This document shows positions 1 to 64,000 of a stretch of 64,000 nucleotides of DNA, one piece after another. A program made the translations under genes and the position numbers. The notes under the pieces were generated by a model. The model had not been told where the DNA came from. It searched no databases and was given only the letters and a program-made list of their open reading frames with translations. Position 1 is the first letter of the stretch; every line of letters begins with the position of its first letter. Origin of the DNA: Nocardiopsis sp. JB363 (GTDB lineage: Bacteria > Actinomycetota > Actinomycetes > Streptosporangiales > Streptosporangiaceae); the NCBI RefSeq assembly GCF_900143625.1, contig NZ_FRFF01000169.1, positions 1 through 64,000 of the forward strand, in the 5' to 3' direction.

Positions 1-963
1 GTCGTCTTGGATGTGTTGGCCGATGGTGAGTTCTTCGGCGACGAGGTCCTCACCGCGGATCCGAACCCCGACGCGGATCCGCACCTTTGGGACTTCAGCG
101 TCAGGGCCAACACCCCCTGCATCGTCATGCTCCTGCCGAGGGAGGCGGCCGAACGCGTGAGCCGTGCCTCGAACTCGCTCCGCGCGCACCTTCGGGACCA
201 CCTCCGCGACCGGGGTCCTCGTAACCGTAGTGGTGAGGCCGACATCGCGTTGTCGTCGGGGCATCTGGGTGAGCCGATGTTGCCGGGGACGTTCGTGGAC
301 TATGAGCGTGCGCCGCGTGAGTACGAGTTGAGTGTGGCGCAGACGGTGTTGCGTGTGCACACGCGTGTGGCGGATCTGTACAACGAGCCGATGAACCAGG
401 TGGAGCAGCAGCTCCGGTTGACCATCGAGGCGCTGCGTGAGCGTCAGGAGTACGAGATGCTCAACAACCGCGATTTCGGACTGTTGCACAACGCGGCCCT
501 GAAACAGCGCATCCATACCCGGACCGGCCCGCCCACCCCCGACGACCTCGACGAACTACTCTCACGTCGGCGTAGGACGCGGTTCCTCCTGGCCCATCCG
601 CGGGCCATCGCCGCGTTCGGACGAGAGTGCGACCGCCGCGGCCTCTACCCGGAGTCCATCGAGGTCGAGGGCCACCAGATGATGACCTGGCGCGGTGTGC
701 CACTCCTGCCCTGCGACAAGATCCCCGTCTCCGACTCCCACACCACGTCCATCCTGGCCATGCGCACCGGTGAGAAGTCCCAGGGCGTGGTCGGCCTGCA
801 CCAGACAGGGATCCCCGACGAGTACGAGCCCGGGCTGAACGTGCGGTTCATGGGCGTCGACGACCAGGCGGTCACCTCCTATCTCGTCAGCACCTACTAC
901 TCCGCGGCCGTCCTGGTGCCCGACGCACTGGGGATTCTCGAGAACGTCGACATCACGCGATGA
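1..963 (+). CDS. Family 2B encapsulin shell protein with cNMP-binding domain (5' truncated)
   Basis: The reading frame is open from base 1, so the gene starts outside the window. The first ~70 residues, including [10 protein letters not shown], resemble the phosphate-binding cassette of a cyclic-nucleotide-binding domain. The rest ([20 protein letters not shown], then [17 protein letters not shown] and [20 protein letters not shown]) is typical of the HK97-fold family 2 encapsulins, the SrpI/EshA-like proteins. In family 2B the cNMP domain is inserted in the E-loop, and the shell assembles into a protein nanocompartment that encloses an enzyme. The next three genes on the same strand are isoprenoid enzymes, so the cargo is probably terpenoid. 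I infer assembly and cargo from family and context; the N-arm and the start of the cNMP domain are not visible. Confidence 0.85.
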
Positions 964-974
964 GGAGTATGTCC

Positions 975-2012
975 ATGGCCATCATCGAAGAGACCACGGA
1001 GGGCAACCCGCCGAGCGTGATCCTGGCGCGAGGCCGTGATCTGGTCACCCCCGCCCTCCGCGCCGCCGTCGACACCCTCCCGACCGCCGTACGACGCATC
1101 GCCGACTACCACTTCGGTTGGTGCGACGAGAACGGTGTCCAGGGTGACGCGGACTCCGGCAAGGCCATTCGGCCCACGTTGTCCCTGCTGGCCGCGGAGG
1201 CCGTGGGCGGAACACCCGAGGCGGGGGTATCGGCCGCGGTGGCCGTGGAGTTGGTGCACAACTTCTCCCTCCTGCACGACGACATCATGGACGGCGACGT
1301 CTCGCGCCGACACCGCCCCACCGCCTGGACCGTGTTCGGCGCCAACCCGACGATCCTCGCCGGTGACGCCCTGCTCACCCTGGCCATGGACGTGCTCGCC
1401 GCCAGCGGCCACGAAGCGGCACAGGACGGCACCCGGATGCTCAGCACTGCGGTACTGGAGCTGATCAACGGACAGGCGGCGGACCTCGACTTCGAGACCC
1501 GCCCCGACGTCGACCTGGCGGAGTGCGTCCGCATGGTCGAGGGCAAGACCGGGGCGCTGCTCGGGTGCGCCTGTGCACTCGGTGCCGCGTTCGGCGGTGA
1601 CCGCGCCCGCGTGGAATCGATGCGCCGATTCGGTGTCTTCTTCGGGACGGCGTTCCAACACGTCGACGACCTCCTCGGGATCTGGGGGAGTCCCGGGGCC
1701 ACCGGAAAGTCGATCCATTCGGATCTGCGCAGCCGTAAGAAGTCCCTGCCCGTGGTGGCCGCTCTGCGCTCCGACACCCCGGCGGGACGGGAGTTGGCGA
1801 CCCTCTACCTCCGTGAACGCAATCTCTCCGACACCGAACTCGTCCGTGCCGCGGAACTGGTCGACGCGGCGGGCGGGCGTGAATGGAGCCGAGGCCAGGC
1901 CGACACCCTGTTGCTCCGCGCCCTGAGCGAACTCCACGGCGCGGACCTGGTCGGGCGGCCTACCGAGGAACTCGGCGCCCTGGCCCGATTCGCCATCCAT
2001 CGTGACCATTGA
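975..2012 (+). CDS. Short-chain polyprenyl diphosphate synthase, probable encapsulin cargo
   Basis: This is a trans-isoprenyl diphosphate synthase of about 345 aa that condenses IPP with an allylic diphosphate. The first Asp-rich motif is HDDIMDGD, and the second is HVDDLLGIWG followed by GATGKS. An aromatic residue (Phe) lies five positions before the first motif, which in this family usually limits products to C20 or shorter, so GPP, FPP or GGPP is plausible. I chose ATG 975 because GAGGAG (962-967) lies 7 nt upstream; an ATG at 960 overlapping the encapsulin stop is less well placed. About 35 residues precede the catalytic fold and could serve as a loading segment for the shell. It would feed the geosmin synthase two genes downstream if it makes FPP. 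Confidence 0.85.
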   Translation: MAIIEETTEGNPPSVILARGRDLVTPALRAAVDTLPTAVRRIADYHFGWCDENGVQGDADSGKAIRPTLSLLAAEAVGGTPEAGVSAAVAVELVHNFSLLHDDIMDGDVSRRHRPTAWTVFGANPTILAGDALLTLAMDVLAASGHEAAQDGTRMLSTAVLELINGQAADLDFETRPDVDLAECVRMVEGKTGALLGCACALGAAFGGDRARVESMRRFGVFFGTAFQHVDDLLGIWGSPGATGKSIHSDLRSRKKSLPVVAALRSDTPAGRELATLYLRERNLSDTELVRAAELVDAAGGREWSRGQADTLLLRALSELHGADLVGRPTEELGALARFAIHRDH

Positions 2013-2039
2013 TCGACCGAGTGCCGAGGAGACCCAGGG

Positions 2040-5619
<3,580 letters not shown>

Positions 5620-5653
5620 ACGGTGAACGCGATGGTCGAGCCGACCAGAGCGC

Positions 5654-5683
5654 GGGGACCTCGGCGAATACGCCGGGGTCCCC
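5654..5683 (+). terminator. Hairpin terminator of the geosmin operon
   Basis: A 13-bp stem (5654-5666 with 5671-5683, one G·T pair) with an AATA loop is followed by TTT. It lies 35 bases past the geoA stop codon. Confidence 0.75.
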
Positions 5684-5914
5684 TTTCGCGTCAGTCGGCC
5701 GGCCCGGCCCCGGGCGCCCGTCGGGTCTTCCTCGACCTGGTGGACCCGGACTGAGTCGGTGCACCGAGAGAACGAAGACCCGGTGAGCTCCGAGGGAAAC
5801 CCTCGTGTCATGAGTGCCCACGGCAGGCGCACGGAGGCATAGTGGGGGCTGCGGTGGCCTCGTGGCACCGTGCACATCCCCCGTGGTCGATACGCCCAGA
5901 CTTCGGGAGTTCCT

Positions 5915-6883
5915 GTGCTTGTGAACCGGATTCGTGACTTCGTGCGACGCCACCCGGCGCTTCGGAAGACGGTGCGGAGTGTCCGCGGCGAACTCCCACG
6001 GGGGCTTGGTGGGATCGAGTCGTCCAGGCGGGTGAGAGAGCGCCGCTTCGAATTGGCGCTCCCTCTGCGCGAGGACGATGTCGTCGCGGGGCCGGAGGTC
6101 CTGTCCTTCGCCGTTCCGGGCGGGCTCTGGGCCCCGCGAAAGCTCGAACGGGAGGGGCTCGCCGGGTTCGAACCCGAGACCCTGGCCTGTTTCCTCGCCG
6201 CCCTGGACCACGCCGGTTCGGGCGCGGTCCTCGACATCGGCGCGAACGTGGGGGTGTACGGCCTGCTCGCGGCCGCGCGTGGCACGCGCCCGGTGCACGC
6301 CTTCGAACCCACTCCGCGCGTCGCGGCCGCCGCGCGGGAACTGGCCACGGCCAACGGACTCCCGGTCGAGGTGGTGGAGTGCGCCCTGGGCGACCGGATC
6401 GGGAGAGCCTCCTTCACGCTCTCCTCCACCTCGGACGCCTCGAACTCGCTGGCGTCGGGGTTCCGTCCCTCGGTCGGCCGGATCGAGGTGCGGGTGGACA
6501 CGCTGTCCCACTGGTGTGAGCGCACCGGTGCCGTCCCGGCCGTGGTCAAGATCGACACCGAGACCACCGAACCCGAGGTCATCGCCGGGGGCATCAAGGC
6601 GTTGCGCGCCTTCCGTCCCTGGATCCTCTGCGAGGTGCTGCCGGGTCGCGGTGTCGAGAAACGTCTCATGAGGCTGCTGCGACCGCTCGACTACGGCTGG
6701 TACCAGCTCGGGGACGAGGTGCCCTCGCCCGCGCGCCGCGTGATCGACGGTCGGATCTCCGAGGCCGACCAGCGCATGTGGCTCTTCGCCCCCGAGCCGC
6801 CCTCCGACGCCTTCTGGTCGGACACCCGTGCCTGGCGTCGCGCCCTGGAGACCTGCGGGCCGACGTCCGTGCTCAGGGCATGA
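5915..6883 (+). CDS. FkbM-family SAM-dependent methyltransferase
   Basis: This protein of about 322 aa has the Rossmann SAM-binding motif VLDIGANVGVYG, then HAFEPTPRV, VDTLSHW and VVKIDTETTEPEVIAGG, the typical FkbM C-terminal signature. FkbM-type enzymes usually methylate hydroxyl groups on sugars or small molecules; the substrate here cannot be read. GTG 5915 was chosen because GGGAG (5905-5909) sits 5 nt upstream; an upstream GTG at 5870 lacks a good site. It stands alone between the geosmin operon terminator and a convergent uvrA-like gene, so a link to terpenoids is only positional. Confidence 0.8.
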   Translation: MLVNRIRDFVRRHPALRKTVRSVRGELPRGLGGIESSRRVRERRFELALPLREDDVVAGPEVLSFAVPGGLWAPRKLEREGLAGFEPETLACFLAALDHAGSGAVLDIGANVGVYGLLAAARGTRPVHAFEPTPRVAAAARELATANGLPVEVVECALGDRIGRASFTLSSTSDASNSLASGFRPSVGRIEVRVDTLSHWCERTGAVPAVVKIDTETTEPEVIAGGIKALRAFRPWILCEVLPGRGVEKRLMRLLRPLDYGWYQLGDEVPSPARRVIDGRISEADQRMWLFAPEPPSDAFWSDTRAWRRALETCGPTSVLRA

Positions 6884-6885
6884 GA

Positions 6886-6908
6886 AAAGCCCTACCGAAC
6901 AGGGCTTT
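6886..6908. terminator. Hairpin between convergent genes
   Basis: A perfect 8-bp stem (AAAGCCCT with AGGGCTTT) around a 7-nt loop starts 3 bases after the FkbM-type gene. It may act on both strands, since the uvrA-like gene converges on it. Confidence 0.6.
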
Positions 6909-7012
6909 CCCTGTCCGAGGAGGGCTTTCGCCATTCCACCCACAGAAGGTGGATCCCCGGCTCTCGCCGTGGAGACGTCGGATGTGGATCCGGCTTCGGA
7001 CCAACGGTGACC

Positions 7013-9541
7013 TCAGTGTTCTCTCAGATGGTCGCGCAGGTACCGACCGGTGACGCTGTCCGGATCGTCCGCGAGCTCATCCGGGGTTCCGGTGGCGACG
7101 ATGCGTCCGCCGTCGGCCCCGCCGCCCGGACCCATGTCGATGATGTGGTCGGCGTTGGCGATCAGGTCCAGGTCGTGTTCGATCACGATCACTGTTCCGC
7201 CCTGGTCCACCAACCTCTGTAGTACTTCGATCAGTACGCGCACATCCAGGGGGTGCAGCCCCACGGTGGGTTCGTCGAAGACGAACAGTGTTCGCCCCTG
7301 CCGCCGGTCGAGCTCCGAAACCAGTTTCAACCGCTGCGCTTCGCCCCCGGACAGAGCCGGGGTGGCCTCGTTGAGCGTGAGGTAACCCAAGCCGACGTCG
7401 ATCAGGGCCCGGAGTCGGGTACGTACCTTCTTGAGGTCGCCGACGTGCTCGATCGCCTCGGCCGCCGTCAGTGACAGCAACCTCGGCAGCGACAACTCCT
7501 CCGTTCCCCCGGCGGAGACACGGGTGTACCGCTCGGCCTCCGGGCCGTAACGGCATCCCTCGCAGGCCGGGCAGACGATGTCCACGTCAGGCAGGAACTG
7601 CACGTCCAAGGAGATCTCCCCGGTGCCTTCGCAACGCGGGCAGCGCAGCGAGCCGGTGTTGTAGGAGAAGTCCCCCGCTCCCAGACCATCGGCCCGAGCG
7701 GCGTCCAGCCGCGCGTAGGCGCGCCGCACATCATCCAGTACGCCGACATAAGTGGACACGGTGGAGCGGACGTTGATGCCGATCGGGGTCGCGTCCACCA
7801 TGTTGACCTTCTCGATCCCACCGGTCTCCAACTCCCTCACGTGTGCGGGCCGGCGGGGCCGGGAAGCGGACCCGCCGGCCCGCAGGGAGGGGACGAGGCT
7901 CTCCAACACCAGGGTGGTCTTGCCCGAGCCGGAGACACCGGTGATCCCGGTGAGTCGCCCGACCGGGATCTCGACGTCCAAGGCGTGAACGGTGTGCACC
8001 GGTTCGGTGCGCATGAACAAGGTGCCACGGTCGAACATCAGGTCCGCATCGGCCCGTTCGCGCGTCAGGACCCGTTCGCGGCCGGTGAGAAAACCTCCGA
8101 TCAGTGAGTCCGGGCTGCGAGCGACCTCCGCCAGAGACCCCTGGGCGATCACGAATCCGCCCTCCTGCCCCGACCCGGGCCCGATCTCGATCAGGTGGCC
8201 GGCTTCGCGGAGCACCTGCACGTCGTGGTCGACCATCACCACCGAATTGCCCTCGGTGAGCAGGTCATCGATGACGCCCTGTAGCCCGCGGACGTTGGAG
8301 GGGTGCAGCCCGATCGATGGCTCGTCCAGCACGTAGAGGACCCCCGTGGTCTCGTTGCGCACGGCACGGGCCAATTGAACACGCTGACGTTCTCCGGTGG
8401 ACAGACTCGCCCCGGCACGATCCAGGGAGAGGTAGCCCAGCCCCAGTTCGAGCAGCCTTCGCGCCATCGTGAGCAGAGCGTCGACCAGACCGCGGGCCAT
8501 GGAGCGCATCTCATCGGGCGTCACATCGACTACGCCCGGCGCCCAATCGACCACGTCCTCCAAGGTCATGGCGGTGACGTCGGCCAGGTTCCGGTCCTCG
8601 ATCCGCGGTGCGCGCGCGGCCACCGAGAGTCGCGTGCCGTGGCAGTCCGGGCAGGTGTGTTCGATCAGGAAGCGGCTCACTCTGGACAGCCGCTTCTCAT
8701 CGTGTGCGCGTTTGAGCTCTTCGGTCACGGTCAGCCGGGCGTTGCGAAAAGTGAAGTTCAGTTCGTGGACACCGTTCTTCGTGGCGACGGTGATGTGCTT
8801 CTTCTCTTCGGGACCGTCGAAAACGATGTCCCTTTCCCCTTCGGTCAGCTCCCGCCACGGCACATCGGTGCGCACCCCGAACTCTCGGACTATCTGCGGC
8901 TGCACATTGAAGCCGAACATCTGCCAGGGGATCACCGCGCCGTCGTCGATGGTCATCGCCTCGTCCCGAATCAGCGAAGCGTCATCGACGTCGCGGACGG
9001 TACCGGTGCCCTGGCAGGTGGGGCAGGCCCCCTCGGAGTTGAACGCGAGAGCTTCGGCCTCGGGGGCGTAGAACTCGGCGCCGCACACATCGCAGACCAT
9101 CGGCTCCTCGGTCGCCACGTGCAGCGAAGGCCGCTGTCGGTGACCGTTGGGACAGAGGTGACGGCCCAACCGGGAGAACATCAGCCGGACCACGTTGAGC
9201 AGCTCCGTCGAGGTGCCGAAGGTCGAGCGTACGCCGGGCACACCGGGTCGCTGCCGCAGAGCCAGCGCGGCCGGGACGTGCCTGACCCGGTCGACGTCGG
9301 CGCGGGCCGCTTGCGCCATACGCCGGCGGGTGTACGTGGACAGCGCCTCGATGTAACGCCGGGACCCCTCCGCGTAGAGCACCCCCATGGCCAGCGAGGA
9401 CTTACCGGAACCGGAGACACCGGCGACAGCGACCACCTCACCCAGCGGGACGTCGACGTCGATGCCCTTCAGGTTGTGCACGCGCGCGCCGCGCACCTCG
9501 ATGACCGCCGGATCCCGATGGCCCTCACCCCGTTGACTCAT
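7013..9541 (-). CDS. UvrA-like ABC ATPase lacking the UvrB-binding domain
   Basis: An excision-repair ABC ATPase of 842 aa, about 100 shorter than UvrA. Both nucleotide-binding domains are intact: Walker A GVSGSGKSSL and GVSGSGKTTL, signatures LSTGERQR and LSGGEAQR, and Walker B YVLDEPSIGLHP and FVFDEPTVGLHP. Zinc-finger cysteines are present (CDVCG/CPTCQ, CPDCH, CPRCE/CPACE). The gap between HLCPNGH and the next CxxC pair is only about 30 residues, so the insert that binds UvrB in true UvrA is missing. This matches the UvrA2/DrrC type, linked to tolerance of DNA-binding drugs rather than UvrABC repair. No antibiotic gene lies next to it. Confidence 0.85.
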   Translation of the reverse strand: MSQRGEGHRDPAVIEVRGARVHNLKGIDVDVPLGEVVAVAGVSGSGKSSLAMGVLYAEGSRRYIEALSTYTRRRMAQAARADVDRVRHVPAALALRQRPGVPGVRSTFGTSTELLNVVRLMFSRLGRHLCPNGHRQRPSLHVATEEPMVCDVCGAEFYAPEAEALAFNSEGACPTCQGTGTVRDVDDASLIRDEAMTIDDGAVIPWQMFGFNVQPQIVREFGVRTDVPWRELTEGERDIVFDGPEEKKHITVATKNGVHELNFTFRNARLTVTEELKRAHDEKRLSRVSRFLIEHTCPDCHGTRLSVAARAPRIEDRNLADVTAMTLEDVVDWAPGVVDVTPDEMRSMARGLVDALLTMARRLLELGLGYLSLDRAGASLSTGERQRVQLARAVRNETTGVLYVLDEPSIGLHPSNVRGLQGVIDDLLTEGNSVVMVDHDVQVLREAGHLIEIGPGSGQEGGFVIAQGSLAEVARSPDSLIGGFLTGRERVLTRERADADLMFDRGTLFMRTEPVHTVHALDVEIPVGRLTGITGVSGSGKTTLVLESLVPSLRAGGSASRPRRPAHVRELETGGIEKVNMVDATPIGINVRSTVSTYVGVLDDVRRAYARLDAARADGLGAGDFSYNTGSLRCPRCEGTGEISLDVQFLPDVDIVCPACEGCRYGPEAERYTRVSAGGTEELSLPRLLSLTAAEAIEHVGDLKKVRTRLRALIDVGLGYLTLNEATPALSGGEAQRLKLVSELDRRQGRTLFVFDEPTVGLHPLDVRVLIEVLQRLVDQGGTVIVIEHDLDLIANADHIIDMGPGGGADGGRIVATGTPDELADDPDSVTGRYLRDHLREH

Positions 9542-9995
9542 CTCGCCCCCTCACGGCCGCGTCGGTCGAAGCCGGTCGAGACGGACCCCGGTCGACGCCG
9601 CCCCGACCGTTCCCGTGCGGTCCGGGGCGGGTCATACCCGTGGACGACGACGGCCAGACCCATCCCGCCTCGGTCTTTCCCGAGGCAGGGACGTCGGGGC
9701 CCTCGAAGAGCGCCCCGGCCGGGAGGGACCCGAGGACCGCGAACCGGCTCGCCGAATTGTGGTCCGATCCGGGCCACCACGAGTCCTCCTGAACGCGCGT
9801 CCGGCAGGACGGAGTTCTCTGCTCGAAGGAGCGGGTTCACACGCTCCCCGGGGCGGGCGGGACGACCGGGGTCGGCCCACCCGCACACGCCGGCCCGTAG
9901 TCAGTCCCGTTCGCGCCGTGTGCGCTCGCCGGTCCGCGAGCGCGGTGCCGATACCACTGCTGGGCGTCGCTGCCGAGTCACGAATCAGGGATGAC
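9542..9995. other. Non-coding gap between two minus-strand genes
   Basis: This ~450-base region should hold the promoter of the uvrA-like gene. Open frames here have no recognisable motif and no good ribosome site. I see no convincing gene, repeat or RNA. Confidence 0.5.
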
Positions 9996-11546
9996 TCAGG
10001 CCGGGCAGAGCGTGTCCTGGGGCGGCAGGTCGCCCTCGACCAGGAAGTCCGTGGTCGTGTCTTGCGCGCAGGCGTTGTCGCCGTTGACGTAGACGCCGTG
10101 TCCGCTGCCGTCGACGCTCACCAGCCGGGACCGCTGCCCGAACTTCTCGTTGAGCATCTCCCCGCCCCGGTGCGGCGTGACCGGGTCGCGCTGGTTCTGC
10201 ACGATCAGGACATTGCTCGGCCCCTCGTCAAGGACCTCCACCGGCGACTCGGCCGGTTCGTGCGACCAGTAGGCGCAGGGCATGATGTTGGCACTGGCGG
10301 CGCCGAACAGCGGGTACCTCTCCCGGTCCTGGGCGACGCTACGCTGATAGGTGCCGACGTCCTCGGGCCATTCCACGTCGTTGCAGGTCACGGCGAGGAA
10401 CACTGACCAGTTGTTGTCGAAGGGCGACGGCTCGGCACCCATCGTCGGCTGGGCGCCGGGGGCCGACACCACAGTGGGTGCGATCCCGTCTGACGCTTCC
10501 CCGGCCGCCGTGTCGGAGCCGAGCACCTCCTGCCACAACTCCGCCAGTCGGGGGTACGTCGAATCGTGGTAGAGGAACCCGAAGGTGGCCAGCCGGAAGA
10601 AGCCGCCGTCCATGGGGCCCTCGTCCGTGTCCACCGGGTTCTCGTCGAGTCGCTCGGCGAGCTCGAAGTAGGTTCGGCGCACCTCCTCCGATGAGTCGCC
10701 CAGGCCGTACTCGTCGTGGCGTTCGGCGACCCATTGCGCGAAGTCCGGGAAGGTCTCTTCGACGCCCAAGCCGTACCTGCGCATCCCCTCGTGGTCGAGG
10801 TGGGTGTCACCGATGTTGCTGTCGAGCACGATCCGGTCGGAGCCTTCGGGGAACATCGAGGCGTAGGCTGCGCCCAGCGCCGAGCCGTAGGAGGCGCCGT
10901 AGAAGCTGGCCTTCCGCTCGCCGAGCGCCTCCCGGATCCGGTCAAGGTCACGGGCCGTGTTCGCCGTCGTCACGTGGCGCAACCGTCCGTCGGTGTCGTT
11001 GTCCGCGCACTGGTCGGCGATCATCTCCGCGTGACCGGCCTGCTCGGCGACCGCCGCCTCGTCGACCGCGTACGGCGGGATGGCGCCCCGGTAGTCCTGG
11101 TCGACGGCGATGCCGCACCGCACCGGAGCGGAGTACCCGATTCCGCGGGTGTCCATGCCGATCAGGTCGTAGCTGTCCGAGACCTCGGCGGGCAGGCCCC
11201 GAGAGACCAGGTCCGCCGGAAACGTCAGCCCGGATCCGCCCGGGCCGCCCGGGTTGAACAGCAGCACGCCACGTCTTTGGTCCGGGTCCTGGCTGGCCAG
11301 CCGGGACACCATGATCTCGATCTCGGGGCCCTCGGGGTCGGTGTAGTCCAGCGGCACCGGTACCAGACCGCATTCGATCTGGGGCGCCTCGGCCGCCACA
11401 TCCTCGGGGCAGGCGCCCCACTCCACCTGTGCCTGCGGTTCCTCGCCCCTGTCGTCCGCCGCGGCCGGTGCCGCGACCAGCGGCCCGGCGAGGCCGATCA
11501 GCGCCATCACGGTCCAGCTCCGGCCTGCTCTACGCCTTCGTCCCAT
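9996..11546 (-). CDS. Secreted alpha/beta hydrolase, tripeptidyl-aminopeptidase family
   Basis: An exported serine peptidase of about 516 aa of the Tap/SlpD type, which removes short peptides from N-termini of extracellular proteins. The Arg-rich N-terminus and hydrophobic stretch ending APAAADD form a signal peptide. NPGGPGGSG is the oxyanion-loop motif, the nucleophile is in GASYGS, the acid in QRDPVTPH and the histidine in GSGHGVY. GTGAGGA 6 nt upstream supports ATG 11546 over an in-frame start at 11630. A lipoprotein relative lies at 26424-28001. Confidence 0.85.
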   Translation of the reverse strand: MGRRRRAGRSWTVMALIGLAGPLVAAPAAADDRGEEPQAQVEWGACPEDVAAEAPQIECGLVPVPLDYTDPEGPEIEIMVSRLASQDPDQRRGVLLFNPGGPGGSGLTFPADLVSRGLPAEVSDSYDLIGMDTRGIGYSAPVRCGIAVDQDYRGAIPPYAVDEAAVAEQAGHAEMIADQCADNDTDGRLRHVTTANTARDLDRIREALGERKASFYGASYGSALGAAYASMFPEGSDRIVLDSNIGDTHLDHEGMRRYGLGVEETFPDFAQWVAERHDEYGLGDSSEEVRRTYFELAERLDENPVDTDEGPMDGGFFRLATFGFLYHDSTYPRLAELWQEVLGSDTAAGEASDGIAPTVVSAPGAQPTMGAEPSPFDNNWSVFLAVTCNDVEWPEDVGTYQRSVAQDRERYPLFGAASANIMPCAYWSHEPAESPVEVLDEGPSNVLIVQNQRDPVTPHRGGEMLNEKFGQRSRLVSVDGSGHGVYVNGDNACAQDTTTDFLVEGDLPPQDTLCPA

Positions 11547-11711
11547 GTTCGTCCTCACCTGTTGTCGGCCGTGTCGTCGTTCAATGCGCTGTCGAGGGCG
11601 TCGGTGGCTTCCCCGTTCGCTTCGGTGCACCCATCGGATGGGCGGCGGGCGACGGCAACGCCCTGCTCGGCCGAAGCGGTCAGAGTGGCGCGAACACCTG
11701 CCGGGATCGGT

Positions 11712-12908
11712 CTATGGCAGTGCGGGTCGGGGATGTCCCGGCCCAGGGCGGTAGGTCAGGTGCCGCAAGAGGGTTTCGGCCGGCCCACGCCGTCCCGTGC
11801 GGCGCAGGACGTCGGCGATGACGACGGTGACCACCCACGTGGCGACGGCGACCCCGGCGGCGGCTGCGGCGCCCAGACCGCCGCCCAGGTCGAGCAGCGA
11901 TGGTTCGGTGGCTACCAGCCACACCGGCGACTGGGCGATGTAGAAGGTCATCGACCGTCGGCCGCACGCCACCAGCGCGTTCGTCACCCGGCCGCGCCGG
12001 TCGTTGATGTGGACCGCGACGAGAGCGATGGCCGCCGCGAAGGCGAGCCCACCGGCGACGCCGGTCGCTCCGAACACCGCCGAGGCGACGACGCCGACCT
12101 CAGGGGTATCCGGTGTCCACACGCCCACGGCCTGCAGGGCGACCGGCTGTGCCCCCAGCACGGCCACCGGGAACCCGATCAGCACCACACCGCGCAGGAG
12201 CGGCCTGTAGCGATCGGGCTGTTCCAGCACACGCATCCGGCCGGCCCAGACACCGATCAGGAACGAAGGCATTACGGCGAGTCCGGCGATCGGCACTACC
12301 GGGAGCGCACTGGCCCGTAGCATCGCGCTGTCCACGAGGGTGGGTCCTACAGGCAGTGGCGTGTCGGCTCCGGCGACTACTTGAAGTGCGGCGGAGGCCG
12401 CGGCGCCGAGCACGAGGGTGAGCGCGGCGATCGTCCACAGCCGACGATCGGACCAGGACACCGCCCCGGCGAACATCAGGGCGAACACACCGTAGGCACC
12501 GATGACGTCCCCGCTGTAGAGCAGGACGACGTGGGCTACACCGAACACGATCATCCAGGCACCGCGTCGACGTATCAGTCTCCGCGCCTGTGCCGAGTCC
12601 CCGCCGGGTCCGGAGCGGCGCCGGGTCATCTGCACGAGGCCGTACCCGAAGAGGAGCCCGAACAAGGGAGCGGCCCGCCCGTCGACGACGGACGTCAGCA
12701 GCCACTGGACGGCGACGTCGAGCGGGCCACCGCCAGAGGGCGTGGCCATCGAGAGACCCCCCGCGTGCAGCATCCGGGAGTGGGCGAGGGCGATGAGTAG
12801 CAGCATCAACCCCCGCGCCAGATCCGGCGCCAGCAAGCGTTCTGCGTTCGGCGTCGGTGCGGCCGGCCCGCCCGCAGGCTGACGGGATCCGAACATGGGT
12901 CTGAACAT
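11712..12908 (-). CDS. DUF418/YeiB-type integral membrane protein
   Basis: A 398-aa protein with about eight to ten hydrophobic segments. It opens with LAPDLARGLMLLLIALAHS and has APLFGLLFGYG, and near the C-terminus RRSMTFYIAQSPVW, the arrangement of DUF418/YeiB proteins, which are related to membrane acyltransferases. The function of the family is not settled. There is no ribosome site. A TAGCGT box on the same strand (12916-12921) ends 7 nt before the ATG, so the message may be leaderless. An in-frame ATG four codons later is an alternative start. Confidence 0.75.
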   Translation of the reverse strand: MFRPMFGSRQPAGGPAAPTPNAERLLAPDLARGLMLLLIALAHSRMLHAGGLSMATPSGGGPLDVAVQWLLTSVVDGRAAPLFGLLFGYGLVQMTRRRSGPGGDSAQARRLIRRRGAWMIVFGVAHVVLLYSGDVIGAYGVFALMFAGAVSWSDRRLWTIAALTLVLGAAASAALQVVAGADTPLPVGPTLVDSAMLRASALPVVPIAGLAVMPSFLIGVWAGRMRVLEQPDRYRPLLRGVVLIGFPVAVLGAQPVALQAVGVWTPDTPEVGVVASAVFGATGVAGGLAFAAAIALVAVHINDRRGRVTNALVACGRRSMTFYIAQSPVWLVATEPSLLDLGGGLGAAAAAGVAVATWVVTVVIADVLRRTGRRGPAETLLRHLTYRPGPGHPRPALP

Positions 12909-12915
12909 GGGTTCG

Positions 12916-12921
12916 ACGCTA
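12916..12921 (-). promoter_or_regulatory. -10 box of a probable leaderless gene
   Basis: TAGCGT on the minus strand, 7 nt before ATG 12908, where no Shine-Dalgarno is present. No clear -35 box was found. Confidence 0.4.
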
Positions 12922-13119
12922 GTGAAGCCGTCCGTTGCCGCATATCGGTCGAAGGGACCGGGAACACTCGACCAAAGTCAGCGTCCTTGTTGAAGTCTGT
13001 TGCCGTACACGATCGATCGGGGCCCGGAGGGGTCTCAACGGCCCCTCGTGAGCCGTCCACGTTGAGGGCCGCCCCCGCACCGTGTAGCTCGACGGTCCAG
13101 CCGCAACCCGGGCATGAAA

Positions 13120-13143
13120 AAAGGCCCTGTTACCAGGGCCTTT
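13120..13143 (-). terminator. Terminator of tRNA-Leu
   Basis: A 10-bp stem (AAAGGCCCTG on the plus strand with its complement, loop 13130-13133) is followed by a run of U on the minus strand, 7 bases beyond the tRNA 3' end. Confidence 0.85.
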
Positions 13144-13150
13144 CCTTTGT

Positions 13151-13234
13151 GTCCGAGGGGGGACTTGAACCCCCACAGCCTTAACGGCCACTAGCACCTC
13201 AAGCTAGCGCGTCTACCTATTCCGCCACCCGGAC
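13151..13234 (-). tRNA. tRNA-Leu (anticodon GAG)
   Basis: Read on the minus strand: a 7-bp acceptor stem (GTCCGGG with CTCGGAC, one G·T), anticodon stem CTAGC/GCTAG with loop TTGAGGT giving GAG, a long class II variable arm, and a T-arm with GTTCAAGTC. The CCA end is not encoded. A terminator hairpin follows. Confidence 0.95.
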
Positions 13235-13392
13235 TTGGGCGCTCAGCGCTTGCAGCGCCGAACAGGTTCAACCATAGCAAAGGTCGGAGGAGCCCTGAAC
13301 CAGTTTTCCGGTGGGGGTCGCCGGCTTTCGGTCGAGGGGAGAGCGTGGCAGGGTCTAGGGCAAAAGGTGCGGCCGGCAGACGGGAGAGCCAG

Positions 13393-14712
13393 ATGGCGCA
13401 AGACAGGGATCCGAGCGCGGCGGAGGTCGAGGTCGTCGACCTGTGCCGAGAGCTCATCGAGTTCGACACCTCCAACTACGGTGACCATTCCGGCCCCGGT
13501 GAACGCAAGGCCGCGGAGTACGTCGTGGGCCGTCTCGACGAGGTCGGGGTGGAGTCCCGGATCTACGAGAAGCACCCCGGGCGCAGCAACGTGGTGGCGC
13601 GGATCACGGGTGAGGACTCCAGTCGGCCGCCGCTGTTGATCCACGGGCACCTCGACGTGGTCCCGGCCGCCGCCGAGGACTGGACGCACCACCCCTTCGC
13701 GGCCGAGATCGCGGACGGTTGTGTCTGGGGCCGTGGCGCGGTCGACATGAAGAACATGAACGCCATGGTGCTGGCCACACTGCGGCAGCGACTGCGCGAG
13801 GGGCGCCGTCCTCCGCGCGACATCGTCCTGGCCTTCGTCGCCGACGAGGAGGCCGGTGGTACCTGGGGCGCCCAGTACCTGGTGAACGAACACCCGGAGC
13901 TGTTCGCGGACTGCGACTCGGCGATCAGCGAGGTCGGTGGGTTCTCGTTCACGGTCAACGAGAACCGACGCCTGTACCTGGTGGAGACGGCGGAGAAGGG
14001 CATCGCGTGGATGAAGCTCACCGCGCGCGGCACCGCGGGCCACGGGTCGATGACCAATGAGGACAACGCCGTCACCGAACTGGCCGCCGCGGTCGCCAGG
14101 CTCGGGGAACACCGGTTCCCCGTGCAGCTCACCCCCACGGTCCGGACCTTCCTGGAGGAGATCTGCGAGGAGTTCGGGATCCCCTTCGAGGAGAAGGACG
14201 TGGACGCCACGGTGGCGCGGCTGGGCCCGATCGCGAAGATGATCGGCGCCACGCTGCGCAACACCCTGAACCCGACGGTGCTGGGCGGCGGCTACAAGGC
14301 CAACGTGATCCCGGGTGAGGCCACCGCTCAGGTGGACGGGCGTTTCCTGCCGGGGACCGAGGACGAGTACTTCGCCAAGATCGACGAACTGCTCGGCCCC
14401 AAGGTGAGCCGTGAGTTCATCCACCACCTTCCCGCGGTGGAGACCTCCTTCGATGGTGGCCTGGTCACCGCGATGTCGGAGTCGCTGCTGGCGGAGGACC
14501 CGGGCGCCAAGGCCGTCCCGTACTGCCTGTCGGGCGGAACCGACGCGAAGAGCTTCTCCCGGCTGGGGATCCGCAACTACGGGTTCTCGCCGCTGAAGCT
14601 GCCGCCGGAGCTGGACTTCGCCGGCATGTTCCACGGGGTGGACGAACGTGTCCCCGTGGACGGTCTTCAGTTCGGGGTTCGAGTTCTGGACCGTTTCATC
14701 GACATGAGCTGA
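13393..14712 (+). CDS. M20-family metallopeptidase
   Basis: A zinc-dependent amidohydrolase/peptidase of about 439 aa. The metal and catalytic residues are in LIHGHLDVV, GRGAVDMKNMN and FVADEEAGG, with a dimerisation-domain histidine in GTAGHGSM and a last ligand region at MFHGVDERVP. There is no signal peptide, so it is probably cytoplasmic. ATG 13393 has GGGAGA 6 nt upstream; a GTG at 13345 is less well supported. An M20 peptidase beside chaplin genes is also known in Streptomyces, but a functional tie is not shown. A U-tailed terminator follows. Confidence 0.88.
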   Translation: MAQDRDPSAAEVEVVDLCRELIEFDTSNYGDHSGPGERKAAEYVVGRLDEVGVESRIYEKHPGRSNVVARITGEDSSRPPLLIHGHLDVVPAAAEDWTHHPFAAEIADGCVWGRGAVDMKNMNAMVLATLRQRLREGRRPPRDIVLAFVADEEAGGTWGAQYLVNEHPELFADCDSAISEVGGFSFTVNENRRLYLVETAEKGIAWMKLTARGTAGHGSMTNEDNAVTELAAAVARLGEHRFPVQLTPTVRTFLEEICEEFGIPFEEKDVDATVARLGPIAKMIGATLRNTLNPTVLGGGYKANVIPGEATAQVDGRFLPGTEDEYFAKIDELLGPKVSREFIHHLPAVETSFDGGLVTAMSESLLAEDPGAKAVPYCLSGGTDAKSFSRLGIRNYGFSPLKLPPELDFAGMFHGVDERVPVDGLQFGVRVLDRFIDMS

Positions 14713-14748
14713 CCGGAATTCTTCGGGACGACCACCCGCGAAACCGGA

Positions 14749-14786
14749 CGAACCGCGCCGAGAAATTCTTGGTGCGGTTCGTTTTT
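14749..14786 (+). terminator. Rho-independent terminator after the M20 peptidase
   Basis: An 11-bp stem (14749-14759 with 14771-14781, one G·T) with an 11-nt loop is followed by TTTTT. Confidence 0.8.
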
Positions 14787-14790
14787 CCGG

Positions 14791-14818
14791 TTGTAGTTAC
14801 CCGGAGTGATGCTACGGT
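14791..14818 (+). promoter_or_regulatory. Candidate promoter for the secreted-protein gene
   Basis: TTGTAG (14791-14796) and TACGGT (14813-14818) are separated by 16 nt, in an AT-richer stretch about 110 bases before ATG 14926. Confidence 0.45.
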
Positions 14819-14925
14819 TTCTTTTAGTTCGAAGGTGACCTCGTCTTTTCGGGGCCCGACGTCCGACCGCGGGCGACATTGCCGCGCGGGACCGTCCAGT
14901 AGTAGCGAGACAAGGGGGCATCCAC

Positions 14926-15957
14926 ATGGTGCTCGCGAGCCGAGAGTGTCTGGTGTCGTCCAGTCGCGCTGCTCGCAACACCCGTGGTGCCTACGCCCGG
15001 CTGCTGCTCCTGTTCGGAATCGTCGCCGTGGCGTGGCTCGCCGGCGGTGTCGGGGTCGCGCACAGTGACACCGGCACCGAGTCCGGTGGGATCGCCGACA
15101 GCGTGCTCGGAGTAGGCGACGCCGCCGAACGCACGGGTCAGGCCGCGACCGAGGAGATCCGGCAGAGCCGGATCTCCGAAGCCGTCGCCGAGACCGCGGC
15201 CTCCACCGAAACCGTCGTCTCGCAGACGACCTCGCTTCCGGCCACCACGATCGAGGACACCGGCGTCCCCGGTGCCCTACGGGAGAGCCGGGTCGGCTCC
15301 GTCGCCGAGACCGCGGTCACCGACACCGCTCGGGCCGTCGACGGAACCGCGCGCGGGGCCTCCGACCTGGTCGAAGGTGTCGGCCGAACCGGCCAGGACG
15401 TGGTTCGGGCCACCGACGAGTCGCTGCGTGAGGGCGAGCTCGTCGACGGTGTCACCGCAGGACTGGCCGAGTCCGTCGGCCGCCATGGGATCGACTCCGT
15501 CACCGAGTCCGGCGGCCCCCTGGGCCTGCCGTTCCTCGGTGACTCGGATGATCCCGTCACCTCCTCCTCCGTCAACCGTTCCGATTCCGAAGAGGACGCG
15601 GACGTGGACGAGGAGCCGGGGCGCATGGGACCGCACGTCGACCACGATGTGCCCGCCCACGTCACCGAGATCGGTCTGCGTGTCGCCGAGGAGGCCGCTC
15701 AGGCCGCCGCGGAGCAGACCGCTCAGGAGAACAACGACGCCGAGCGCATCCGTCTCATCGGCGGTGGCTCCCACCATCAGACCGGACCCGACGCCACCGG
15801 TGCGTCGGCCCCGTCCTTCCCGGCCCCCGGTGCCGCCGGCTTCCTCATGAACCGGTCCGGCCACATGGTGCTCCGGGCCCAGCGGGTCGCCCTTCCCGGC
15901 GACCCCACCCTGGTCGTGCGCGACGCCGCGGACGACCCTTCCTTCTCGCCTGACTAG
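14926..15957 (+). CDS. Secreted protein of unknown function next to chaplins
   Basis: A 343-aa protein not recognised as any family. Residues ~24-46 form a signal-peptide-like hydrophobic core (LLLLFGIVAVAWLAGGVGVA) ending AHSD. The mature part is low-complexity, rich in Ala, Thr, Glu and Gly, with recurrent SVAETA/AVAETA and ESLREGEL/GALRESRV patterns that could form amphipathic helices, then an acidic stretch (DSEEDADVDEEPG). It has only one cysteine, in the N-terminal region. AAGGGGG 7 nt upstream supports the start. It lies directly before two chaplin genes on the same strand and may be a cell-surface or aerial-hypha component; this is inference from position only. Confidence 0.65.
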   Translation: MVLASRECLVSSSRAARNTRGAYARLLLLFGIVAVAWLAGGVGVAHSDTGTESGGIADSVLGVGDAAERTGQAATEEIRQSRISEAVAETAASTETVVSQTTSLPATTIEDTGVPGALRESRVGSVAETAVTDTARAVDGTARGASDLVEGVGRTGQDVVRATDESLREGELVDGVTAGLAESVGRHGIDSVTESGGPLGLPFLGDSDDPVTSSSVNRSDSEEDADVDEEPGRMGPHVDHDVPAHVTEIGLRVAEEAAQAAAEQTAQENNDAERIRLIGGGSHHQTGPDATGASAPSFPAPGAAGFLMNRSGHMVLRAQRVALPGDPTLVVRDAADDPSFSPD

Positions 15958-15997
15958 CCGCTTCCCGCAAGGATCGCGGCCGGTCGGTGCGCCATCG

Positions 15998-16035
15998 CGC
16001 ACAGACGCCCCCACCGTTTCCTAGGTGGCTGTGCG
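15998..16035 (+). terminator. Stem-loop between the secreted-protein gene and the chaplin gene
   Basis: A nested hairpin: CGCACAG (15998-16004) pairs with CTGTGCG (16029-16035), and CCACC (16011-16015) pairs with GGTGG (16024-16028). It lies 40 bases after a stop codon and is followed by TCTC, so terminator or mRNA 3' structure is likely. Confidence 0.45.
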
Positions 16036-16124
16036 TCTCACCCAGGCTCTTCACGCCGGGTAACCGTCCGTGGTCCACGAGTGGCAGATCCGACTCTCTC
16101 GTCGACCAAAGGACATGACACCCG

Positions 16125-16730
16125 ATGACCCAGTCAACCCACGCCCGTTTCGCGGCCCTCGTGGCCGCCGGCCTCCTCGCCACCACCGCCTACGGCACCG
16201 CCCACGCCGACACCACCACCAGCGGTAACGGCTCCATCGGTGGCGGCAACCAGATCGAGGCCGACGTCGACGCGCCCGTCAACGTCTGCGGCAACGCCGT
16301 CGCGGTGCTCGGTGTGGCCGGTGCCGAGTGCACCGACGGCGACGCCGAAGTGATCGAGTCCGAGCGGCCGGACGACGGTTACGAGGGCTACTACCCCGAG
16401 GACCCCGAGCAGGAGGAGACCCCCGAGGAAGAGGACCCGCGGGAGGAGACCCCCGAGGAGGAGCGCGAGGAGCAGATCGAGGAAGAGCCGGTCGAGGAGG
16501 AGCCGGTCGAGGAGGAGCGCTTCGCGGAGGTCGTGGAGGACCCCGCCGACGAGCGGTCCGTCCCGGCTGCCGCCCAGGACGCCTCGGCTCCGCCCGCCGA
16601 CGAGTCCCGCCTCGCGGTCACCGGCGCCGACCAGAGCGCCCTGACCGGTCTGGTCGCCGCCGCGGTCCTGGCCATCGCCGCGGGAGTCGGCTTCATCTTC
16701 TACGGCCGGCGCCACAAGGCCCGGGCCTGA
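16125..16730 (+). CDS. Cell-wall-anchored chaplin with a single chaplin domain
   Basis: Chaplins are secreted amyloid-forming surfactant proteins that coat aerial hyphae and spores. This 201-aa protein has a signal peptide (1-28, ending AHA), one chaplin domain (about 30-72) with the usual cysteine pair (C55 in VCGNAV, C69 in AECT), a very acidic Glu/Pro spacer (80-145), then LAVTG at 163-167, a membrane helix (172-193) and a basic tail. LAXTG is the class E sortase signal, so it should be covalently attached to peptidoglycan. Streptomyces long chaplins ChpA-C carry two chaplin domains; this has one, with the acidic spacer in place of the other. AAAGGA lies 11 nt upstream. The sortase is not in this window. 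Confidence 0.9.
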   Translation: MTQSTHARFAALVAAGLLATTAYGTAHADTTTSGNGSIGGGNQIEADVDAPVNVCGNAVAVLGVAGAECTDGDAEVIESERPDDGYEGYYPEDPEQEETPEEEDPREETPEEEREEQIEEEPVEEEPVEEERFAEVVEDPADERSVPAAAQDASAPPADESRLAVTGADQSALTGLVAAAVLAIAAGVGFIFYGRRHKARA

Positions 16731-16757
16731 TCGGACTCCCGGGCCCTCGGGTCCGGG

Positions 16758-16815
16758 GGCTGACGCGAGTCCCGTAGCACCGGCCAAGGCCTTGTGCTCG
16801 GGGTTCACGTCAGCC
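16758..16815 (+). other. Elaborate stem-loop between chaplin genes
   Basis: GGCTGACG (16758-16765) pairs exactly with CGTCAGCC (16808-16815). Inside, CCCG..GCAC (16771-16780) pairs with GTGC.CGGG (16794-16802), and GGCC (16782-16785) with GGCC (16788-16791). It may be the terminator of the upstream chaplin gene or a stabilising mRNA structure. Confidence 0.45.
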
Positions 16816-16964
16816 GCCGCTCAACCAGAGCGGAGCTGATCGACGAGGTGTGGGCGTCCGTGCGCAGCCAGCGAGGACGTGACGTGACCACACCCAACAG
16901 ACCGGCGAAGACGCACTGTCCAGGTGCGGAGCCGACCGGATGATCCCCGGCCTTGGTCGAAGGC

Positions 16965-16987
16965 CCACATCCCACCCAGGGATGTGG
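16965..16987 (+). other. Hairpin in the leader of the five-repeat chaplin gene
   Basis: A perfect 9-bp stem (CCACATCCC with GGGATGTGG, loop ACCCA) lies 64 bases before ATG 17052. It could be an attenuator-like or protective 5' structure; there is no U-run. Confidence 0.4.
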
Positions 16988-17051
16988 AACGGCCTGTGGC
17001 CCCATGCACAGCACCTTCTCATCGAATCGTTCTCTCGAAAGGACTTCCCAC

Positions 17052-18359
17052 ATGCGTAAGTGGGCCAGCACCTCAGCGAAGACCGTGCTCCTGGCCGCGG
17101 GCTTCGTCGCCCTGGGCAGCGGCGTGGCCCTCGCCGACAGCGACGCCGCCACGAGTGGCAACGGTTCGCTGCTCGGCGGCAACCAGGCGGTCGTCAACGG
17201 CGACATCCCCGTCAACGTGACCGGCAACGCCATCGGCGCGGTGGCCGGTGTCGCGGGTGCCTCCAGCACCGGTTCCGACGCCAAGGTGATCGACCACCAG
17301 CACAACGAGGTGCACACCTCGGGCAACGGCTCCGTGCTGGGCGGCAACCAGCTCGTGGTCGACGGCGACATCCCGGTGAACGTCACGGGCAACGCGATCA
17401 GCGCGGTCGGCGGCGTCGCGGGCGCCTCCAGCACCGGCAGCGACTCCAAGGTCCTGCACGAAGCCGGCCACGGCCACGGCTACGGTCACGGTCACGGCCA
17501 CGAGGACATCGCGACCTCCGGCAACGGCTCCCTGCTCGGCGGCAACCAGCTGGTCGCCGACCTGGACGTTCCGGTGAACGTCGCGGGCAACGCGATCGGC
17601 GCCGTGGGCGGCGTCGCGGGTGCGGCGGCCACCGACGCCGACTCGATCGTTCGTCACCACCAGAGCGCGCCGGTCGAGCACCAGGCCGGGCAGTTCACCG
17701 CCACCGACCTGGTCAACGAGGCCGCCGAGAACGTCCGCATCCTGCCGGACACCTCCGGCGTGGACGCCGGCGTGCTGCGCCAGTCGGCCCCGGTCCGCGA
17801 GCACCAGTCGATCGCGACCTCCGGCAACGGCTCCGCGCTGGGCGGCAACCAGCTGGTCGCCGACCTGGACGTTCCGGTGAACGTCGCGGGCAACGCGGTC
17901 GGTGCCGTCGGCGGCGTGGCCGGTGCGGCCGCCACCGACAGCGACGCCGTGGTCAAGGACGTCGAGGAGGACATCGCGACCTCCGGCAACGGTTCGCTGG
18001 CCGGCGGCAACCAGCTCGTCGCCGACGCGGACGTTCCCGTGAACGCGGCCGGCAACGCCGTCGGCGCCGTGGCCGGTGTCGCCGGTGCGAGCACCACCGA
18101 CTCCGACTCCAAGGTCGTGCACCAGAGCGCCGAGACCGAGTCCCAGGCCTCCGCGCTGGACAGCGTGCCGCTGGTCGACCAGCTGCCCGAGGTCCCCGTC
18201 TCCGAGATGCTGCCGGTCGACTACGACCTGAGCGAGACCGCGGACCAGGCCGTGGCGGACCACGCTCCGGAGCGCGCCGCCGAGCTGCCCGAGTCCACCG
18301 ACGTGCCTTCGGTCGACCCGGTGGGCGAGGTGCTGGGCGCCGCGGGCCTCGGCCTGTAG
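17052..18359 (+). CDS. Secreted protein with five cysteine-free chaplin-like repeats
   Basis: A 435-aa protein with a signal peptide (1-29, ending VALADS) and five chaplin-like repeats of about 47 residues: 33-79, 89-134, 154-200, 255-301 and 309-355. Each follows TSGNGS, GGNQ, (D/N)xPVN, GNA and GVAGA. None has the cysteine pair of classical chaplins. Linkers differ: 137-150 is a His/Gly stretch (GHGHGYGHGHGH), and 201-254 is long. After the last repeat comes an acidic tail (356-435) with no LAXTG and no membrane helix, so it is probably released rather than wall-bound. AAAGGA about 8 nt upstream supports ATG 17052 over an earlier in-frame start at 16953. It probably contributes amyloid-like surface material together with the anchored chaplin upstream. 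Confidence 0.85.
   Translation: MRKWASTSAKTVLLAAGFVALGSGVALADSDAATSGNGSLLGGNQAVVNGDIPVNVTGNAIGAVAGVAGASSTGSDAKVIDHQHNEVHTSGNGSVLGGNQLVVDGDIPVNVTGNAISAVGGVAGASSTGSDSKVLHEAGHGHGYGHGHGHEDIATSGNGSLLGGNQLVADLDVPVNVAGNAIGAVGGVAGAAATDADSIVRHHQSAPVEHQAGQFTATDLVNEAAENVRILPDTSGVDAGVLRQSAPVREHQSIATSGNGSALGGNQLVADLDVPVNVAGNAVGAVGGVAGAAATDSDAVVKDVEEDIATSGNGSLAGGNQLVADADVPVNAAGNAVGAVAGVAGASTTDSDSKVVHQSAETESQASALDSVPLVDQLPEVPVSEMLPVDYDLSETADQAVADHAPERAAELPESTDVPSVDPVGEVLGAAGLGL
17148..18116 (+). repeat. Five chaplin-like coding repeats
   Basis: The five protein repeats are also visible in DNA. Repeats 3 and 4 share an uninterrupted identical 57-base block (17538-17594 and 17841-17897, 303 bases apart), which suggests recent duplication or gene conversion. 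Confidence 0.85.
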
Positions 18360-18365
18360 TACCAA

Positions 18366-18389
18366 CGCGGGTCCATCGATGGACCCGCG
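18366..18389 (+). terminator. Palindromic terminator after the repeat chaplin
   Basis: A perfect 24-base palindrome centred on ATCGAT begins 7 bases after the stop codon. It has no clear U-run, which is common in actinomycetes. Confidence 0.6.
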
Positions 18390-18441
18390 CGGGGGTGTGA
18401 TCCGGACACGGTCACCCGCCCGACCAAGGGAGTGCGTCCCA

Positions 18442-18611
18442 CCGTTCCGTGAGGAACGCGGTGGACTGCGGTGGGCGCGCACATCCTGAGGTGGACGGCG
18501 GTCGATGGTCGGGGAGCATCTTTCCCGCGAGCGGCGCACACGCGCCGCGCACAACGAATCGGTGGAAGTCGCCTCCGCGCTCCCGTTCCGTGAGGAACGC
18601 GGTGGACTGCG
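18442..18611. repeat. Pair of 29-bp direct repeats with an inner inverted repeat
   Basis: The same 29 bases occur at 18442-18470 and 18583-18611, 141 bases apart. Each copy contains CGTTCC-GTGA-GGAACG, an inverted repeat fitting an operator or hairpin. No gene lies between; topA starts 410 bases downstream. Confidence 0.6.
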
Positions 18612-18651
18612 GGAGAGTGGAGGTGACGACCACCGGTTCGAGAACACGAGT

Positions 18652-18683
18652 CGAGTCCTCCCGGGAATATCCGGGAGGACTCG
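18652..18683. terminator. Strong hairpin upstream of topA
   Basis: A perfect 13-bp stem (18652-18664 with 18671-18683) with loop GAATAT lies in the 660-base gap between the repeat chaplin and topA. It could insulate topA from upstream transcription. Confidence 0.55.
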
Positions 18684-19021
18684 CCGCATTTCGGAGACAG
18701 AACACCCCGGCGCTCGCAAGTGTGATGTAAGTCACCGGATCGGGGTGTTCAGGGTGCTCGTCAGAGTCGCCGAGAGGCCGGGGGAGAGGGTTGCCACGGT
18801 CGCAAATCCACGTTACGGGCCGGTACCGGTCCGTTGAGCGCTTATTCTGCGGGTGCCGGTGGGTGTGGGGTCGTCGGACCGACGAGGGGACAATCCCGGG
18901 TGCGGCCGACCCGGTCCGCCCACCGACGGGGAGTGTCCGCAGTTCGGTTACTGTCGGTTCCCACGGGAACCGAAGGACCACGGCCGAGAGAAAACGTAAG
19001 GCTAGACGTAGGGGAAACAGC
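18684..19021 (+). other. Upstream region of topA, no gene seen
   Basis: These ~340 bases should hold the topA promoter; TTATTCT near 18842 is one candidate -10 region. Short open frames here have no ribosome site or recognisable motif. Confidence 0.35.
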
Positions 19022-21847
19022 GTGCCAGCCACGAAGGGCAGCGCCGGCAAGAACGGCTCGAAGGACAACGGAAACCAGGGGGCGGGGACCGCTCTCGTCA
19101 TCGTCGAGTCACCGGCCAAGGCCAAGACCATCGCCGGTTACCTGGGGCGCGGCTATGTCGTGGAGTCCAGCATTGGTCACATCCGTGACATGCCGGCCAA
19201 GGCCGCGGAGATCCCCGCCAAGTACAAGGGGGAGTCCTGGGCGCGGCTCGGTGTCGACGTCGACGGGGACTTCGAACCGCTCTACGTCGTCAACACCGAC
19301 AAGAAGGCCCACGTCAAGAAGCTCAAGGAGCTGATGGCCGACGCCGACGAGCTTCTGCTCGCCACAGATGAGGACCGCGAGGGCGAGGCCATCGCCTGGC
19401 ACCTGCGCGAAGAGCTCAAGCCCAAGATCCCCGTCCGCCGGATGGTCTTCAACGAGATCACCAAGGACGCGATCCAGTACGCGGCGAACAACACGCGTGA
19501 GCTCAACACCCGTCTGGTCAGCGCCCAGGAGACGCGCCGGATCCTGGACCGTCTCTACGGCTACGAGGTCTCACCCGTGCTGTGGAAGAAGGTCATGCCC
19601 AAGCTCTCGGCGGGCCGGGTGCAGTCCGTCGCCACCCGACTCGTGGTCGAGCGTGAACGCGAGCGGATGGCCTTCACCTCCGCCGAGTACTGGGACATCA
19701 AGGCGGTCTTCGACGCCGCCGGAGCGGTCGCCGACGCTCCCGCCGCCTTCCCGGCCACGCTGCTGTCGGTCGATGGCAAGCGCGTCGTCGCCGGTCGCGA
19801 CTTCACCCCCCAGGGGACCATTCGCTCCGACCGGGACGTGCGTCACCTCGACGAGTCCGCCGCCCGTGGCCTGGCCGAACGCCTCGCCGGAGCCGGCTTC
19901 GCGGTCGCCTCGGTGGAGCGCAAGCCCTACCGTCGCTCTCCGTACGCGCCGTTCCGCACCACCACCCTCCAGCAGGAGGCCTCCCGCAAGCTCAACCTGT
20001 CCGCGAAGCAGACCATGCAGGTCGCCCAGCGGTTGTACGAGCACGGGCACATCACCTACATGCGTACCGACAGCACCACGCTGTCGGACAGCGCCGTCAA
20101 GGCCGCCCGCAACCAGGTGCGACGCCTCTACGGCGGCGATTATCTGCCGGACAAGCCGCGTGTGTACGCCAAGAAGGTCAAGAACGCCCAGGAGGCCCAC
20201 GAGGCCATCCGTCCGGCGGGTGACACCTTCCGTATCCCCTCCGAGACCGGTCTGTCCGGCCCCGAGTTCCGCCTCTACGACCTCATCTGGAAGCGCACCG
20301 TCGCCTCCCAGATGAAGGACGCCGTCGGCGAGTCGGTCACCGTCCGCATCGAGGGCACCTCCAGCAGCGACGAGGTCGTCCAGTTCAGCGCGAGCGGCAA
20401 GGTCATCACCTTCCACGGGTTCCTCAAGGCCTACGTCGAGGGTTCCGACGACCCTGCCGCCGACCTGGACGACCGTGAGCGCCGCCTGCCCGCCCTGAGC
20501 GAGAAGGACCCGGTCAAGGCGCAGAGCCTGGAGGCCGAGGGGCACAGCACTCGGCCTCCGGCGCGCTACACCGAGGCCACCCTGGTCAAGGAGTTGGAAG
20601 AGCGGGAGATCGGCCGCCCCTCCACCTACGCCGCCATCATCGGCACCATCCAGGACCGCGGCTACGTGTTCAAGAAGGGCACGGCCCTGGTTCCGGCCTT
20701 CCTGGCCTTCGCCGTGGTGCAGCTGCTGGAACGCCACTTCGGGAACCTGGTGGACTACGAGTTCACCGCGCGCCTGGAAGACGTCCTCGACGACATCGCC
20801 CGAGGCGAGACCGAGAGCCTGCCGTGGCTGCGGCGCTTCTACTTCGGTGGACGGACCCCCGAGGGGCAGGAGGAGACGGGTCTCAAGGATCTGGTGGTGG
20901 GCGACCACCTGTCCGAGATCGACCCCAAGGAGGTCAGCTCCCTGCCGCTGCCCGGTACCGACATCGTGCTCCGGGTCGGCCGCTTCGGTCCCTACCTGGA
21001 CCGGGACGGCACGAGGGTGAACGTGCCGGAGGACCTGGCCCCGGACGAGCTCACCCCGGACAAGGCCGAGGAGTTGTTCGCCCAGCCCAGCGGCGACCGT
21101 GAGCTCGGTGTCGACCCCGAGTCCGGGCGCACCATCCTCGCCAGGTCCGGACGGTACGGCCCCTACGTCACCGAGGTCATCCCGGAGCCGGAGGAGGCCG
21201 AGGGAGAGACCAAGCCCAAGAGCAAGGCCAAAGCCAAGGCCAAGGTCAAGCCGCGCACCGGTTCGCTCCTCAAGAGCATGGACCTGGACACGGTCACCCT
21301 GGAGGACGCGCTCCGTCTGCTGTCCCTGCCCCGTGTGGTGGGCGACCTCGACGGCGAGGACGTCACCGCGCAGAACGGTCGCTTCGGCCCGTACCTGAAG
21401 AAGGGCACCGACAGCCGCTCCCTCGAAACCGAGGAGCAGATGTTCACGATCACCCTCGATGAGGCCAAGGCGATCTTCGCCCAGCCCAAGCAGCGTGGTC
21501 GCCGCGCCGCGACCCCGCCGCTGCGCGAGCTCGGCGAGGACCCGGAGAGCGGCGCCAAGATGGTGATCAAGGACGGCCGTTTCGGCCCCTACGTCACCGA
21601 TGGAGAGGTCAACGCCTCCCTGCGCAAGGACGACGAGGTCGCGTCCATCACCGATGAGCGTGCCGCCGAGCTCCTGGCCGAGCGCCGGGCCAAGGCCCCG
21701 GCCAAGAAGAAGGCGCCCGCCAAGAAGAAGGCCCCGGCCAAGAAGACCACCGCGAAGAAGGCGACGACGACCACCACCAAGAAGGCGACGACGCGCAAGC
21801 CCGCCGCCAAGAAGACCGGCGAGCCGAAGACCACCGCCACGGAGTGA
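19022..21847 (+). CDS. topA: DNA topoisomerase I
   Basis: A type IA topoisomerase of 941 aa that relaxes negative supercoils. The TOPRIM domain has LVIVESPAKAKT (E29) and DEDREGE (116-122); the catalytic tyrosine is Y346 in GHITYMRTDST. After the core come several ~50-residue C-terminal repeats with GRFGPY motifs, and then a Lys/Ala tail (KKKAPAKKKAPAKK) that binds DNA. The zinc-finger cysteines of E. coli TopA are absent, as in other actinobacteria, where the Lys tail supports processivity. GTG 19022 has AGGGGA 6 nt upstream; an earlier in-frame start at 18791 would add an Arg-rich stretch unlike the family. It is the first gene of the conserved topA–tmk–holB group. Confidence 0.97.
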   Translation: MPATKGSAGKNGSKDNGNQGAGTALVIVESPAKAKTIAGYLGRGYVVESSIGHIRDMPAKAAEIPAKYKGESWARLGVDVDGDFEPLYVVNTDKKAHVKKLKELMADADELLLATDEDREGEAIAWHLREELKPKIPVRRMVFNEITKDAIQYAANNTRELNTRLVSAQETRRILDRLYGYEVSPVLWKKVMPKLSAGRVQSVATRLVVERERERMAFTSAEYWDIKAVFDAAGAVADAPAAFPATLLSVDGKRVVAGRDFTPQGTIRSDRDVRHLDESAARGLAERLAGAGFAVASVERKPYRRSPYAPFRTTTLQQEASRKLNLSAKQTMQVAQRLYEHGHITYMRTDSTTLSDSAVKAARNQVRRLYGGDYLPDKPRVYAKKVKNAQEAHEAIRPAGDTFRIPSETGLSGPEFRLYDLIWKRTVASQMKDAVGESVTVRIEGTSSSDEVVQFSASGKVITFHGFLKAYVEGSDDPAADLDDRERRLPALSEKDPVKAQSLEAEGHSTRPPARYTEATLVKELEEREIGRPSTYAAIIGTIQDRGYVFKKGTALVPAFLAFAVVQLLERHFGNLVDYEFTARLEDVLDDIARGETESLPWLRRFYFGGRTPEGQEETGLKDLVVGDHLSEIDPKEVSSLPLPGTDIVLRVGRFGPYLDRDGTRVNVPEDLAPDELTPDKAEELFAQPSGDRELGVDPESGRTILARSGRYGPYVTEVIPEPEEAEGETKPKSKAKAKAKVKPRTGSLLKSMDLDTVTLEDALRLLSLPRVVGDLDGEDVTAQNGRFGPYLKKGTDSRSLETEEQMFTITLDEAKAIFAQPKQRGRRAATPPLRELGEDPESGAKMVIKDGRFGPYVTDGEVNASLRKDDEVASITDERAAELLAERRAKAPAKKKAPAKKKAPAKKTTAKKATTTTTKKATTRKPAAKKTGEPKTTATE

Positions 21848-21882
21848 CGATGGTGCTCGCCGCGGGCTGGCGCTTCGCGTGA

Positions 21883-21926
21883 CCGTCCATCCGGGCGTCT
21901 CCCACGGGAGATGTTCGGGTGGACGG
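21883..21926 (+). terminator. Terminator of topA
   Basis: A 21-bp stem with four G·T pairs and a 2-nt AC loop (21883-21903 with 21906-21926) is followed by TTTC, 36 bases past the topA stop. Confidence 0.75.
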
Positions 21927-22111
21927 TTTCCGGTGTTTCGTAACGCATACGGGACCTCCCCCACTGTCGGGGAATGATCTTCCGTACTACGCTGAGCATG
22001 GCTGATGGGGGCACGGAATCGAGTGCGATCCCCGGAGGTATCCCCCGAATCCCCGGACGGGCGACAAGCGCCCGTCAGTACCAATCCCCCTCATCGATAA
22101 TCTTGAGCGCT

Positions 22112-24220
22112 ATGAGCAGATCTGCACCCCTGGGAGCGCCGACCGAGGCGCGGAACGTCCTCGCGATCACACCCTTCCGTAGGTTGTGGGTCTCGCTTTC
22201 CCTGTCCAGCCTGGGGGACTGGCTGAGCCTTCTGGCCTTGGTGTCCCTCGCGGCCATCTTCACCGCCGACGGCTCCACTCTCGTTCAGTACCTCGTCATC
22301 GCCGGGGTCGTCGCCATCAAGTTGGCCCCCGCGGTCCTCCTGAGCCCCTTGGCGGGGTTGGTGGCCGACCGGCTAGACCGTCGATGGACCATGGTCGGCG
22401 GTGACGTCCTCCGGGGCCTGCTGTACGTGTCCATCCCGGTCATGGGGCTGCTGGTCCCCGGGTTCGCGTTGCAGTGGCTGCTGATCGCGGGCCTGCTGGC
22501 AGAGATCGTGGCCCTGTTCTGGACACCCGCCCGGGACGCCACCATCGCGGTCCTCGTTCCCAAGCGCATGCTCGGTCAGGCCGGCCGTCTGACCCTGTTG
22601 GCCACCTACGGCGCCGCGCCCGTGGCGGCCTTGCTCTTCGCGGCCCTGGCTTCGGTGGGCAACCTGCTGGGCGCCCTGCTGCCCTCCATGGCCGACCCCG
22701 CGGCCGACGTCGCCCTCTACCTCAACGCCCTCACCTTCTTCGTCGCCGCGATCGTCGTGGCCGGGCTGCCGCTGCCCAAGCACACGGTCTCCAAGACGTC
22801 GCTGAGCCCCAACCGGGACGCCGCGCTGATGCGCTCGCTCGGCAACGGCCGCGAGGCCGTGGGCGCCGGTCCGCTGACCCGAGGCGTGCTCTTCGGCCTC
22901 GCCGTCACCGCCGCCGCGGGTGGTCTGGTCATCGGCCTGGGCCGACCGCACGTGGAGAACCTCGGAGCGGGCAACGCCGGCTTCGGTTTCCTGGTGGCCG
23001 CGCTCTTCCTGGGCCTGGGGCTCGGTGTGGTCTCCGCGCCGCGCGTGCTCAAGCAGTTCAGTCGCCGTCGGTTCCTCGGGCTGTCCGTGGCGCTTGCCGC
23101 GCTGGCCCTGCTCATCGCCGGCGCCACCACCGACATGGTCCTGTCGGCGGTCCTGGCGTTCGTGCTCGGACTGGGCGCGGGCCTGGCCTGGGCCACCGGT
23201 ACCTGGCTGATCAACGTCGAGGTCGAGGAGGAACGGCGCGAGGCCGCCTTCGCCCTCCTGCACGCCACCGGACGGATCGCCCTGCTCACCGCGGCCGTCC
23301 TGGCCCCGGTCGCCGCCGGTTTCGCCGGAGACCACGAGTTCCCGCTCGGTGGGCCGCTCACCTACACCCTGTACGGCAGCGGACTGGTCCTGCTCGCGGG
23401 CGGTCTCGTCGCCCTGGTACTGGCCTTCGTCGCCTACCGCCAGGCCAACGCCGAGGACCCCGACGCGGGTCCCGGCCTGCTGCCGGAGCTGTTCGCCGCC
23501 CTGCGCGGGGTCAGCCCTCGCGCCGAGGAGGTGGAGGAGTCCACCATCGAAGGAACCTTCATCGTCATGGAGGGCGGAGAGGGCGCCGGCAAGTCCACCC
23601 AGGTCCGTGACCTGACCGTGTGGCTGCGCGACCAGGGCTTCGAGGTGGTGGGAACCCGCCAGCCGGGTGCCACCAAGCTGGGGATGCGGCTGCGCGGCAT
23701 CCTGCTGGACCGCGAGAACTCGCACATCACCGACCGCGCCGAGGTGCTCCTGTACACGGCGGACAAGGCCGACCACGTCCAGCAGGAGATCCTGCCGGCG
23801 TTGCGTCGCGGCGCCGTGGTGATCAGCGACCGTTACGTCGACTCCCTGCTGGCCTACCAGGGCGCCGGACGCGACCTGGCGGTGCCCGAGATCAAGGAGA
23901 TCAGCGACTGGGCCACTCAGGGGCTGGTTCCGGACCTCACGGTGCTGCTGGACGTGCGCCCCGAGGAAGGGCTGGCACGACTGGGCGGCCCCGCCGATCG
24001 GATCGAGGCGGAGTCGGCCGAGTTCCACGAGCGCGTCCGGAAGGGGTTCCGTGCCCTGGCCGAGGCCGAGCCGGACCGCTACCTGGTTTTGGACGCGGGT
24101 GAGACCCGGGAGCGGGTCGGTCGGGAGATCCAGCGTCGGGTGCGTCCGCTGCTGCCGGACCCCATCGCCGCCGAGTCCGAGGCCGTCACCGGCATGATCC
24201 CGGTGATCCGACCGGAGTAG
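22112..24220 (+). CDS. tmk: MFS-type membrane protein fused to thymidylate kinase
   Basis: About 702 aa in two parts. The first ~430 residues have about 12 hydrophobic helices of an MFS-like transporter (SLGDWLSLLALVSLAAIF, then LSPLAGLVADRLDRR). The last ~220 are a dTMP kinase: Walker A GGEGAGKST, TRQPG where TREPG is usual, RAEVLLYTADKADHV, the catalytic DRY in ISDRYVDS and a LID region near LDVRPEEGLARLGG. The kinase makes dTDP from dTMP for DNA synthesis. This fusion is known in actinomycetes; the transporter's substrate is unknown. ATG 22112 is preceded only by a weak GAG, and in-frame starts exist as far up as 21974, so the start is uncertain. Confidence 0.85.
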   Translation: MSRSAPLGAPTEARNVLAITPFRRLWVSLSLSSLGDWLSLLALVSLAAIFTADGSTLVQYLVIAGVVAIKLAPAVLLSPLAGLVADRLDRRWTMVGGDVLRGLLYVSIPVMGLLVPGFALQWLLIAGLLAEIVALFWTPARDATIAVLVPKRMLGQAGRLTLLATYGAAPVAALLFAALASVGNLLGALLPSMADPAADVALYLNALTFFVAAIVVAGLPLPKHTVSKTSLSPNRDAALMRSLGNGREAVGAGPLTRGVLFGLAVTAAAGGLVIGLGRPHVENLGAGNAGFGFLVAALFLGLGLGVVSAPRVLKQFSRRRFLGLSVALAALALLIAGATTDMVLSAVLAFVLGLGAGLAWATGTWLINVEVEEERREAAFALLHATGRIALLTAAVLAPVAAGFAGDHEFPLGGPLTYTLYGSGLVLLAGGLVALVLAFVAYRQANAEDPDAGPGLLPELFAALRGVSPRAEEVEESTIEGTFIVMEGGEGAGKSTQVRDLTVWLRDQGFEVVGTRQPGATKLGMRLRGILLDRENSHITDRAEVLLYTADKADHVQQEILPALRRGAVVISDRYVDSLLAYQGAGRDLAVPEIKEISDWATQGLVPDLTVLLDVRPEEGLARLGGPADRIEAESAEFHERVRKGFRALAEAEPDRYLVLDAGETRERVGREIQRRVRPLLPDPIAAESEAVTGMIPVIRPE

Positions 24221-24263
24221 CGCCCCACGACACGGCGCACCACGCCACGGCACTTCACGAAAC

Positions 24264-24293
24264 AGGGCCTCCCACCGCGCGGTGGGAGGCCCT
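24264..24293. terminator. Bidirectional terminator between tmk and the PG-binding gene
   Basis: A perfect 13-bp stem (24264-24276 with 24281-24293), loop GCGC, lies between two convergent genes. Confidence 0.8.
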
Positions 24294-24307
24294 CGCCGGA
24301 TCAGGGG

Positions 24308-24880
24308 TCAGTCGACCGAGACCTCGTCGGGGGTCAGCAGGGCCTGGAAGGTGATCGGCCCGACCTCGCCGTCGGGGTCGATCTCCGCGCCGGTCTGGAA
24401 ATCGATCACCGCGTCGCGCGTCGCCGGACCGAACTGCCCGTCCAGGTCCAGGTCGTACCCGTGCCCGTTGATCAGCGAGTACTGGACGGCCTTCACCAGG
24501 TTGCCGCTGTCACCCTGGCGGACGATTCCCAGGTCGTCGGTCAGGGCGCTCCAGGTCGGCTCGTCGACGATCCCGGTCGCGTCGACGCCCTCGGCCTCCT
24601 GGTATTCCAGCACGGCTTCGGTCAGCCGCTCATCGAACACCTCGGTGGCCTCGGTGACGTCGAGGTAGCCGTACTCCACCAGCAGGAACTTGACGACCGC
24701 GACCTCCCAGGTCTCCTGGCCCTCCTGGAGCTCGGGCCACGAAGCGGCCTCGATCGCGGCGACCACCTCGGGTGGAGTGTTCGGACCGTCCGCCAGCGCG
24801 GCCGGCGCCCCCGCGAGGCCGAACCCCGCGACCATGGCGCCCGACGCGAACAGCATCGTGATCCCTCGTGCCTTCGACAT
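24308..24880 (-). CDS. Secreted peptidoglycan-binding-domain protein
   Basis: A 190-aa exported protein. The signal peptide (1-30) ends APAALADG. Two PG_binding_1-like modules follow; the first (about 45-112) includes FDERLTEAVLEYQEAEGVDATGIVD and the second (about 115-185) DGQFGPATRDAVIDFQ and DGEVGP. It has no catalytic domain, so it probably binds cell wall only. AAGGAGG lies directly upstream of the ATG with good spacing, which suggests strong translation. It is oriented against the surrounding tmk and holB genes. Confidence 0.82.
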   Translation of the reverse strand: MSKARGITMLFASGAMVAGFGLAGAPAALADGPNTPPEVVAAIEAASWPELQEGQETWEVAVVKFLLVEYGYLDVTEATEVFDERLTEAVLEYQEAEGVDATGIVDEPTWSALTDDLGIVRQGDSGNLVKAVQYSLINGHGYDLDLDGQFGPATRDAVIDFQTGAEIDPDGEVGPITFQALLTPDEVSVD

Positions 24881-25153
24881 ATGTCCTCCTTCTGCGGTGC
24901 GGGCGGCGCCCCCGTTGTGGCCGCCCTCTACCCGGAGAGATCCGTCGCACCGGGTTCGGGTTCACCTCCAGAACCCTTCTGACCTGCTTCGGCCCCGATG
25001 ACAACCGCTAAGAGAAGGTCGCGTCGGGTCGCGTGGCCGAGCGCGGATCCCTTGGGGAAACGGTGGAGAAGGGCCTGTGGAAAACGGTCCGGGCGTCGGT
25101 GCCGGCTCCTATCCTGGAGACCGAACCAATGAGCCGTGGATAGGGGAAAGCGC

Positions 25154-26326
25154 GTGACGGTCTTCGACGACCTCGTCGGCCAACAGGTGGCCGCCGCCCA
25201 GCTCGGGCGCGCGGTCCAGGGCGCCGCCGATCTCCTGGCGGGGGGACGCGGCGCCGGCATGACCCACGCCTGGCTGTTCACCGGCCCACCCGGCTCGGGC
25301 CGTGAGGAGGCCGCGCGTGCCTTCGCCGCCGCCCTGCAATGCCGCGAGGGCGGCTGCGGCCACTGTGACTCCTGCCACCAGGTCCTGACCGGTACCCACC
25401 CGGACGTGCTCTACGTCCGCCCCAGCGGGCTCAGCTTCGGTGTGGCCGCCACCCGTGACCTGGTGCTGCGGGCCGGTTCCAAGCCTTCGGGCGGCAACTT
25501 CCGGATCGTGCTCTTCGAGGACGCCGACCGCGCCACCGAGGCCGCGTCCAACGCCCTGCTCAAGGCGGTGGAGGAGCCTTCGCCGCGCACCGTGTGGTTG
25601 CTGTGCACCCCCACCCCGGACGACCTGCTCATCACGATCCGCTCCCGTTGCCGGCTGGTCACCCTGGCCACCCCCGGCACCAGGCAGATCGTCGACTCCC
25701 TCGTGCGACGGGACGGGGTGGACACCGTGACCGCCGAGTCCGCCGCCCGTGCCGCCGCCGGCCGTGTGGACCGGGCCCGGCAACTGGCCACGGAGCCGGA
25801 GGCGCGCCGCCGCCGGGAGGAGGTCCTGTCCATCCCGGCCGGCCTGACCGGCCTGGGCGCCTGCGTCACCGCGGCCGCGCGACTGTACGAGATCGCCGAG
25901 GAGGAGTCCAAGGCGCTCACCACCGCGCTGAACGAGAAGGAGAAGGGCGAGCTCAAGGCGGCCTTCGGCGAGGGTTCCACCGGCAAGGGCGTGGCCAAGG
26001 CGGTCCGCGGGGCCGCCGGGGCGCTCAAGGACCTGGACGAACGCCAGAAGCGCAGGGCCACCCGAATCAAGCGCGACTCCTACGATCGGGCCCTGTTGGA
26101 TCTGGCGGCCTTCTACCGGGACGTTCTCGCGCTCCAACTGGGCGCCACCGTGGAACTGTCCACCGCGGAACGCTCCGGCGACCTGGAACGGATCGCCCGT
26201 TCCGGCCCACCCGAGGCCACCCTGCGCCGGATCGACGCGATCATGAAGTGTCGGGAGCGGATCGCCGCGAACGTACACCCGCAGATCGCCATGGAGGCCA
26301 TGACCTCCGCCCTGCTGACCGGCTGA
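25154..26326 (+). CDS. holB: DNA polymerase III delta-prime subunit
   Basis: Clamp-loader subunit of about 390 aa. It has an N-terminal AAA+ module with FDDLVGQ, a Walker A-like GPPGSGRE in which Arg replaces the usual Lys (delta-prime is normally ATPase-defective), a zinc module CREGGCGHCDSCH, and sensor/SRC region NALLKAVEEPSP with TIRSRCRLV. It works with DnaX and delta to load the beta clamp. GTG 25154 has AGGGGAA upstream; GTG 25136 is less likely. TATCCT near 25109 is a candidate -10. The order topA, tmk, holB followed by an alpha/beta hydrolase and tRNA-Thr resembles Streptomyces. Confidence 0.92.
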   Translation: MTVFDDLVGQQVAAAQLGRAVQGAADLLAGGRGAGMTHAWLFTGPPGSGREEAARAFAAALQCREGGCGHCDSCHQVLTGTHPDVLYVRPSGLSFGVAATRDLVLRAGSKPSGGNFRIVLFEDADRATEAASNALLKAVEEPSPRTVWLLCTPTPDDLLITIRSRCRLVTLATPGTRQIVDSLVRRDGVDTVTAESAARAAAGRVDRARQLATEPEARRRREEVLSIPAGLTGLGACVTAAARLYEIAEEESKALTTALNEKEKGELKAAFGEGSTGKGVAKAVRGAAGALKDLDERQKRRATRIKRDSYDRALLDLAAFYRDVLALQLGATVELSTAERSGDLERIARSGPPEATLRRIDAIMKCRERIAANVHPQIAMEAMTSALLTG

Positions 26327-26423
26327 GGGGCGGCCGAACAAGAACTCGGTCGGGGCCCATGGAGGGGCCGGGATCGGGCATGCGGACGGGTCCGCGACAA
26401 TCGGGACGCGAGGTGGTGGACGA

Positions 26424-28001
26424 GTGGAGGCGGTTCGGGTGGGGTTGAGGGCACGGGTAGGGGCGACGCTGCTCGGAATGGTGGTGCTGGTCGCCGGTTG
26501 TACCTCCGACGACGGTGGGGCCGACGATGATGGCGCGGCCACGGGCCCGGTCGACTTCGCCGAGCAGCGACTCGACTGGCAGGAGTGCGACAGTGGCCTG
26601 CCGGAGAGCGAGTGCGCGGTCTTCGAGGTGCCGCTGGACTACGAGGACCCGGACGGCGAACGGATCGAGATCGCGGTCAAGCGTGTCCCCGCCACCGGTG
26701 ACGAGACGCTGGGCTCCCTGGTGGTCAACCCCGGCGGCCCGGGCGGCTCCGGACACGACTTCGTCGACCACACGCCCTACACTCTCAGCGAGACGGTGCG
26801 GCGGAGCTTCGACGTGGTGGGCTTCGACCCCAGAGGAGTGGGCCGCAGCACCCCGTTGACCTGCCTGAACGCCGAGGAGATCGACGAGTTCCTGGGCACC
26901 GACTACGGAACCGGGCCGGGCGCCGACGACATGGCGGACCTCAGCCCCCAGGGACTGACCCAGATCGAGGAGGGCAGCCGCGAGTTCGTCGATGCCTGCG
27001 AGGAGAACGCTCCCGACCTGATGCGCAACGTCGGCACCGCCGACGTGGCCCGTGACATGGACCTGCTGCGCGTGCTCCTGGGCGACGAGCGACTCACCTA
27101 CCTGGGTGCTTCCTACGGCACCCACATCGGCGCTCAGTACGCCGAACAGTTCCCCGACCACGTGCGCGCGCTCGTCCTGGACGGCGCGGTCGACCCGACC
27201 CAGGACCAGCTGAGCGTGAGCGTCCAGCAGGCCACCGGGTTCGAGACGGCACTGCACGCCTTCGTCGAGGACTGCCTGGCCCAACAGGACTGCCCGCTCG
27301 GGGACTCCGGCGACGGAGTCGACCAGGCGATCACCGCGCTGGAGGCGTTCCTGGACGAGGCCGCGACGCAGCCGCTGGAGACCACCGCCGACGATGGCCG
27401 GGAGGTCAACCGTGCCCGCGCCGAACTGGGGGTGTTGGCCGCCCTGTACACCGAGAACTGGTGGCCACGGGTGCGAGAGGCGCTCACCGACGCCATGGAG
27501 GGTGGCGATGGCACCGGACTGCTGTTGTTGGGCGACGACCTGTACAGCCGGGGAGACCTGGACGAGTACGTGAACTCCACGGCCGCGCTCACCGCGGTGA
27601 ACTGCTCCGACTCCCCGGCCCCACGCGATGTGGGGGCCTACGCGGAGGCTGCCGCCGCCGCGGGGGAGGAGTCCCCGGTCTTCGGTCCGATGCTGGCCTG
27701 GGGCGCTCTGCCATGCGCCTTCTGGCCGGAGGACGCGGTGGCCGACACCCCGGAGCTGACCGGTACGGGGGCCGAGCCGATCATGGTGGTGGGTACCACC
27801 CGTGACTCCGCCACCCCCTACGCCTGGTCCGAGTCGCTCGCCGATCAGCTGGCGTCCGCCTTCCTGGTCACCCGGGACGGTGACGGTCACACCGGTTACC
27901 GGATGGGTGACGAATGCGTCGACGAGATCGTGGACGAGTACCTGCTGGAGCTGACGGTGCCCGAAGACGGGATGACCTGCGCCCCGAACCTGGCCGGTTG
28001 A
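26424..28001 (+). CDS. Lipoprotein alpha/beta hydrolase, tripeptidyl-aminopeptidase family
   Basis: A 525-aa exported hydrolase. The hydrophobic N-terminus ends in a lipobox (LVAGC), so the mature protein should be lipid-anchored outside the membrane. The fold shows NPGGPGGSG, the nucleophile in GASYGTHIG, the acid in TRDSATPY and the histidine in DGDGHTGY, matching the Tap/Slp serine peptidases. It may trim peptides for uptake. GTG 26424 and GTG 26439 are both possible; GGAGG at 26426-26430 would favour 26439. It lies about 100 nt after holB, a conserved placement, but probably has its own promoter. Confidence 0.85.
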   Translation: MEAVRVGLRARVGATLLGMVVLVAGCTSDDGGADDDGAATGPVDFAEQRLDWQECDSGLPESECAVFEVPLDYEDPDGERIEIAVKRVPATGDETLGSLVVNPGGPGGSGHDFVDHTPYTLSETVRRSFDVVGFDPRGVGRSTPLTCLNAEEIDEFLGTDYGTGPGADDMADLSPQGLTQIEEGSREFVDACEENAPDLMRNVGTADVARDMDLLRVLLGDERLTYLGASYGTHIGAQYAEQFPDHVRALVLDGAVDPTQDQLSVSVQQATGFETALHAFVEDCLAQQDCPLGDSGDGVDQAITALEAFLDEAATQPLETTADDGREVNRARAELGVLAALYTENWWPRVREALTDAMEGGDGTGLLLLGDDLYSRGDLDEYVNSTAALTAVNCSDSPAPRDVGAYAEAAAAAGEESPVFGPMLAWGALPCAFWPEDAVADTPELTGTGAEPIMVVGTTRDSATPYAWSESLADQLASAFLVTRDGDGHTGYRMGDECVDEIVDEYLLELTVPEDGMTCAPNLAG

Positions 28002-28103
28002 TCGAGATCACCCGGAGCCGCCGGTCGGCTCCGGGTGTGCGGCCCACTCGTGAGAGGCGCTAGACTGGTTGCGGCTCCGGCACGTACGAACGCGTGCCGA
28101 TGT

Positions 28104-28179
28104 GCCGCCTTAGCTCAGTCGGTAGAGCGATTCACTCGTAATGAATAGGTCATCGGTTCGATTCCGATAGGCGGCTCCA
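28104..28179 (+). tRNA. tRNA-Thr (anticodon CGT)
   Basis: Acceptor GCCGCCT pairs with AGGCGGC; D-arm TAGCTCAGTCGGTAGAGC; anticodon stem ATTCA/TGAAT around CTCGTAA gives CGT; T-arm GGTTCGATTCC. The CCA end (28177-28179) is encoded. A possible -10 (TAGACT) lies at 28061-28066. Confidence 0.96.
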
Positions 28180-28182
28180 GCG

Positions 28183-28212
28183 AAAACGCCACCCCATCCG
28201 GGGTGGCGTTTT
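28183..28212 (+). terminator. Terminator of tRNA-Thr
   Basis: A perfect 13-bp stem (28183-28195 with 28200-28212), loop ATCC, ending in TTTT. Confidence 0.9.
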
Positions 28213-28299
28213 GCTTTGGGGGGCCATAAAGGGGACCAGCGGCCTACTCGGCGAACAGGTCGCCCAGTCGGGGCGGGCGTGGGTGGGGTAACACGGCGC

Positions 28300-28314
28300 T
28301 ACGGTACGAAGCGC
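28300..28314 (+). promoter_or_regulatory. Shared promoter-like motif, copy 1
   Basis: TACGGTACGAAGCGC ends 35 nt before ATG 28350. The same motif (consensus TAMGGTRCRWAGCGC) precedes all three beta-helix genes and includes a TANNNT -10-like core. Confidence 0.6.
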
Positions 28315-28349
28315 CACATTCCCTCTTGAGCCCCTCCAGGAGCCGACGC

Positions 28350-30065
28350 ATGCACTCGGTACGCGTGTCGAAGACCGATCCCAACGCCTACCTCTCGCTG
28401 TCGGACGCGGTGACGGCCTTTCGGATCCGGGACCTGACGGAGGGCCTCTACCTCCACGTGGAGCCCGGCACCTACGAGGAGAAACGACCGATCTCCTACC
28501 CCGGGCCGCTGATGATCGTGCCCACTCATGGGCCGGAGACCGTGGAACTCACCGTGGACGGGGACTGCGCGGTGATCGAAACCGAACACTCGCTTGAGCT
28601 CTACGGGATGCTGATCCGCTCCAAGAGCCGGGACCGACCGCAGATCGAGGTGAGGGGCGATGGCCGACTCAAGGCGGTCGACAGTTGGTTCGTGGGCCAT
28701 GTCCCGGTACGTCTGCGGGGGAAGGGTGAAAGCGAGTTCGTCGACTGTCGGTTCGTCGGCACCGGCCTGGAATGGCGTGGTGGCACCGGCCGGATGCACC
28801 GGTGCGTCTTCTACCAGGCGGGCATGTCCCTCGGGGAAGGGGCCGCGGTGGTGGCCGAGGTACTTCGGTTCTCGGGCTTCGAGGGCGGGGACGTGGGCGC
28901 GCCGACCCTGGAATTCTCCTGGTCCCGGGCGAGGATCACCGACTGCGTGATCAACGATGGCGGGTTCAACGAGACGGCTTCTGTGGACTACGTCGTACGC
29001 GTCACCAACGGCTCCGTGGTCCACTTCACGGATCTCGCCATCGAGGACGCCGAGAACAAGGCGATCGGGATCCTGGGCGCGACCACACGCGTCGACTTCA
29101 CCCGTCTCAGAGTGGCCGGCGGCTTTGGAGGGATGTACACGGTCTACGTCCAGGACTCCGAGCGGGTGGGTTTCACCGACAGCCGGATCCGCCACCCCAA
29201 GGGCGCCGGAATGAAGATGTGGAAGGCCACCCTCGTCGTCGATGGTCTGACCGTGGAGGAGACGAAGTATACGAACCTCACGGTGGAGGACGGTGTTCTG
29301 GAGGGACGAGGACTCACCCTGCGGCATGGACAGAAGGGCGACCTGCTCAACATGATCCGTTCTCGGGGACGTCTGAGCGACGTGGAGTTGAGCGACCATC
29401 ACCCCGCTCTGCTGAGGCGGAGCGACGGGCTGGACTACCTGGAGTCCGGGGCGGTGATGACGGAGGCGGGCGACCTCGAACTGGAGAACGTTCGGGCCTT
29501 CGACCTCGACGGGTGGTTGCTCGGTGTGCGGGGCGGCGTCGCCGTGTTGTCCATGGTGGTCGCGGAGCGGGTCGGTATGACGGCGTTCGTTGGCAAAAGC
29601 GGCAGGGCACGATTGGACGATGTGCGATCGACCCAGGGGACCAAGCTCCAGTTGAGCGTGCACTCCGCCGGGTTCCTGGAGGTGTCGAACAGTCACTTCG
29701 AGGGGAACGAGTACGGCCTTGCCCGGGTGCACGGCGGCGGTCTCACCCTGCGTTCGACGGTGTTGACCGGTACCCGACAGGAGGGAGTGTGTGTGGAGGG
29801 AGCCGGGTCTGTCCTGCTGGAGGACTCCGAGATCCGCGACTGCGGAGGGGCGGGGATCGTCGTGCGGGACGAAGCCGGGAAGGTTCGCCTCGTACGCTCG
29901 ACGATCGCGGAAACCGGCGGTGCCGGGGTCCGGGGAGACAAGGACGCGACCTACGAGTTCGAGGACTCCGTGTTCCGGGACAACGATCTGAACCAGGCAG
30001 CGGATCCTGCCCCGGATCCCGACTCGGAGCCGGACCCGGAGCCGGAGCCCTCCACCACGGGGTGA
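28350..30065 (+). CDS. Parallel beta-helix repeat protein without ATPase domain
   Basis: About 571 aa made of repeated short beta-strand turns (patterns such as VHFTDLAIEDAENKAIGI and LEVSNSHFEGNEYGLARV), typical of right-handed parallel beta-helix proteins. It starts MHSVRVSKTDPNAY, matching the starts of the next two genes, and ends in an acidic Pro/Asp/Glu tail (after DNDLNQAA) where the paralogues continue into AAA+ domains. There is no signal peptide or membrane segment, so it is probably cytoplasmic. The pectin-lyase-like catalytic residues are not evident; it may be a binding or scaffold protein. AGGAG (28338-28342) 7 nt before ATG 28350 fixes the start. The function is unknown; partnership with the two neighbours is inferred. 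Confidence 0.8.
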   Translation: MHSVRVSKTDPNAYLSLSDAVTAFRIRDLTEGLYLHVEPGTYEEKRPISYPGPLMIVPTHGPETVELTVDGDCAVIETEHSLELYGMLIRSKSRDRPQIEVRGDGRLKAVDSWFVGHVPVRLRGKGESEFVDCRFVGTGLEWRGGTGRMHRCVFYQAGMSLGEGAAVVAEVLRFSGFEGGDVGAPTLEFSWSRARITDCVINDGGFNETASVDYVVRVTNGSVVHFTDLAIEDAENKAIGILGATTRVDFTRLRVAGGFGGMYTVYVQDSERVGFTDSRIRHPKGAGMKMWKATLVVDGLTVEETKYTNLTVEDGVLEGRGLTLRHGQKGDLLNMIRSRGRLSDVELSDHHPALLRRSDGLDYLESGAVMTEAGDLELENVRAFDLDGWLLGVRGGVAVLSMVVAERVGMTAFVGKSGRARLDDVRSTQGTKLQLSVHSAGFLEVSNSHFEGNEYGLARVHGGGLTLRSTVLTGTRQEGVCVEGAGSVLLEDSEIRDCGGAGIVVRDEAGKVRLVRSTIAETGGAGVRGDKDATYEFEDSVFRDNDLNQAADPAPDPDSEPDPEPEPSTTG

Positions 30066-30147
30066 CCTCTGACCGGACCTACGACGACGGGCCGGAACCG
30101 GCCAGGTCGGCTCGACCCCTCCACGGCTTCGGAACTCCGGTGAACGC

Positions 30148-30162
30148 TAAGGTGCGTAGCGC
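30148..30162 (+). promoter_or_regulatory. Shared promoter-like motif, copy 2
   Basis: TAAGGTGCGTAGCGC ends 30 nt before ATG 30193, in the 127-base gap after the first beta-helix gene. Confidence 0.6.
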
Positions 30163-30192
30163 ATCCACCCCTTCACCTTCCGGAGTAGACGC

Positions 30193-33100
30193 ATGCACAC
30201 GGTCCGCGTGTCTCAGAGCGATCCCGGCGCCTTCCGTTCCCTGGGAGCCGCCGTCCGCGCCCCCTTGTACGCGAATACGGACCTGTACCTGCACGTCGAT
30301 CCGGGGCACTACGTCGAGGACCGGATCATCTCGGTGACCCGGAAGATCATGGTGGTGCCCACTCAAGGGCCCGGGACCGTGGAGATCACACGGAATGCCG
30401 ATGGCAACGTCTTCATGGTCAAGCCCAGCGGGAGGTTGGAGCTTTACGGAGTCCGGGTCGAGGGCGGCGCCGGCGAGTACCCCTCGCTGTACGTGGAGGA
30501 GGGTGCCCACCTCAAGATGGTGGACTGCGTATCCCACGACAAGGCCAGATTGGGCCTGAACGGCCGTTCGCACGAATTGGTCAACTGCCGGTTCGAAGGC
30601 GCCGGGATCCTCTGGAACAAGGGGGGAGGGATCGTCCGGGACTGCGTGTTCGAGGAAGCGGCCCTCAGCATCCTGGGAGGAGGTTCGCCCACGGTGGAGC
30701 GGGTGCGCTTCCACGGGGGCAACGACCAATACCACTCACTGTTCGTGTCCGACTGCGCGCCGACCATCACCGACTGCGAGCTTCGGGAGTGCGGTGGGAA
30801 CGGGTCCTGGTCGGTGTGGGTGGAAAAGGGCGCTCGGCCGAAGTTCACCGACCTGACGGTCGAGGGCGACCGCGGATGTCCGGTGCGGGTCACCGGCTCG
30901 GGTACCCGGGCGAAGTTCACCCGGCTGCGCGTGGCCGGTGGCGCGGAGGGCGGTGACTCGGTGCACGTACTGGACGGCGCCGAGGTCGAGCTCGACGACG
31001 CCCTCGTCGAGAGGGCCCCGACGAACGCGGTGTGCGCGGTGGAGAGCACACTCACTTTCTCCGACCTGGTCGTGCGGGGGGTGGAGGGCGCCGCGTTGTA
31101 CGCGAACGAGGGCCGGGTGAACGGCCGGGGTTTCCGTGCCTTCGATCTGGGCGGCAACGCGGGCAACTTCGTCAAGAGCCGGGTGAGCCTGACGGGCCTG
31201 GAACTCGCCGAGCACCGGAGCGGGGCCCCCGAGGGTGTGTTCGGCGTCTACGTATCCGGTGGGAGTGGTGAGTTCAAGGGGGTGCACGGACGCGATCTCA
31301 AGGGGGCCTGCTTCGGTGTCCACGACGCTCATGTCTCCGTGACGGACCTGGTCGGGGAGAGGGTCCTCGGCGGGATCCTGGCCCAGGACGGTGCCACCGT
31401 CGAGGTCCACGGCGTGGAGATGACCGAGCCCGAGGGCAACGCCTTCCACATCAGCGCCGGCAGCCGGATGGAGGTGACCGACGCCCGGATCGTCGACGGC
31501 GCGTTCGACAACCTCTACGTCGAGGGCGCCCGGCTCGTCCTGCGGTCGTCGACCCTGAGCGGAAGCCGCGGACAGGGGGTCTCCGTCCTGGGAGGCGGGG
31601 TCGCCACCCTGGAGGACACCGCGATCCGGGACGGGGCCGGGAGCGGGGTCCTGGTGCTGGACGATGAGAGCCGAGTCCGGCTGGTGCGGTGCCGGGTCTC
31701 CGGCCACGAGGACAAGGGCGTGGAGGCGCACGACGAGGCCGTCGTGCATCTGGAGGACACCGAGCTCGCCGACAACAGGGGCGGCGACGAGGTCCGGGCC
31801 AAGGCGAAGGCCACGGAAGGCACCGCGGCCCCCGACACCCCCACCGGTGAGGCCGGGTCCCTGGGCGACCTGCTCGCCGAACTGGACACGATGGTGGGCT
31901 TGGACGGGGTGAAGAAGGAGGTCCGATCGCTGGTCGTCTTCCAGCGGGCGAACGCCAAACGCACCGCGGCGGGGCTGCCGGCGCTCAATGCCCGCCGGCA
32001 TCTGGTCTTCTCCGGTCCGCCCGGGACCGGCAAGACCACCGTGGCCCGGCTGTACGGCGAGATCCTGCGCTCCCTGGGGGCCTTGGACAACGGCCAGTTC
32101 GTCGAGGTGGGCCGCCAGGACCTGGTCGCCGAACACCTGGGCGGCACCAGCGCCAAGGTCACCAACGCCGTGGAACGGGCGCGCGGCGGGGTGCTGTTCG
32201 TCGACGAGGCCTACGCGCTGTCCCGGAAGTTCGGCAGCGGCAGCGACTTCGGCCAAGAAGCCATCGACACGCTCATCAAGCTGATGGAGGACCTGCGCGA
32301 GGAGGTCGTCATCGTCTTCGCCGGGTACTCCAGCGAGATGCGGACCTTCCTCGACGCCAACACGGGGCTGCGTTCGCGCGTGGCGCGGACGATCGAGTTC
32401 GAGAACTACTCTCCCGAGCAGCTCACCACCATCATCGAGACGATGGCGCCCAAGCAGGGCTACACGCTGGGGGAGGGCGTGCGGGACCTGTTGGTCCGCC
32501 ACTTCCAGGGGCAGAGCCGGGACGAGACGTTCGGCAACGGGCGCGAGTCACGGCGTCTGTTCGAGGAGATCGTCCAGGCCCAGGCCGGGAGGATCGTCGC
32601 CGGTGACGTCAGCTCCGCCGAGGACCTCGCGCTGATCTTGCCCGAGGACCTGGAAGGGGTCGTGGACACCGGTCTGTCCGCGCGAGTGGGCGGGCCCCGT
32701 GACGCCGAACAGACCCGGGAGCTCATGGACCGTCTGGAGAACATGGTGGGGCTCGCCGAGGTCAAGCGGGAGGTCGCCGACCTCCTCAGCCTCATCTCCG
32801 CGAACCGGCGCCGTCAGGAGGTGGGACTGGCCACCTCGATGTCCGCCCAGCACTTGGTGTTCTCCGGTCCACCCGGGACCGGCAAGACCACCGTGGCGCG
32901 GATCTACGGGCAGCTCATGGCCGCCTTGGGCGTGCTCGCCCAGGGGCAGGTGGTCGAGGCCGCCCGCGCGGACCTGGTGGGGTCCTACATCGGTCACACG
33001 GCGCAGAAGACCAAGGACGTGTTCGAACGGGCGCGCGGCGGGGTCCTGTTCATCGACGAGGCCTACACGTTGTCCCGCCCGGGCGGGACCGGCGGCGACT

Positions 33101-33528
33101 TCGGGCAGGAGGCCATCGACACCCTGCTCAAGCTCATGGAGGACCACCGTGACGAGGTGGTGGTGATCGCCGCGGGCTACACCGGTGAGATGGACGGCTT
33201 CCTGGGCAGTAATCCCGGGCTGGCGTCCCGGTTCTCCCGCACCGTCGAGTTCGCCCCCTACGGAGAGGAGGAGCTGTCGAGCATCTTCGTGGGAATGGCC
33301 GAAGGTGCCGACTTCCTGGTTCCCGAGGAGACCCGCGCGGCTCTGGCGCAGACCATGGGGCGGGAGACGGTGCGCCTGTCCGACGGCAACGGACGGGAGG
33401 TCCGTAAGCTCTTCGAGGCGAGTGTGACCCGGCAGGCGCGTCGGATCGAGGCGTCCGCTCTGGCCGGGGGCGTCCCCGGACTGAGCGAACTCCAGACACT
33501 GTCACCGGAGGATGTCGTCGGGTTCTGA
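30193..33528 (+). CDS. Beta-helix protein with two active-type CbxX/SpoVK AAA+ domains
   Basis: A 1111-aa protein. Residues 1 to ~540 form a parallel beta-helix, opening MHTVRVSQSDPGAF. Then come two AAA+ domains of the CbxX/CfxQ (SpoVK, EccA-like) class. AAA1 has Walker A GPPGTGKT at 608-615 and Walker B VLFVDEA with D671/E672; AAA2 has GPPGTGKT at 892-899 and VLFIDEA with D955/E956. Both keep arginine-rich SRH-type segments (LRSRVARTIEF, LASRFSRTVEF). Such AAA+ proteins form hexameric rings that remodel protein partners (CbbX acts on Rubisco). The helix domain probably recognises or holds a target. No signal peptide. GGAG 7 nt upstream sets the start. Substrate unknown. Confidence 0.88.
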   Translation: MHTVRVSQSDPGAFRSLGAAVRAPLYANTDLYLHVDPGHYVEDRIISVTRKIMVVPTQGPGTVEITRNADGNVFMVKPSGRLELYGVRVEGGAGEYPSLYVEEGAHLKMVDCVSHDKARLGLNGRSHELVNCRFEGAGILWNKGGGIVRDCVFEEAALSILGGGSPTVERVRFHGGNDQYHSLFVSDCAPTITDCELRECGGNGSWSVWVEKGARPKFTDLTVEGDRGCPVRVTGSGTRAKFTRLRVAGGAEGGDSVHVLDGAEVELDDALVERAPTNAVCAVESTLTFSDLVVRGVEGAALYANEGRVNGRGFRAFDLGGNAGNFVKSRVSLTGLELAEHRSGAPEGVFGVYVSGGSGEFKGVHGRDLKGACFGVHDAHVSVTDLVGERVLGGILAQDGATVEVHGVEMTEPEGNAFHISAGSRMEVTDARIVDGAFDNLYVEGARLVLRSSTLSGSRGQGVSVLGGGVATLEDTAIRDGAGSGVLVLDDESRVRLVRCRVSGHEDKGVEAHDEAVVHLEDTELADNRGGDEVRAKAKATEGTAAPDTPTGEAGSLGDLLAELDTMVGLDGVKKEVRSLVVFQRANAKRTAAGLPALNARRHLVFSGPPGTGKTTVARLYGEILRSLGALDNGQFVEVGRQDLVAEHLGGTSAKVTNAVERARGGVLFVDEAYALSRKFGSGSDFGQEAIDTLIKLMEDLREEVVIVFAGYSSEMRTFLDANTGLRSRVARTIEFENYSPEQLTTIIETMAPKQGYTLGEGVRDLLVRHFQGQSRDETFGNGRESRRLFEEIVQAQAGRIVAGDVSSAEDLALILPEDLEGVVDTGLSARVGGPRDAEQTRELMDRLENMVGLAEVKREVADLLSLISANRRRQEVGLATSMSAQHLVFSGPPGTGKTTVARIYGQLMAALGVLAQGQVVEAARADLVGSYIGHTAQKTKDVFERARGGVLFIDEAYTLSRPGGTGGDFGQEAIDTLLKLMEDHRDEVVVIAAGYTGEMDGFLGSNPGLASRFSRTVEFAPYGEEELSSIFVGMAEGADFLVPEETRAALAQTMGRETVRLSDGNGREVRKLFEASVTRQARRIEASALAGGVPGLSELQTLSPEDVVGF

Positions 33529-33584
33529 CCGACCCTGGCCACAAGGGGTATAGGCCGTATCGGGTTCCCGGACCCTGGGCTGGA

Positions 33585-33599
33585 TACGGTACATAGCGC
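33585..33599 (+). promoter_or_regulatory. Shared promoter-like motif, copy 3
   Basis: TACGGTACATAGCGC ends 49 nt before ATG 33649, in the 120-base gap after the second beta-helix gene. Confidence 0.6.
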
Positions 33600-33648
33600 A
33601 GACCCTTTGGCGCGGCGCCGCGGCCGCTACCCCCTTGGGAGTCGATGG

Positions 33649-36600
33649 ATGATCACGGTCCGCGTCTCGAAGACGGATTCCGCCGCGAGCTCCTCCCTCG
33701 GGCAGGTGCTCCGAGATCCCCGGTACACGGGCTCGGACCTGTACCTGCGGGTGGAGCCGGGTGACTACGTCGAGCCCCAGGCGGTCGGCGTGTTACGGCG
33801 TGTGGTCGTGGCGCCCACCGAGGGGGCGGGCAGCGTCACGGTCACCGCGACCAACGAGACCAACGTCTTCAACGTGCACAAGGGCGGCGACCTGGAGCTG
33901 CACGGGGTCAGCGTGCGCAGCTCCTCGGACGAGTACCCGCCGCTGTACGTGCAGGAGGGTGCCCGGCTCCGCGCGGTCGACTGCGTCTTCACCTCGCCGC
34001 GGCGGGTGACCGTGACCGGCGCGCACGCCGAGGTCGTCGGCTGTCGCTTCGAGGACAGCGGCCTGCTGTGGGACGGCAGCGAGGGCTTCGTACGCGATTG
34101 CTACTTCGCCGGTGCGGTGATCGCCGTCCAAGGGGCGTGTTCTCCGAAGGTCAGCGGGACCATCTTCACGGGGGCCCACGACGACTGGCACACCCTGTAC
34201 GTGGCGGGCGCCTCCCCGGAGGTGAGCGATTGCGCGCTGGTGGACGGGGGCGGCATCTACGTCCGGGATCGGGCCGCGCCCGAGTTCACCGACGTGCGGG
34301 TCACCGGTTCGCGCGACTGGCCGGTCCGGGTCTACGAGCGTTCTCGCGCCGACTTCACCCGGCTGGTGGTGGAGTCGCCCGACAAGGCGGAGACGGACGC
34401 CTTCTTCGTCCACGGGGATTCCGAGAGCACCCTCCGCGACTGCGAGATCCTCGGCTCCACCCGGACCGGGCTGGCGATCGAGGGCGGCCGGCTCACCGTG
34501 CGGGGGCTCACGGTGGACGACGCGGCAGCCGACGCCGTCCTCATCGACGGCGGTGAGGCCACGGTGACCGACCTGCGCTGCGACCGGGTGGGCAAGGCGG
34601 CCCTACTGGTCGCGGACGGGGCCCGCGTGACCGTGTCGGGGATGTCGGTGGCCGAGAGCGTCCAGGAGGGGCGTGGAGCGATCGCGGCGGTGCGCTCGCG
34701 TTTCGAGGTGACCGACCTGCGGGTGAGTCGCTGGCACGGTCCGATGGCCATCGTGGTCGGCGGTACGGGGATCTTCGAGGACATCGTCGGCCACGACGTG
34801 GGGTCGGGGATCCACAGCCGGGAGGACGCCACGATCACCGTGCGCGGCATGGTGCTGCGCGACGCCCGTGAGGACGGTCTCAACATCCTGGACGGCACCG
34901 AGGTGCGTCTGGTCGACGCCGACCTGTCCGAGTGCGGCGAGGACGGTGTCTACGTGCAGGGCGGCTACGTCACGGTCCGCTCCTCCACCTTCTCCGGCAG
35001 CGGCGAGCGCGGGGTGCGCGTGGGCGAGGGCGGTGTGGCGGCGCTGGAGGACACCGCGATCAGGGACGGCCGGGGCGACGGGCTCATGGTGGAGGACGGT
35101 GGCCGGGTGCGGCTGGTGCGATGCACCGTGTCGGGCAACGACGACGAGGGGTTGTGGGCCGCCGCCGGCGCTTCCGTCTATCTGGAGGACAGCACCTTCA
35201 GCGGGAACCGCGGTGGCGACGGCGAACGTGTGGTCGCCCGGAGCGCGGGTGCCGCGGGCCGTGCCGGCGGGAACGGGGACGGGGCGGTGCGGGACCGTGA
35301 ACGTTCGCTGGACTCACTGCTCACCGAACTGAACGCGTTGGTCGGGCAGGAGCGGGTCAAACGGGAGGTCCGGGCGCTGGTCGATCTCCAACGGGTGAGC
35401 GCCAAACGGGTCGCGGCGGGGCTGCCCGCGCTGAACGTGGGCCGCCACCTGGTGTTGGCCGGGCCGCCCGGGATCGGGAAGACGACCGTGGCCCGGTTGT
35501 ACGGGCAGATTCTGAGGTCCCTGGGCGAGTCCGAGCGTGGACGGTTCGTGGAGGTGGCCCGGCCCGACCTTGTGGCCGAGTACCAGGGTGGCACTCGGGC
35601 CCGCGTGGTCGAGGCCGTGGAGCGGGCGCGCGGCGGGGTGTTGTTCGTCGACGGGGCGCACGCCCTGTTCGGGGAGTCCGAGACGGCGGACGTGCACGGC
35701 CGGGAGGTGATCGACACCCTGGTCACCTTGATGGAGGAGCCGGGCGAGGAATTCGTGCTGGTGCTGGCCGGGCACTCCGATCGGCTTCGCTCCCTGCTCG
35801 ACGCCGCTCCCGGGCTGCGTTCACGGCTGGCGCGGACCGTCGAGTTCGAGGACTACTCGCCCGACCAGCTCGCCGGGATCTTCGCCGGGGCGGCCACGGA
35901 ACGCGGCTACGCCCTGGGGGAGGGGGTGCACGACCTCCTGGTGGGGCACTTCCGGCACCGGGTACGGGGTGTGGCCTTCGACAACGGGCGCGAGGTCCGC
36001 AGGATGCTCGGGGGCGCGGCCAAGGCCCAGTCCGAACGGATCGCCGAGGGCGGCTACACGACCGTCGACGATCTCACCCGGCTCCTGACCGAGGACCTGG
36101 AGGGGGTGGCCGCCCCCGAGGTGGCCGACCCTGATCGGCGGACGGGCGGCCAGGTCACCTCACTGATGGCCCGACTGGACTCCCTGGCGGGTCGTGGCGA
36201 GGTCAAAGAGGCGCTGGCCCGACAGCTGTCGAGCCTGTTGTCGTCTCCCCGACGCGGTAGTGGGGACACGGAAGAGCGGCCCTCACGCCACCTGGTGTTC
36301 TCCGGACGGACGGGGACCGGGCGTGCCACCGTGGCCGGACTCTACGGCGAGCTCTTGGCGGCCTTGGGCCTGGTCGCGCGTGGGCAGTCGGTACGTCTTC
36401 GGGCCGACGACCTGGTGGAGCGGGGGAGTCCCTCCAGAGAGGCGGTGGAGGCCTTCGAACGGGCGCGGGGCGGGGTGCTGTCGGTCCTCCTACCGGGGCC
36501 GGGGGAGACCGGGGGAGCGGGACACGGTCGGGAGACGGCCGACGTCCTCGACGGGCTGATGGAGACGCACCATGACGATGTGGTGGTGGTCCTGGCCGGC

Positions 36601-36966
36601 GACCCCGAGACGGTGGCGTTCCTCCTGAGGTCCCGTCCTCATCTGGCGGAGCGGTTCGCCGGGCTGGTGGAGTTCGCGCCCTACAAGACCGACGAGCTGG
36701 TGGGGGTCTTCGCGGCGATGGCGGAGGAGGCCGATCTGCGTCTGCCGGAACGGACCCGCGAGGCACTGGCGGGCCTGATCGGAGCGCCGACGGGCGGTTT
36801 CGCCGAACGTGGTGGTGTCGAGGTCCGTGCCCTGTTCGAGGAGTGTGTGGCGCGCCAGGCACGGCGGATCGAGGCCGCGGCCCACAGGGGTGAGATTCCC
36901 GAGGTGGCCGAACTCCAGACCCTGTTGCCCGAGGATCTGCCGGAGGGAGGGGAGAGCGAGGACTGA
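33649..36966 (+). CDS. Beta-helix protein with two degenerate AAA+ domains
   Basis: A 1105-aa paralogue of the preceding protein with the same layout: beta-helix to ~535, then two AAA+ domains. In AAA1 the Walker A is intact (GPPGIGKT, 605-612) but the Walker B glutamate is glycine (LFVDGAH, G669), so it may bind but not hydrolyse ATP. In AAA2 the Walker A lysine is arginine (GRTGTGRAT, R892) and the Walker B acidic pair is lost (VLSVLLPG, 943-950). The frame is otherwise intact and long, so it is not a pseudogene; a non-catalytic partner of the active ATPase is the simplest reading. GGGAG 7 nt upstream supports ATG 33649; an earlier in-frame start at 33607 would add an Arg-rich stretch absent from the paralogues. 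Confidence 0.85.
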   Translation: MITVRVSKTDSAASSSLGQVLRDPRYTGSDLYLRVEPGDYVEPQAVGVLRRVVVAPTEGAGSVTVTATNETNVFNVHKGGDLELHGVSVRSSSDEYPPLYVQEGARLRAVDCVFTSPRRVTVTGAHAEVVGCRFEDSGLLWDGSEGFVRDCYFAGAVIAVQGACSPKVSGTIFTGAHDDWHTLYVAGASPEVSDCALVDGGGIYVRDRAAPEFTDVRVTGSRDWPVRVYERSRADFTRLVVESPDKAETDAFFVHGDSESTLRDCEILGSTRTGLAIEGGRLTVRGLTVDDAAADAVLIDGGEATVTDLRCDRVGKAALLVADGARVTVSGMSVAESVQEGRGAIAAVRSRFEVTDLRVSRWHGPMAIVVGGTGIFEDIVGHDVGSGIHSREDATITVRGMVLRDAREDGLNILDGTEVRLVDADLSECGEDGVYVQGGYVTVRSSTFSGSGERGVRVGEGGVAALEDTAIRDGRGDGLMVEDGGRVRLVRCTVSGNDDEGLWAAAGASVYLEDSTFSGNRGGDGERVVARSAGAAGRAGGNGDGAVRDRERSLDSLLTELNALVGQERVKREVRALVDLQRVSAKRVAAGLPALNVGRHLVLAGPPGIGKTTVARLYGQILRSLGESERGRFVEVARPDLVAEYQGGTRARVVEAVERARGGVLFVDGAHALFGESETADVHGREVIDTLVTLMEEPGEEFVLVLAGHSDRLRSLLDAAPGLRSRLARTVEFEDYSPDQLAGIFAGAATERGYALGEGVHDLLVGHFRHRVRGVAFDNGREVRRMLGGAAKAQSERIAEGGYTTVDDLTRLLTEDLEGVAAPEVADPDRRTGGQVTSLMARLDSLAGRGEVKEALARQLSSLLSSPRRGSGDTEERPSRHLVFSGRTGTGRATVAGLYGELLAALGLVARGQSVRLRADDLVERGSPSREAVEAFERARGGVLSVLLPGPGETGGAGHGRETADVLDGLMETHHDDVVVVLAGDPETVAFLLRSRPHLAERFAGLVEFAPYKTDELVGVFAAMAEEADLRLPERTREALAGLIGAPTGGFAERGGVEVRALFEECVARQARRIEAAAHRGEIPEVAELQTLLPEDLPEGGESED

Positions 36967-37050
36967 CACTCGCGTCCCCTTGACGGAATGATTACTCCGC
37001 GTGTGCCGGCGTTGAGCCTGCTGTGTCCGAAGTGTGGGTAGGTGGGCGAT

Positions 37051-37404
37051 ATGAGTCTGATGTTCATGTTGTTCGCCCTGTTGGGCGCGGTGGTGGTTCT
37101 GGGCGTCGGGTCCTATGTCCTACGGGGGGTGCTCGCCCGGATGGAGACGCGTCACGCGCTCCCCGAGCCGGAACCCCCGCCGCGCGCCGGCCCGAGGGAC
37201 GTCGTGGGCGGTTACGTACCGGCGCAGCGTGATCCCGACGAGCTTCCCGCGGAGCTGCGCGCACGGGCGCGCAACCTGATGGTCCTGGGGCGCACCGACG
37301 AGGCGCTCGGTCTGGTCGCCTCCCACCTGGGCGGTGACCAGGCGCGTGCCCGTCGGGCGCTGCGGCGCCTGCGCGGCGACGGGCGTCCGGCCTTGGAGCC
37401 GTGA
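37051..37404 (+). CDS. Small single-pass membrane protein of unknown function
   Basis: About 117 aa. Residues 3-26 form a membrane helix (LMFMLFALLGAVVVLGVGSY), then a Pro-rich linker (PEPEPPPRAGP) and a cytosolic helical part with ELRARARNLMVLGRTDEALG, resembling half of a tetratricopeptide hairpin. AGGTGG 5 nt upstream favours ATG 37051 over GTG 37042. It follows the third beta-helix gene by 84 bases on the same strand and could be co-transcribed, but no functional link can be seen. Confidence 0.65.
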   Translation: MSLMFMLFALLGAVVVLGVGSYVLRGVLARMETRHALPEPEPPPRAGPRDVVGGYVPAQRDPDELPAELRARARNLMVLGRTDEALGLVASHLGGDQARARRALRRLRGDGRPALEP

Positions 37405-37439
37405 GGTCGCCGAAGCCCCGAGGTCGTCCCGAGGCCGGG

Positions 37440-37595
37440 TCAGACCCCTGGCCGGCTCTGCCAACGGGCCCAGACGGCGGTCGCGACGAAGAGGACACCG
37501 CCGAGCAGTGCGAGCCAGAACAGGCCCTTGATCAGGGTGCCGACGATGGCGAGGATCAACCAGATCGCGAGCAGGGCGAGGATGAAGTACACCAT
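37440..37595 (-). CDS. 51-aa hydrophobic membrane protein
   Basis: A short gene of two membrane helices starting MVYFILALLAIWLILAIVG and continuing GLFWLALLGGVLFVATAVWA, then a basic end WQSRPGV. GGAG lies 5 nt before the ATG. Small proteins of this layout are common in actinomycetes and usually unnamed. It is convergent with the gene at 37051-37404. The coherent hydrophobic pattern and ribosome site argue for a real gene despite its size. Confidence 0.65.
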   Translation of the reverse strand: MVYFILALLAIWLILAIVGTLIKGLFWLALLGGVLFVATAVWARWQSRPGV

Positions 37596-37761
37596 GGGAG
37601 CTCCAGGGGCGGTCATGTGGTCCGGTATGACCTACCCCGTCGTTCGAGGAACGAAGCACGTCCGCGGTGACCTGCGATGACGGTGTCCTATGGCGTCCGA
37701 TACGTCGTGTTACTCCTGGGGTCGGTGTGTGCGGGTGCCGACTTCTGGGGAAGGGAGGGTC

Positions 37762-37989
37762 ATGAGTCTGGAAGAGGCATCACGTCAGCTGGAAGCCGCG
37801 ATCCATGATGCGCGAGTGTCCTTCGACTGCATCCTCCTGGAGGAGTTGGACCGAGCGCACACCAACGCCATCACCGCCAGAGCCGCGGTGGACGCGGCGG
37901 AACACGCCATTCGGGTGGAGTTCGAACGTCGCCAGGCGGACAAGGCGGACAAGGCCGGTTCGGGGTCCGCCGAGAAGGAATCGGACTGA
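37762..37989 (+). CDS. Small helical protein of unknown function
   Basis: 75 aa, predicted mostly helical and charged (EEASRQLEAAIHDARVSF, AVDAAEHAIRVEFERRQ), possibly coiled-coil, ending in a Lys/Asp/Ser tail. GGGAGG lies 3-4 nt before ATG 37762. One cysteine. No family recognised. Confidence 0.55.
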   Translation: MSLEEASRQLEAAIHDARVSFDCILLEELDRAHTNAITARAAVDAAEHAIRVEFERRQADKADKAGSGSAEKESD

Positions 37990-38041
37990 TTCACCCGGAG
38001 GTTATCGAACATATTTTCGAACAAGGGGTATGCTGGGGGGT

Positions 38042-38419
38042 ATGCCCGATCACTCCCTGACGCCGGACTGGCCCGTGAGTGTGCACCCACCAGGGTCGGA
38101 TTCCTTCGAGCAGACCGCCCTGGAGTGGTTGTTCGACCACGTGCCCGCCGACTACCGGCTGCACGGGGTCCTGCGCCGCCATCCCGTCGCTCTCTCCCGC
38201 CTGGCCCGTCAATACGTCTCGGCGACGCTGGAAGCGGCCCGGGAGGGCTACCGCACGGCCCGGGTGGACCTGCGCGACCACCTGTCCCCGCATGCCCTGG
38301 ACCAGGTCATGAGCGCCTATCTCGCCGAGGGGCGGCGCACGGCCGGGCTCCTCCGCTCCATCGAGGTCGTGGACGAGGCCCTCCGGGAGGCGGGAGCGGG
38401 GCGTTCCGATGGCGACTGA
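38042..38419 (+). CDS. Hypothetical protein, 125 aa
   Basis: Starts MPDHSLTPDWPVSVHPPG and contains ALEWLFDHVPADYRLHGVLR and a helical C-terminal half (LARQYVSATLEAAREGYRTA). No family recognised. An in-frame ATG at 38030 is an alternative start; a G-rich stretch lies before both. Third-position GC and length support a coding gene. It is convergent with the cupin gene. Confidence 0.6.
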   Translation: MPDHSLTPDWPVSVHPPGSDSFEQTALEWLFDHVPADYRLHGVLRRHPVALSRLARQYVSATLEAAREGYRTARVDLRDHLSPHALDQVMSAYLAEGRRTAGLLRSIEVVDEALREAGAGRSDGD

Positions 38420-38447
38420 GGCGACCCCACGCCGTTCGAACGGTGGT

Positions 38448-38999
38448 TCAGACGGTGACCCGTACCAGGACCGCGACTTCCTCGCCGGTGTTCACCAGGT
38501 GTCGGCTCCCCCGAGCGCCACTGCCCATCACGCGCGCCCGATCCGGGGTCAGCTCCGCGGCCGACAGCATCTGACCGTCGGGGGCCGAGGTGATCAGATG
38601 GGCGCGCCCACTGACCAGGTACAGCGCTTCCAGGGTGTGCCGGTGCTCGTCACGCGACGAGGGGCCCGCGATGAAGCTGTTGGGTTCGAGGACCACCGAT
38701 GTGACCCGGAAACGGCCGCGGATCCGGCGACGGACGCTGCGCGGGGCGGGCAGCCAGTGCCCGCGACGTGCGGGCCGGAGCGTCGGGCGACGCAGCGCGG
38801 TGGCGGCGTCCCGAGCGGCGGCGGCCACCTGTCCGAGGGTGGGGAGACGGCGAGCGCCCAGGTGGGCGTAGCCGGAGGTGCGCCCGGCGTCCACGACGTC
38901 GCCGATCCCGTCCAACGACACGGTCGCGGTGCGCGGTCGGGGGGTGTGCTCGGTCGTGGCGCGGGGGGCGGTGGCCGGCGCGGAGGTCTGCTGCGGCAT
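38448..38999 (-). CDS. Cupin-domain protein
   Basis: About 183 aa. The C-terminal half has a cupin-like beta-barrel core: SSRDEHRHTLEALYLVSGRA with metal-ligand-like residues, then LVNTGEEVAVLVRV. The N-terminal half is Ala/Arg/Thr-rich and unremarkable. Small cupins often bind ligands or metals or act as isomerases or oxygenases; the role here is unknown. ATG 38999 is chosen with AAGGA about 10 nt upstream; the frame is open further back to 39131. Confidence 0.6.
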   Translation of the reverse strand: MPQQTSAPATAPRATTEHTPRPRTATVSLDGIGDVVDAGRTSGYAHLGARRLPTLGQVAAAARDAATALRRPTLRPARRGHWLPAPRSVRRRIRGRFRVTSVVLEPNSFIAGPSSRDEHRHTLEALYLVSGRAHLITSAPDGQMLSAAELTPDRARVMGSGARGSRHLVNTGEEVAVLVRVTV

Positions 39000-39556
39000 C
39001 GTGAGAGGATCCTTCACGTGTGCGTGATCCCCGGCGTAGAGGGAGATCACGAGGACGTCGTCATGGGGCCCGGGTGGTCCCGGAACGGTGGGGTCGCTGT
39101 CTCCGAACGCGCGTTCGGAGAGGAAGATCACCCAAGCGAAGACCCGTCACGGCCGTCTCACGTCGAAGGACGGGGGCCGATCACGGGTCGGTCGTGCGGG
39201 GTCGGTGGAATCCGTCCCCTCGGCTACGACTCAGTGACGACAACACGGACACGCCGCACAAGCCGGCAGGCAGGAGACCCCGGTGAGGGCCGTACGAGCC
39301 ATGGCGACGGTGCGGGTGCGCGGATACATGGCAGTAAGGAGACCAGCAAAGCCGGTGGCGAGTCAAGCGAACACCGCGAGGCACGCGTGTCGGACCGCTC
39401 ACGCCGGAGACGTTCTGGGCGTGTTGCGGGTGGCGTCCCGTGGTGGTGACATGTGGAGCCCGAGAGGACGGCGTTCTCGTCGCTCCGGGCCCCACCTCCC
39501 AGAACAGCCGTAGCGACAGGAGTGGCCGTGCAGCCGTCCGTTCCCAGAGGGCAGCC
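39000..39556. other. Intergenic region, no gene seen
   Basis: About 555 bases between the divergent cupin and small membrane protein genes. Open frames in it have no motifs and start without ribosome sites. It should carry promoters for both neighbours; none is clear. Confidence 0.4.
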
Positions 39557-39823
39557 TTGAACCCCGAGGCACAGGGGCTGTGGGCGCGTGTGCTGGTACG
39601 GGCCGTTGTCGTGGCCGCCGCCGGGGTGATGGCCCTGGGTTTCCTCGGGGTGGAGGCGGCACTGCTCATCTGTTCCCTGAGCGTGCTCACCTATGTACTT
39701 CTGTGGTTGCGGACCAGGTACGGGGGCGCCCTCTTCACGGGAAGCGGACGACGGCCGCCGGAGCGGGAAGCCGAGCCGGGAGCGGATGCGGGGGAGGACC
39801 CCGATGCCCCGTGGGACCGGTGA
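39557..39823 (+). CDS. Small two-helix membrane protein (start uncertain)
   Basis: About 88 aa with two adjacent hydrophobic segments (VLVRAVVVAAAGVMALGFLG and AALLICSLSVLTYVLLWL), then an acidic, Pro-rich tail (PGADAGEDPDAPWDR). TTG 39557 has AGAGGG 5 nt upstream and is the best visible start; an ATG at 39440 would add a poorly conserved-looking stretch. No family recognised. It lies just before the sigma-like gene. Confidence 0.5.
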   Translation: MNPEAQGLWARVLVRAVVVAAAGVMALGFLGVEAALLICSLSVLTYVLLWLRTRYGGALFTGSGRRPPEREAEPGADAGEDPDAPWDR

Positions 39824-39879
39824 GAAGCAAGAAGAGCGTGTCTTTCGGCGAATCTGAGAGCGTCGCGCGGCCCGCGGCG

Positions 39880-39885
39880 TAGATT
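39880..39885 (+). promoter_or_regulatory. -10 box of a probable leaderless gene
   Basis: TAGATT ends 8 nt before ATG 39894, with no Shine-Dalgarno between. Confidence 0.4.
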
Positions 39886-39893
39886 CTAGGTCT

Positions 39894-40436
39894 ATGACGG
39901 ACCAGGACCTTCTCCACGCCCTGCGTTCCCGCCGCACTTGCCCGGCCGGCGTCTACGCCCGTCTCCTCGACGCCTACGGGGAGGATCTGTACCGGTACTG
40001 CGTCCTGGTTCTGCGCGACCGGGACACCGCGCACGTCGTGCTTCGGGACACCCTGATCGTGGCTCGGGCGCACAGCGTGCGCTTGGGAGACGCCGCACGG
40101 CTGGGGGAGTGGCTGCACGCTTTGGCCGAGGTGGAGTGCGGACGCCACCACGGTGCCTGCGCTACGGGTGGGGAGGGAACCGTCCGCCCCGCCCTCTCGG
40201 GCCCCCACGGTCTGGTCCGGTGCCGCGTGCTCGACGGCCTGACCCGCCCCGAACTCGACGGCTATCGCACCCACGTCGCGGTCCGGGCCGACCAGTTCGG
40301 CCGCGACGGCTTCCCCCTGCGACAAGGGGCACGGAACAGCCTGCGCGGGGTCTTGTCCTCACTTCCCACGTCGCAGGCCCTGATGCTGTTGGGCGCGTTG
40401 CTCCTGCTCCTGCTGCTTCCGCTCGGGAGCGAGTGA
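39894..40436 (+). CDS. Sigma-region-2-like protein with C-terminal membrane anchor
   Basis: 180 aa. Residues 15-80 (VYARLLDAYGEDLYRYCVLV and RDTAHVVLRDTLIVARAHSV) resemble region 2 of ECF sigma factors, where core RNA polymerase is bound. There is no region 4 helix-turn-helix. The C-terminus ends in one membrane helix (about 160-178, LMLLGALLLLLLLPLG). It could be a decayed sigma factor reused as a membrane-tethered regulator; this is inference. The ATG lies 8 nt after a -10-like TAGATT, suggesting a leaderless message. Confidence 0.6.
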   Translation: MTDQDLLHALRSRRTCPAGVYARLLDAYGEDLYRYCVLVLRDRDTAHVVLRDTLIVARAHSVRLGDAARLGEWLHALAEVECGRHHGACATGGEGTVRPALSGPHGLVRCRVLDGLTRPELDGYRTHVAVRADQFGRDGFPLRQGARNSLRGVLSSLPTSQALMLLGALLLLLLLPLGSE

Positions 40437-40501
40437 GGAACGCGTGACGTCGGGCGGTGCCCGGCGGGCGGTATCCGATGGGAGGGGCCCACGAACGCGA
40501 G

Positions 40502-40532
40502 CGGGTCCGATGAGGTGAACTCACCGGACCCG
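40502..40532 (-). terminator. Terminator of ppa
   Basis: An outer 8-bp stem (40502-40509 with 40525-40532) plus an inner TGAG/CTCA stem lies 25 bases past the ppa stop on the minus strand. Confidence 0.65.
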
Positions 40533-40556
40533 ATCAGGTGCCGAGACGCTCGTCGG

Positions 40557-41081
40557 TCACTTGCCCTCGTTGGTGATGTGCGAGGAGTCGCCGTGTGCGC
40601 CGGCCTCCTCCGCGCGCTTCACCGACGCGATGATCTCCTGCTCGGCCTCGTGACGGCCGACCCAGCTGGCGCCCTCGACGGACTTGCCGGGCTCCAGGTC
40701 CTTGTACACGGTGAAGAAGTGCTCGATCTCAAGGCGCTCGAACTCGTTGACGTGGTGAATGTCACGCAGGTGTTCCTGGCGCGGGTCCGTCGCCGGAACG
40801 CACAGCAGCTTGTCGTCACCACCGGCCTCGTCGCGCATCCGGAACATGCCGATGGCGCGAGCGCGGATGAGGCAGCCGGGGAAGGTAGGGGCCTTGAGCA
40901 GGACCAGTGCGTCCAGCGGGTCCCCGTCCTCACCGAGCGTGCCCTCGACGAAGCCATAGTCGGCGGGGTAGGTGGTGGAGGTGAACAGCATGCGGTCGAG
41001 ACGGATGCGACCGGTGTCGTGGTCCACCTCGTACTTGTTGCGCTCCCCCTTGGGGATCTCGATCGTAACGTCGAATTCCAT
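40557..41081 (-). CDS. ppa: Inorganic pyrophosphatase
   Basis: Family I soluble pyrophosphatase of 174 aa, hydrolysing PPi to two phosphates in the cytoplasm and so pulling biosynthetic reactions forward. Active-site motifs: [14 protein letters not shown], the Asp cluster [12 protein letters not shown], and [13 protein letters not shown] followed by [11 protein letters not shown] 41081 ([12 protein letters not shown]) matches the family's N-terminus; a TTG at 41099 is rejected. It is divergent from dacB across 76 bases, which must hold both promoters. Confidence 0.96.
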
Positions 41082-41157
41082 GCTGATCTCGGCTCCCAAT
41101 GCGACTAATGTCGCCGTATAACAACAACGTCAGGCCGCGACACCGAAGGAAGGGCAG

Positions 41158-42513
41158 GTGCCCCGGGTGCGACGGGTACGAGGCGAGGCGATTCTCGCGC
41201 TGGCCCTGCTCAACATATTCGTGCTGATCACCGGGTTCGTCGCCCTGGACGTGATCGAGGCACGACCGCTTCCGGCGGTGCCCAACCCCGTCACGCACAC
41301 CGACGGCGTGGCGGCGGTTGCGCCCGCGGCCCCGACTCCGGTGGACCCGGAACGGATCGCGGACATTCTTGATGATCCCATGTCGTCATCGGGGCTTGAG
41401 GAGGGCCTCTCCGGTTACGTGGTCGACGGCGTGACCGGGGAGACACTCTTCGAACGGGACGCGGACACCCCGGTGACCCCGGCGTCGACGACGAAGATCG
41501 CCACGGCCGTCGCCGTCCTGGACACCGTCGGCCCCGACCACGTGCTGCGGACCGAGGCCTACCTCGACCCGGGGGAGAACCGTGTGGTGCTCCGTGGTGG
41601 GGGCGACGCGACCCTGACCGCGACCGCCGACTCCGCAGCTTACCCACAGGTAGCGACCCTGGAGGAGCTCGCGGTCGCCACCGCGGAGTCCCTCTCCGAG
41701 CAGGGCGTCGACACCGTGAGGGTCGGCTACGACGACTCCCTCTTCACCGGTTCGGACACCGGACCGGGATGGAAGCCCAACTACGTGACCGAGGGCAGCA
41801 CCGCCACCATCCACGCGCTGCTCGTCGACCAGGGCAGGGTCGACCGGGACGTGTCCACGCGGGTGCCGGACCCGCCGCTGGCCGCCGCCGAGGCCTTCGC
41901 CGACCAACTGGAACGGGCCGGACTCACCGTCCAGGGCGACCCGGACGAGGCCGAGTCCGTCGGAGAACCCGTGGCCTCCGTCGACTCCGCGCCGGTCAGC
42001 GCGCTCGTCGAGTACATGATGTTGGCCAGCGACAACAACATGGCCGAGGCCCTGGGCCGTGTCGCCGCTCTGGAGTCGGGAGAGGAGCCGGACTTCGCCG
42101 GCGCCTCCGCCGCCACCCACCGCGTCATGGACGAACTCGGCATCGACGGGGTCGACCTGTCGGACAACAGCGGTCTGAGCACCGAGAACCGCATCACCCC
42201 GCGCGCCCTCGTCCAGCTGCTCGAAGCCGCCGCCGACCACCCCGAACTCAACGCCACCATCACGGGGCTGCCCACCGCGCACTCCACCGGCACACTCGCC
42301 GGCCGCTACTCCGAGTACTCCAGCGCGCACCACGCCGCCGGCATGGTCCGGGGCAAGACCGGAACGCTCGACGGAGTCAGCGCCCTCTCCGGCACCATCC
42401 ACGACCAGGAGGGGAATACGTTCCTGTTCGCCTTCATGGTGAACGACCCCGGTGCGACCGGCCCCGGACTGGACAATCTCGCCGCGGCCCTCGCCGAGTG
42501 CGGATGTTCGTGA
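41158..42513 (+). CDS. dacB: D-alanyl-D-alanine carboxypeptidase (PBP4 type)
   Basis: A low-molecular-weight penicillin-binding protein of 451 aa acting on peptidoglycan peptides outside the membrane. An N-terminal membrane helix (10-30) serves as signal or anchor. Catalytic motifs are SxxK at S110-K113 (ASTTK), SDNN, and KTG in RGKTGTLDG. The region between SxxK and SxN is shorter than in E. coli PBP4, as is usual for actinobacterial members. It begins a long run of same-strand genes through lysS, matching a conserved actinomycete order. Confidence 0.9.
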   Translation: MPRVRRVRGEAILALALLNIFVLITGFVALDVIEARPLPAVPNPVTHTDGVAAVAPAAPTPVDPERIADILDDPMSSSGLEEGLSGYVVDGVTGETLFERDADTPVTPASTTKIATAVAVLDTVGPDHVLRTEAYLDPGENRVVLRGGGDATLTATADSAAYPQVATLEELAVATAESLSEQGVDTVRVGYDDSLFTGSDTGPGWKPNYVTEGSTATIHALLVDQGRVDRDVSTRVPDPPLAAAEAFADQLERAGLTVQGDPDEAESVGEPVASVDSAPVSALVEYMMLASDNNMAEALGRVAALESGEEPDFAGASAATHRVMDELGIDGVDLSDNSGLSTENRITPRALVQLLEAAADHPELNATITGLPTAHSTGTLAGRYSEYSSAHHAAGMVRGKTGTLDGVSALSGTIHDQEGNTFLFAFMVNDPGATGPGLDNLAAALAECGCS

Positions 42514-42662
42514 GGTCGTTCGCGCTCTCGACCGCGGACCCACCGCGAGGAACGTCCCCCGAGGGACGACTCGCGCGGATTCGTTTCGGGCGGGGTCAGG
42601 GCGATCCCGGGTCCAGCCCTGAATTCGAACCCTGATCCCCGTGCCGCTCGGTCTCCCGTGGG

Positions 42663-42668
42663 TAGGCT
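42663..42668 (+). promoter_or_regulatory. -10 box of a probable leaderless gene
   Basis: TAGGCT ends 6 nt before GTG 42675; no ribosome site is visible. Confidence 0.45.
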
Positions 42669-42674
42669 GGCGGT

Positions 42675-43760
42675 GTGACTGTGATCGACTGGGACGTAGC
42701 CGTCAACACCGGTGTTCGCCTCGTGCGCCCTGGGCCTCAGGTGGACCTGTCCGACGCACGGCAGGCCGTCGCGCAGTTGCGCGACCTCTCCTCCGTGGCG
42801 GCCGGGCACGTGCGCGACTTCACCGGTATGAACCCCCTCGAATCCTCGGGCCCCGCGGCCATCGTGGACAGACCCGGCTGGATTCGAGCCAACGTCAACG
42901 GGTTTCGGGTGGTGCTCGAACCCGTACTCGAACAAATGGGCACCGACCGGCTGAACAAGAGCCCGGCCGGGAACCTGGCCGGCGCGGTCGGTTCGCGGGT
43001 GACCGGGATGCAGCTCGGTGCCGTCCTGTCCTACCTGGCGGGGAAGGTCCTCGGCCAGTACGAGCTCTTCCTGCCACCGGGTGCGGACGGCCACGCGCCG
43101 ACCGGGCGACTGACCCTGGTGGCGCCCAACATCGTCAACACCGAACGTGAACTGGACGTCGACCCGCGTGACTTCCGACTGTGGGTGTGCCTGCACGAGG
43201 AGACCCACCGGATGCAGTTCACGGCCACGCCGTGGCTGCGCGACCACGTCCAGCAGCTCATGCAGGAACTCCTGTTGTCCACGGAGATGGACGCCTCCGA
43301 CCTCATCGACCGGCTCCGGCAGGCCGGGGAGGCCGTGGCCGAAGCCGTACGGGGCGGGGAGGGCAACCTCCTCACCGCGTTCCAGACCCCCGAACAGAGC
43401 GAGCTCATGGACCGGGTCACCGCGGTCATGAGCCTGGCCGAGGGGCACGGGGACTACGTGATGGACGCGGTCGGACCCGAGGTCGTGCCCTCGGTCGAGA
43501 CCATCCGGGCCCGCTTCCAGAAGCGGCGCGAGGCCGCCAACCCGCTCGACCGGGTCATGCGCCAGCTCCTGGGCATGGACCTGAAGATGAAGCAGTACGA
43601 GGAAGGCGCGGCCTTCGTCCGACAGGTGGTCGCCCAGGTCGGCATGGCCGAGTTCAACAAGGTGTGGACCTCGCCCGAGACCCTGCCCACCATCGAGGAG
43701 ATCCGTAGCCCCTCGACGTGGATCGAACGGGTCGTGCGCCCCGCCGCCATCAGCGAGTGA
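42675..43760 (+). CDS. DUF2342 zinc-metalloprotease-like protein
   Basis: 361 aa, member of the actinobacterial family annotated as coenzyme F420 biosynthesis-associated or zinc-dependent metalloprotease (DUF2342). The metal-site motif is HEETH in CLHEETHRMQF; a helical C-terminal part contains EGHGDYVMDAVG, a likely third ligand region. The real substrate is not established. It overlaps tilS by four bases (GTGA), so the two are co-translated. GTG 42675 is taken as the start because a -10-like box lies 6 nt upstream, and the homologues begin at about this point. Confidence 0.85.
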   Translation: MTVIDWDVAVNTGVRLVRPGPQVDLSDARQAVAQLRDLSSVAAGHVRDFTGMNPLESSGPAAIVDRPGWIRANVNGFRVVLEPVLEQMGTDRLNKSPAGNLAGAVGSRVTGMQLGAVLSYLAGKVLGQYELFLPPGADGHAPTGRLTLVAPNIVNTERELDVDPRDFRLWVCLHEETHRMQFTATPWLRDHVQQLMQELLLSTEMDASDLIDRLRQAGEAVAEAVRGGEGNLLTAFQTPEQSELMDRVTAVMSLAEGHGDYVMDAVGPEVVPSVETIRARFQKRREAANPLDRVMRQLLGMDLKMKQYEEGAAFVRQVVAQVGMAEFNKVWTSPETLPTIEEIRSPSTWIERVVRPAAISE

Positions 43761-44737
43761 GCGGGCCGCCCCCCGCCGTGGCCGCCGTTCGCTCGGCGGT
43801 CCGGCGGGTGCTGTCCGCCCTGCCTGCCGACGTCACCGCGCTCGCGGCCTGTAGCGGCGGAGCGGACTCGTTGGCCCTGGCCGGGGCGCTCGCCTTCGAA
43901 GCACCTCGGATGGGACGCACGGCCGGTGCGGTCACCGTGGACCACGGGCTCCAGGAGGGGTCGGTGGAACGGGCCGAAGCGGTCGCCAAGGTGCTGCGAG
44001 GGCTCGGTCTGGACCCCGTGGACGTGGCGACCGTACGGGTGGCCGGGACGGGCGGCCCCGAGGCGGCGGCCCGCAGGGCCCGCTACGACGCCCTGGACAC
44101 GGCCGTGCGGGAGTACGCTCCCGCGGTCGTGCTGCTCGGGCACACCCTCGACGACCAGGCGGAGACGGTCCTGCTGGGGCTGGCCCGCGGCTCGGGTGCC
44201 CGTTCCCTGGCGGGGATGCCCGCCGCGTCCGGCGCCTACCGTCGTCCCCTGTTGGAGGTGGATCGGGCCACGGTCCGAGCGGCGTGCCGGTTCATGGACC
44301 TGAGTCCGTGGGAGGACCCGCACAACCACGATCCACGGTTCGCCCGCTCCCGGGTGCGCCACGAGACGCTTCCCTCCCTGGAACGGACGCTCGGCCCGGG
44401 GATCGCGGCCGCCTTGGCGCGGACCGCGACGCTGCTCCGGGCCGACGCCGACACCCTGGACGATCTCGCCGCCACGCTGTACGAACGCGCGTTGGAGGCC
44501 GGTACCGGACAGGGAGGCCTCGGAGTCGGACCGCTGGAGGAAGCAGACACCTCACTGCGCACCCGTGTGCTGCGCCGCGCCGCACTCGACGCGGGTTGTC
44601 CCGCCACCGACCTCACCGCACGGCACGTGCGCGAACTCGAACGGTTGGTCACGGAGTGGCGCGGCCAGGCCCACATCGATCTACCCGGTGGGATCCGCGG
44701 TCGCCGAACGGCCGGTCGTATCCTGTTCACCGGGTGA
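43757..44737 (+). CDS. tilS: tRNA(Ile)-lysidine synthase
   Basis: 326 aa. TilS attaches lysine to C34 of the tRNA-Ile that reads AUA. The N-type ATP pyrophosphatase P-loop is ACSGGADSLALAG; HTLDDQAETVLLGLARGSG and the RSRVRHETLPSLE region are family signatures. The protein is short, lacking the C-terminal domains of E. coli TilS, as in other actinobacteria. The start GTG 43757 overlaps the stop of the DUF2342 gene. Confidence 0.93.
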   Translation: MSGPPPAVAAVRSAVRRVLSALPADVTALAACSGGADSLALAGALAFEAPRMGRTAGAVTVDHGLQEGSVERAEAVAKVLRGLGLDPVDVATVRVAGTGGPEAAARRARYDALDTAVREYAPAVVLLGHTLDDQAETVLLGLARGSGARSLAGMPAASGAYRRPLLEVDRATVRAACRFMDLSPWEDPHNHDPRFARSRVRHETLPSLERTLGPGIAAALARTATLLRADADTLDDLAATLYERALEAGTGQGGLGVGPLEEADTSLRTRVLRRAALDAGCPATDLTARHVRELERLVTEWRGQAHIDLPGGIRGRRTAGRILFTG

Positions 44738-44857
44738 ATCGTGACCCGAGCGCACGGTGACCCTTCCCTCTTGTGACGAGGTCCGGCACCGCCGCCGTGT
44801 TCGGCACGTTTATCCTGGTTGCCGCAAACGGGGAATCCAGCAGCGAGGACAGTGAGC

Positions 44858-45412
44858 GTGGACGCTAAGGACATGGGCGAGGACCTGGAGAAGGTTCTGG
44901 TCACCGAGGAAGAGATCAAGGCGCGTCTGGTCGAACTCGGCGCGCGGATCGACGCGGACTACGCGGGGCGTGACCTGCTGATCGTCGGTGTGCTCAAGGG
45001 CGCCGTCATGGTCATGGCCGACCTGGCGCGGGTGCTGCACACCTCGGTCTCGATGGACTGGATGGCGGTGTCCTCCTACGGAGCGGGAACCACGTCCTCG
45101 GGTGTGGTGCGCATCCTCAAGGACTTGGAGAACGACATCAAGGACCGCGACGTCCTGATCGTCGAGGACGTCATCGACTCCGGGCTGACCCTCTCCTGGC
45201 TGGTGGGCAACCTGCGCTCGCGCGGCCCGAAGTCGGTCGAGGTCTGCACCATGATCCGCAAGCCGCTGGCCTTCGACGTCGACCTCGACGTCAAGTACAT
45301 CGGTTTCGACCTGCCCAACGAGTTCATCGTCGGTTACGGACTGGACTACGCGGAGAAGTACCGGAACCTTCCGTTCATCGGCACACTCGCCCCGCACGTC
45401 TACGAGAAGTAG
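44858..45412 (+). CDS. hpt: Hypoxanthine phosphoribosyltransferase
   Basis: 184 aa purine-salvage enzyme converting hypoxanthine or guanine plus PRPP to IMP or GMP. The PRPP-binding motif is VLIVEDVIDSGLT; GVLKGAVMVMADLAR and the C-terminal GYGLDYAEKYRNLPFIGTL are family signatures. The N-terminus VDAKDMG resembles Streptomyces homologues and favours GTG 44858, with GAGGAC upstream; GTG 44852 is possible. TATCCT at 44811-44816 is a candidate -10. Confidence 0.95.
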   Translation: MDAKDMGEDLEKVLVTEEEIKARLVELGARIDADYAGRDLLIVGVLKGAVMVMADLARVLHTSVSMDWMAVSSYGAGTTSSGVVRILKDLENDIKDRDVLIVEDVIDSGLTLSWLVGNLRSRGPKSVEVCTMIRKPLAFDVDLDVKYIGFDLPNEFIVGYGLDYAEKYRNLPFIGTLAPHVYEK

Positions 45413-45666
45413 CCCCCGGCCCGCCCGCGGCGTCGTGTCATGGCCCACGCGGGCGGGGTTCGGGAACAACGGAACGGGTCGTCATCGTTGTTTTCATGAC
45501 GGCTCGCGTCCGGCCTCAGCGGTGTGCCCGCCCGGCGCGGCGAGGTGTACCGTCGAATATCCCGGCGTCATCGCGGGGAGCACGTGTCCGATAGGTCCTG
45601 CTCCGGACAGTCCTCTGGGGCGGGCGGCCTGGTCTGGAGGGACGGACCCGACAGGGTTCCGCTCAC

Positions 45667-47663
<1,997 letters not shown>

Positions 47664-47667
<4 letters not shown>

Positions 47668-48254
47668 GCGACCTTCCCGCCAGACCGGTGGATCGTGAGC
47701 GGATCGCCCGAGCGGTCCGCGAGATCCTCATCGCCATCGGGGAGGACCCCGACCGTGACGGCCTCGTCAAGACCCCCGACCGGGTCGCACGGGCCTACGA
47801 GGAGCAGTTCGCCGGGCTGGACCAGAAGCCGGGCGACGTGCTCACCACGGTCTTCGAGGCCGACCACGAGGAAATGGTCCTGGTCAAGGACATCGAGATG
47901 TACTCGACCTGCGAGCACCACCTCGTGCCGTTCTACGGGGTGGCGCACGTGGGCTACATACCGGGCGCGGACGGCCGCATCACCGGACTGAGCAAGCTCG
48001 CCCGCCTGGTGGACGTCTACTCCCGCAGGCCGCAGGTACAGGAACGCCTGACCGGTCAGGTCGCCGACGCCATCATGGAACACCTGGACCCGCGCGGCGT
48101 GATCGTGGTGGTCGAGGCGGAGCACCTGTGCATGACCATGCGCGGGGTGCGCAAGCCCGGCGCCAAAACGGTCACCTCCGCGGTGCGGGGCATCTTCCGC
48201 AGCAGCGACCGCACCCGGGCCGAGGCCATGAGCCTCATCCTCGACCGGGGCTGA
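47664..48254 (+). CDS. folE: GTP cyclohydrolase I
   Basis: 196 aa; first step of folate (pterin) synthesis, GTP to dihydroneopterin triphosphate. Zinc and active-site motifs: [32 protein letters not shown] and [17 protein letters not shown] 47664 overlaps the ftsH stop (GTGA), so the two are translationally coupled. Two hairpins follow, separating it from folP. Confidence 0.97.
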
Positions 48255-48261
48255 ACCGACC

Positions 48262-48287
48262 CGCGGGCCGGTCGCGGCCGGCCCGCG
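48262..48287 (+). terminator. GC-rich hairpin after folE
   Basis: A perfect 10-bp stem (48262-48271 with 48278-48287) with loop TCGCGG. Confidence 0.5.
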
Positions 48288-48323
48288 CGAAGCCGGTCCG
48301 GTGAGAGCCGGCGAACACCTTCA

Positions 48324-48356
48324 CGGGGGCCGGGGGCAGTGCGCCCCCGGCCCCCG
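48324..48356 (+). terminator. Strong hairpin between folE and folP
   Basis: A perfect 14-bp all-G/C stem (48324-48337 with 48343-48356), loop AGTGC. It should end the ftsH–folE transcript. Confidence 0.75.
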
Positions 48357-48366
48357 CTCGTACGCG

Positions 48367-48372
48367 TAGGGT
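48367..48372 (+). promoter_or_regulatory. -10 box of leaderless folP
   Basis: TAGGGT ends 7 nt before ATG 48380, directly after the folE terminator. Confidence 0.5.
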
Positions 48373-48379
48373 GATGCGC

Positions 48380-49285
48380 ATGGCGCCGAAACACACACTT
48401 CCAGGACTGCCCGACCGCGGGCGGTGCCTGGTCATGGGGGTCGTCAACGTCACCCCCGACTCCTTCTCCGACGGCGGGTCCTGGTTCGATCCCGAACGCG
48501 CGATCGAGCACGGTCTGCGGATGGTCGAAGAGGGAGCCGACATCATCGACGTGGGCGGTGAGTCCACCAGGCCCGGCGCCCAACGCGTGGACGCCGCCGA
48601 GGAACTGCGGCGGGTCGAACCGGTCGTGCGGGAACTCGCCTCGCGCGGGATCGCGGTCAGTGTCGACACCATGCGGGCAGAGGTGGCCGAGCGGGCGGTC
48701 GAGGCCGGCGCGGTCCTGGTCAACGACGTCAGCGGTGGGTTGGCCGACCCCGAGATGGCACGACTGGTCGCATCTTCCGGTGTCGCCTACGTGTTGATGC
48801 ACTGGCGTGGGCATAGTCATGACATGCAGAGCCGTGCCGTGTACACGGATGTCGTCCAGGAGGTCCTCGATGAGCTCCGCGACCGTATGGAGGCCATGAT
48901 CAGTGTAGGAGTCGACCCCGGCCAGATCGTTCTGGATCCGGGGCTGGGATTCTCCAAACGTCCCGAACAGGCGCACAACTGGGCGCTGCTCCACCACCTC
49001 GAACGGTTCCACGAACTGGGCCGTCCGGTGTTGGTCGCCGGTTCCCGCAAACGCTTCCTGAGCCGTCTGCTCGCCGACGGCAAGGGCGAGGACCGCCCCT
49101 TCGTGGACTGTGACGCGGCCACCGCCGCGGTGACCACCCTGTCCGCGGACCGGGGCGCGTGGGCGGTACGGGTACACGACGTCCGCCCCAACGCCGACGC
49201 CGTACGCGTGGCGTCCGCCTGGTCCGACGGCGGCGGCCGGCTCGACGAGGGCCGTTTCGAGCCCTTGGTCCGGGGTGACCGGTGA
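48380..49285 (+). CDS. folP: Dihydropteroate synthase
   Basis: 301 aa; joins p-aminobenzoate to the pterin diphosphate and is the sulfonamide target. Signatures: MGVVNVTPDSFSDGG, DVGGESTRPGAQ, LVNDVSGG and VAGSRKRFLSRLL. ATG 48380 is favoured by a -10-like box 7 nt upstream; in-frame GTG 48371 and ATG 48374 exist. It begins a tightly packed run to DUF3180 (folP, NTF2-like, folB, folK). Confidence 0.95.
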   Translation: MAPKHTLPGLPDRGRCLVMGVVNVTPDSFSDGGSWFDPERAIEHGLRMVEEGADIIDVGGESTRPGAQRVDAAEELRRVEPVVRELASRGIAVSVDTMRAEVAERAVEAGAVLVNDVSGGLADPEMARLVASSGVAYVLMHWRGHSHDMQSRAVYTDVVQEVLDELRDRMEAMISVGVDPGQIVLDPGLGFSKRPEQAHNWALLHHLERFHELGRPVLVAGSRKRFLSRLLADGKGEDRPFVDCDAATAAVTTLSADRGAWAVRVHDVRPNADAVRVASAWSDGGGRLDEGRFEPLVRGDR

Positions 49286-49725
49286 AGCCCCGCCAGGAGG
49301 TCATGGAGAGCGTCGCCGAGGCGAACGCCCAGTTCTACAGCGCCATCGAGAACGGCGACATCGACCTGATGGGCGCGGTGTGGGCGGAGGAGTACGAGGC
49401 CCCGGACCTGGTGTGCGTCAACCCCGGCTGGCCGCTGCTGCGCGGTCGCACCGAGATCATGCGCGCCTGGTCCCTGATCATGGCCAACGTCACCTACATC
49501 CAGTACGTGCTCACCGAGACGCACATCGGGGTGGGCGGCGGCGTCGCCATGGTGACCTGTGAGGAGAACGTGCTGACGGCCGAGGACGGTAGTCCGGGGT
49601 TCGTCGCCGGCGGCCAGGTGGTCACCACCAACCTGTTCGTCAACACCGAGCAGGGGTGGCGGCTGTGGTCGCATCACGCTTCGCCGGTCCTGATGGAGGA
49701 GGACGACCCGGAGGGCGAGGAGTGA
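49282..49725 (+). CDS. NTF2-like (SnoaL-type) protein in the folate operon
   Basis: 147 aa with the NTF2/SnoaL cone-barrel pattern: an N-terminal helix (VMESVAEANAQFYSAIENGD), WAEEYEAPD, GRTEIMRAW and a C-terminal strand set ending GWRLWSHHASPVL. Such proteins can be enzymes or ligand binders. It overlaps folP (GTGA) and folB (TGATG), so it is co-translated with folate enzymes. It might act in pterin metabolism, for example on dihydroneopterin phosphates; that is inference from position. Confidence 0.8.
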   Translation: MKPRQEVMESVAEANAQFYSAIENGDIDLMGAVWAEEYEAPDLVCVNPGWPLLRGRTEIMRAWSLIMANVTYIQYVLTETHIGVGGGVAMVTCEENVLTAEDGSPGFVAGGQVVTTNLFVNTEQGWRLWSHHASPVLMEEDDPEGEE

Positions 49726-50096
49726 TGTCCGACCGCATCGCGCTCCGTGGGTTGCGAGCCCGGGGCAACCACGGCGTCTTCGACTTCGAACGTCGTGATG
49801 GCCAGGACTTCGTGGTCGACGCCGTTCTGTACCTGGACACGCGGCCCGCCGCGGCCGGCGACGACATCGCCGACACCGTGCACTACGGGTTGCTCGCCGA
49901 CCGTCTGGTCGCGATCGTCACCGGGGATCCGGTCAACCTGATCGAGACGTTGGCCGAGCGGCTCGCCGCCGAATGCATGATCGAGTCGCTCGTGGAGGGG
50001 GTCGAACTGACCGTGCACAAACCGTCGGCCCCGATCGAGCACGAGTTCGAGGACGTCTCGGTCACCGTCACCCGAGGGAAGCGGGGTGCGTGGTGA
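49725..50096 (+). CDS. folB: Dihydroneopterin aldolase
   Basis: 123 aa; cleaves dihydroneopterin to 6-hydroxymethyl-dihydropterin and glycolaldehyde. Motifs: LRGLRARGNHGVFDFERRDG, DTVHYGLLADRL and LIETLAERLA, and a C-terminal HKPSAPIEHEFEDVSVTV. The start overlaps the previous stop by one base with GAGGAG upstream. Confidence 0.94.
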   Translation: MSDRIALRGLRARGNHGVFDFERRDGQDFVVDAVLYLDTRPAAAGDDIADTVHYGLLADRLVAIVTGDPVNLIETLAERLAAECMIESLVEGVELTVHKPSAPIEHEFEDVSVTVTRGKRGAW

Positions 50097-50629
50097 CCCG
50101 TGCCGTGCTCGCCCTGGGCTCCAACATCGGGGACCGCCACGCCACCCTCCGGGGGGCCGTGGACACGCTGCTGGCCGGGCCGGGGGCGCCCACGCCCGTC
50201 GCGCTGTCCCCGGTCTATGAGACCGCTCCGGTGGGGGGACCCGAACAGGACGCGTATCTGAACGCGGTCCTGGTCGTGGACTTCGACGGCACCGCCCGGG
50301 AGTTGCTGGAACGCTCTCAGGCGGCCGAACGGGACTTCGACCGGGTCCGGGAGGTGCGATGGGGTCCGCGCACGCTGGACGTGGACGTGATCGCCTTCGG
50401 GGACACCGTCGACGCCGACCCGGTGCTGACGTTGCCGCACCCGCGCGCCCACCTGCGCGCGTTCGTGCTGCGTCCCTGGCTGGACGCCGACCCGGCGGCG
50501 GTCGTGCCCGGCCGGGCCCCGGTGGCGACACTGCTCGCGGCCGTGGAGGACGCCGACAGCACGGGAGAACAGAAGTTGACGCTCCGGGACGACCTGACCC
50601 TGCGGGTTCCCGGGGAGGCGGATCTCTGA
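50093..50629 (+). CDS. folK: 2-amino-4-hydroxy-6-hydroxymethyldihydropteridine pyrophosphokinase
   Basis: 178 aa; activates hydroxymethyldihydropterin with ATP for FolP. Motifs: ALGSNIGDRHATL, SPVYETAPVGGPEQDAYLNA, RWGPRTLDVDVIAFG and LPHPRAHLRAFVLRPW. GTG 50093 overlaps the folB stop (GTGA). Confidence 0.95.
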   Translation: MTRAVLALGSNIGDRHATLRGAVDTLLAGPGAPTPVALSPVYETAPVGGPEQDAYLNAVLVVDFDGTARELLERSQAAERDFDRVREVRWGPRTLDVDVIAFGDTVDADPVLTLPHPRAHLRAFVLRPWLDADPAAVVPGRAPVATLLAAVEDADSTGEQKLTLRDDLTLRVPGEADL

Positions 50630-51120
50630 TGTCGGATGACGGCGGGGGCACGCTCTCCCCTACCGGGTGGCGTGTCCCGTCGGTCCTGGCGGCGTTGGGA
50701 GCCCTGGTGGGCCTCTTCGTCGCCAACTCGATGTCCGGTCTGCCGCTGATGCCGTGGTCGGCGATCCCGACCCTGTTGCTGTTGGCCTTCGCCGAGGCGT
50801 ACACCGCCGGAAGGACCGCGCGGCGGATTCGACGCGATCCGGGGACCGAACCCATCGAACCGCTCAGCGCCGCCCGTCTCCTGGCCCTGGCCAAGGCGAG
50901 CGCCCTGTTCGCGTCGATCGCCGCCGGATTCTTCGCCGGCATGGCCCTGTCGATCACCGAACGGCTGGACCTGCCCACGCACCGCGAGGTCTTCCTGATC
51001 ACGCTGGGCACGGCTCTGGCCGCCGGTCTGCTCCTGGCCGCCGCGTTGTACCTGGAGCACGCCTGCCGGGTCCCCGACGACGGTGAGGACGACACCGACG
51101 ACACGCCGCCGGCCCCTTGA
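50629..51120 (+). CDS. DUF3180 membrane protein
   Basis: 163 aa with four hydrophobic segments (VLAALGALVGLFVANSM, AIPTLLLLAFAEAY, a third near 85-110 and a fourth LITLGTALAAGLLLAAAL) and an acidic end. DUF3180 proteins regularly follow folK in actinobacteria; the role is unknown. The ATG overlaps the folK stop by one base. Confidence 0.8.
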   Translation: MSDDGGGTLSPTGWRVPSVLAALGALVGLFVANSMSGLPLMPWSAIPTLLLLAFAEAYTAGRTARRIRRDPGTEPIEPLSAARLLALAKASALFASIAAGFFAGMALSITERLDLPTHREVFLITLGTALAAGLLLAAALYLEHACRVPDDGEDDTDDTPPAP

Positions 51121-51169
51121 GGAAGGCGGTGTTCGCCTCGTGCCCCCACCGTCGCTTGCGGGCTGATGG

Positions 51170-51739
51170 TTGACTGAGGCCGTGGAGACCAGTGAATCGA
51201 CACCCGAGACCGAGTCCGAGGCGGGATCGACCAGTGTGGGGCGACCTTTGGACGCGGCCTTCGCCGCGCCCGAGGGTTCGTCCTGGCGGCGTATCCCACC
51301 GGCGTTGGCCTGGTACCGACGGTTGGTGACCACGGCGGCGTGCCTGGTCGCCGGGGCGGGCGGCTGTGTGTTGCTGCTCCTGTGGGATCGCCCGCTGTGG
51401 GCCGGGGTCTGGGTCGGTCTGGCGCTGGTCGTCGCGGCCCTCATGTGGTTCCTCGCGGGCCTGTTCCAACGCTCCTGGGGGTACACCGAGGCGTCGGCCG
51501 AGCTGTATCTGACCTATGGGGTGCTGGTCCGGCAACTCGTGGTGGTGCCCTACGGCCGGATGCAGGTCGTGGACGTCACCACCGACCTGCTCGAACAGGC
51601 GTTGGGAATCGCGACGGTGCGCATGCGCACCGCGGCGAGCACCGCGGACGCGCGGGTCGTCGGGCTCCCGCTGGCCGATGCCGTCCAGTTGCGCGACCGG
51701 CTCGCCGCGCGCAGCGAGAGTTTCTCCACGGGGTTGTAA
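51170..51739 (+). CDS. Bacterial PH-domain membrane protein (YdbS-like)
   Basis: 189 aa. Two membrane helices (about 52-72 and 76-96) are followed by a bPH2/DUF304 domain with ELYLTYGVLVRQLVVVPYGR and MQVVDVTTDLLEQALGIATV, a hallmark of YdbS/YdbT proteins. The start is uncertain: TTG 51170 or GTG 51182. The next gene begins right after its stop, so the two should act together, probably at the membrane. Confidence 0.8.
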   Translation: MTEAVETSESTPETESEAGSTSVGRPLDAAFAAPEGSSWRRIPPALAWYRRLVTTAACLVAGAGGCVLLLLWDRPLWAGVWVGLALVVAALMWFLAGLFQRSWGYTEASAELYLTYGVLVRQLVVVPYGRMQVVDVTTDLLEQALGIATVRMRTAASTADARVVGLPLADAVQLRDRLAARSESFSTGL

Positions 51740-53347
51740 GTGCACGGATCGCCTCAGCACGAACCAGGGTGGGCGCCGCCGGGAGGCGGGCCGCACCGGC
51801 CGCCGCAGGGGCCTGTGCAGGGACCGCCGCAGGGACCGCCCCAAGGGCAGCCCCCCGGCCCGTACCAGGGTCAGTACCCGGCCGCGCCTCCGCCGGGGGT
51901 CGCTCCCTACCCCCCGCCGCACGGCCCCTACCCGCGTTTCCAGGGGCCGGCCATGCCGGCGCGGCCCGGATGGGGTCCGCCCCTACCGCCGCCGCCACCA
52001 CGGGACGACATCATCACCGGGGTGTTCCGCGCGCACTGGATGATCATCCCTTTGCAGATCATCGCGGTGACGCTGGTCTTCGTCGCGTTGATCGGGCCGA
52101 TCCTGGTGATGTTCGGGTTCGCCTGGCTGGTGTTCATGGCGGTGGCCGTGCTGTTCGGCACCTTCGCCTACGCGCTGCCCTCCTGGTGGTACGGCACCTT
52201 CGGGCTCCGGGAGGACCATCTGCTGGTCCACACGGGCCTGGTCCTGCGCAGCGCCAGGGAGATCCCGCTGAGCCGGCTACAGGCCGTGGACGTGGTCCAG
52301 CCGTTGCTGATGCAGGTGTTCGGGATGGCGGAGCTGCGCATCGAACTGGCAGGTGGAGACGGCAGCGCCATCCGGTTGCGTTGCCTGCCCAAGAACGTCG
52401 CCGAACGGATGAGGGCGGCTGTGCTCGCCCACGCGGCGGGGCTCCCGGGACGTGCGCCGCAGGCCCCGGAGTGGCCGTTCTATCGGCTGCCCTTCCCCCT
52501 GTTGCTGGGGGCGTTGACCTTCAGGGTCCCGATCCTGGTCTCCTTCATCCTGCTGCTCATGATGGCCACCGCGTTCGTGGTGTTCCTGGAGCCGGGGGTG
52601 CTGGGCGCGGTGGTGCCTCTCGCGTTGGGGCTGTTGCGCTACTACTGGGGCCCGTTGGCGCGGTACACGGACTTCTACGCGTCGTTGTCCTCGGACGGGC
52701 TGCGGCTGCGCTACGGCATGTTCCAGCGCCGTATGCAGACGGTCCCGCCCGGGCGGGTGCAGGCGGTGCGGATCGTGGAGCCGATGCTGTGGCGGGCCCT
52801 GGGCGTGGCCCGGGTGGAGGCGACCGTCGCGGGGTACGCGGGGGCTCGACAGGGCGACTCGGCGGACCTGTTGCCGGTGGCGCCGAGGTCCACGGCGTTC
52901 ACGCTGGTGAACGAGGTCTTCCCGGAGAGCGAGGCGGCGGTGGTGCCGTTGGTGGCCGACCGGACGCGGTCGGCGGGTGCGGCCGGCGTGGACGAACGGT
53001 TGTTCGTGAGCGTGCGGGGCGTGTTCTGCCGGGTCACGGAGATCGTTCCGGTGGAACGGATACAGACGCTGCGGCTCTCCGCCGGCCCGATCGCGCGCTT
53101 GCGAGGTCGGGTCACCGTCGACGTGGACACGCCTCCGGGGCCGGTGTCGGCGCGCGCGACCGACCGGGAGGCGGCGGAGGGCCGTCGTTTCCTGGACGCG
53201 CTGACCGAGGCGGGGAGGCGGGCGCGGGTTCCCTCCGCCGGCACGGAACGGTGGGCGACCAGGGCGACCATGCACGCGGAATCCACTCAGAGGGAACACC
53301 GGGTCGAGGAGCCGGAGGTTTCTCCGGATGACACCCCCGGGAAGTGA
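51740..53347 (+). CDS. Bacterial PH-domain membrane protein (YdbT-like)
   Basis: 535 aa. The first ~90 residues are Pro/Gln/Gly-rich and probably disordered (repeated PPQGP). Helices around 97-140 and 245-290 separate two or three DUF304 PH modules: LREDHLLVHTGLVLRSAREI with LSRLQAVDVVQPLLMQVFGM, then YGMFQRRMQTVPPGRVQAVR, then VRGVFCRVTEIVPVERIQT. GTG 51740 directly follows the preceding stop codon. The function of YdbT proteins is not settled. Confidence 0.8.
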   Translation: MHGSPQHEPGWAPPGGGPHRPPQGPVQGPPQGPPQGQPPGPYQGQYPAAPPPGVAPYPPPHGPYPRFQGPAMPARPGWGPPLPPPPPRDDIITGVFRAHWMIIPLQIIAVTLVFVALIGPILVMFGFAWLVFMAVAVLFGTFAYALPSWWYGTFGLREDHLLVHTGLVLRSAREIPLSRLQAVDVVQPLLMQVFGMAELRIELAGGDGSAIRLRCLPKNVAERMRAAVLAHAAGLPGRAPQAPEWPFYRLPFPLLLGALTFRVPILVSFILLLMMATAFVVFLEPGVLGAVVPLALGLLRYYWGPLARYTDFYASLSSDGLRLRYGMFQRRMQTVPPGRVQAVRIVEPMLWRALGVARVEATVAGYAGARQGDSADLLPVAPRSTAFTLVNEVFPESEAAVVPLVADRTRSAGAAGVDERLFVSVRGVFCRVTEIVPVERIQTLRLSAGPIARLRGRVTVDVDTPPGPVSARATDREAAEGRRFLDALTEAGRRARVPSAGTERWATRATMHAESTQREHRVEEPEVSPDDTPGK

Positions 53348-53593
53348 ATGTGGCGTGTGTCACACCAGGGGCCGTAAGTGGCTCCGATTGGGGGTTGCAT
53401 GTCCGACATGTCCGCTCACATTTGGTGATATTGCCTGGTCACATGCCATGAAAGCTTCGGGGTTCTGGTCACGCACGGCGGCAGAGTATGGCTAAATGGT
53501 GACTGAACACGGGGAGTGTTCACTGTCATACACATCGTCAATGGTTTCGACCGTTTGGCGCCCCCCGCCAAACGGTCCTGACGGGAGATATTC

Positions 53594-53833
53594 ATGCTGA
53601 AGAAGGCCTTCGCCGCTACCGCCATCACCGCTGCCGCCGCCGGCGTCCTCTTCGCCGGGTCCCCGGCCATGGCCGACAGCCACGCGTTCACCTCCGGCAA
53701 CGGCGGCATCCTGAGCGGCAACCAGCTCATCGCCGACCTCGACGTGCCGGTCAACGTCTGCGGCAACTCGATCGCCATCCTGGGTGTCTCCGGCGCCAAC
53801 TGCGTCGACTCCGGTGCCACCGTGAAGAACTAG
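53594..53833 (+). CDS. Short chaplin
   Basis: 79 aa, the size of ChpD-H type chaplins. Signal peptide 1-27 (AGSPAMA), then one chaplin domain with SGNGGILSGNQLIADLDVPV and the conserved cysteines C56 and C70, separated by 13 residues (VCGNSIAILGVSGANC). It should be secreted and assemble into amyloid fibrils at the air interface. GGGAGA lies shortly upstream. It stands between the PH-domain genes and panC and has a terminator, so it is probably transcribed alone under developmental control. Confidence 0.92.
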   Translation: MLKKAFAATAITAAAAGVLFAGSPAMADSHAFTSGNGGILSGNQLIADLDVPVNVCGNSIAILGVSGANCVDSGATVKN

Positions 53834-53875
53834 TTCGGGGCACCGAACCGACCCGACTCGGGCGGGGTGAACAGC

Positions 53876-53891
53876 CGGAAGGCGCCTTCCG
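53876..53891. other. 16-bp palindrome after the chaplin gene
   Basis: CGGAAGGCGCCTTCCG is a perfect palindrome 42 bases past the chaplin stop. It may be part of the mRNA 3' end or a binding site. Confidence 0.4.
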
Positions 53892-53926
53892 CTGAACCGC
53901 CCTCGGGTCCCTGGCTTCATCGCGCG

Positions 53927-53960
53927 AAGCGTCATCCCGTGACGACGGGGTGGCGCTTTT
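53927..53960 (+). terminator. Terminator of the short chaplin
   Basis: A 14-bp stem with two G·T pairs (53927-53940 with 53945-53958), loop GACG, ends in TTTT. Confidence 0.75.
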
Positions 53961-54263
53961 CGTGTGCCGCGGTGCGTGGGCCGGCAACGGTCGACCGCAA
54001 CCGGCGTTGTCGCCGCGCGCTAACCCCGAAGTGGTGGTGACGTTGTGCGATCGGGTGCGATGCGAAGTCGGAGCCTTTGTCCGGGTGGGCCCCGGGAAGT
54101 ACCGCGACCGTGGGTGATGATTGCCTGCTTTTTGTGATCAGTGCAGCTCAGGGCGTGTTTCGCGGGTGTCTTCGTAGGTAATTTCTTCATCGACGCCAAC
54201 AGGCGTCGCAACACCGCGAGTCCGGGCGGCTCCCCCCGACCGGACGACTAAGGAGACAAAGCA

Positions 54264-54506
54264 GTGCTGAAGAAGACGCTCGCGATCAGTGCCGTGACCC
54301 TCGCCTCCGCCGGGATCATCCTCTCCGCCACACCGGCCGCGGCACAGGCCGGAGCCTGGACCTCCTCTTACGGCTCCGATGTCAGTGGCAACATCTCCTA
54401 CATCAACGGTGTGGACAACACCAACGCCGGCTGTGGCAACTCCAACGCCGTGCTGGGCCAGTCCCTCGCCTCCTGCTACAACGCCGGGGTGATCATCCAG
54501 AACTGA
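54264..54506 (+). CDS. Divergent chaplin-like secreted protein
   Basis: 80 aa with signal peptide 1-28 (ATPAAAQA). The mature part lacks the canonical TSGNGS…GGNQ start but keeps the cysteine arrangement of the neighbouring chaplin: C57 and C71, again 13 residues apart, in GCGNSNAVLGQSLASC. It is rich in Asn, Ser, Gly and Tyr. I read it as a diverged chaplin or functional analogue, secreted to the surface. GTG 54264 has AGGAGA about 7 nt upstream. Confidence 0.72.
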   Translation: MLKKTLAISAVTLASAGIILSATPAAAQAGAWTSSYGSDVSGNISYINGVDNTNAGCGNSNAVLGQSLASCYNAGVIIQN

Positions 54507-54558
54507 TCCCGGGCCCCGGCCGCCGCGAGACGGTCGGGCGGGGGCCGACGGAACACAC

Positions 54559-54588
54559 GTGGGGGCGGGCGACGATGCCCGCCCCCGC
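54559..54588 (+). terminator. Terminator of the divergent chaplin
   Basis: A 12-bp stem (core GGGGGCGGGC with GCCCGCCCCC, loop GACGAT) followed by TT. Confidence 0.65.
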
Positions 54589-54726
54589 TTCGTGTTCCCG
54601 GTCACCTCCGGGCTTCGCTCACCTGGGGCGGGCCGTCGGGTCACCACGGGGGGAGGACTATCGTGTGCTCAGACCTCGGTGCGTGGGAAACGAGCGCGCA
54701 TCGGACCAGGAGGGGACACGGAGCAC

Positions 54727-55611
54727 ATGGAGACGACACAGGAGCGCCCCGCCCGTCTGCGGGTCGGCGTCGTCGGAGCCGGACGTGTCGGCTCCGTCCT
54801 CGGCCTCGCCCTGGCCCGGGCCGGACACAAGGTCGTGGCGGCCAGCGCGGTCTCCGAGGCGTCGGTGGGCCGTGTGGCGCAGCGTCTGGACGGCGCTCGC
54901 GTCCTCGAACCCGCCCAGGTGGTCGAGGCGAGCGACCTGGTGCTGCTCACCGTTCCCGACGATGCCCTTCCCGACCTCGTCGAGGGGCTCGCCGGAACCG
55001 GGGCCGACCTGCGCGGCAAGATCCTCGTCCACGCCAGTGGCGCCCACGGCTACGGCATCCTCGCCCCCGCCACCATCGCCGGCGCCCTCCCGCTGGCGCT
55101 GCACCCCGCCATGACCTTCACCGGTCGCGACGAGGACATCGAACGGCTCGCCGACTGCACCTTCGGGGTCACCGCCCCCGAGCAGTTGCGTCCCATCGCC
55201 GAGGCCCTCGTCGTCGAGATGGGTGCCGAACCCGTGTGGATCGCCGAGGACAAACGCACCTTGTACCACGCCGCCCTCGCCGGCGGGGCCAACCACCTGG
55301 TCACCCTCGTGGCCGACAGCGCCTCCCTGCTCTCCGCCGCCGGAGTGCCCGAACCCGGCCGCCTGCTCGCCCCGATGCTCTCCGCCGCGTTGGACAACGC
55401 CCTGCGTCTGGGCATCCACGGGCTCAGCGGGCCCGTCCTGCGCGGTGACGCCGGGACCGTCGCCGGCCACATCGAACAGCTGCGGAAGAACGCGCCGGAG
55501 AGCGTCGCCAGCTACGTCGAACTCGCCCGGCTCACCGCGGACCGGGCCATCAACGCCGGCCTGCTCAAGCCGGAGGACGCCGTGCGGCTGCTCGACGTGC
55601 TCCGCCGCTGA
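54727..55611 (+). CDS. Rossmann/DUF2520 dehydrogenase-like protein
   Basis: 294 aa. NAD(P)-binding motif [18 protein letters not shown], then [11 protein letters not shown], the DUF2520 stretch HPAMTFTG and a helical C-terminal domain with [15 protein letters not shown]. It is 88 nt upstream of panC on the same strand. DUF2520-type proteins beside pantothenate genes have been proposed to act as ketopantoate reductases, like PanG in other bacteria. That would fit here, since no panE is visible, but it is an inference. Confidence 0.75.
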
Positions 55612-55699
55612 GGGACCGCCTCCCCGAGCCCCGAACCACCCCGGTGCGCGATCACCGGTCCTCGCGCGCCACCGTGCCCACCACACCCGGGAGAGATCG

Positions 55700-56572
55700 A
55701 TGACCGACCCCGCCCCGCCCTCCGCCGACGGGCCCCTCGTCGTCCGGACCGCCGGCGAGCTGCGCCGCGCCCTCGACGGCCGCGGCCGTGTGGGCCTGGT
55801 CCCCACCATGGGCGCCCTGCACGGCGGCCACCGCACCCTCATGCGCCTGGCCCGGGAGAAGGCCGAGACCGTGGTGGTCAGCGTCTTCGTCAACCCCCTC
55901 CAGTTCGGCCCGAACGAGGACCTGGACCGCTACCCGCGCGACCTCCCGGCCGACGTTCGGGTGTGCGCCGAGGAAGGGGTGGACGTGGTCTTCGCCCCCG
56001 AGGTCGAGACGATGTACCCCGACGAGCAGATGGTCACCGTCGACGCGGGTGTCATGGGCGAGCGGTTGGAGGGAGCCTCCCGTCCCGGGCACTTCACCGG
56101 TGTCCTGACCGTGGTCACCAAGCTGTTCCAACTGGTCCGCCCCGACCTCGCCCTCTTCGGGGAGAAGGACGCCCAGCAGATCGCCCTCGTCCGCCGCCTG
56201 GTCGTCGATCTGAACATCCCGGTCGAGATCGTCGGCGCTCCCACCCTGCGCGACGCCGACGGCCTGGCCTCCTCCAGCCGCAACGTCTACCTCGACGACG
56301 CGCAGCGTGTCAGCGCCCTCGCCCTCTCCCGTGCCCTGCGGGCCGGAGCCGAGGCGGCCTCGGGCGGGGCCGACCGCGTCCGCGAGGCCGCCCGCACCGT
56401 CCTCGACGAGGCGGCCGAGGCGACCCCGCCGGTCGAACTCGACCACCTCGCCCTGGTGGACCCGGCCACCTTCGCCGAAGCGTCCTCCGAACACCGGGGC
56501 GCGGCCGTCCTGGCCGTCGCCGCCAGGGTGGGCCCCACCCGACTCATCGACAACGTGTCGGTGACCCTCTGA
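55700..56572 (+). CDS. panC: Pantothenate synthetase
   Basis: 290 aa; ligates pantoate and beta-alanine using ATP. Motifs: [18 protein letters not shown] with the HIGH-like [36 protein letters not shown] and [16 protein letters not shown] lies upstream of ATG 55700. Confidence 0.96.
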
Positions 56573-56616
56573 ACGTGGGCCCTTCGGCCCACCGTCGCGA
56601 GAAAGCGATCCCCCGG

Positions 56617-59208
56617 ATGAGTGCTGACAGACAGACCCGGATCACGGCCCCCGAACCCGGGTGGACCACCCACGCGGACGTCGTGGTCGTCGGTTCGGGC
56701 ATCGCCGGACTGAGCACCGCGCTGCGCTACGTCCAGCGCACCGACGCGAGCCGGGTCGTCCTGGTCACCAAGGACCGTCTGTCCACCGGGTCGACCGCCT
56801 TCGCCCAGGGCGGCATCGCCGCGGCCATGGCCCCCGAAGACGGGCCCGTCGCCCACATGGTCGACACGCACATGGCCGGGGCGGGCCTGTGCGACCCCCA
56901 CGCCGTCAACGTGCTCGCCACCGAGGGGCCCGACGCCCTGCGTTGGCTCATCGGACTGGGCGCCGAGTTCGACCGCGACGAGGACGGTGAACTCTCCCTC
57001 ACCCGCGAGGGCGGACACCGTACCGACCGGGTGGCCCACGCCGGCGGGGACGCCACCGGCGCGGAGATCCAACGTGCCCTCGTGCGCGCCGTCCGCGACG
57101 CCGAACGCGTCGAGATCATCGAACACGCCCTGGCCCTGGACGTCCTGCGCGACCCCGTCACCGACCGGGTCGGTGGGATCACCCTGCACGTCATGGGGGA
57201 GGGGGAACGCGATGGGGTGGGCGCGGTCCGTGCCCCCGCCGTGGTCCTGGCCACCGGAGGCATGGGCCAGGTGTTCGCGGCCACCACCAACCCGCCGGTG
57301 TCCACCGGGGACGGTCTCGCCCTGGCGGCCCGGGCCGGTGCGCGCCTGCGCGACCTGGAGTTCATCCAGTTCCATCCCACCGTCCTGTGGTTGGGCCCGG
57401 ACGCACGTGGCCGACAACCCCTCGTCTCCGAGGCGTTGCGCGGTGAGGGTGCCTACCTCGTCGACGCGGAGGGACACCGCATCATGGAGGGGGTGCACGA
57501 ACTCGCCGACCTCGCCCCCCGTGACGTGGTCGCGCGCACCATCGCCCGGGTCATGGCCGAGCAGGACACCGACCACGTGTACCTGGAGACCCGCCACTTC
57601 GGCCGGGTCACGTGGGAGCGTCGCTTCCCCACCATCCTGGCGTCCTGCCGCGCCCACGACATCGACCCGCTGACCCAGGCCATCCCCGTGGCCCCTGCCG
57701 CCCACTACGCCTCCGGCGGGGTGGAGGTCGACATCGACGGGCACACCGGGGTCCCCGGGCTGTGGGCCGTGGGCGAGGTGGCCCGCACGGGTGTCCACGG
57801 CGCCAACCGGCTGGCCTCCAACTCGTTGTTGGAGGGGCTGGTCTACGCGGACCGCATCGCCGACCGTCTGGCCGAGGAACCCGCCCCCGAGTCGACGGAC
57901 GCCGTGACCGTCGGCGTACCCGCCCCACCCGTCGACCCGTCGGCCGCCGCACGGGTCCGCGCCCTGATGTCCCGACACGCCGGGGTCCTGCGCACCGGAG
58001 ACGGGCTCAGGGATCTGGTCACCGAACTCGACGCCCTGGCCGAGGGCACCGACGAGGTCGCCCCCGACACCGCGTCCTGGGAGACGACCAACCTGCTCAC
58101 CGTGGCCAGACTGGTCGCCGCCGCGGCCCGGCGCCGTGAGGAGAGCCGAGGCTCCCACCAACGCGCCGACACACCCGAGCCCCGCCCCGAGCTGCGCCTG
58201 CGGCCCGTGATCGTCCGACTAGAAGGGGACACCATCGTGACCACCGACGACAAGCGTGGGGCATCGCTCCCGCCCGCCCTGGAAGCCGAGCTGGACACCA
58301 TCACGTTCCCCTTGGCACAGCCGGACCCGGCGCCGGAGGCGCGCGCCGAGTTCACGCTTGCCTGGACCGCGCCGCACCAGGCCCACGTGGACACCGTGTT
58401 GCGGGCCCTTTCCGAGGACCTCACCGCCGGTCCACGCATCGACGTCACCACCGTGGCGACCCTCCCCGCCGACCAGGTGAGCACCGCCCACGTGGTGGCG
58501 CGCGCCGACGGCACGGTCAGCGGTCTGCCCTTGGCGGAACTGGTGTTCTGGCTGGTCGCCGACGGTGCCCTGGAAGTCACCCGGTCGGCCCGGGACGGTG
58601 ACGCGATCAAGCGCGGCGACGTGCTCATGAAGGTCACCGCGCGCACGCGCGACCTGCTCACCGCCGAGCGCACCGCTCTCAACCTGCTCACCCACATGTC
58701 CGGGATCGCGACCGCCACCCGAACCTGGGTGGACGCCGTGGCCGGAACGGAAGCCCGTATTCGGGACAGCCGAAAGACCACCCCCGGGCTGCGTGCCCTG
58801 GACAAGTACGCGGTGCGATGCGGCGGTGGGGTCAACCACCGGTACTGCCTCAGCGACGCCGGATTGATCAAGGACAACCACGTTCTCGCCGCCGGTGGGG
58901 TGGGCGCGGCGGTCCGCGCCATCCGGGAACGCTTCCCCGATCTTCCCCTGGAGGTGGAGGTCGACCGGATCGACCAGATCGAGGACGCCCTGGTAGCGGG
59001 CGCGGAGGAGATCCTGCTCGACAACTTCTCCGTGCCGGAACTGCGTGAGGCGGTCGCGCTGGTCGACGGCCGAGCCCGCCTGGAATCCAGTGGCGGTCTC
59101 GCCCTGGGGGTGGCCGCGAACGTGGCCGCCACCGGGGTCGACTACCTGGCGGTGGGGGCCCTCACCCACTCCAGCCCGGCACTGGATATCGCACTCGACC
59201 TGGCCTGA
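56617..59208 (+). CDS. L-aspartate oxidase–quinolinate phosphoribosyltransferase fusion (NadB-NadC)
   Basis: One uninterrupted frame of 863 aa combines two NAD-synthesis enzymes that are normally separate. Residues 1 to ~535 are L-aspartate oxidase: FAD motif VVVGSGIAGLSTAL, AFAQGGIAAAMAPEDGP, ATGGMGQVFAATTNP and HGANRLASNSLLEGLVYA. From ~560 to 863 is NadC: RDSRKTTPGLRALDKYAVRC, GGGVNHRYCLSDAGLIKDN and LEVEVDRIDQIED, and a C-terminal GVDYLAVGALTHSS. A GTG at residue 541 with AAGGGG upstream could allow a separate NadC product, but no stop codon separates the parts. nadA is not in this window. Neighbours are panC and coaX. Confidence 0.9.
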   Translation: MSADRQTRITAPEPGWTTHADVVVVGSGIAGLSTALRYVQRTDASRVVLVTKDRLSTGSTAFAQGGIAAAMAPEDGPVAHMVDTHMAGAGLCDPHAVNVLATEGPDALRWLIGLGAEFDRDEDGELSLTREGGHRTDRVAHAGGDATGAEIQRALVRAVRDAERVEIIEHALALDVLRDPVTDRVGGITLHVMGEGERDGVGAVRAPAVVLATGGMGQVFAATTNPPVSTGDGLALAARAGARLRDLEFIQFHPTVLWLGPDARGRQPLVSEALRGEGAYLVDAEGHRIMEGVHELADLAPRDVVARTIARVMAEQDTDHVYLETRHFGRVTWERRFPTILASCRAHDIDPLTQAIPVAPAAHYASGGVEVDIDGHTGVPGLWAVGEVARTGVHGANRLASNSLLEGLVYADRIADRLAEEPAPESTDAVTVGVPAPPVDPSAAARVRALMSRHAGVLRTGDGLRDLVTELDALAEGTDEVAPDTASWETTNLLTVARLVAAAARRREESRGSHQRADTPEPRPELRLRPVIVRLEGDTIVTTDDKRGASLPPALEAELDTITFPLAQPDPAPEARAEFTLAWTAPHQAHVDTVLRALSEDLTAGPRIDVTTVATLPADQVSTAHVVARADGTVSGLPLAELVFWLVADGALEVTRSARDGDAIKRGDVLMKVTARTRDLLTAERTALNLLTHMSGIATATRTWVDAVAGTEARIRDSRKTTPGLRALDKYAVRCGGGVNHRYCLSDAGLIKDNHVLAAGGVGAAVRAIRERFPDLPLEVEVDRIDQIEDALVAGAEEILLDNFSVPELREAVALVDGRARLESSGGLALGVAANVAATGVDYLAVGALTHSSPALDIALDLA

Positions 59209-59272
59209 ACCGCCTTGGTAGTGGAAGATTCCTTTGGTACACACCACTTCGACCAATGATGAGGCCCCCAGA

Positions 59273-60055
59273 ATGCTGCTGGCGATCGACGTCGGTAACT
59301 CCGAGACTGTGCTCGGACTCTTCGAATCCGAGGACCTTCTCGAACAGTGGAGGGTGGGGACCGATGTCCGCCGGACCGCGGACGAGTGGGCGGTGGTGTT
59401 GCGCGGCCTCATCAGCGGGAGCTCGTTGAGCAACCTGGGCGAGGTCGACGGCATCGCCATGTGCTGCTCGGTGCCCTCCGTCCAGCACGAGATGCGCGAC
59501 ATGTTCCGCCGCCACTTCGGGGACCTGCCCGCGGTGATCGTCGAACCGGGTGTGAAGACGGGTGTGCCGATCCGGATGGACAACCCCAAGGAGGTCGGCA
59601 GCGACCGGATCATCAACGCGTTGGCCGCCGGGCACCTCTACGGCGGTCCGAGCGTGGTGGTGGACTTCGGCACGGCGACCACGTTCGACGCGGTCAGCTC
59701 CAAGGGCGAGTACGTGGGCGGCGCCATCGCCCCGGGCATCGACATCTCCGTGGACGCGCTGTCCCGCAGGGGCGCCCAGCTGCACATGGTGGAGATCGTC
59801 AAGCCGCGCACGGCGATCGCGAAGAACACCACCGAGGCGCTGCGATCGGGGGTCGTGTTCGGGTTCGCGGGCCAGGTCGACGGGATCGTGGACCGGATGG
59901 TCGCGGAGCTGACCGACAACCCCGACGAGGTCACGGTCGTGGCCACCGGAGGTCTGGCCACGACGGTGGTGGACGAGTGCGAGACGATCGACGTGCACGA
60001 ACCCTGGCTGACGCTCACCGGTCTGCGCCTGGTCTTCGAACGCAACGTCGACTGA
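59273..60055 (+). CDS. coaX: Type III pantothenate kinase
   Basis: 260 aa; phosphorylates pantothenate in the first step of CoA synthesis. ASKHA-fold motifs: AIDVGNSETVLGLF, GSDRIINALAAGHLYGG, VVVDFGTATTFDAV and GAIAPGIDISVDAL. ATG 59273 has GAGG 8 nt upstream; an earlier GTG at 59234 is less likely. It completes a vitamin/cofactor set with panC and nadBC. Confidence 0.94.
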   Translation: MLLAIDVGNSETVLGLFESEDLLEQWRVGTDVRRTADEWAVVLRGLISGSSLSNLGEVDGIAMCCSVPSVQHEMRDMFRRHFGDLPAVIVEPGVKTGVPIRMDNPKEVGSDRIINALAAGHLYGGPSVVVDFGTATTFDAVSSKGEYVGGAIAPGIDISVDALSRRGAQLHMVEIVKPRTAIAKNTTEALRSGVVFGFAGQVDGIVDRMVAELTDNPDEVTVVATGGLATTVVDECETIDVHEPWLTLTGLRLVFERNVD

Positions 60056-60104
60056 GCCTCCCGTGTGCGGGGCCGACCCGGTCGGTGGGAGTGCCCGACA
60101 CGGG

Positions 60105-60110
60105 TAGGAT
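60105..60110 (+). promoter_or_regulatory. -10 box of leaderless lysS
   Basis: TAGGAT ends 7 nt before GTG 60118; there is no Shine-Dalgarno. Confidence 0.45.
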
Positions 60111-60117
60111 CGGCCCC

Positions 60118-61620
60118 GTGAATGACGCGCACGACGACACCTACGACGACCTGCCCGAACAGATGCGAGTCCGGCGGCAGAAGCTGGACCGGCTCCGGGA
60201 GGAGGGCATCGACCCCTTCCCCGTGAATTTCCCGCGGACCATGTCGATCGGCCCTGTGCGCGACAAACACCAGGGCTTGGAGCCCGACACCCACACCGGG
60301 GACAAGGTCGCCATCGCCGGCCGCGTCATGCTCTACCGCACCGGCGGCAAGCTCTGCTTCGCCACCCTGCGCGACGAGACCGGGGACGTGCAGATCATGC
60401 TGTCCCTGGATCAGGTCGGTAAGGAGAGCCTGGACGCCTGGAAGGCCGACATCGACCTCGGTGACCACGTGGGTGTGGAGGGCGAGGTGATCACCTCCCG
60501 CCGCGGTGAGTTGTCGATCCTGGTGAGCTCTTGGACGCTGACGGCCAAGTGCCTGCGCCCGCTCCCGGAGAAGCACAAGGGCCTGACCGATCCGGAGGCC
60601 CGCGTACGTCAGCGTTACGTGGACCTCATCGTCAACCCCGAGTCCCAGCAGATGGTGCGTCGCCGGTCGGCCGCCATCCGGGCGATCCGGGAAGGTCTGA
60701 GCGACCGAGACTTCATCGAGGTCGAGACCCCCATGCTGATGCGGGTGCACGGAGGCGCCACGGCGCGACCGTTCACCACGCACATCAACGCCTATGACAT
60801 GGACCTGTACCTGCGCATCGCCCCGGAACTGTCGCTCAAGCGGCTGGTCGTGGGCGGTCTGGAGAAGGTCTTCGAGATCAACCGGAACTTCCGGAACGAG
60901 GGCGCGGACTCCACGCACAACCCCGAGTTCACGATGCTGGAGTTCTACCAGGCGTACGCGGACTACGAGGTGGTGGCCGACGTCACCCGTGAGCTGGTTC
61001 AGGAAGCGGCCCGCGCCGTCTACGGTTCCACCACGATCGAGCGTGACGGTCAGACCTTCGACCTGGGCGGGGAGTGGCCGCGGGTCACCCTCTACGGTGT
61101 GGTCTCCGAGGCCTTGGGCGCCGAGGTCACCCCGCGCACCCCGATCGAGGAGGTCCGCCGGCTGGCCGAGGCCAAGGGTGTGGAGTTCGACCACGCCTGG
61201 GGCCAGGGCAAGCTCGTCGAGCACGTCTTCGAGGAACTGGTGGAGCACACGCTGATCCAGCCCACGTTCGTGTGCGACTTCCCCGTGGAGACGAGTCCGC
61301 TCACCCGTCAGCACCGCGAGGACCCGTTGCTCACCGAGAAGTGGGACCTCATCGGCTTCGGCATGGAGCTGGGAACGGGCTACTCGGAGCTGGTCGACCC
61401 GGTCGAGCAGCGTCGTCGGCTCACCGAGCAGTCTCTGATGGCGGCCGAGGGCGACCCCGAGGCGATGCAGCTGGACGAGGATTTCCTGCGGGCACTGGAG
61501 TACGGTATGCCGCCGACGGGTGGTGTCGGGCTGGGCATCGACCGTCTGCTCATGGCCTTTACCGGTAAGAACATTCGGGAAACTGTCCTTTTCCCGATCG
61601 TGAAGCCGTCAGTGGAGTAG
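60118..61620 (+). CDS. lysS: Lysyl-tRNA synthetase, class II
   Basis: 500 aa. An N-terminal OB-fold anticodon-binding domain (about 60-165, VAIAGRVMLYRTGGKLCF) is followed by the class II catalytic core: motif 1 region FIEVETPMLMRVHGGATARP, motif 2 NRNFRNEGADSTHNPEFTM and motif 3 GVGLGIDRLLMAFTG. GTG 60118 is taken as the start because of the -10-like box and match to family length. Confidence 0.96.
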   Translation: MNDAHDDTYDDLPEQMRVRRQKLDRLREEGIDPFPVNFPRTMSIGPVRDKHQGLEPDTHTGDKVAIAGRVMLYRTGGKLCFATLRDETGDVQIMLSLDQVGKESLDAWKADIDLGDHVGVEGEVITSRRGELSILVSSWTLTAKCLRPLPEKHKGLTDPEARVRQRYVDLIVNPESQQMVRRRSAAIRAIREGLSDRDFIEVETPMLMRVHGGATARPFTTHINAYDMDLYLRIAPELSLKRLVVGGLEKVFEINRNFRNEGADSTHNPEFTMLEFYQAYADYEVVADVTRELVQEAARAVYGSTTIERDGQTFDLGGEWPRVTLYGVVSEALGAEVTPRTPIEEVRRLAEAKGVEFDHAWGQGKLVEHVFEELVEHTLIQPTFVCDFPVETSPLTRQHREDPLLTEKWDLIGFGMELGTGYSELVDPVEQRRRLTEQSLMAAEGDPEAMQLDEDFLRALEYGMPPTGGVGLGIDRLLMAFTGKNIRETVLFPIVKPSVE

Positions 61621-61695
61621 TACCGCATCCTTTGACCCCGCATTGGGGTGAATAGGTGCAGAGGGAATCCCGATACGGGATGACCGAAAGACGTC

Positions 61696-61730
61696 AGAGG
61701 GCCGTCGCGTGACCAACGCGGCGGCCCTCT
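61696..61730 (+). terminator. Terminator of lysS
   Basis: A 15-bp stem with one G·T (61696-61710 with 61716-61730), loop GACCA, lies 75 bases past the lysS stop. Confidence 0.75.
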
Positions 61731-61988
61731 CTCGTCACCACTTCGACCTGCGGGTATGTGGCATGTGACACGATACGTCACTCACTTTCCGGTCATAGGG
61801 AACCAACTTCCGGACAGGTCCGGATAGCCATCCGGCCAGAACCTTCTTTTTCCGAGGGGTTCGGGTGCGCGGGGCGCCGCCCGTGGGTGAAGATTGTTTA
61901 CGCAGGTCAGCCTGCGAAGGGTATTTCCTCTTCGGTGACTTTGCGACCCAACGTCCATTGATGATCACGCATGGTCATTTATCGGCCC
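61731..61988. other. AT-richer intergenic stretch, no gene called
   Basis: Unusually low G+C for the window. A 77-codon minus-strand frame here is Lys/Arg-rich with no motif and is not called. It may carry regulatory sequence for the promoter at 61989. Confidence 0.35.
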
Positions 61989-62017
61989 TTGACGGTAACA
62001 TCAGAGCGGCCTAGCGT
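61989..62017 (+). promoter_or_regulatory. Strong vegetative-type promoter
   Basis: TTGACG (61989-61994) and TAGCGT (62012-62017) are exactly 17 nt apart, a near-consensus sigma-70-like promoter. The first well-supported gene starts 300 bases downstream at 62327, so the transcript has a long leader or begins with an unrecognised short gene near 62070. Confidence 0.65.
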
Positions 62018-62326
62018 GCTGAGAGCGGACCTTGGTCCGTGAGTTCGCCGAAGTGGATCGAGAAGAACGGTGAGCAAGGATGTCGGGCCGAGGACCGGGT
62101 CGACATCCCCCGCACACGTAGCCACGGTGTGGTCTGTCCGTCCCAGATCACAACACCCCTGGCCCCACGTGTGTCTCGTGCTCCCTACCGCCCCAACCCC
62201 TGTGCCAGAGGGGTCCCTCGGGGATGGATCGGGTGGCCGGGACTCACCACGCGCCGACAGCCGGTCGGATGCGCCCTTCGGTAGATGAGTCGATGTTCCG
62301 CACTCATATGAATGAGGGAGGACGGA

Positions 62327-62641
62327 GTGGAACAGGCCACACTCGTACGCCGTGCCGTCGAGGACCAGAGCTTCATACGCGACCCCCGGGAGAACGTGGT
62401 TCCCCTGCAGGGCCGGCGGGAGCACACGCAGTCAGGCGTGTACACCCCGGTCGAGTTGGGTCACGAAGAGCTCGAACTGCTCGCCGAGATCGCCACCGGT
62501 GTCACCACCGAAGTGGCGGCGCGGCACCTTGAGCTCAGTGCTCGGACCCTGCGTCGTCGTATCCGCAACATCTGCGACGTGCTCGGGGTCAACACACCCA
62601 TCGAAGCGGTCGTGTGGGCCGCCAGGCGTCAGCTCATCTGA
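62327..62641 (+). CDS. Small LuxR-type helix-turn-helix protein
   Basis: About 104 aa. The C-terminal half is a GerE/LuxR-like DNA-binding domain: LLAEIATGVTTEVAARHLEL, then SARTLRRRIRNICDVLGVNT and PIEAVVWAARRQLI. There is no receiver or sensor domain. GTG 62327 has GGAGG about 5 nt upstream; ATG 62312 is possible. Probably a transcription regulator read from the promoter at 61989. Confidence 0.75.
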   Translation: MEQATLVRRAVEDQSFIRDPRENVVPLQGRREHTQSGVYTPVELGHEELELLAEIATGVTTEVAARHLELSARTLRRRIRNICDVLGVNTPIEAVVWAARRQLI

Positions 62642-62745
62642 GCCGACCGCTCCCGGGAGACCGGGTGACACATACGGGCATACCGGCCCTGCGCGTCGCG
62701 CGTCCCACCGGCGGAAGAGCGTTCCTGCCGACGGTCGTGAAGGCG

Positions 62746-62751
62746 TAGTCT
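62746..62751 (+). promoter_or_regulatory. -10 box before the acetyltransferase gene
   Basis: TAGTCT ends 9 nt before ATG 62761; no Shine-Dalgarno. Confidence 0.4.
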
Positions 62752-62760
62752 GGTCCGGCT

Positions 62761-63339
62761 ATGCCCGTTCGTCATGTCCGGGTGCGTCGGGCGCGTACGT
62801 CCGACGTCACCCACATCCGCCGTCTCGTCGACACCTACTCCGTCGACCGCCGAGTGCTCTCCAAGAGCACGGTCAACCTCTTCGAGGACGTCCAGGAGTT
62901 CTGGGTGGCCGAGACGGAGGCCGCTTCCGACATCACCGGAGAGACCCCGTCCGACGGAGAGGGACTCGCCGTGGTCGGCTGCGGGGCGCTGCACGTCCTC
63001 TGGGAGGACCTCGCGGAGGTCCGCACGGTCGCGGTCGATCCCGCGCTGCGCGGTTTCGGGGTGGGTCACCGAATCGTGACCGCATTGCTCGACACGGCTC
63101 GCGGACTCGGTGTACGCCGTGTGTTCTGCCTGACATTCGAGACCGGTTTCTTCGCCCAACACGGCTTTGTCCCCATCCAAGGCACTCCGGTCTCCTTCCG
63201 TGTGTACGAGGAACTTCTGCGTTCCTATGACGAGGGCGTGGCGGAATTCCTCGACCTGGAGCGGGTCAAACCGAACACTCTCGGGAACACGAGGATGCTT
63301 GTGCATCTCGCCGAGGAGCCCGTGGGTTCCTCGGGCTAA
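62761..63339 (+). CDS. Short-form N-acetylglutamate synthase (GNAT amino-acid N-acetyltransferase)
   Basis: 192 aa GNAT protein. It starts VRVRRARTSDVTHIRRLVD, has the core strand EVRTVAVDPALRGFGVGH with the acetyl-CoA loop RGFGVGH, and FCLTFETGFFAQHGFVPI. This matches the short NAGS of actinobacteria (such as mycobacterial ArgA), which makes N-acetylglutamate for arginine synthesis without the kinase-like domain. Other GNAT substrates are possible. Confidence 0.78.
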   Translation: MPVRHVRVRRARTSDVTHIRRLVDTYSVDRRVLSKSTVNLFEDVQEFWVAETEAASDITGETPSDGEGLAVVGCGALHVLWEDLAEVRTVAVDPALRGFGVGHRIVTALLDTARGLGVRRVFCLTFETGFFAQHGFVPIQGTPVSFRVYEELLRSYDEGVAEFLDLERVKPNTLGNTRMLVHLAEEPVGSSG

Positions 63340-63788
63340 AGGAACCGGGTACGGATAGGTGTCCGCTTGCCATACGCTCACAGGCTTCTGGTCGATGTGA
63401 TGGAGAGGTCGAGCGCTTAAGCGCACCGGATGGTAAGGGAGTGGAAGAGGGCGGGTAATGTGTACCTGCGTCCACCGGGGCGGCGGGGTTCGCCGACTAC
63501 CGATGAGGCGATGGGACGCGCACGTTTTCCGGTTCCATCGAGTGGCCGCTCCTCACCTTCCGTCCACGACCCGGTGTGGGGCGTGAACGTTCGATCGGAC
63601 ATTGGTCGCTCAGGGGCTTTGACGAGACCTCTTCGGTACGTCCGGTGTCGAACCGGGGCCAAACGATGTCTATGATGTCTGGTATGCGATTGCCCGGCCC
63701 CACCGGCGCGCCATCCCCCAGGACCGACTCGACACGGAGTCGGGTATTTGCTGCAATAAGTAACAACCAGGAAGGGTAGGCCGCTTCG
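63340..63788. other. Intergenic region upstream of the last gene
   Basis: About 450 bases without a convincing gene. It includes the palindrome GCGCTTAAGCGC (63413-63424), TTGACG at 63619-63624 without a good -10, and a hairpin CCGACTC/GAGTCGG near 63724-63743. Confidence 0.4.
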
Positions 63789-64000
63789 ATGGGTGATTTT
63801 TTGTCATCGGTGCTTCCCCCTGGACTGATCGACGTATTGTCCGCGCTCATCCCACCGGTGGTTGTCGCGACCGTCTTCTGTGCCTTCGTCATCAAGCTGC
63901 TCCGTAGGGAGATGGCCCCGAGGCGGATGGATGGAAGCCTGGTCAGCGAGGGTGCCGCCGTGGACGACAGTGCGGGTGACAAGGGCGCGGCCAAGGTCGA
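63789..64000 (+). CDS. Small membrane protein (3' truncated by the window end)
   Basis: The frame starts at ATG 63789 with GGTAGG 8 nt upstream and is open to the last base. It begins MGDFLSSVLPPGLIDVLSAL, continues into one hydrophobic helix (IPPVVVATVFCAFVIKLL), then a basic stretch and an acidic Gly/Ala-rich part. No family recognised; the full length is unknown. Confidence 0.6.
   Translation, partial: MGDFLSSVLPPGLIDVLSALIPPVVVATVFCAFVIKLLRREMAPRRMDGSLVSEGAAVDDSAGDKGAAKV

Follow-up and report, generated by a model that had tools for sequence, protein, structure and literature searches.

Three adjacent genes in the window, the whole 64,000-nucleotide stretch of DNA analysed, are genuine, well-preserved paralogues whose evolutionary paths have clearly separated. 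At the level of sequence, gene B (a beta-helix with two AAA+ domains) has a conserved ATPase part and a less conserved helix, while in its neighbour C the helix has remained near-unchanged and ATPase residues have been lost. With a probability of about 0.5, the trio is read as a beta-helix offshoot of the EccA/CbbX/SpoVK ATPases that is independent of type VII secretion (T7SS), in which B would be a remodelling ATPase with a changing helix, C an ATP-independent protein with a frozen helix, and A a helix-only form. It is improbable that the three products make up one fixed machine, and hetero-rings would be optional at most.

Anatomy of the gene trio

Genes A, B and C are co-directional and lie downstream of a tRNA-Thr gene (Table 1). 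The start of C was set at the ATG common to its relatives; a TTG at 33607 is further upstream. The proteins open with HSVRVSKTDP (A), HTVRVSQSDP (B) and ITVRVSKTDS (C), sharing the motif VRVS[KQ][TS]D. All three matched Pfam Beta_helix PF13229, with E-values of 5.8e-17, 1.3e-17 and 1.5e-25 and scores of 62.2, 64.3 and 90.1 bits for A, B and C, above the gathering cut-off of 25.9 for this right-handed beta-helix. Pairwise identity was 27-42% in the helices and 36-56% in the AAA domains, a paralogy well above chance. The preliminary description had proposed tandem paralogues with a common opening and a beta-helix, as was confirmed by the frames, Pfam and the identities.

Table 1. Positions in the window of the trio, its domains, its upstream elements and the preceding tRNA gene.
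Feature	Positions	Strand	Description	Basis
tRNA-Thr	28104..28179	+	anticodon CGT	ARAGORN
Upstream element of A	28300..28315	+	TACGGTACGAAGCGCC, 2 mismatches	
Gene A	28350..30065	+	right-handed parallel beta-helix only, without AAA, 571 aa	Pfam
Upstream element of B	30148..30163	+	TAAGGTGCGTAGCGCA, 2 mismatches	
Gene B	30193..33528	+	beta-helix and two intact CbxX-type AAA+ domains, 1111 aa	Pfam, model
B beta-helix	30193..31800	+	residues ~1-535	model, divergence
B AAA1	31858..32667	+	residues ~556-825; Walker A/B intact, pore-loop His (AEHLGGT)	
B AAA2	32710..33516	+	residues ~840-1108; Walker A/B intact, pore-loop Tyr (GSYIGHT)	
Upstream element of C	33585..33600	+	TACGGTACATAGCGCA, exact	
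Gene C	33649..36966	+	beta-helix and two degenerate AAA+ domains, 1105 aa	Pfam, model
C beta-helix	33649..35238	+	residues ~1-530	model, divergence
C AAA1	35290..36114	+	Walker A retained, catalytic Glu replaced by Gly	
C AAA2	36160..36936	+	Walker-A Lys replaced by Arg, Walker-B Asp-Glu and pore loop gone	

AAA PF00004 was found in two stretches of B and one of C, and AAA_lid_6 in two stretches of each, with neither family present in A in the Pfam search. Pfam and the active-site residues also agreed with the earlier assignment of A as helix only and of B as a helix with two intact CbxX-type AAA+ domains. AlphaFold models of B and C had mean pLDDT values of 87.6 and 85.0, mostly above 90 in the helix part. 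Since pTM was 0.52 for both, the placement of the helix relative to the AAA domains is unsure.

The state of the ATPase sites was followed in 31 rows of B and 24 rows of C, both partly redundant. Walker-A Lys and Walker-B Asp-Glu were present in both domains of B in 31/31 rows, as was an aromatic residue (Tyr or Phe) in the pore loop of AAA2, where the GSYIGHT of the window's B aligns with GQYIGHT of CbbX. C had been described as carrying two decayed AAA+ domains; both are indeed degenerate, but the decay is unequal. AAA1 of the window's C retains Walker A (GPPGIGKTT), the Walker-B Asp and the arginine-finger stretch, with the catalytic Glu gone (VDE to VDG), and may bind but not hydrolyse ATP. 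Across the C rows, Asp-Glu-Ala was retained in AAA1 in 6/24 and the Walker-A Lys in 21/24, while AAA2 had lost the Walker-B Asp-Glu and the pore-loop aromatic residue in 24/24 and the Walker-A Lys in 18/24. The reading frame was free of internal stops in 11/11 C genes, a broken copy in the draft genome G009 being kept separate.

Relation to EccA, CbbX and type VII secretion

Solved structures closest to B by sequence, and to the B and C models by Foldseek, were those of CbbX (PDB 3syk, 3syl, 3zuh). CbbX, the red-type Rubisco activase, is like B in the aligned AAA2 pore-loop Tyr, a residue that is required for activase function according to excerpts of PMC5437159, but it has a single AAA domain, no beta-helix and Rubisco as its target. 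With the CbbX model TIGR02880, B scored 418.9 and C 243.3 bits, below the cut-off of 459.25. With the SpoVK model TIGR02881 (cut-off 422.95), C remained below at 276.9 and B reached 510.5, a score inflated by summing over two AAA domains against a profile of 261 positions. SpoVK has a short N-terminal domain and occurs only in sporulating Firmicutes, according to excerpts of PMC10659427; B has instead a beta-helix of ~535 residues and two AAA domains. The anti-phage family IteA/IetA (NF042959, PADLOC IetA) gave 63.2 for B, below its curated cut-off of 510. PADLOC matches of B and C were confined to the AAA domains, and A had none.

The family also resembles EccA of T7SS. B and C both have the CbxX-type AAA+ with AAA_lid_6 of EccA, and both matched the EccA1 structure 9lur. 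Scores with TIGR03922 (T7SS EccA) were 438.2 bits for B and 238.9 for C, below the equivalog cut-off of 466.65, which was exceeded by a protein of type D (see below) at L063 (477.3) and by a helix-less ATPase of the own genome at L057 (614.7). Since L063 also exceeds the SpoVK and CbbX cut-offs, these models separate double-AAA proteins poorly. The excerpts of PMC10659427 mention a beta-helix among the N-terminal domains of EccA; therefore, the helix/AAA architecture itself is not new. Clade members among the matches listed carry only general names, for example AAA family ATPase, right-handed parallel beta-helix repeat-containing protein or SpoVK/Ycf46/Vps4 family ATPase.

The own genome encodes a second helix-AAA-AAA protein of identical domain order, D (L054), which occupies the EccA position on contig C194, read as two stretches (L161 and L054) either side of bases 20001-24999. 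Upstream of D, L161 encodes a subtilase, an EccC-type FtsK/SpoIIIE ATPase, EccD, EccB and a WXG100 protein. In Streptomyces (L077), a full-length helix-AAA gene has the same T7SS set next to it, WXG100 not being among the genes checked there. Among 40 Nocardiopsis genomes, EccB was found in 31, and D, at an identity of no less than 59%, was present in 30 of these 31 and in 0/9 EccB-negative genomes, the exception being the fragmented G018. Genes of the trio type, hereafter array genes, were found in 13/31 EccB-positive and 4/9 EccB-negative genomes (Fisher p = 1), the latter being G005, G007, G010 and G021 (4 of the 17 holders). D is thus encoded in a T7SS locus and co-occurs with it, and A, B and C neither lie in one nor follow one in their occurrence. 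Since D tracks EccB and the array genes do not, D goes with T7SS, and A, B and C are independent of it. They differ from EccA in this and in including degenerate and helix-only paralogues.

Several neighbours of these loci were recorded. Giant frames precede D on T7SS contigs (L058; L054 193-11073); the covered stretches contain 6664 and 3626 aa of them, the 3626-aa frame having no Pfam match at E 0.001. Two conserved genes stand directly before D (~120 and 556 aa; L063 13597-13962 and 11857-13527, with relatives in L060, L066 and L072), with no family match above a curated cut-off. The helix-less CbxX ATPase at L057 7213-9567 (G000:C172) has 784 aa and a hydrophobic N-terminus, and its neighbourhood recurs in 6 of the compared loci.

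Distribution, origin and constraint

The sample of 40 genomes, 36 of them with completeness of 90% or higher and contamination no higher than 5%, contained array genes in 17, the search listing none in the remaining 23. B and C occurred together in 6/40, namely the own genome (G000), G017, G018, G033 (where B is divided between two contigs), G013 and G021. C without B was found in 5/40 (G010, G037, G022, G002 and G005), or 6 with the frameshifted draft G009, and B without C in 4/40, at the array site in G031 and G006 and at another location in G003 and G008. An A-type helix gene accompanied B and C in 4/40 (G000, G017, G033 and G013); the contig of G018 stops too soon to judge. G010 has two A-type genes alongside C. 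In G007 only helix is present, as a 2098-aa frame at the array site (L052 5762-12058) that is built of three complete beta-helix units plus a partial one and has no AAA. In two genomes with C, neither B nor D was found: G005, at 99% completeness in 210 contigs, and G010, at 100% in 2 contigs.

The array site lies between an alpha/beta-hydrolase gene and ppa, and tRNA-Thr precedes the array genes in most loci carrying them. The search did not recover this site in G020, G023 and G028 have a rearranged version, and AAA remnants remain at the site in G022 and G024. G049, from another genus, has a B-like gene at the same tRNA-Thr site. Other family members carry B-like genes elsewhere in the genome, two in tandem in G111, and copies at these other sites had no clearly linked common neighbour. 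In some other genera, the regulator-like clusters c1 and c2 turn up repeatedly at a distance of a few kb from B-like genes (L180, L181, L184, L186, L187), possibly by chance, the families being common. Behind C of G010, a short tandem repeat (L047 15051-15251) is read as a repetitive frame (GDGEGVLRRRC). In G033, an integrase-like gene and apparent integrative-element genes occur on two contigs with the alpha/beta-hydrolase and A-type genes (L211 2650-3573, L046 1-4000). Judged by these genes, all recognised from N-terminal sequences only, the tRNA-Thr may serve for attachment of such an element.

A, B and C each have their own copy of a 16-base upstream element with the consensus TACGGTACNTAGCGCA, which is seldom present elsewhere. 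With up to 3 mismatches it was found 43 to 92 bases 5' of the start in 29/35 array and B-like genes (shuffled control: mean 0.045, maximum 1), a count made on the same genes on which it was defined. The scans are the more independent tests. In the window, up to 3 mismatches gave 3 sites, those of A, B and C (shuffles: mean 0.57, 3 sites reached in 2/100). In the own genome, up to 2 mismatches gave 5 sites, three of them those of A, B and C, against 8 anywhere for the backward control. In the 40 genomes, a somewhat relaxed version of the element gave 30 sites at up to 1 mismatch, 21 of them at array genes (control 14), and 15 of the 16 exact sites were at array genes. The element is the same where the coding sequences behind it have diverged. 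It opens with a TANNNT-like hexamer, the promoter -10 consensus; therefore, it may be a promoter -10 region or an operator over it.

In helix and AAA trees (midpoint-rooted, the long-branched G007 row left unplaced), the C genes came out as a single clade (100/100), which may be either sister to the Nocardiopsis B genes or nested in them (83/41 in the AAA tree). In the helix tree this clade sits on a long stem (0.65), and its inner branches are short. Six A-type helices (G000, G017, G033, G013 and the two of G010) formed one clade (100/98) among B helices, and D with its Streptomyces relatives formed a separate one. Since every row outside the A/B/C group is B-like with intact AAA, the ancestor was B-like, and the trees show A and C to descend from it. 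Read against the AAA tree, where the forks within C are partly open, AAA2 of C appears to have been lost first, ahead of the spread of the C copies; loss of the AAA1 catalytic residues would have followed, on two lineages or more.

Mean identities after removal of near-duplicates differed in direction between the sets. For helix, AAA1 and AAA2, they were 0.41, 0.78 and 0.74 in B (26 sequences), 0.36, 0.65 and 0.63 in the D set (23 sequences from several genera), and 0.82, 0.65 and 0.58 in C (14 sequences). The helix was less identical than AAA1 in 325/325 pairs of B, 252/253 of D and 0/91 of C. Since B and D agree, C is the exception to the family habit, and B may just follow that habit with C as the sole exception.

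Ratios of dN/dS were obtained by Nei-Gojobori counting, with bootstrap 95% intervals. The helix of the window's B had 0.45 (0.34-0.64) to G017 and 0.71 (0.58-0.88) to G013, against 0.15-0.24 for the AAA domains in these pairs. B helices ranged from 0.37 to 0.92 in 10/10 within-Nocardiopsis comparisons, and B AAA domains from 0.09 to 0.40 overall. Within another genus, helix values were 0.71, 0.88 and 0.15, the last (G111_B1/G139_B) being a conserved helix that runs counter to the B pattern. C had 0.13-0.23 in the helix and 0.14-0.63 in AAA. Three A-type pairs gave 0.33 (window A to G017), 0.59 and 0.61, and the one D pair (G000/G001) showed even constraint (helix 0.17, AAA 0.13 and 0.15). No whole-domain B estimate exceeded 1, and for B to G017 and G013 and for C all bootstrap upper bounds were below 1. 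Since B-helix values are below 1, a relaxation of constraint is no less plausible than diversifying selection, and an arms race on this helix is possible but not shown.

One machine or diverging copies

The preliminary description had joined an adaptor A, a motor B and a pseudo-motor C in one machine, taken here as an obligate hetero-ring. Its three kinds of protein do exist, with AAA domains nearest to CbbX, SpoVK and EccA, and the genes are adjacent, co-oriented and alike in architecture, with Walker A retained in C AAA1. A precedent lies within the clade: according to excerpts of PMC5437159, the red-algal CbbX hexamer consists of two non-equivalent isoforms, and a Walker-B Glu-to-Gln change in one left a functional complex. 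That hexamer is 1:1 and the change engineered, whereas the changes in C are natural and C is also found where B is missing. The expected co-occurrence of the three genes failed, with all kinds in only 4/40 genomes, C without B in 5 and the reverse in 4, C in G005 and G010 without B or D, and an upstream element for each gene, so that the obligate machine is very unlikely. Somewhat better placed, though still doubtful, is an optional hetero-oligomer, in which C would be a regulator that enters B rings, or those of a different CbxX ATPase such as the helix-less one at L057 (784 aa, above the EccA cut-off), and acts solo elsewhere. Since a red-algal isoform may lose the Walker-B Glu, a B-C ring is possible in the clade. 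In addition, C AAA1 had dN/dS of 0.14-0.26 among five nearer C relatives despite the loss of the catalytic Glu, and so is still constrained, but constraint was weaker (0.54-0.58) in three more distant pairs.

Service of the trio to T7SS as EccA-type chaperones, which the likeness of D on the own T7SS contig and the EccA beta-helix in the excerpts of PMC10659427 could suggest, is hardly probable, given the location of the array elsewhere, its presence in four EccB-less genomes with p = 1 and the upstream element in 0/7 D genes. We give equally little credence to A and C as functionless decaying duplicates. Lost catalytic residues in C, the AAA remnants in G022 and G024 and the patchy presence speak for decay, but the intact frames of 11/11 C genes (the G009 draft being broken), the helix dN/dS and the upstream element with at most 1 mismatch in 11/11 C copies speak against it. 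An unlikely further reading sees secretion-freed T7SS-type chaperones as a recognition array: B and the helix-only proteins would be diversifying receptors that capture and remodel foreign or rival proteins, and C a conserved ATP-dead sensor or brake, with the locus turning over by duplication, truncation, fusion (the multi-helix frame of G007) and loss, like conflict genes.

Under the preferred reading of diverging copies independent of T7SS, B would form a ring, with ring and threading borrowed from CbbX. Its helix would dock a target, which the AAA2 pore loop would pull as CbbX does Rubisco, and the target or its docking site would change quickly. The frozen helix of C suggests a slowly changing partner, bound through that helix; AAA1 would serve for no more than ATP binding or assembly. 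Since C occurs without B in five genomes, two of them also lacking D, it can work alone or with another partner; it may join B rings where both are present, B not being required. A would be a helix-only binder or competitor.

The trio thus presents side-by-side duplicates of one motor with opposite constraint on the same two modules. The readable order in C (AAA2, then the AAA1 catalytic residues, the helix frozen) makes a role of the recognition domain after motor loss testable. In addition, it marks out a beta-helix/AAA+ clade that is EccA-like in look and has no tie to T7SS.
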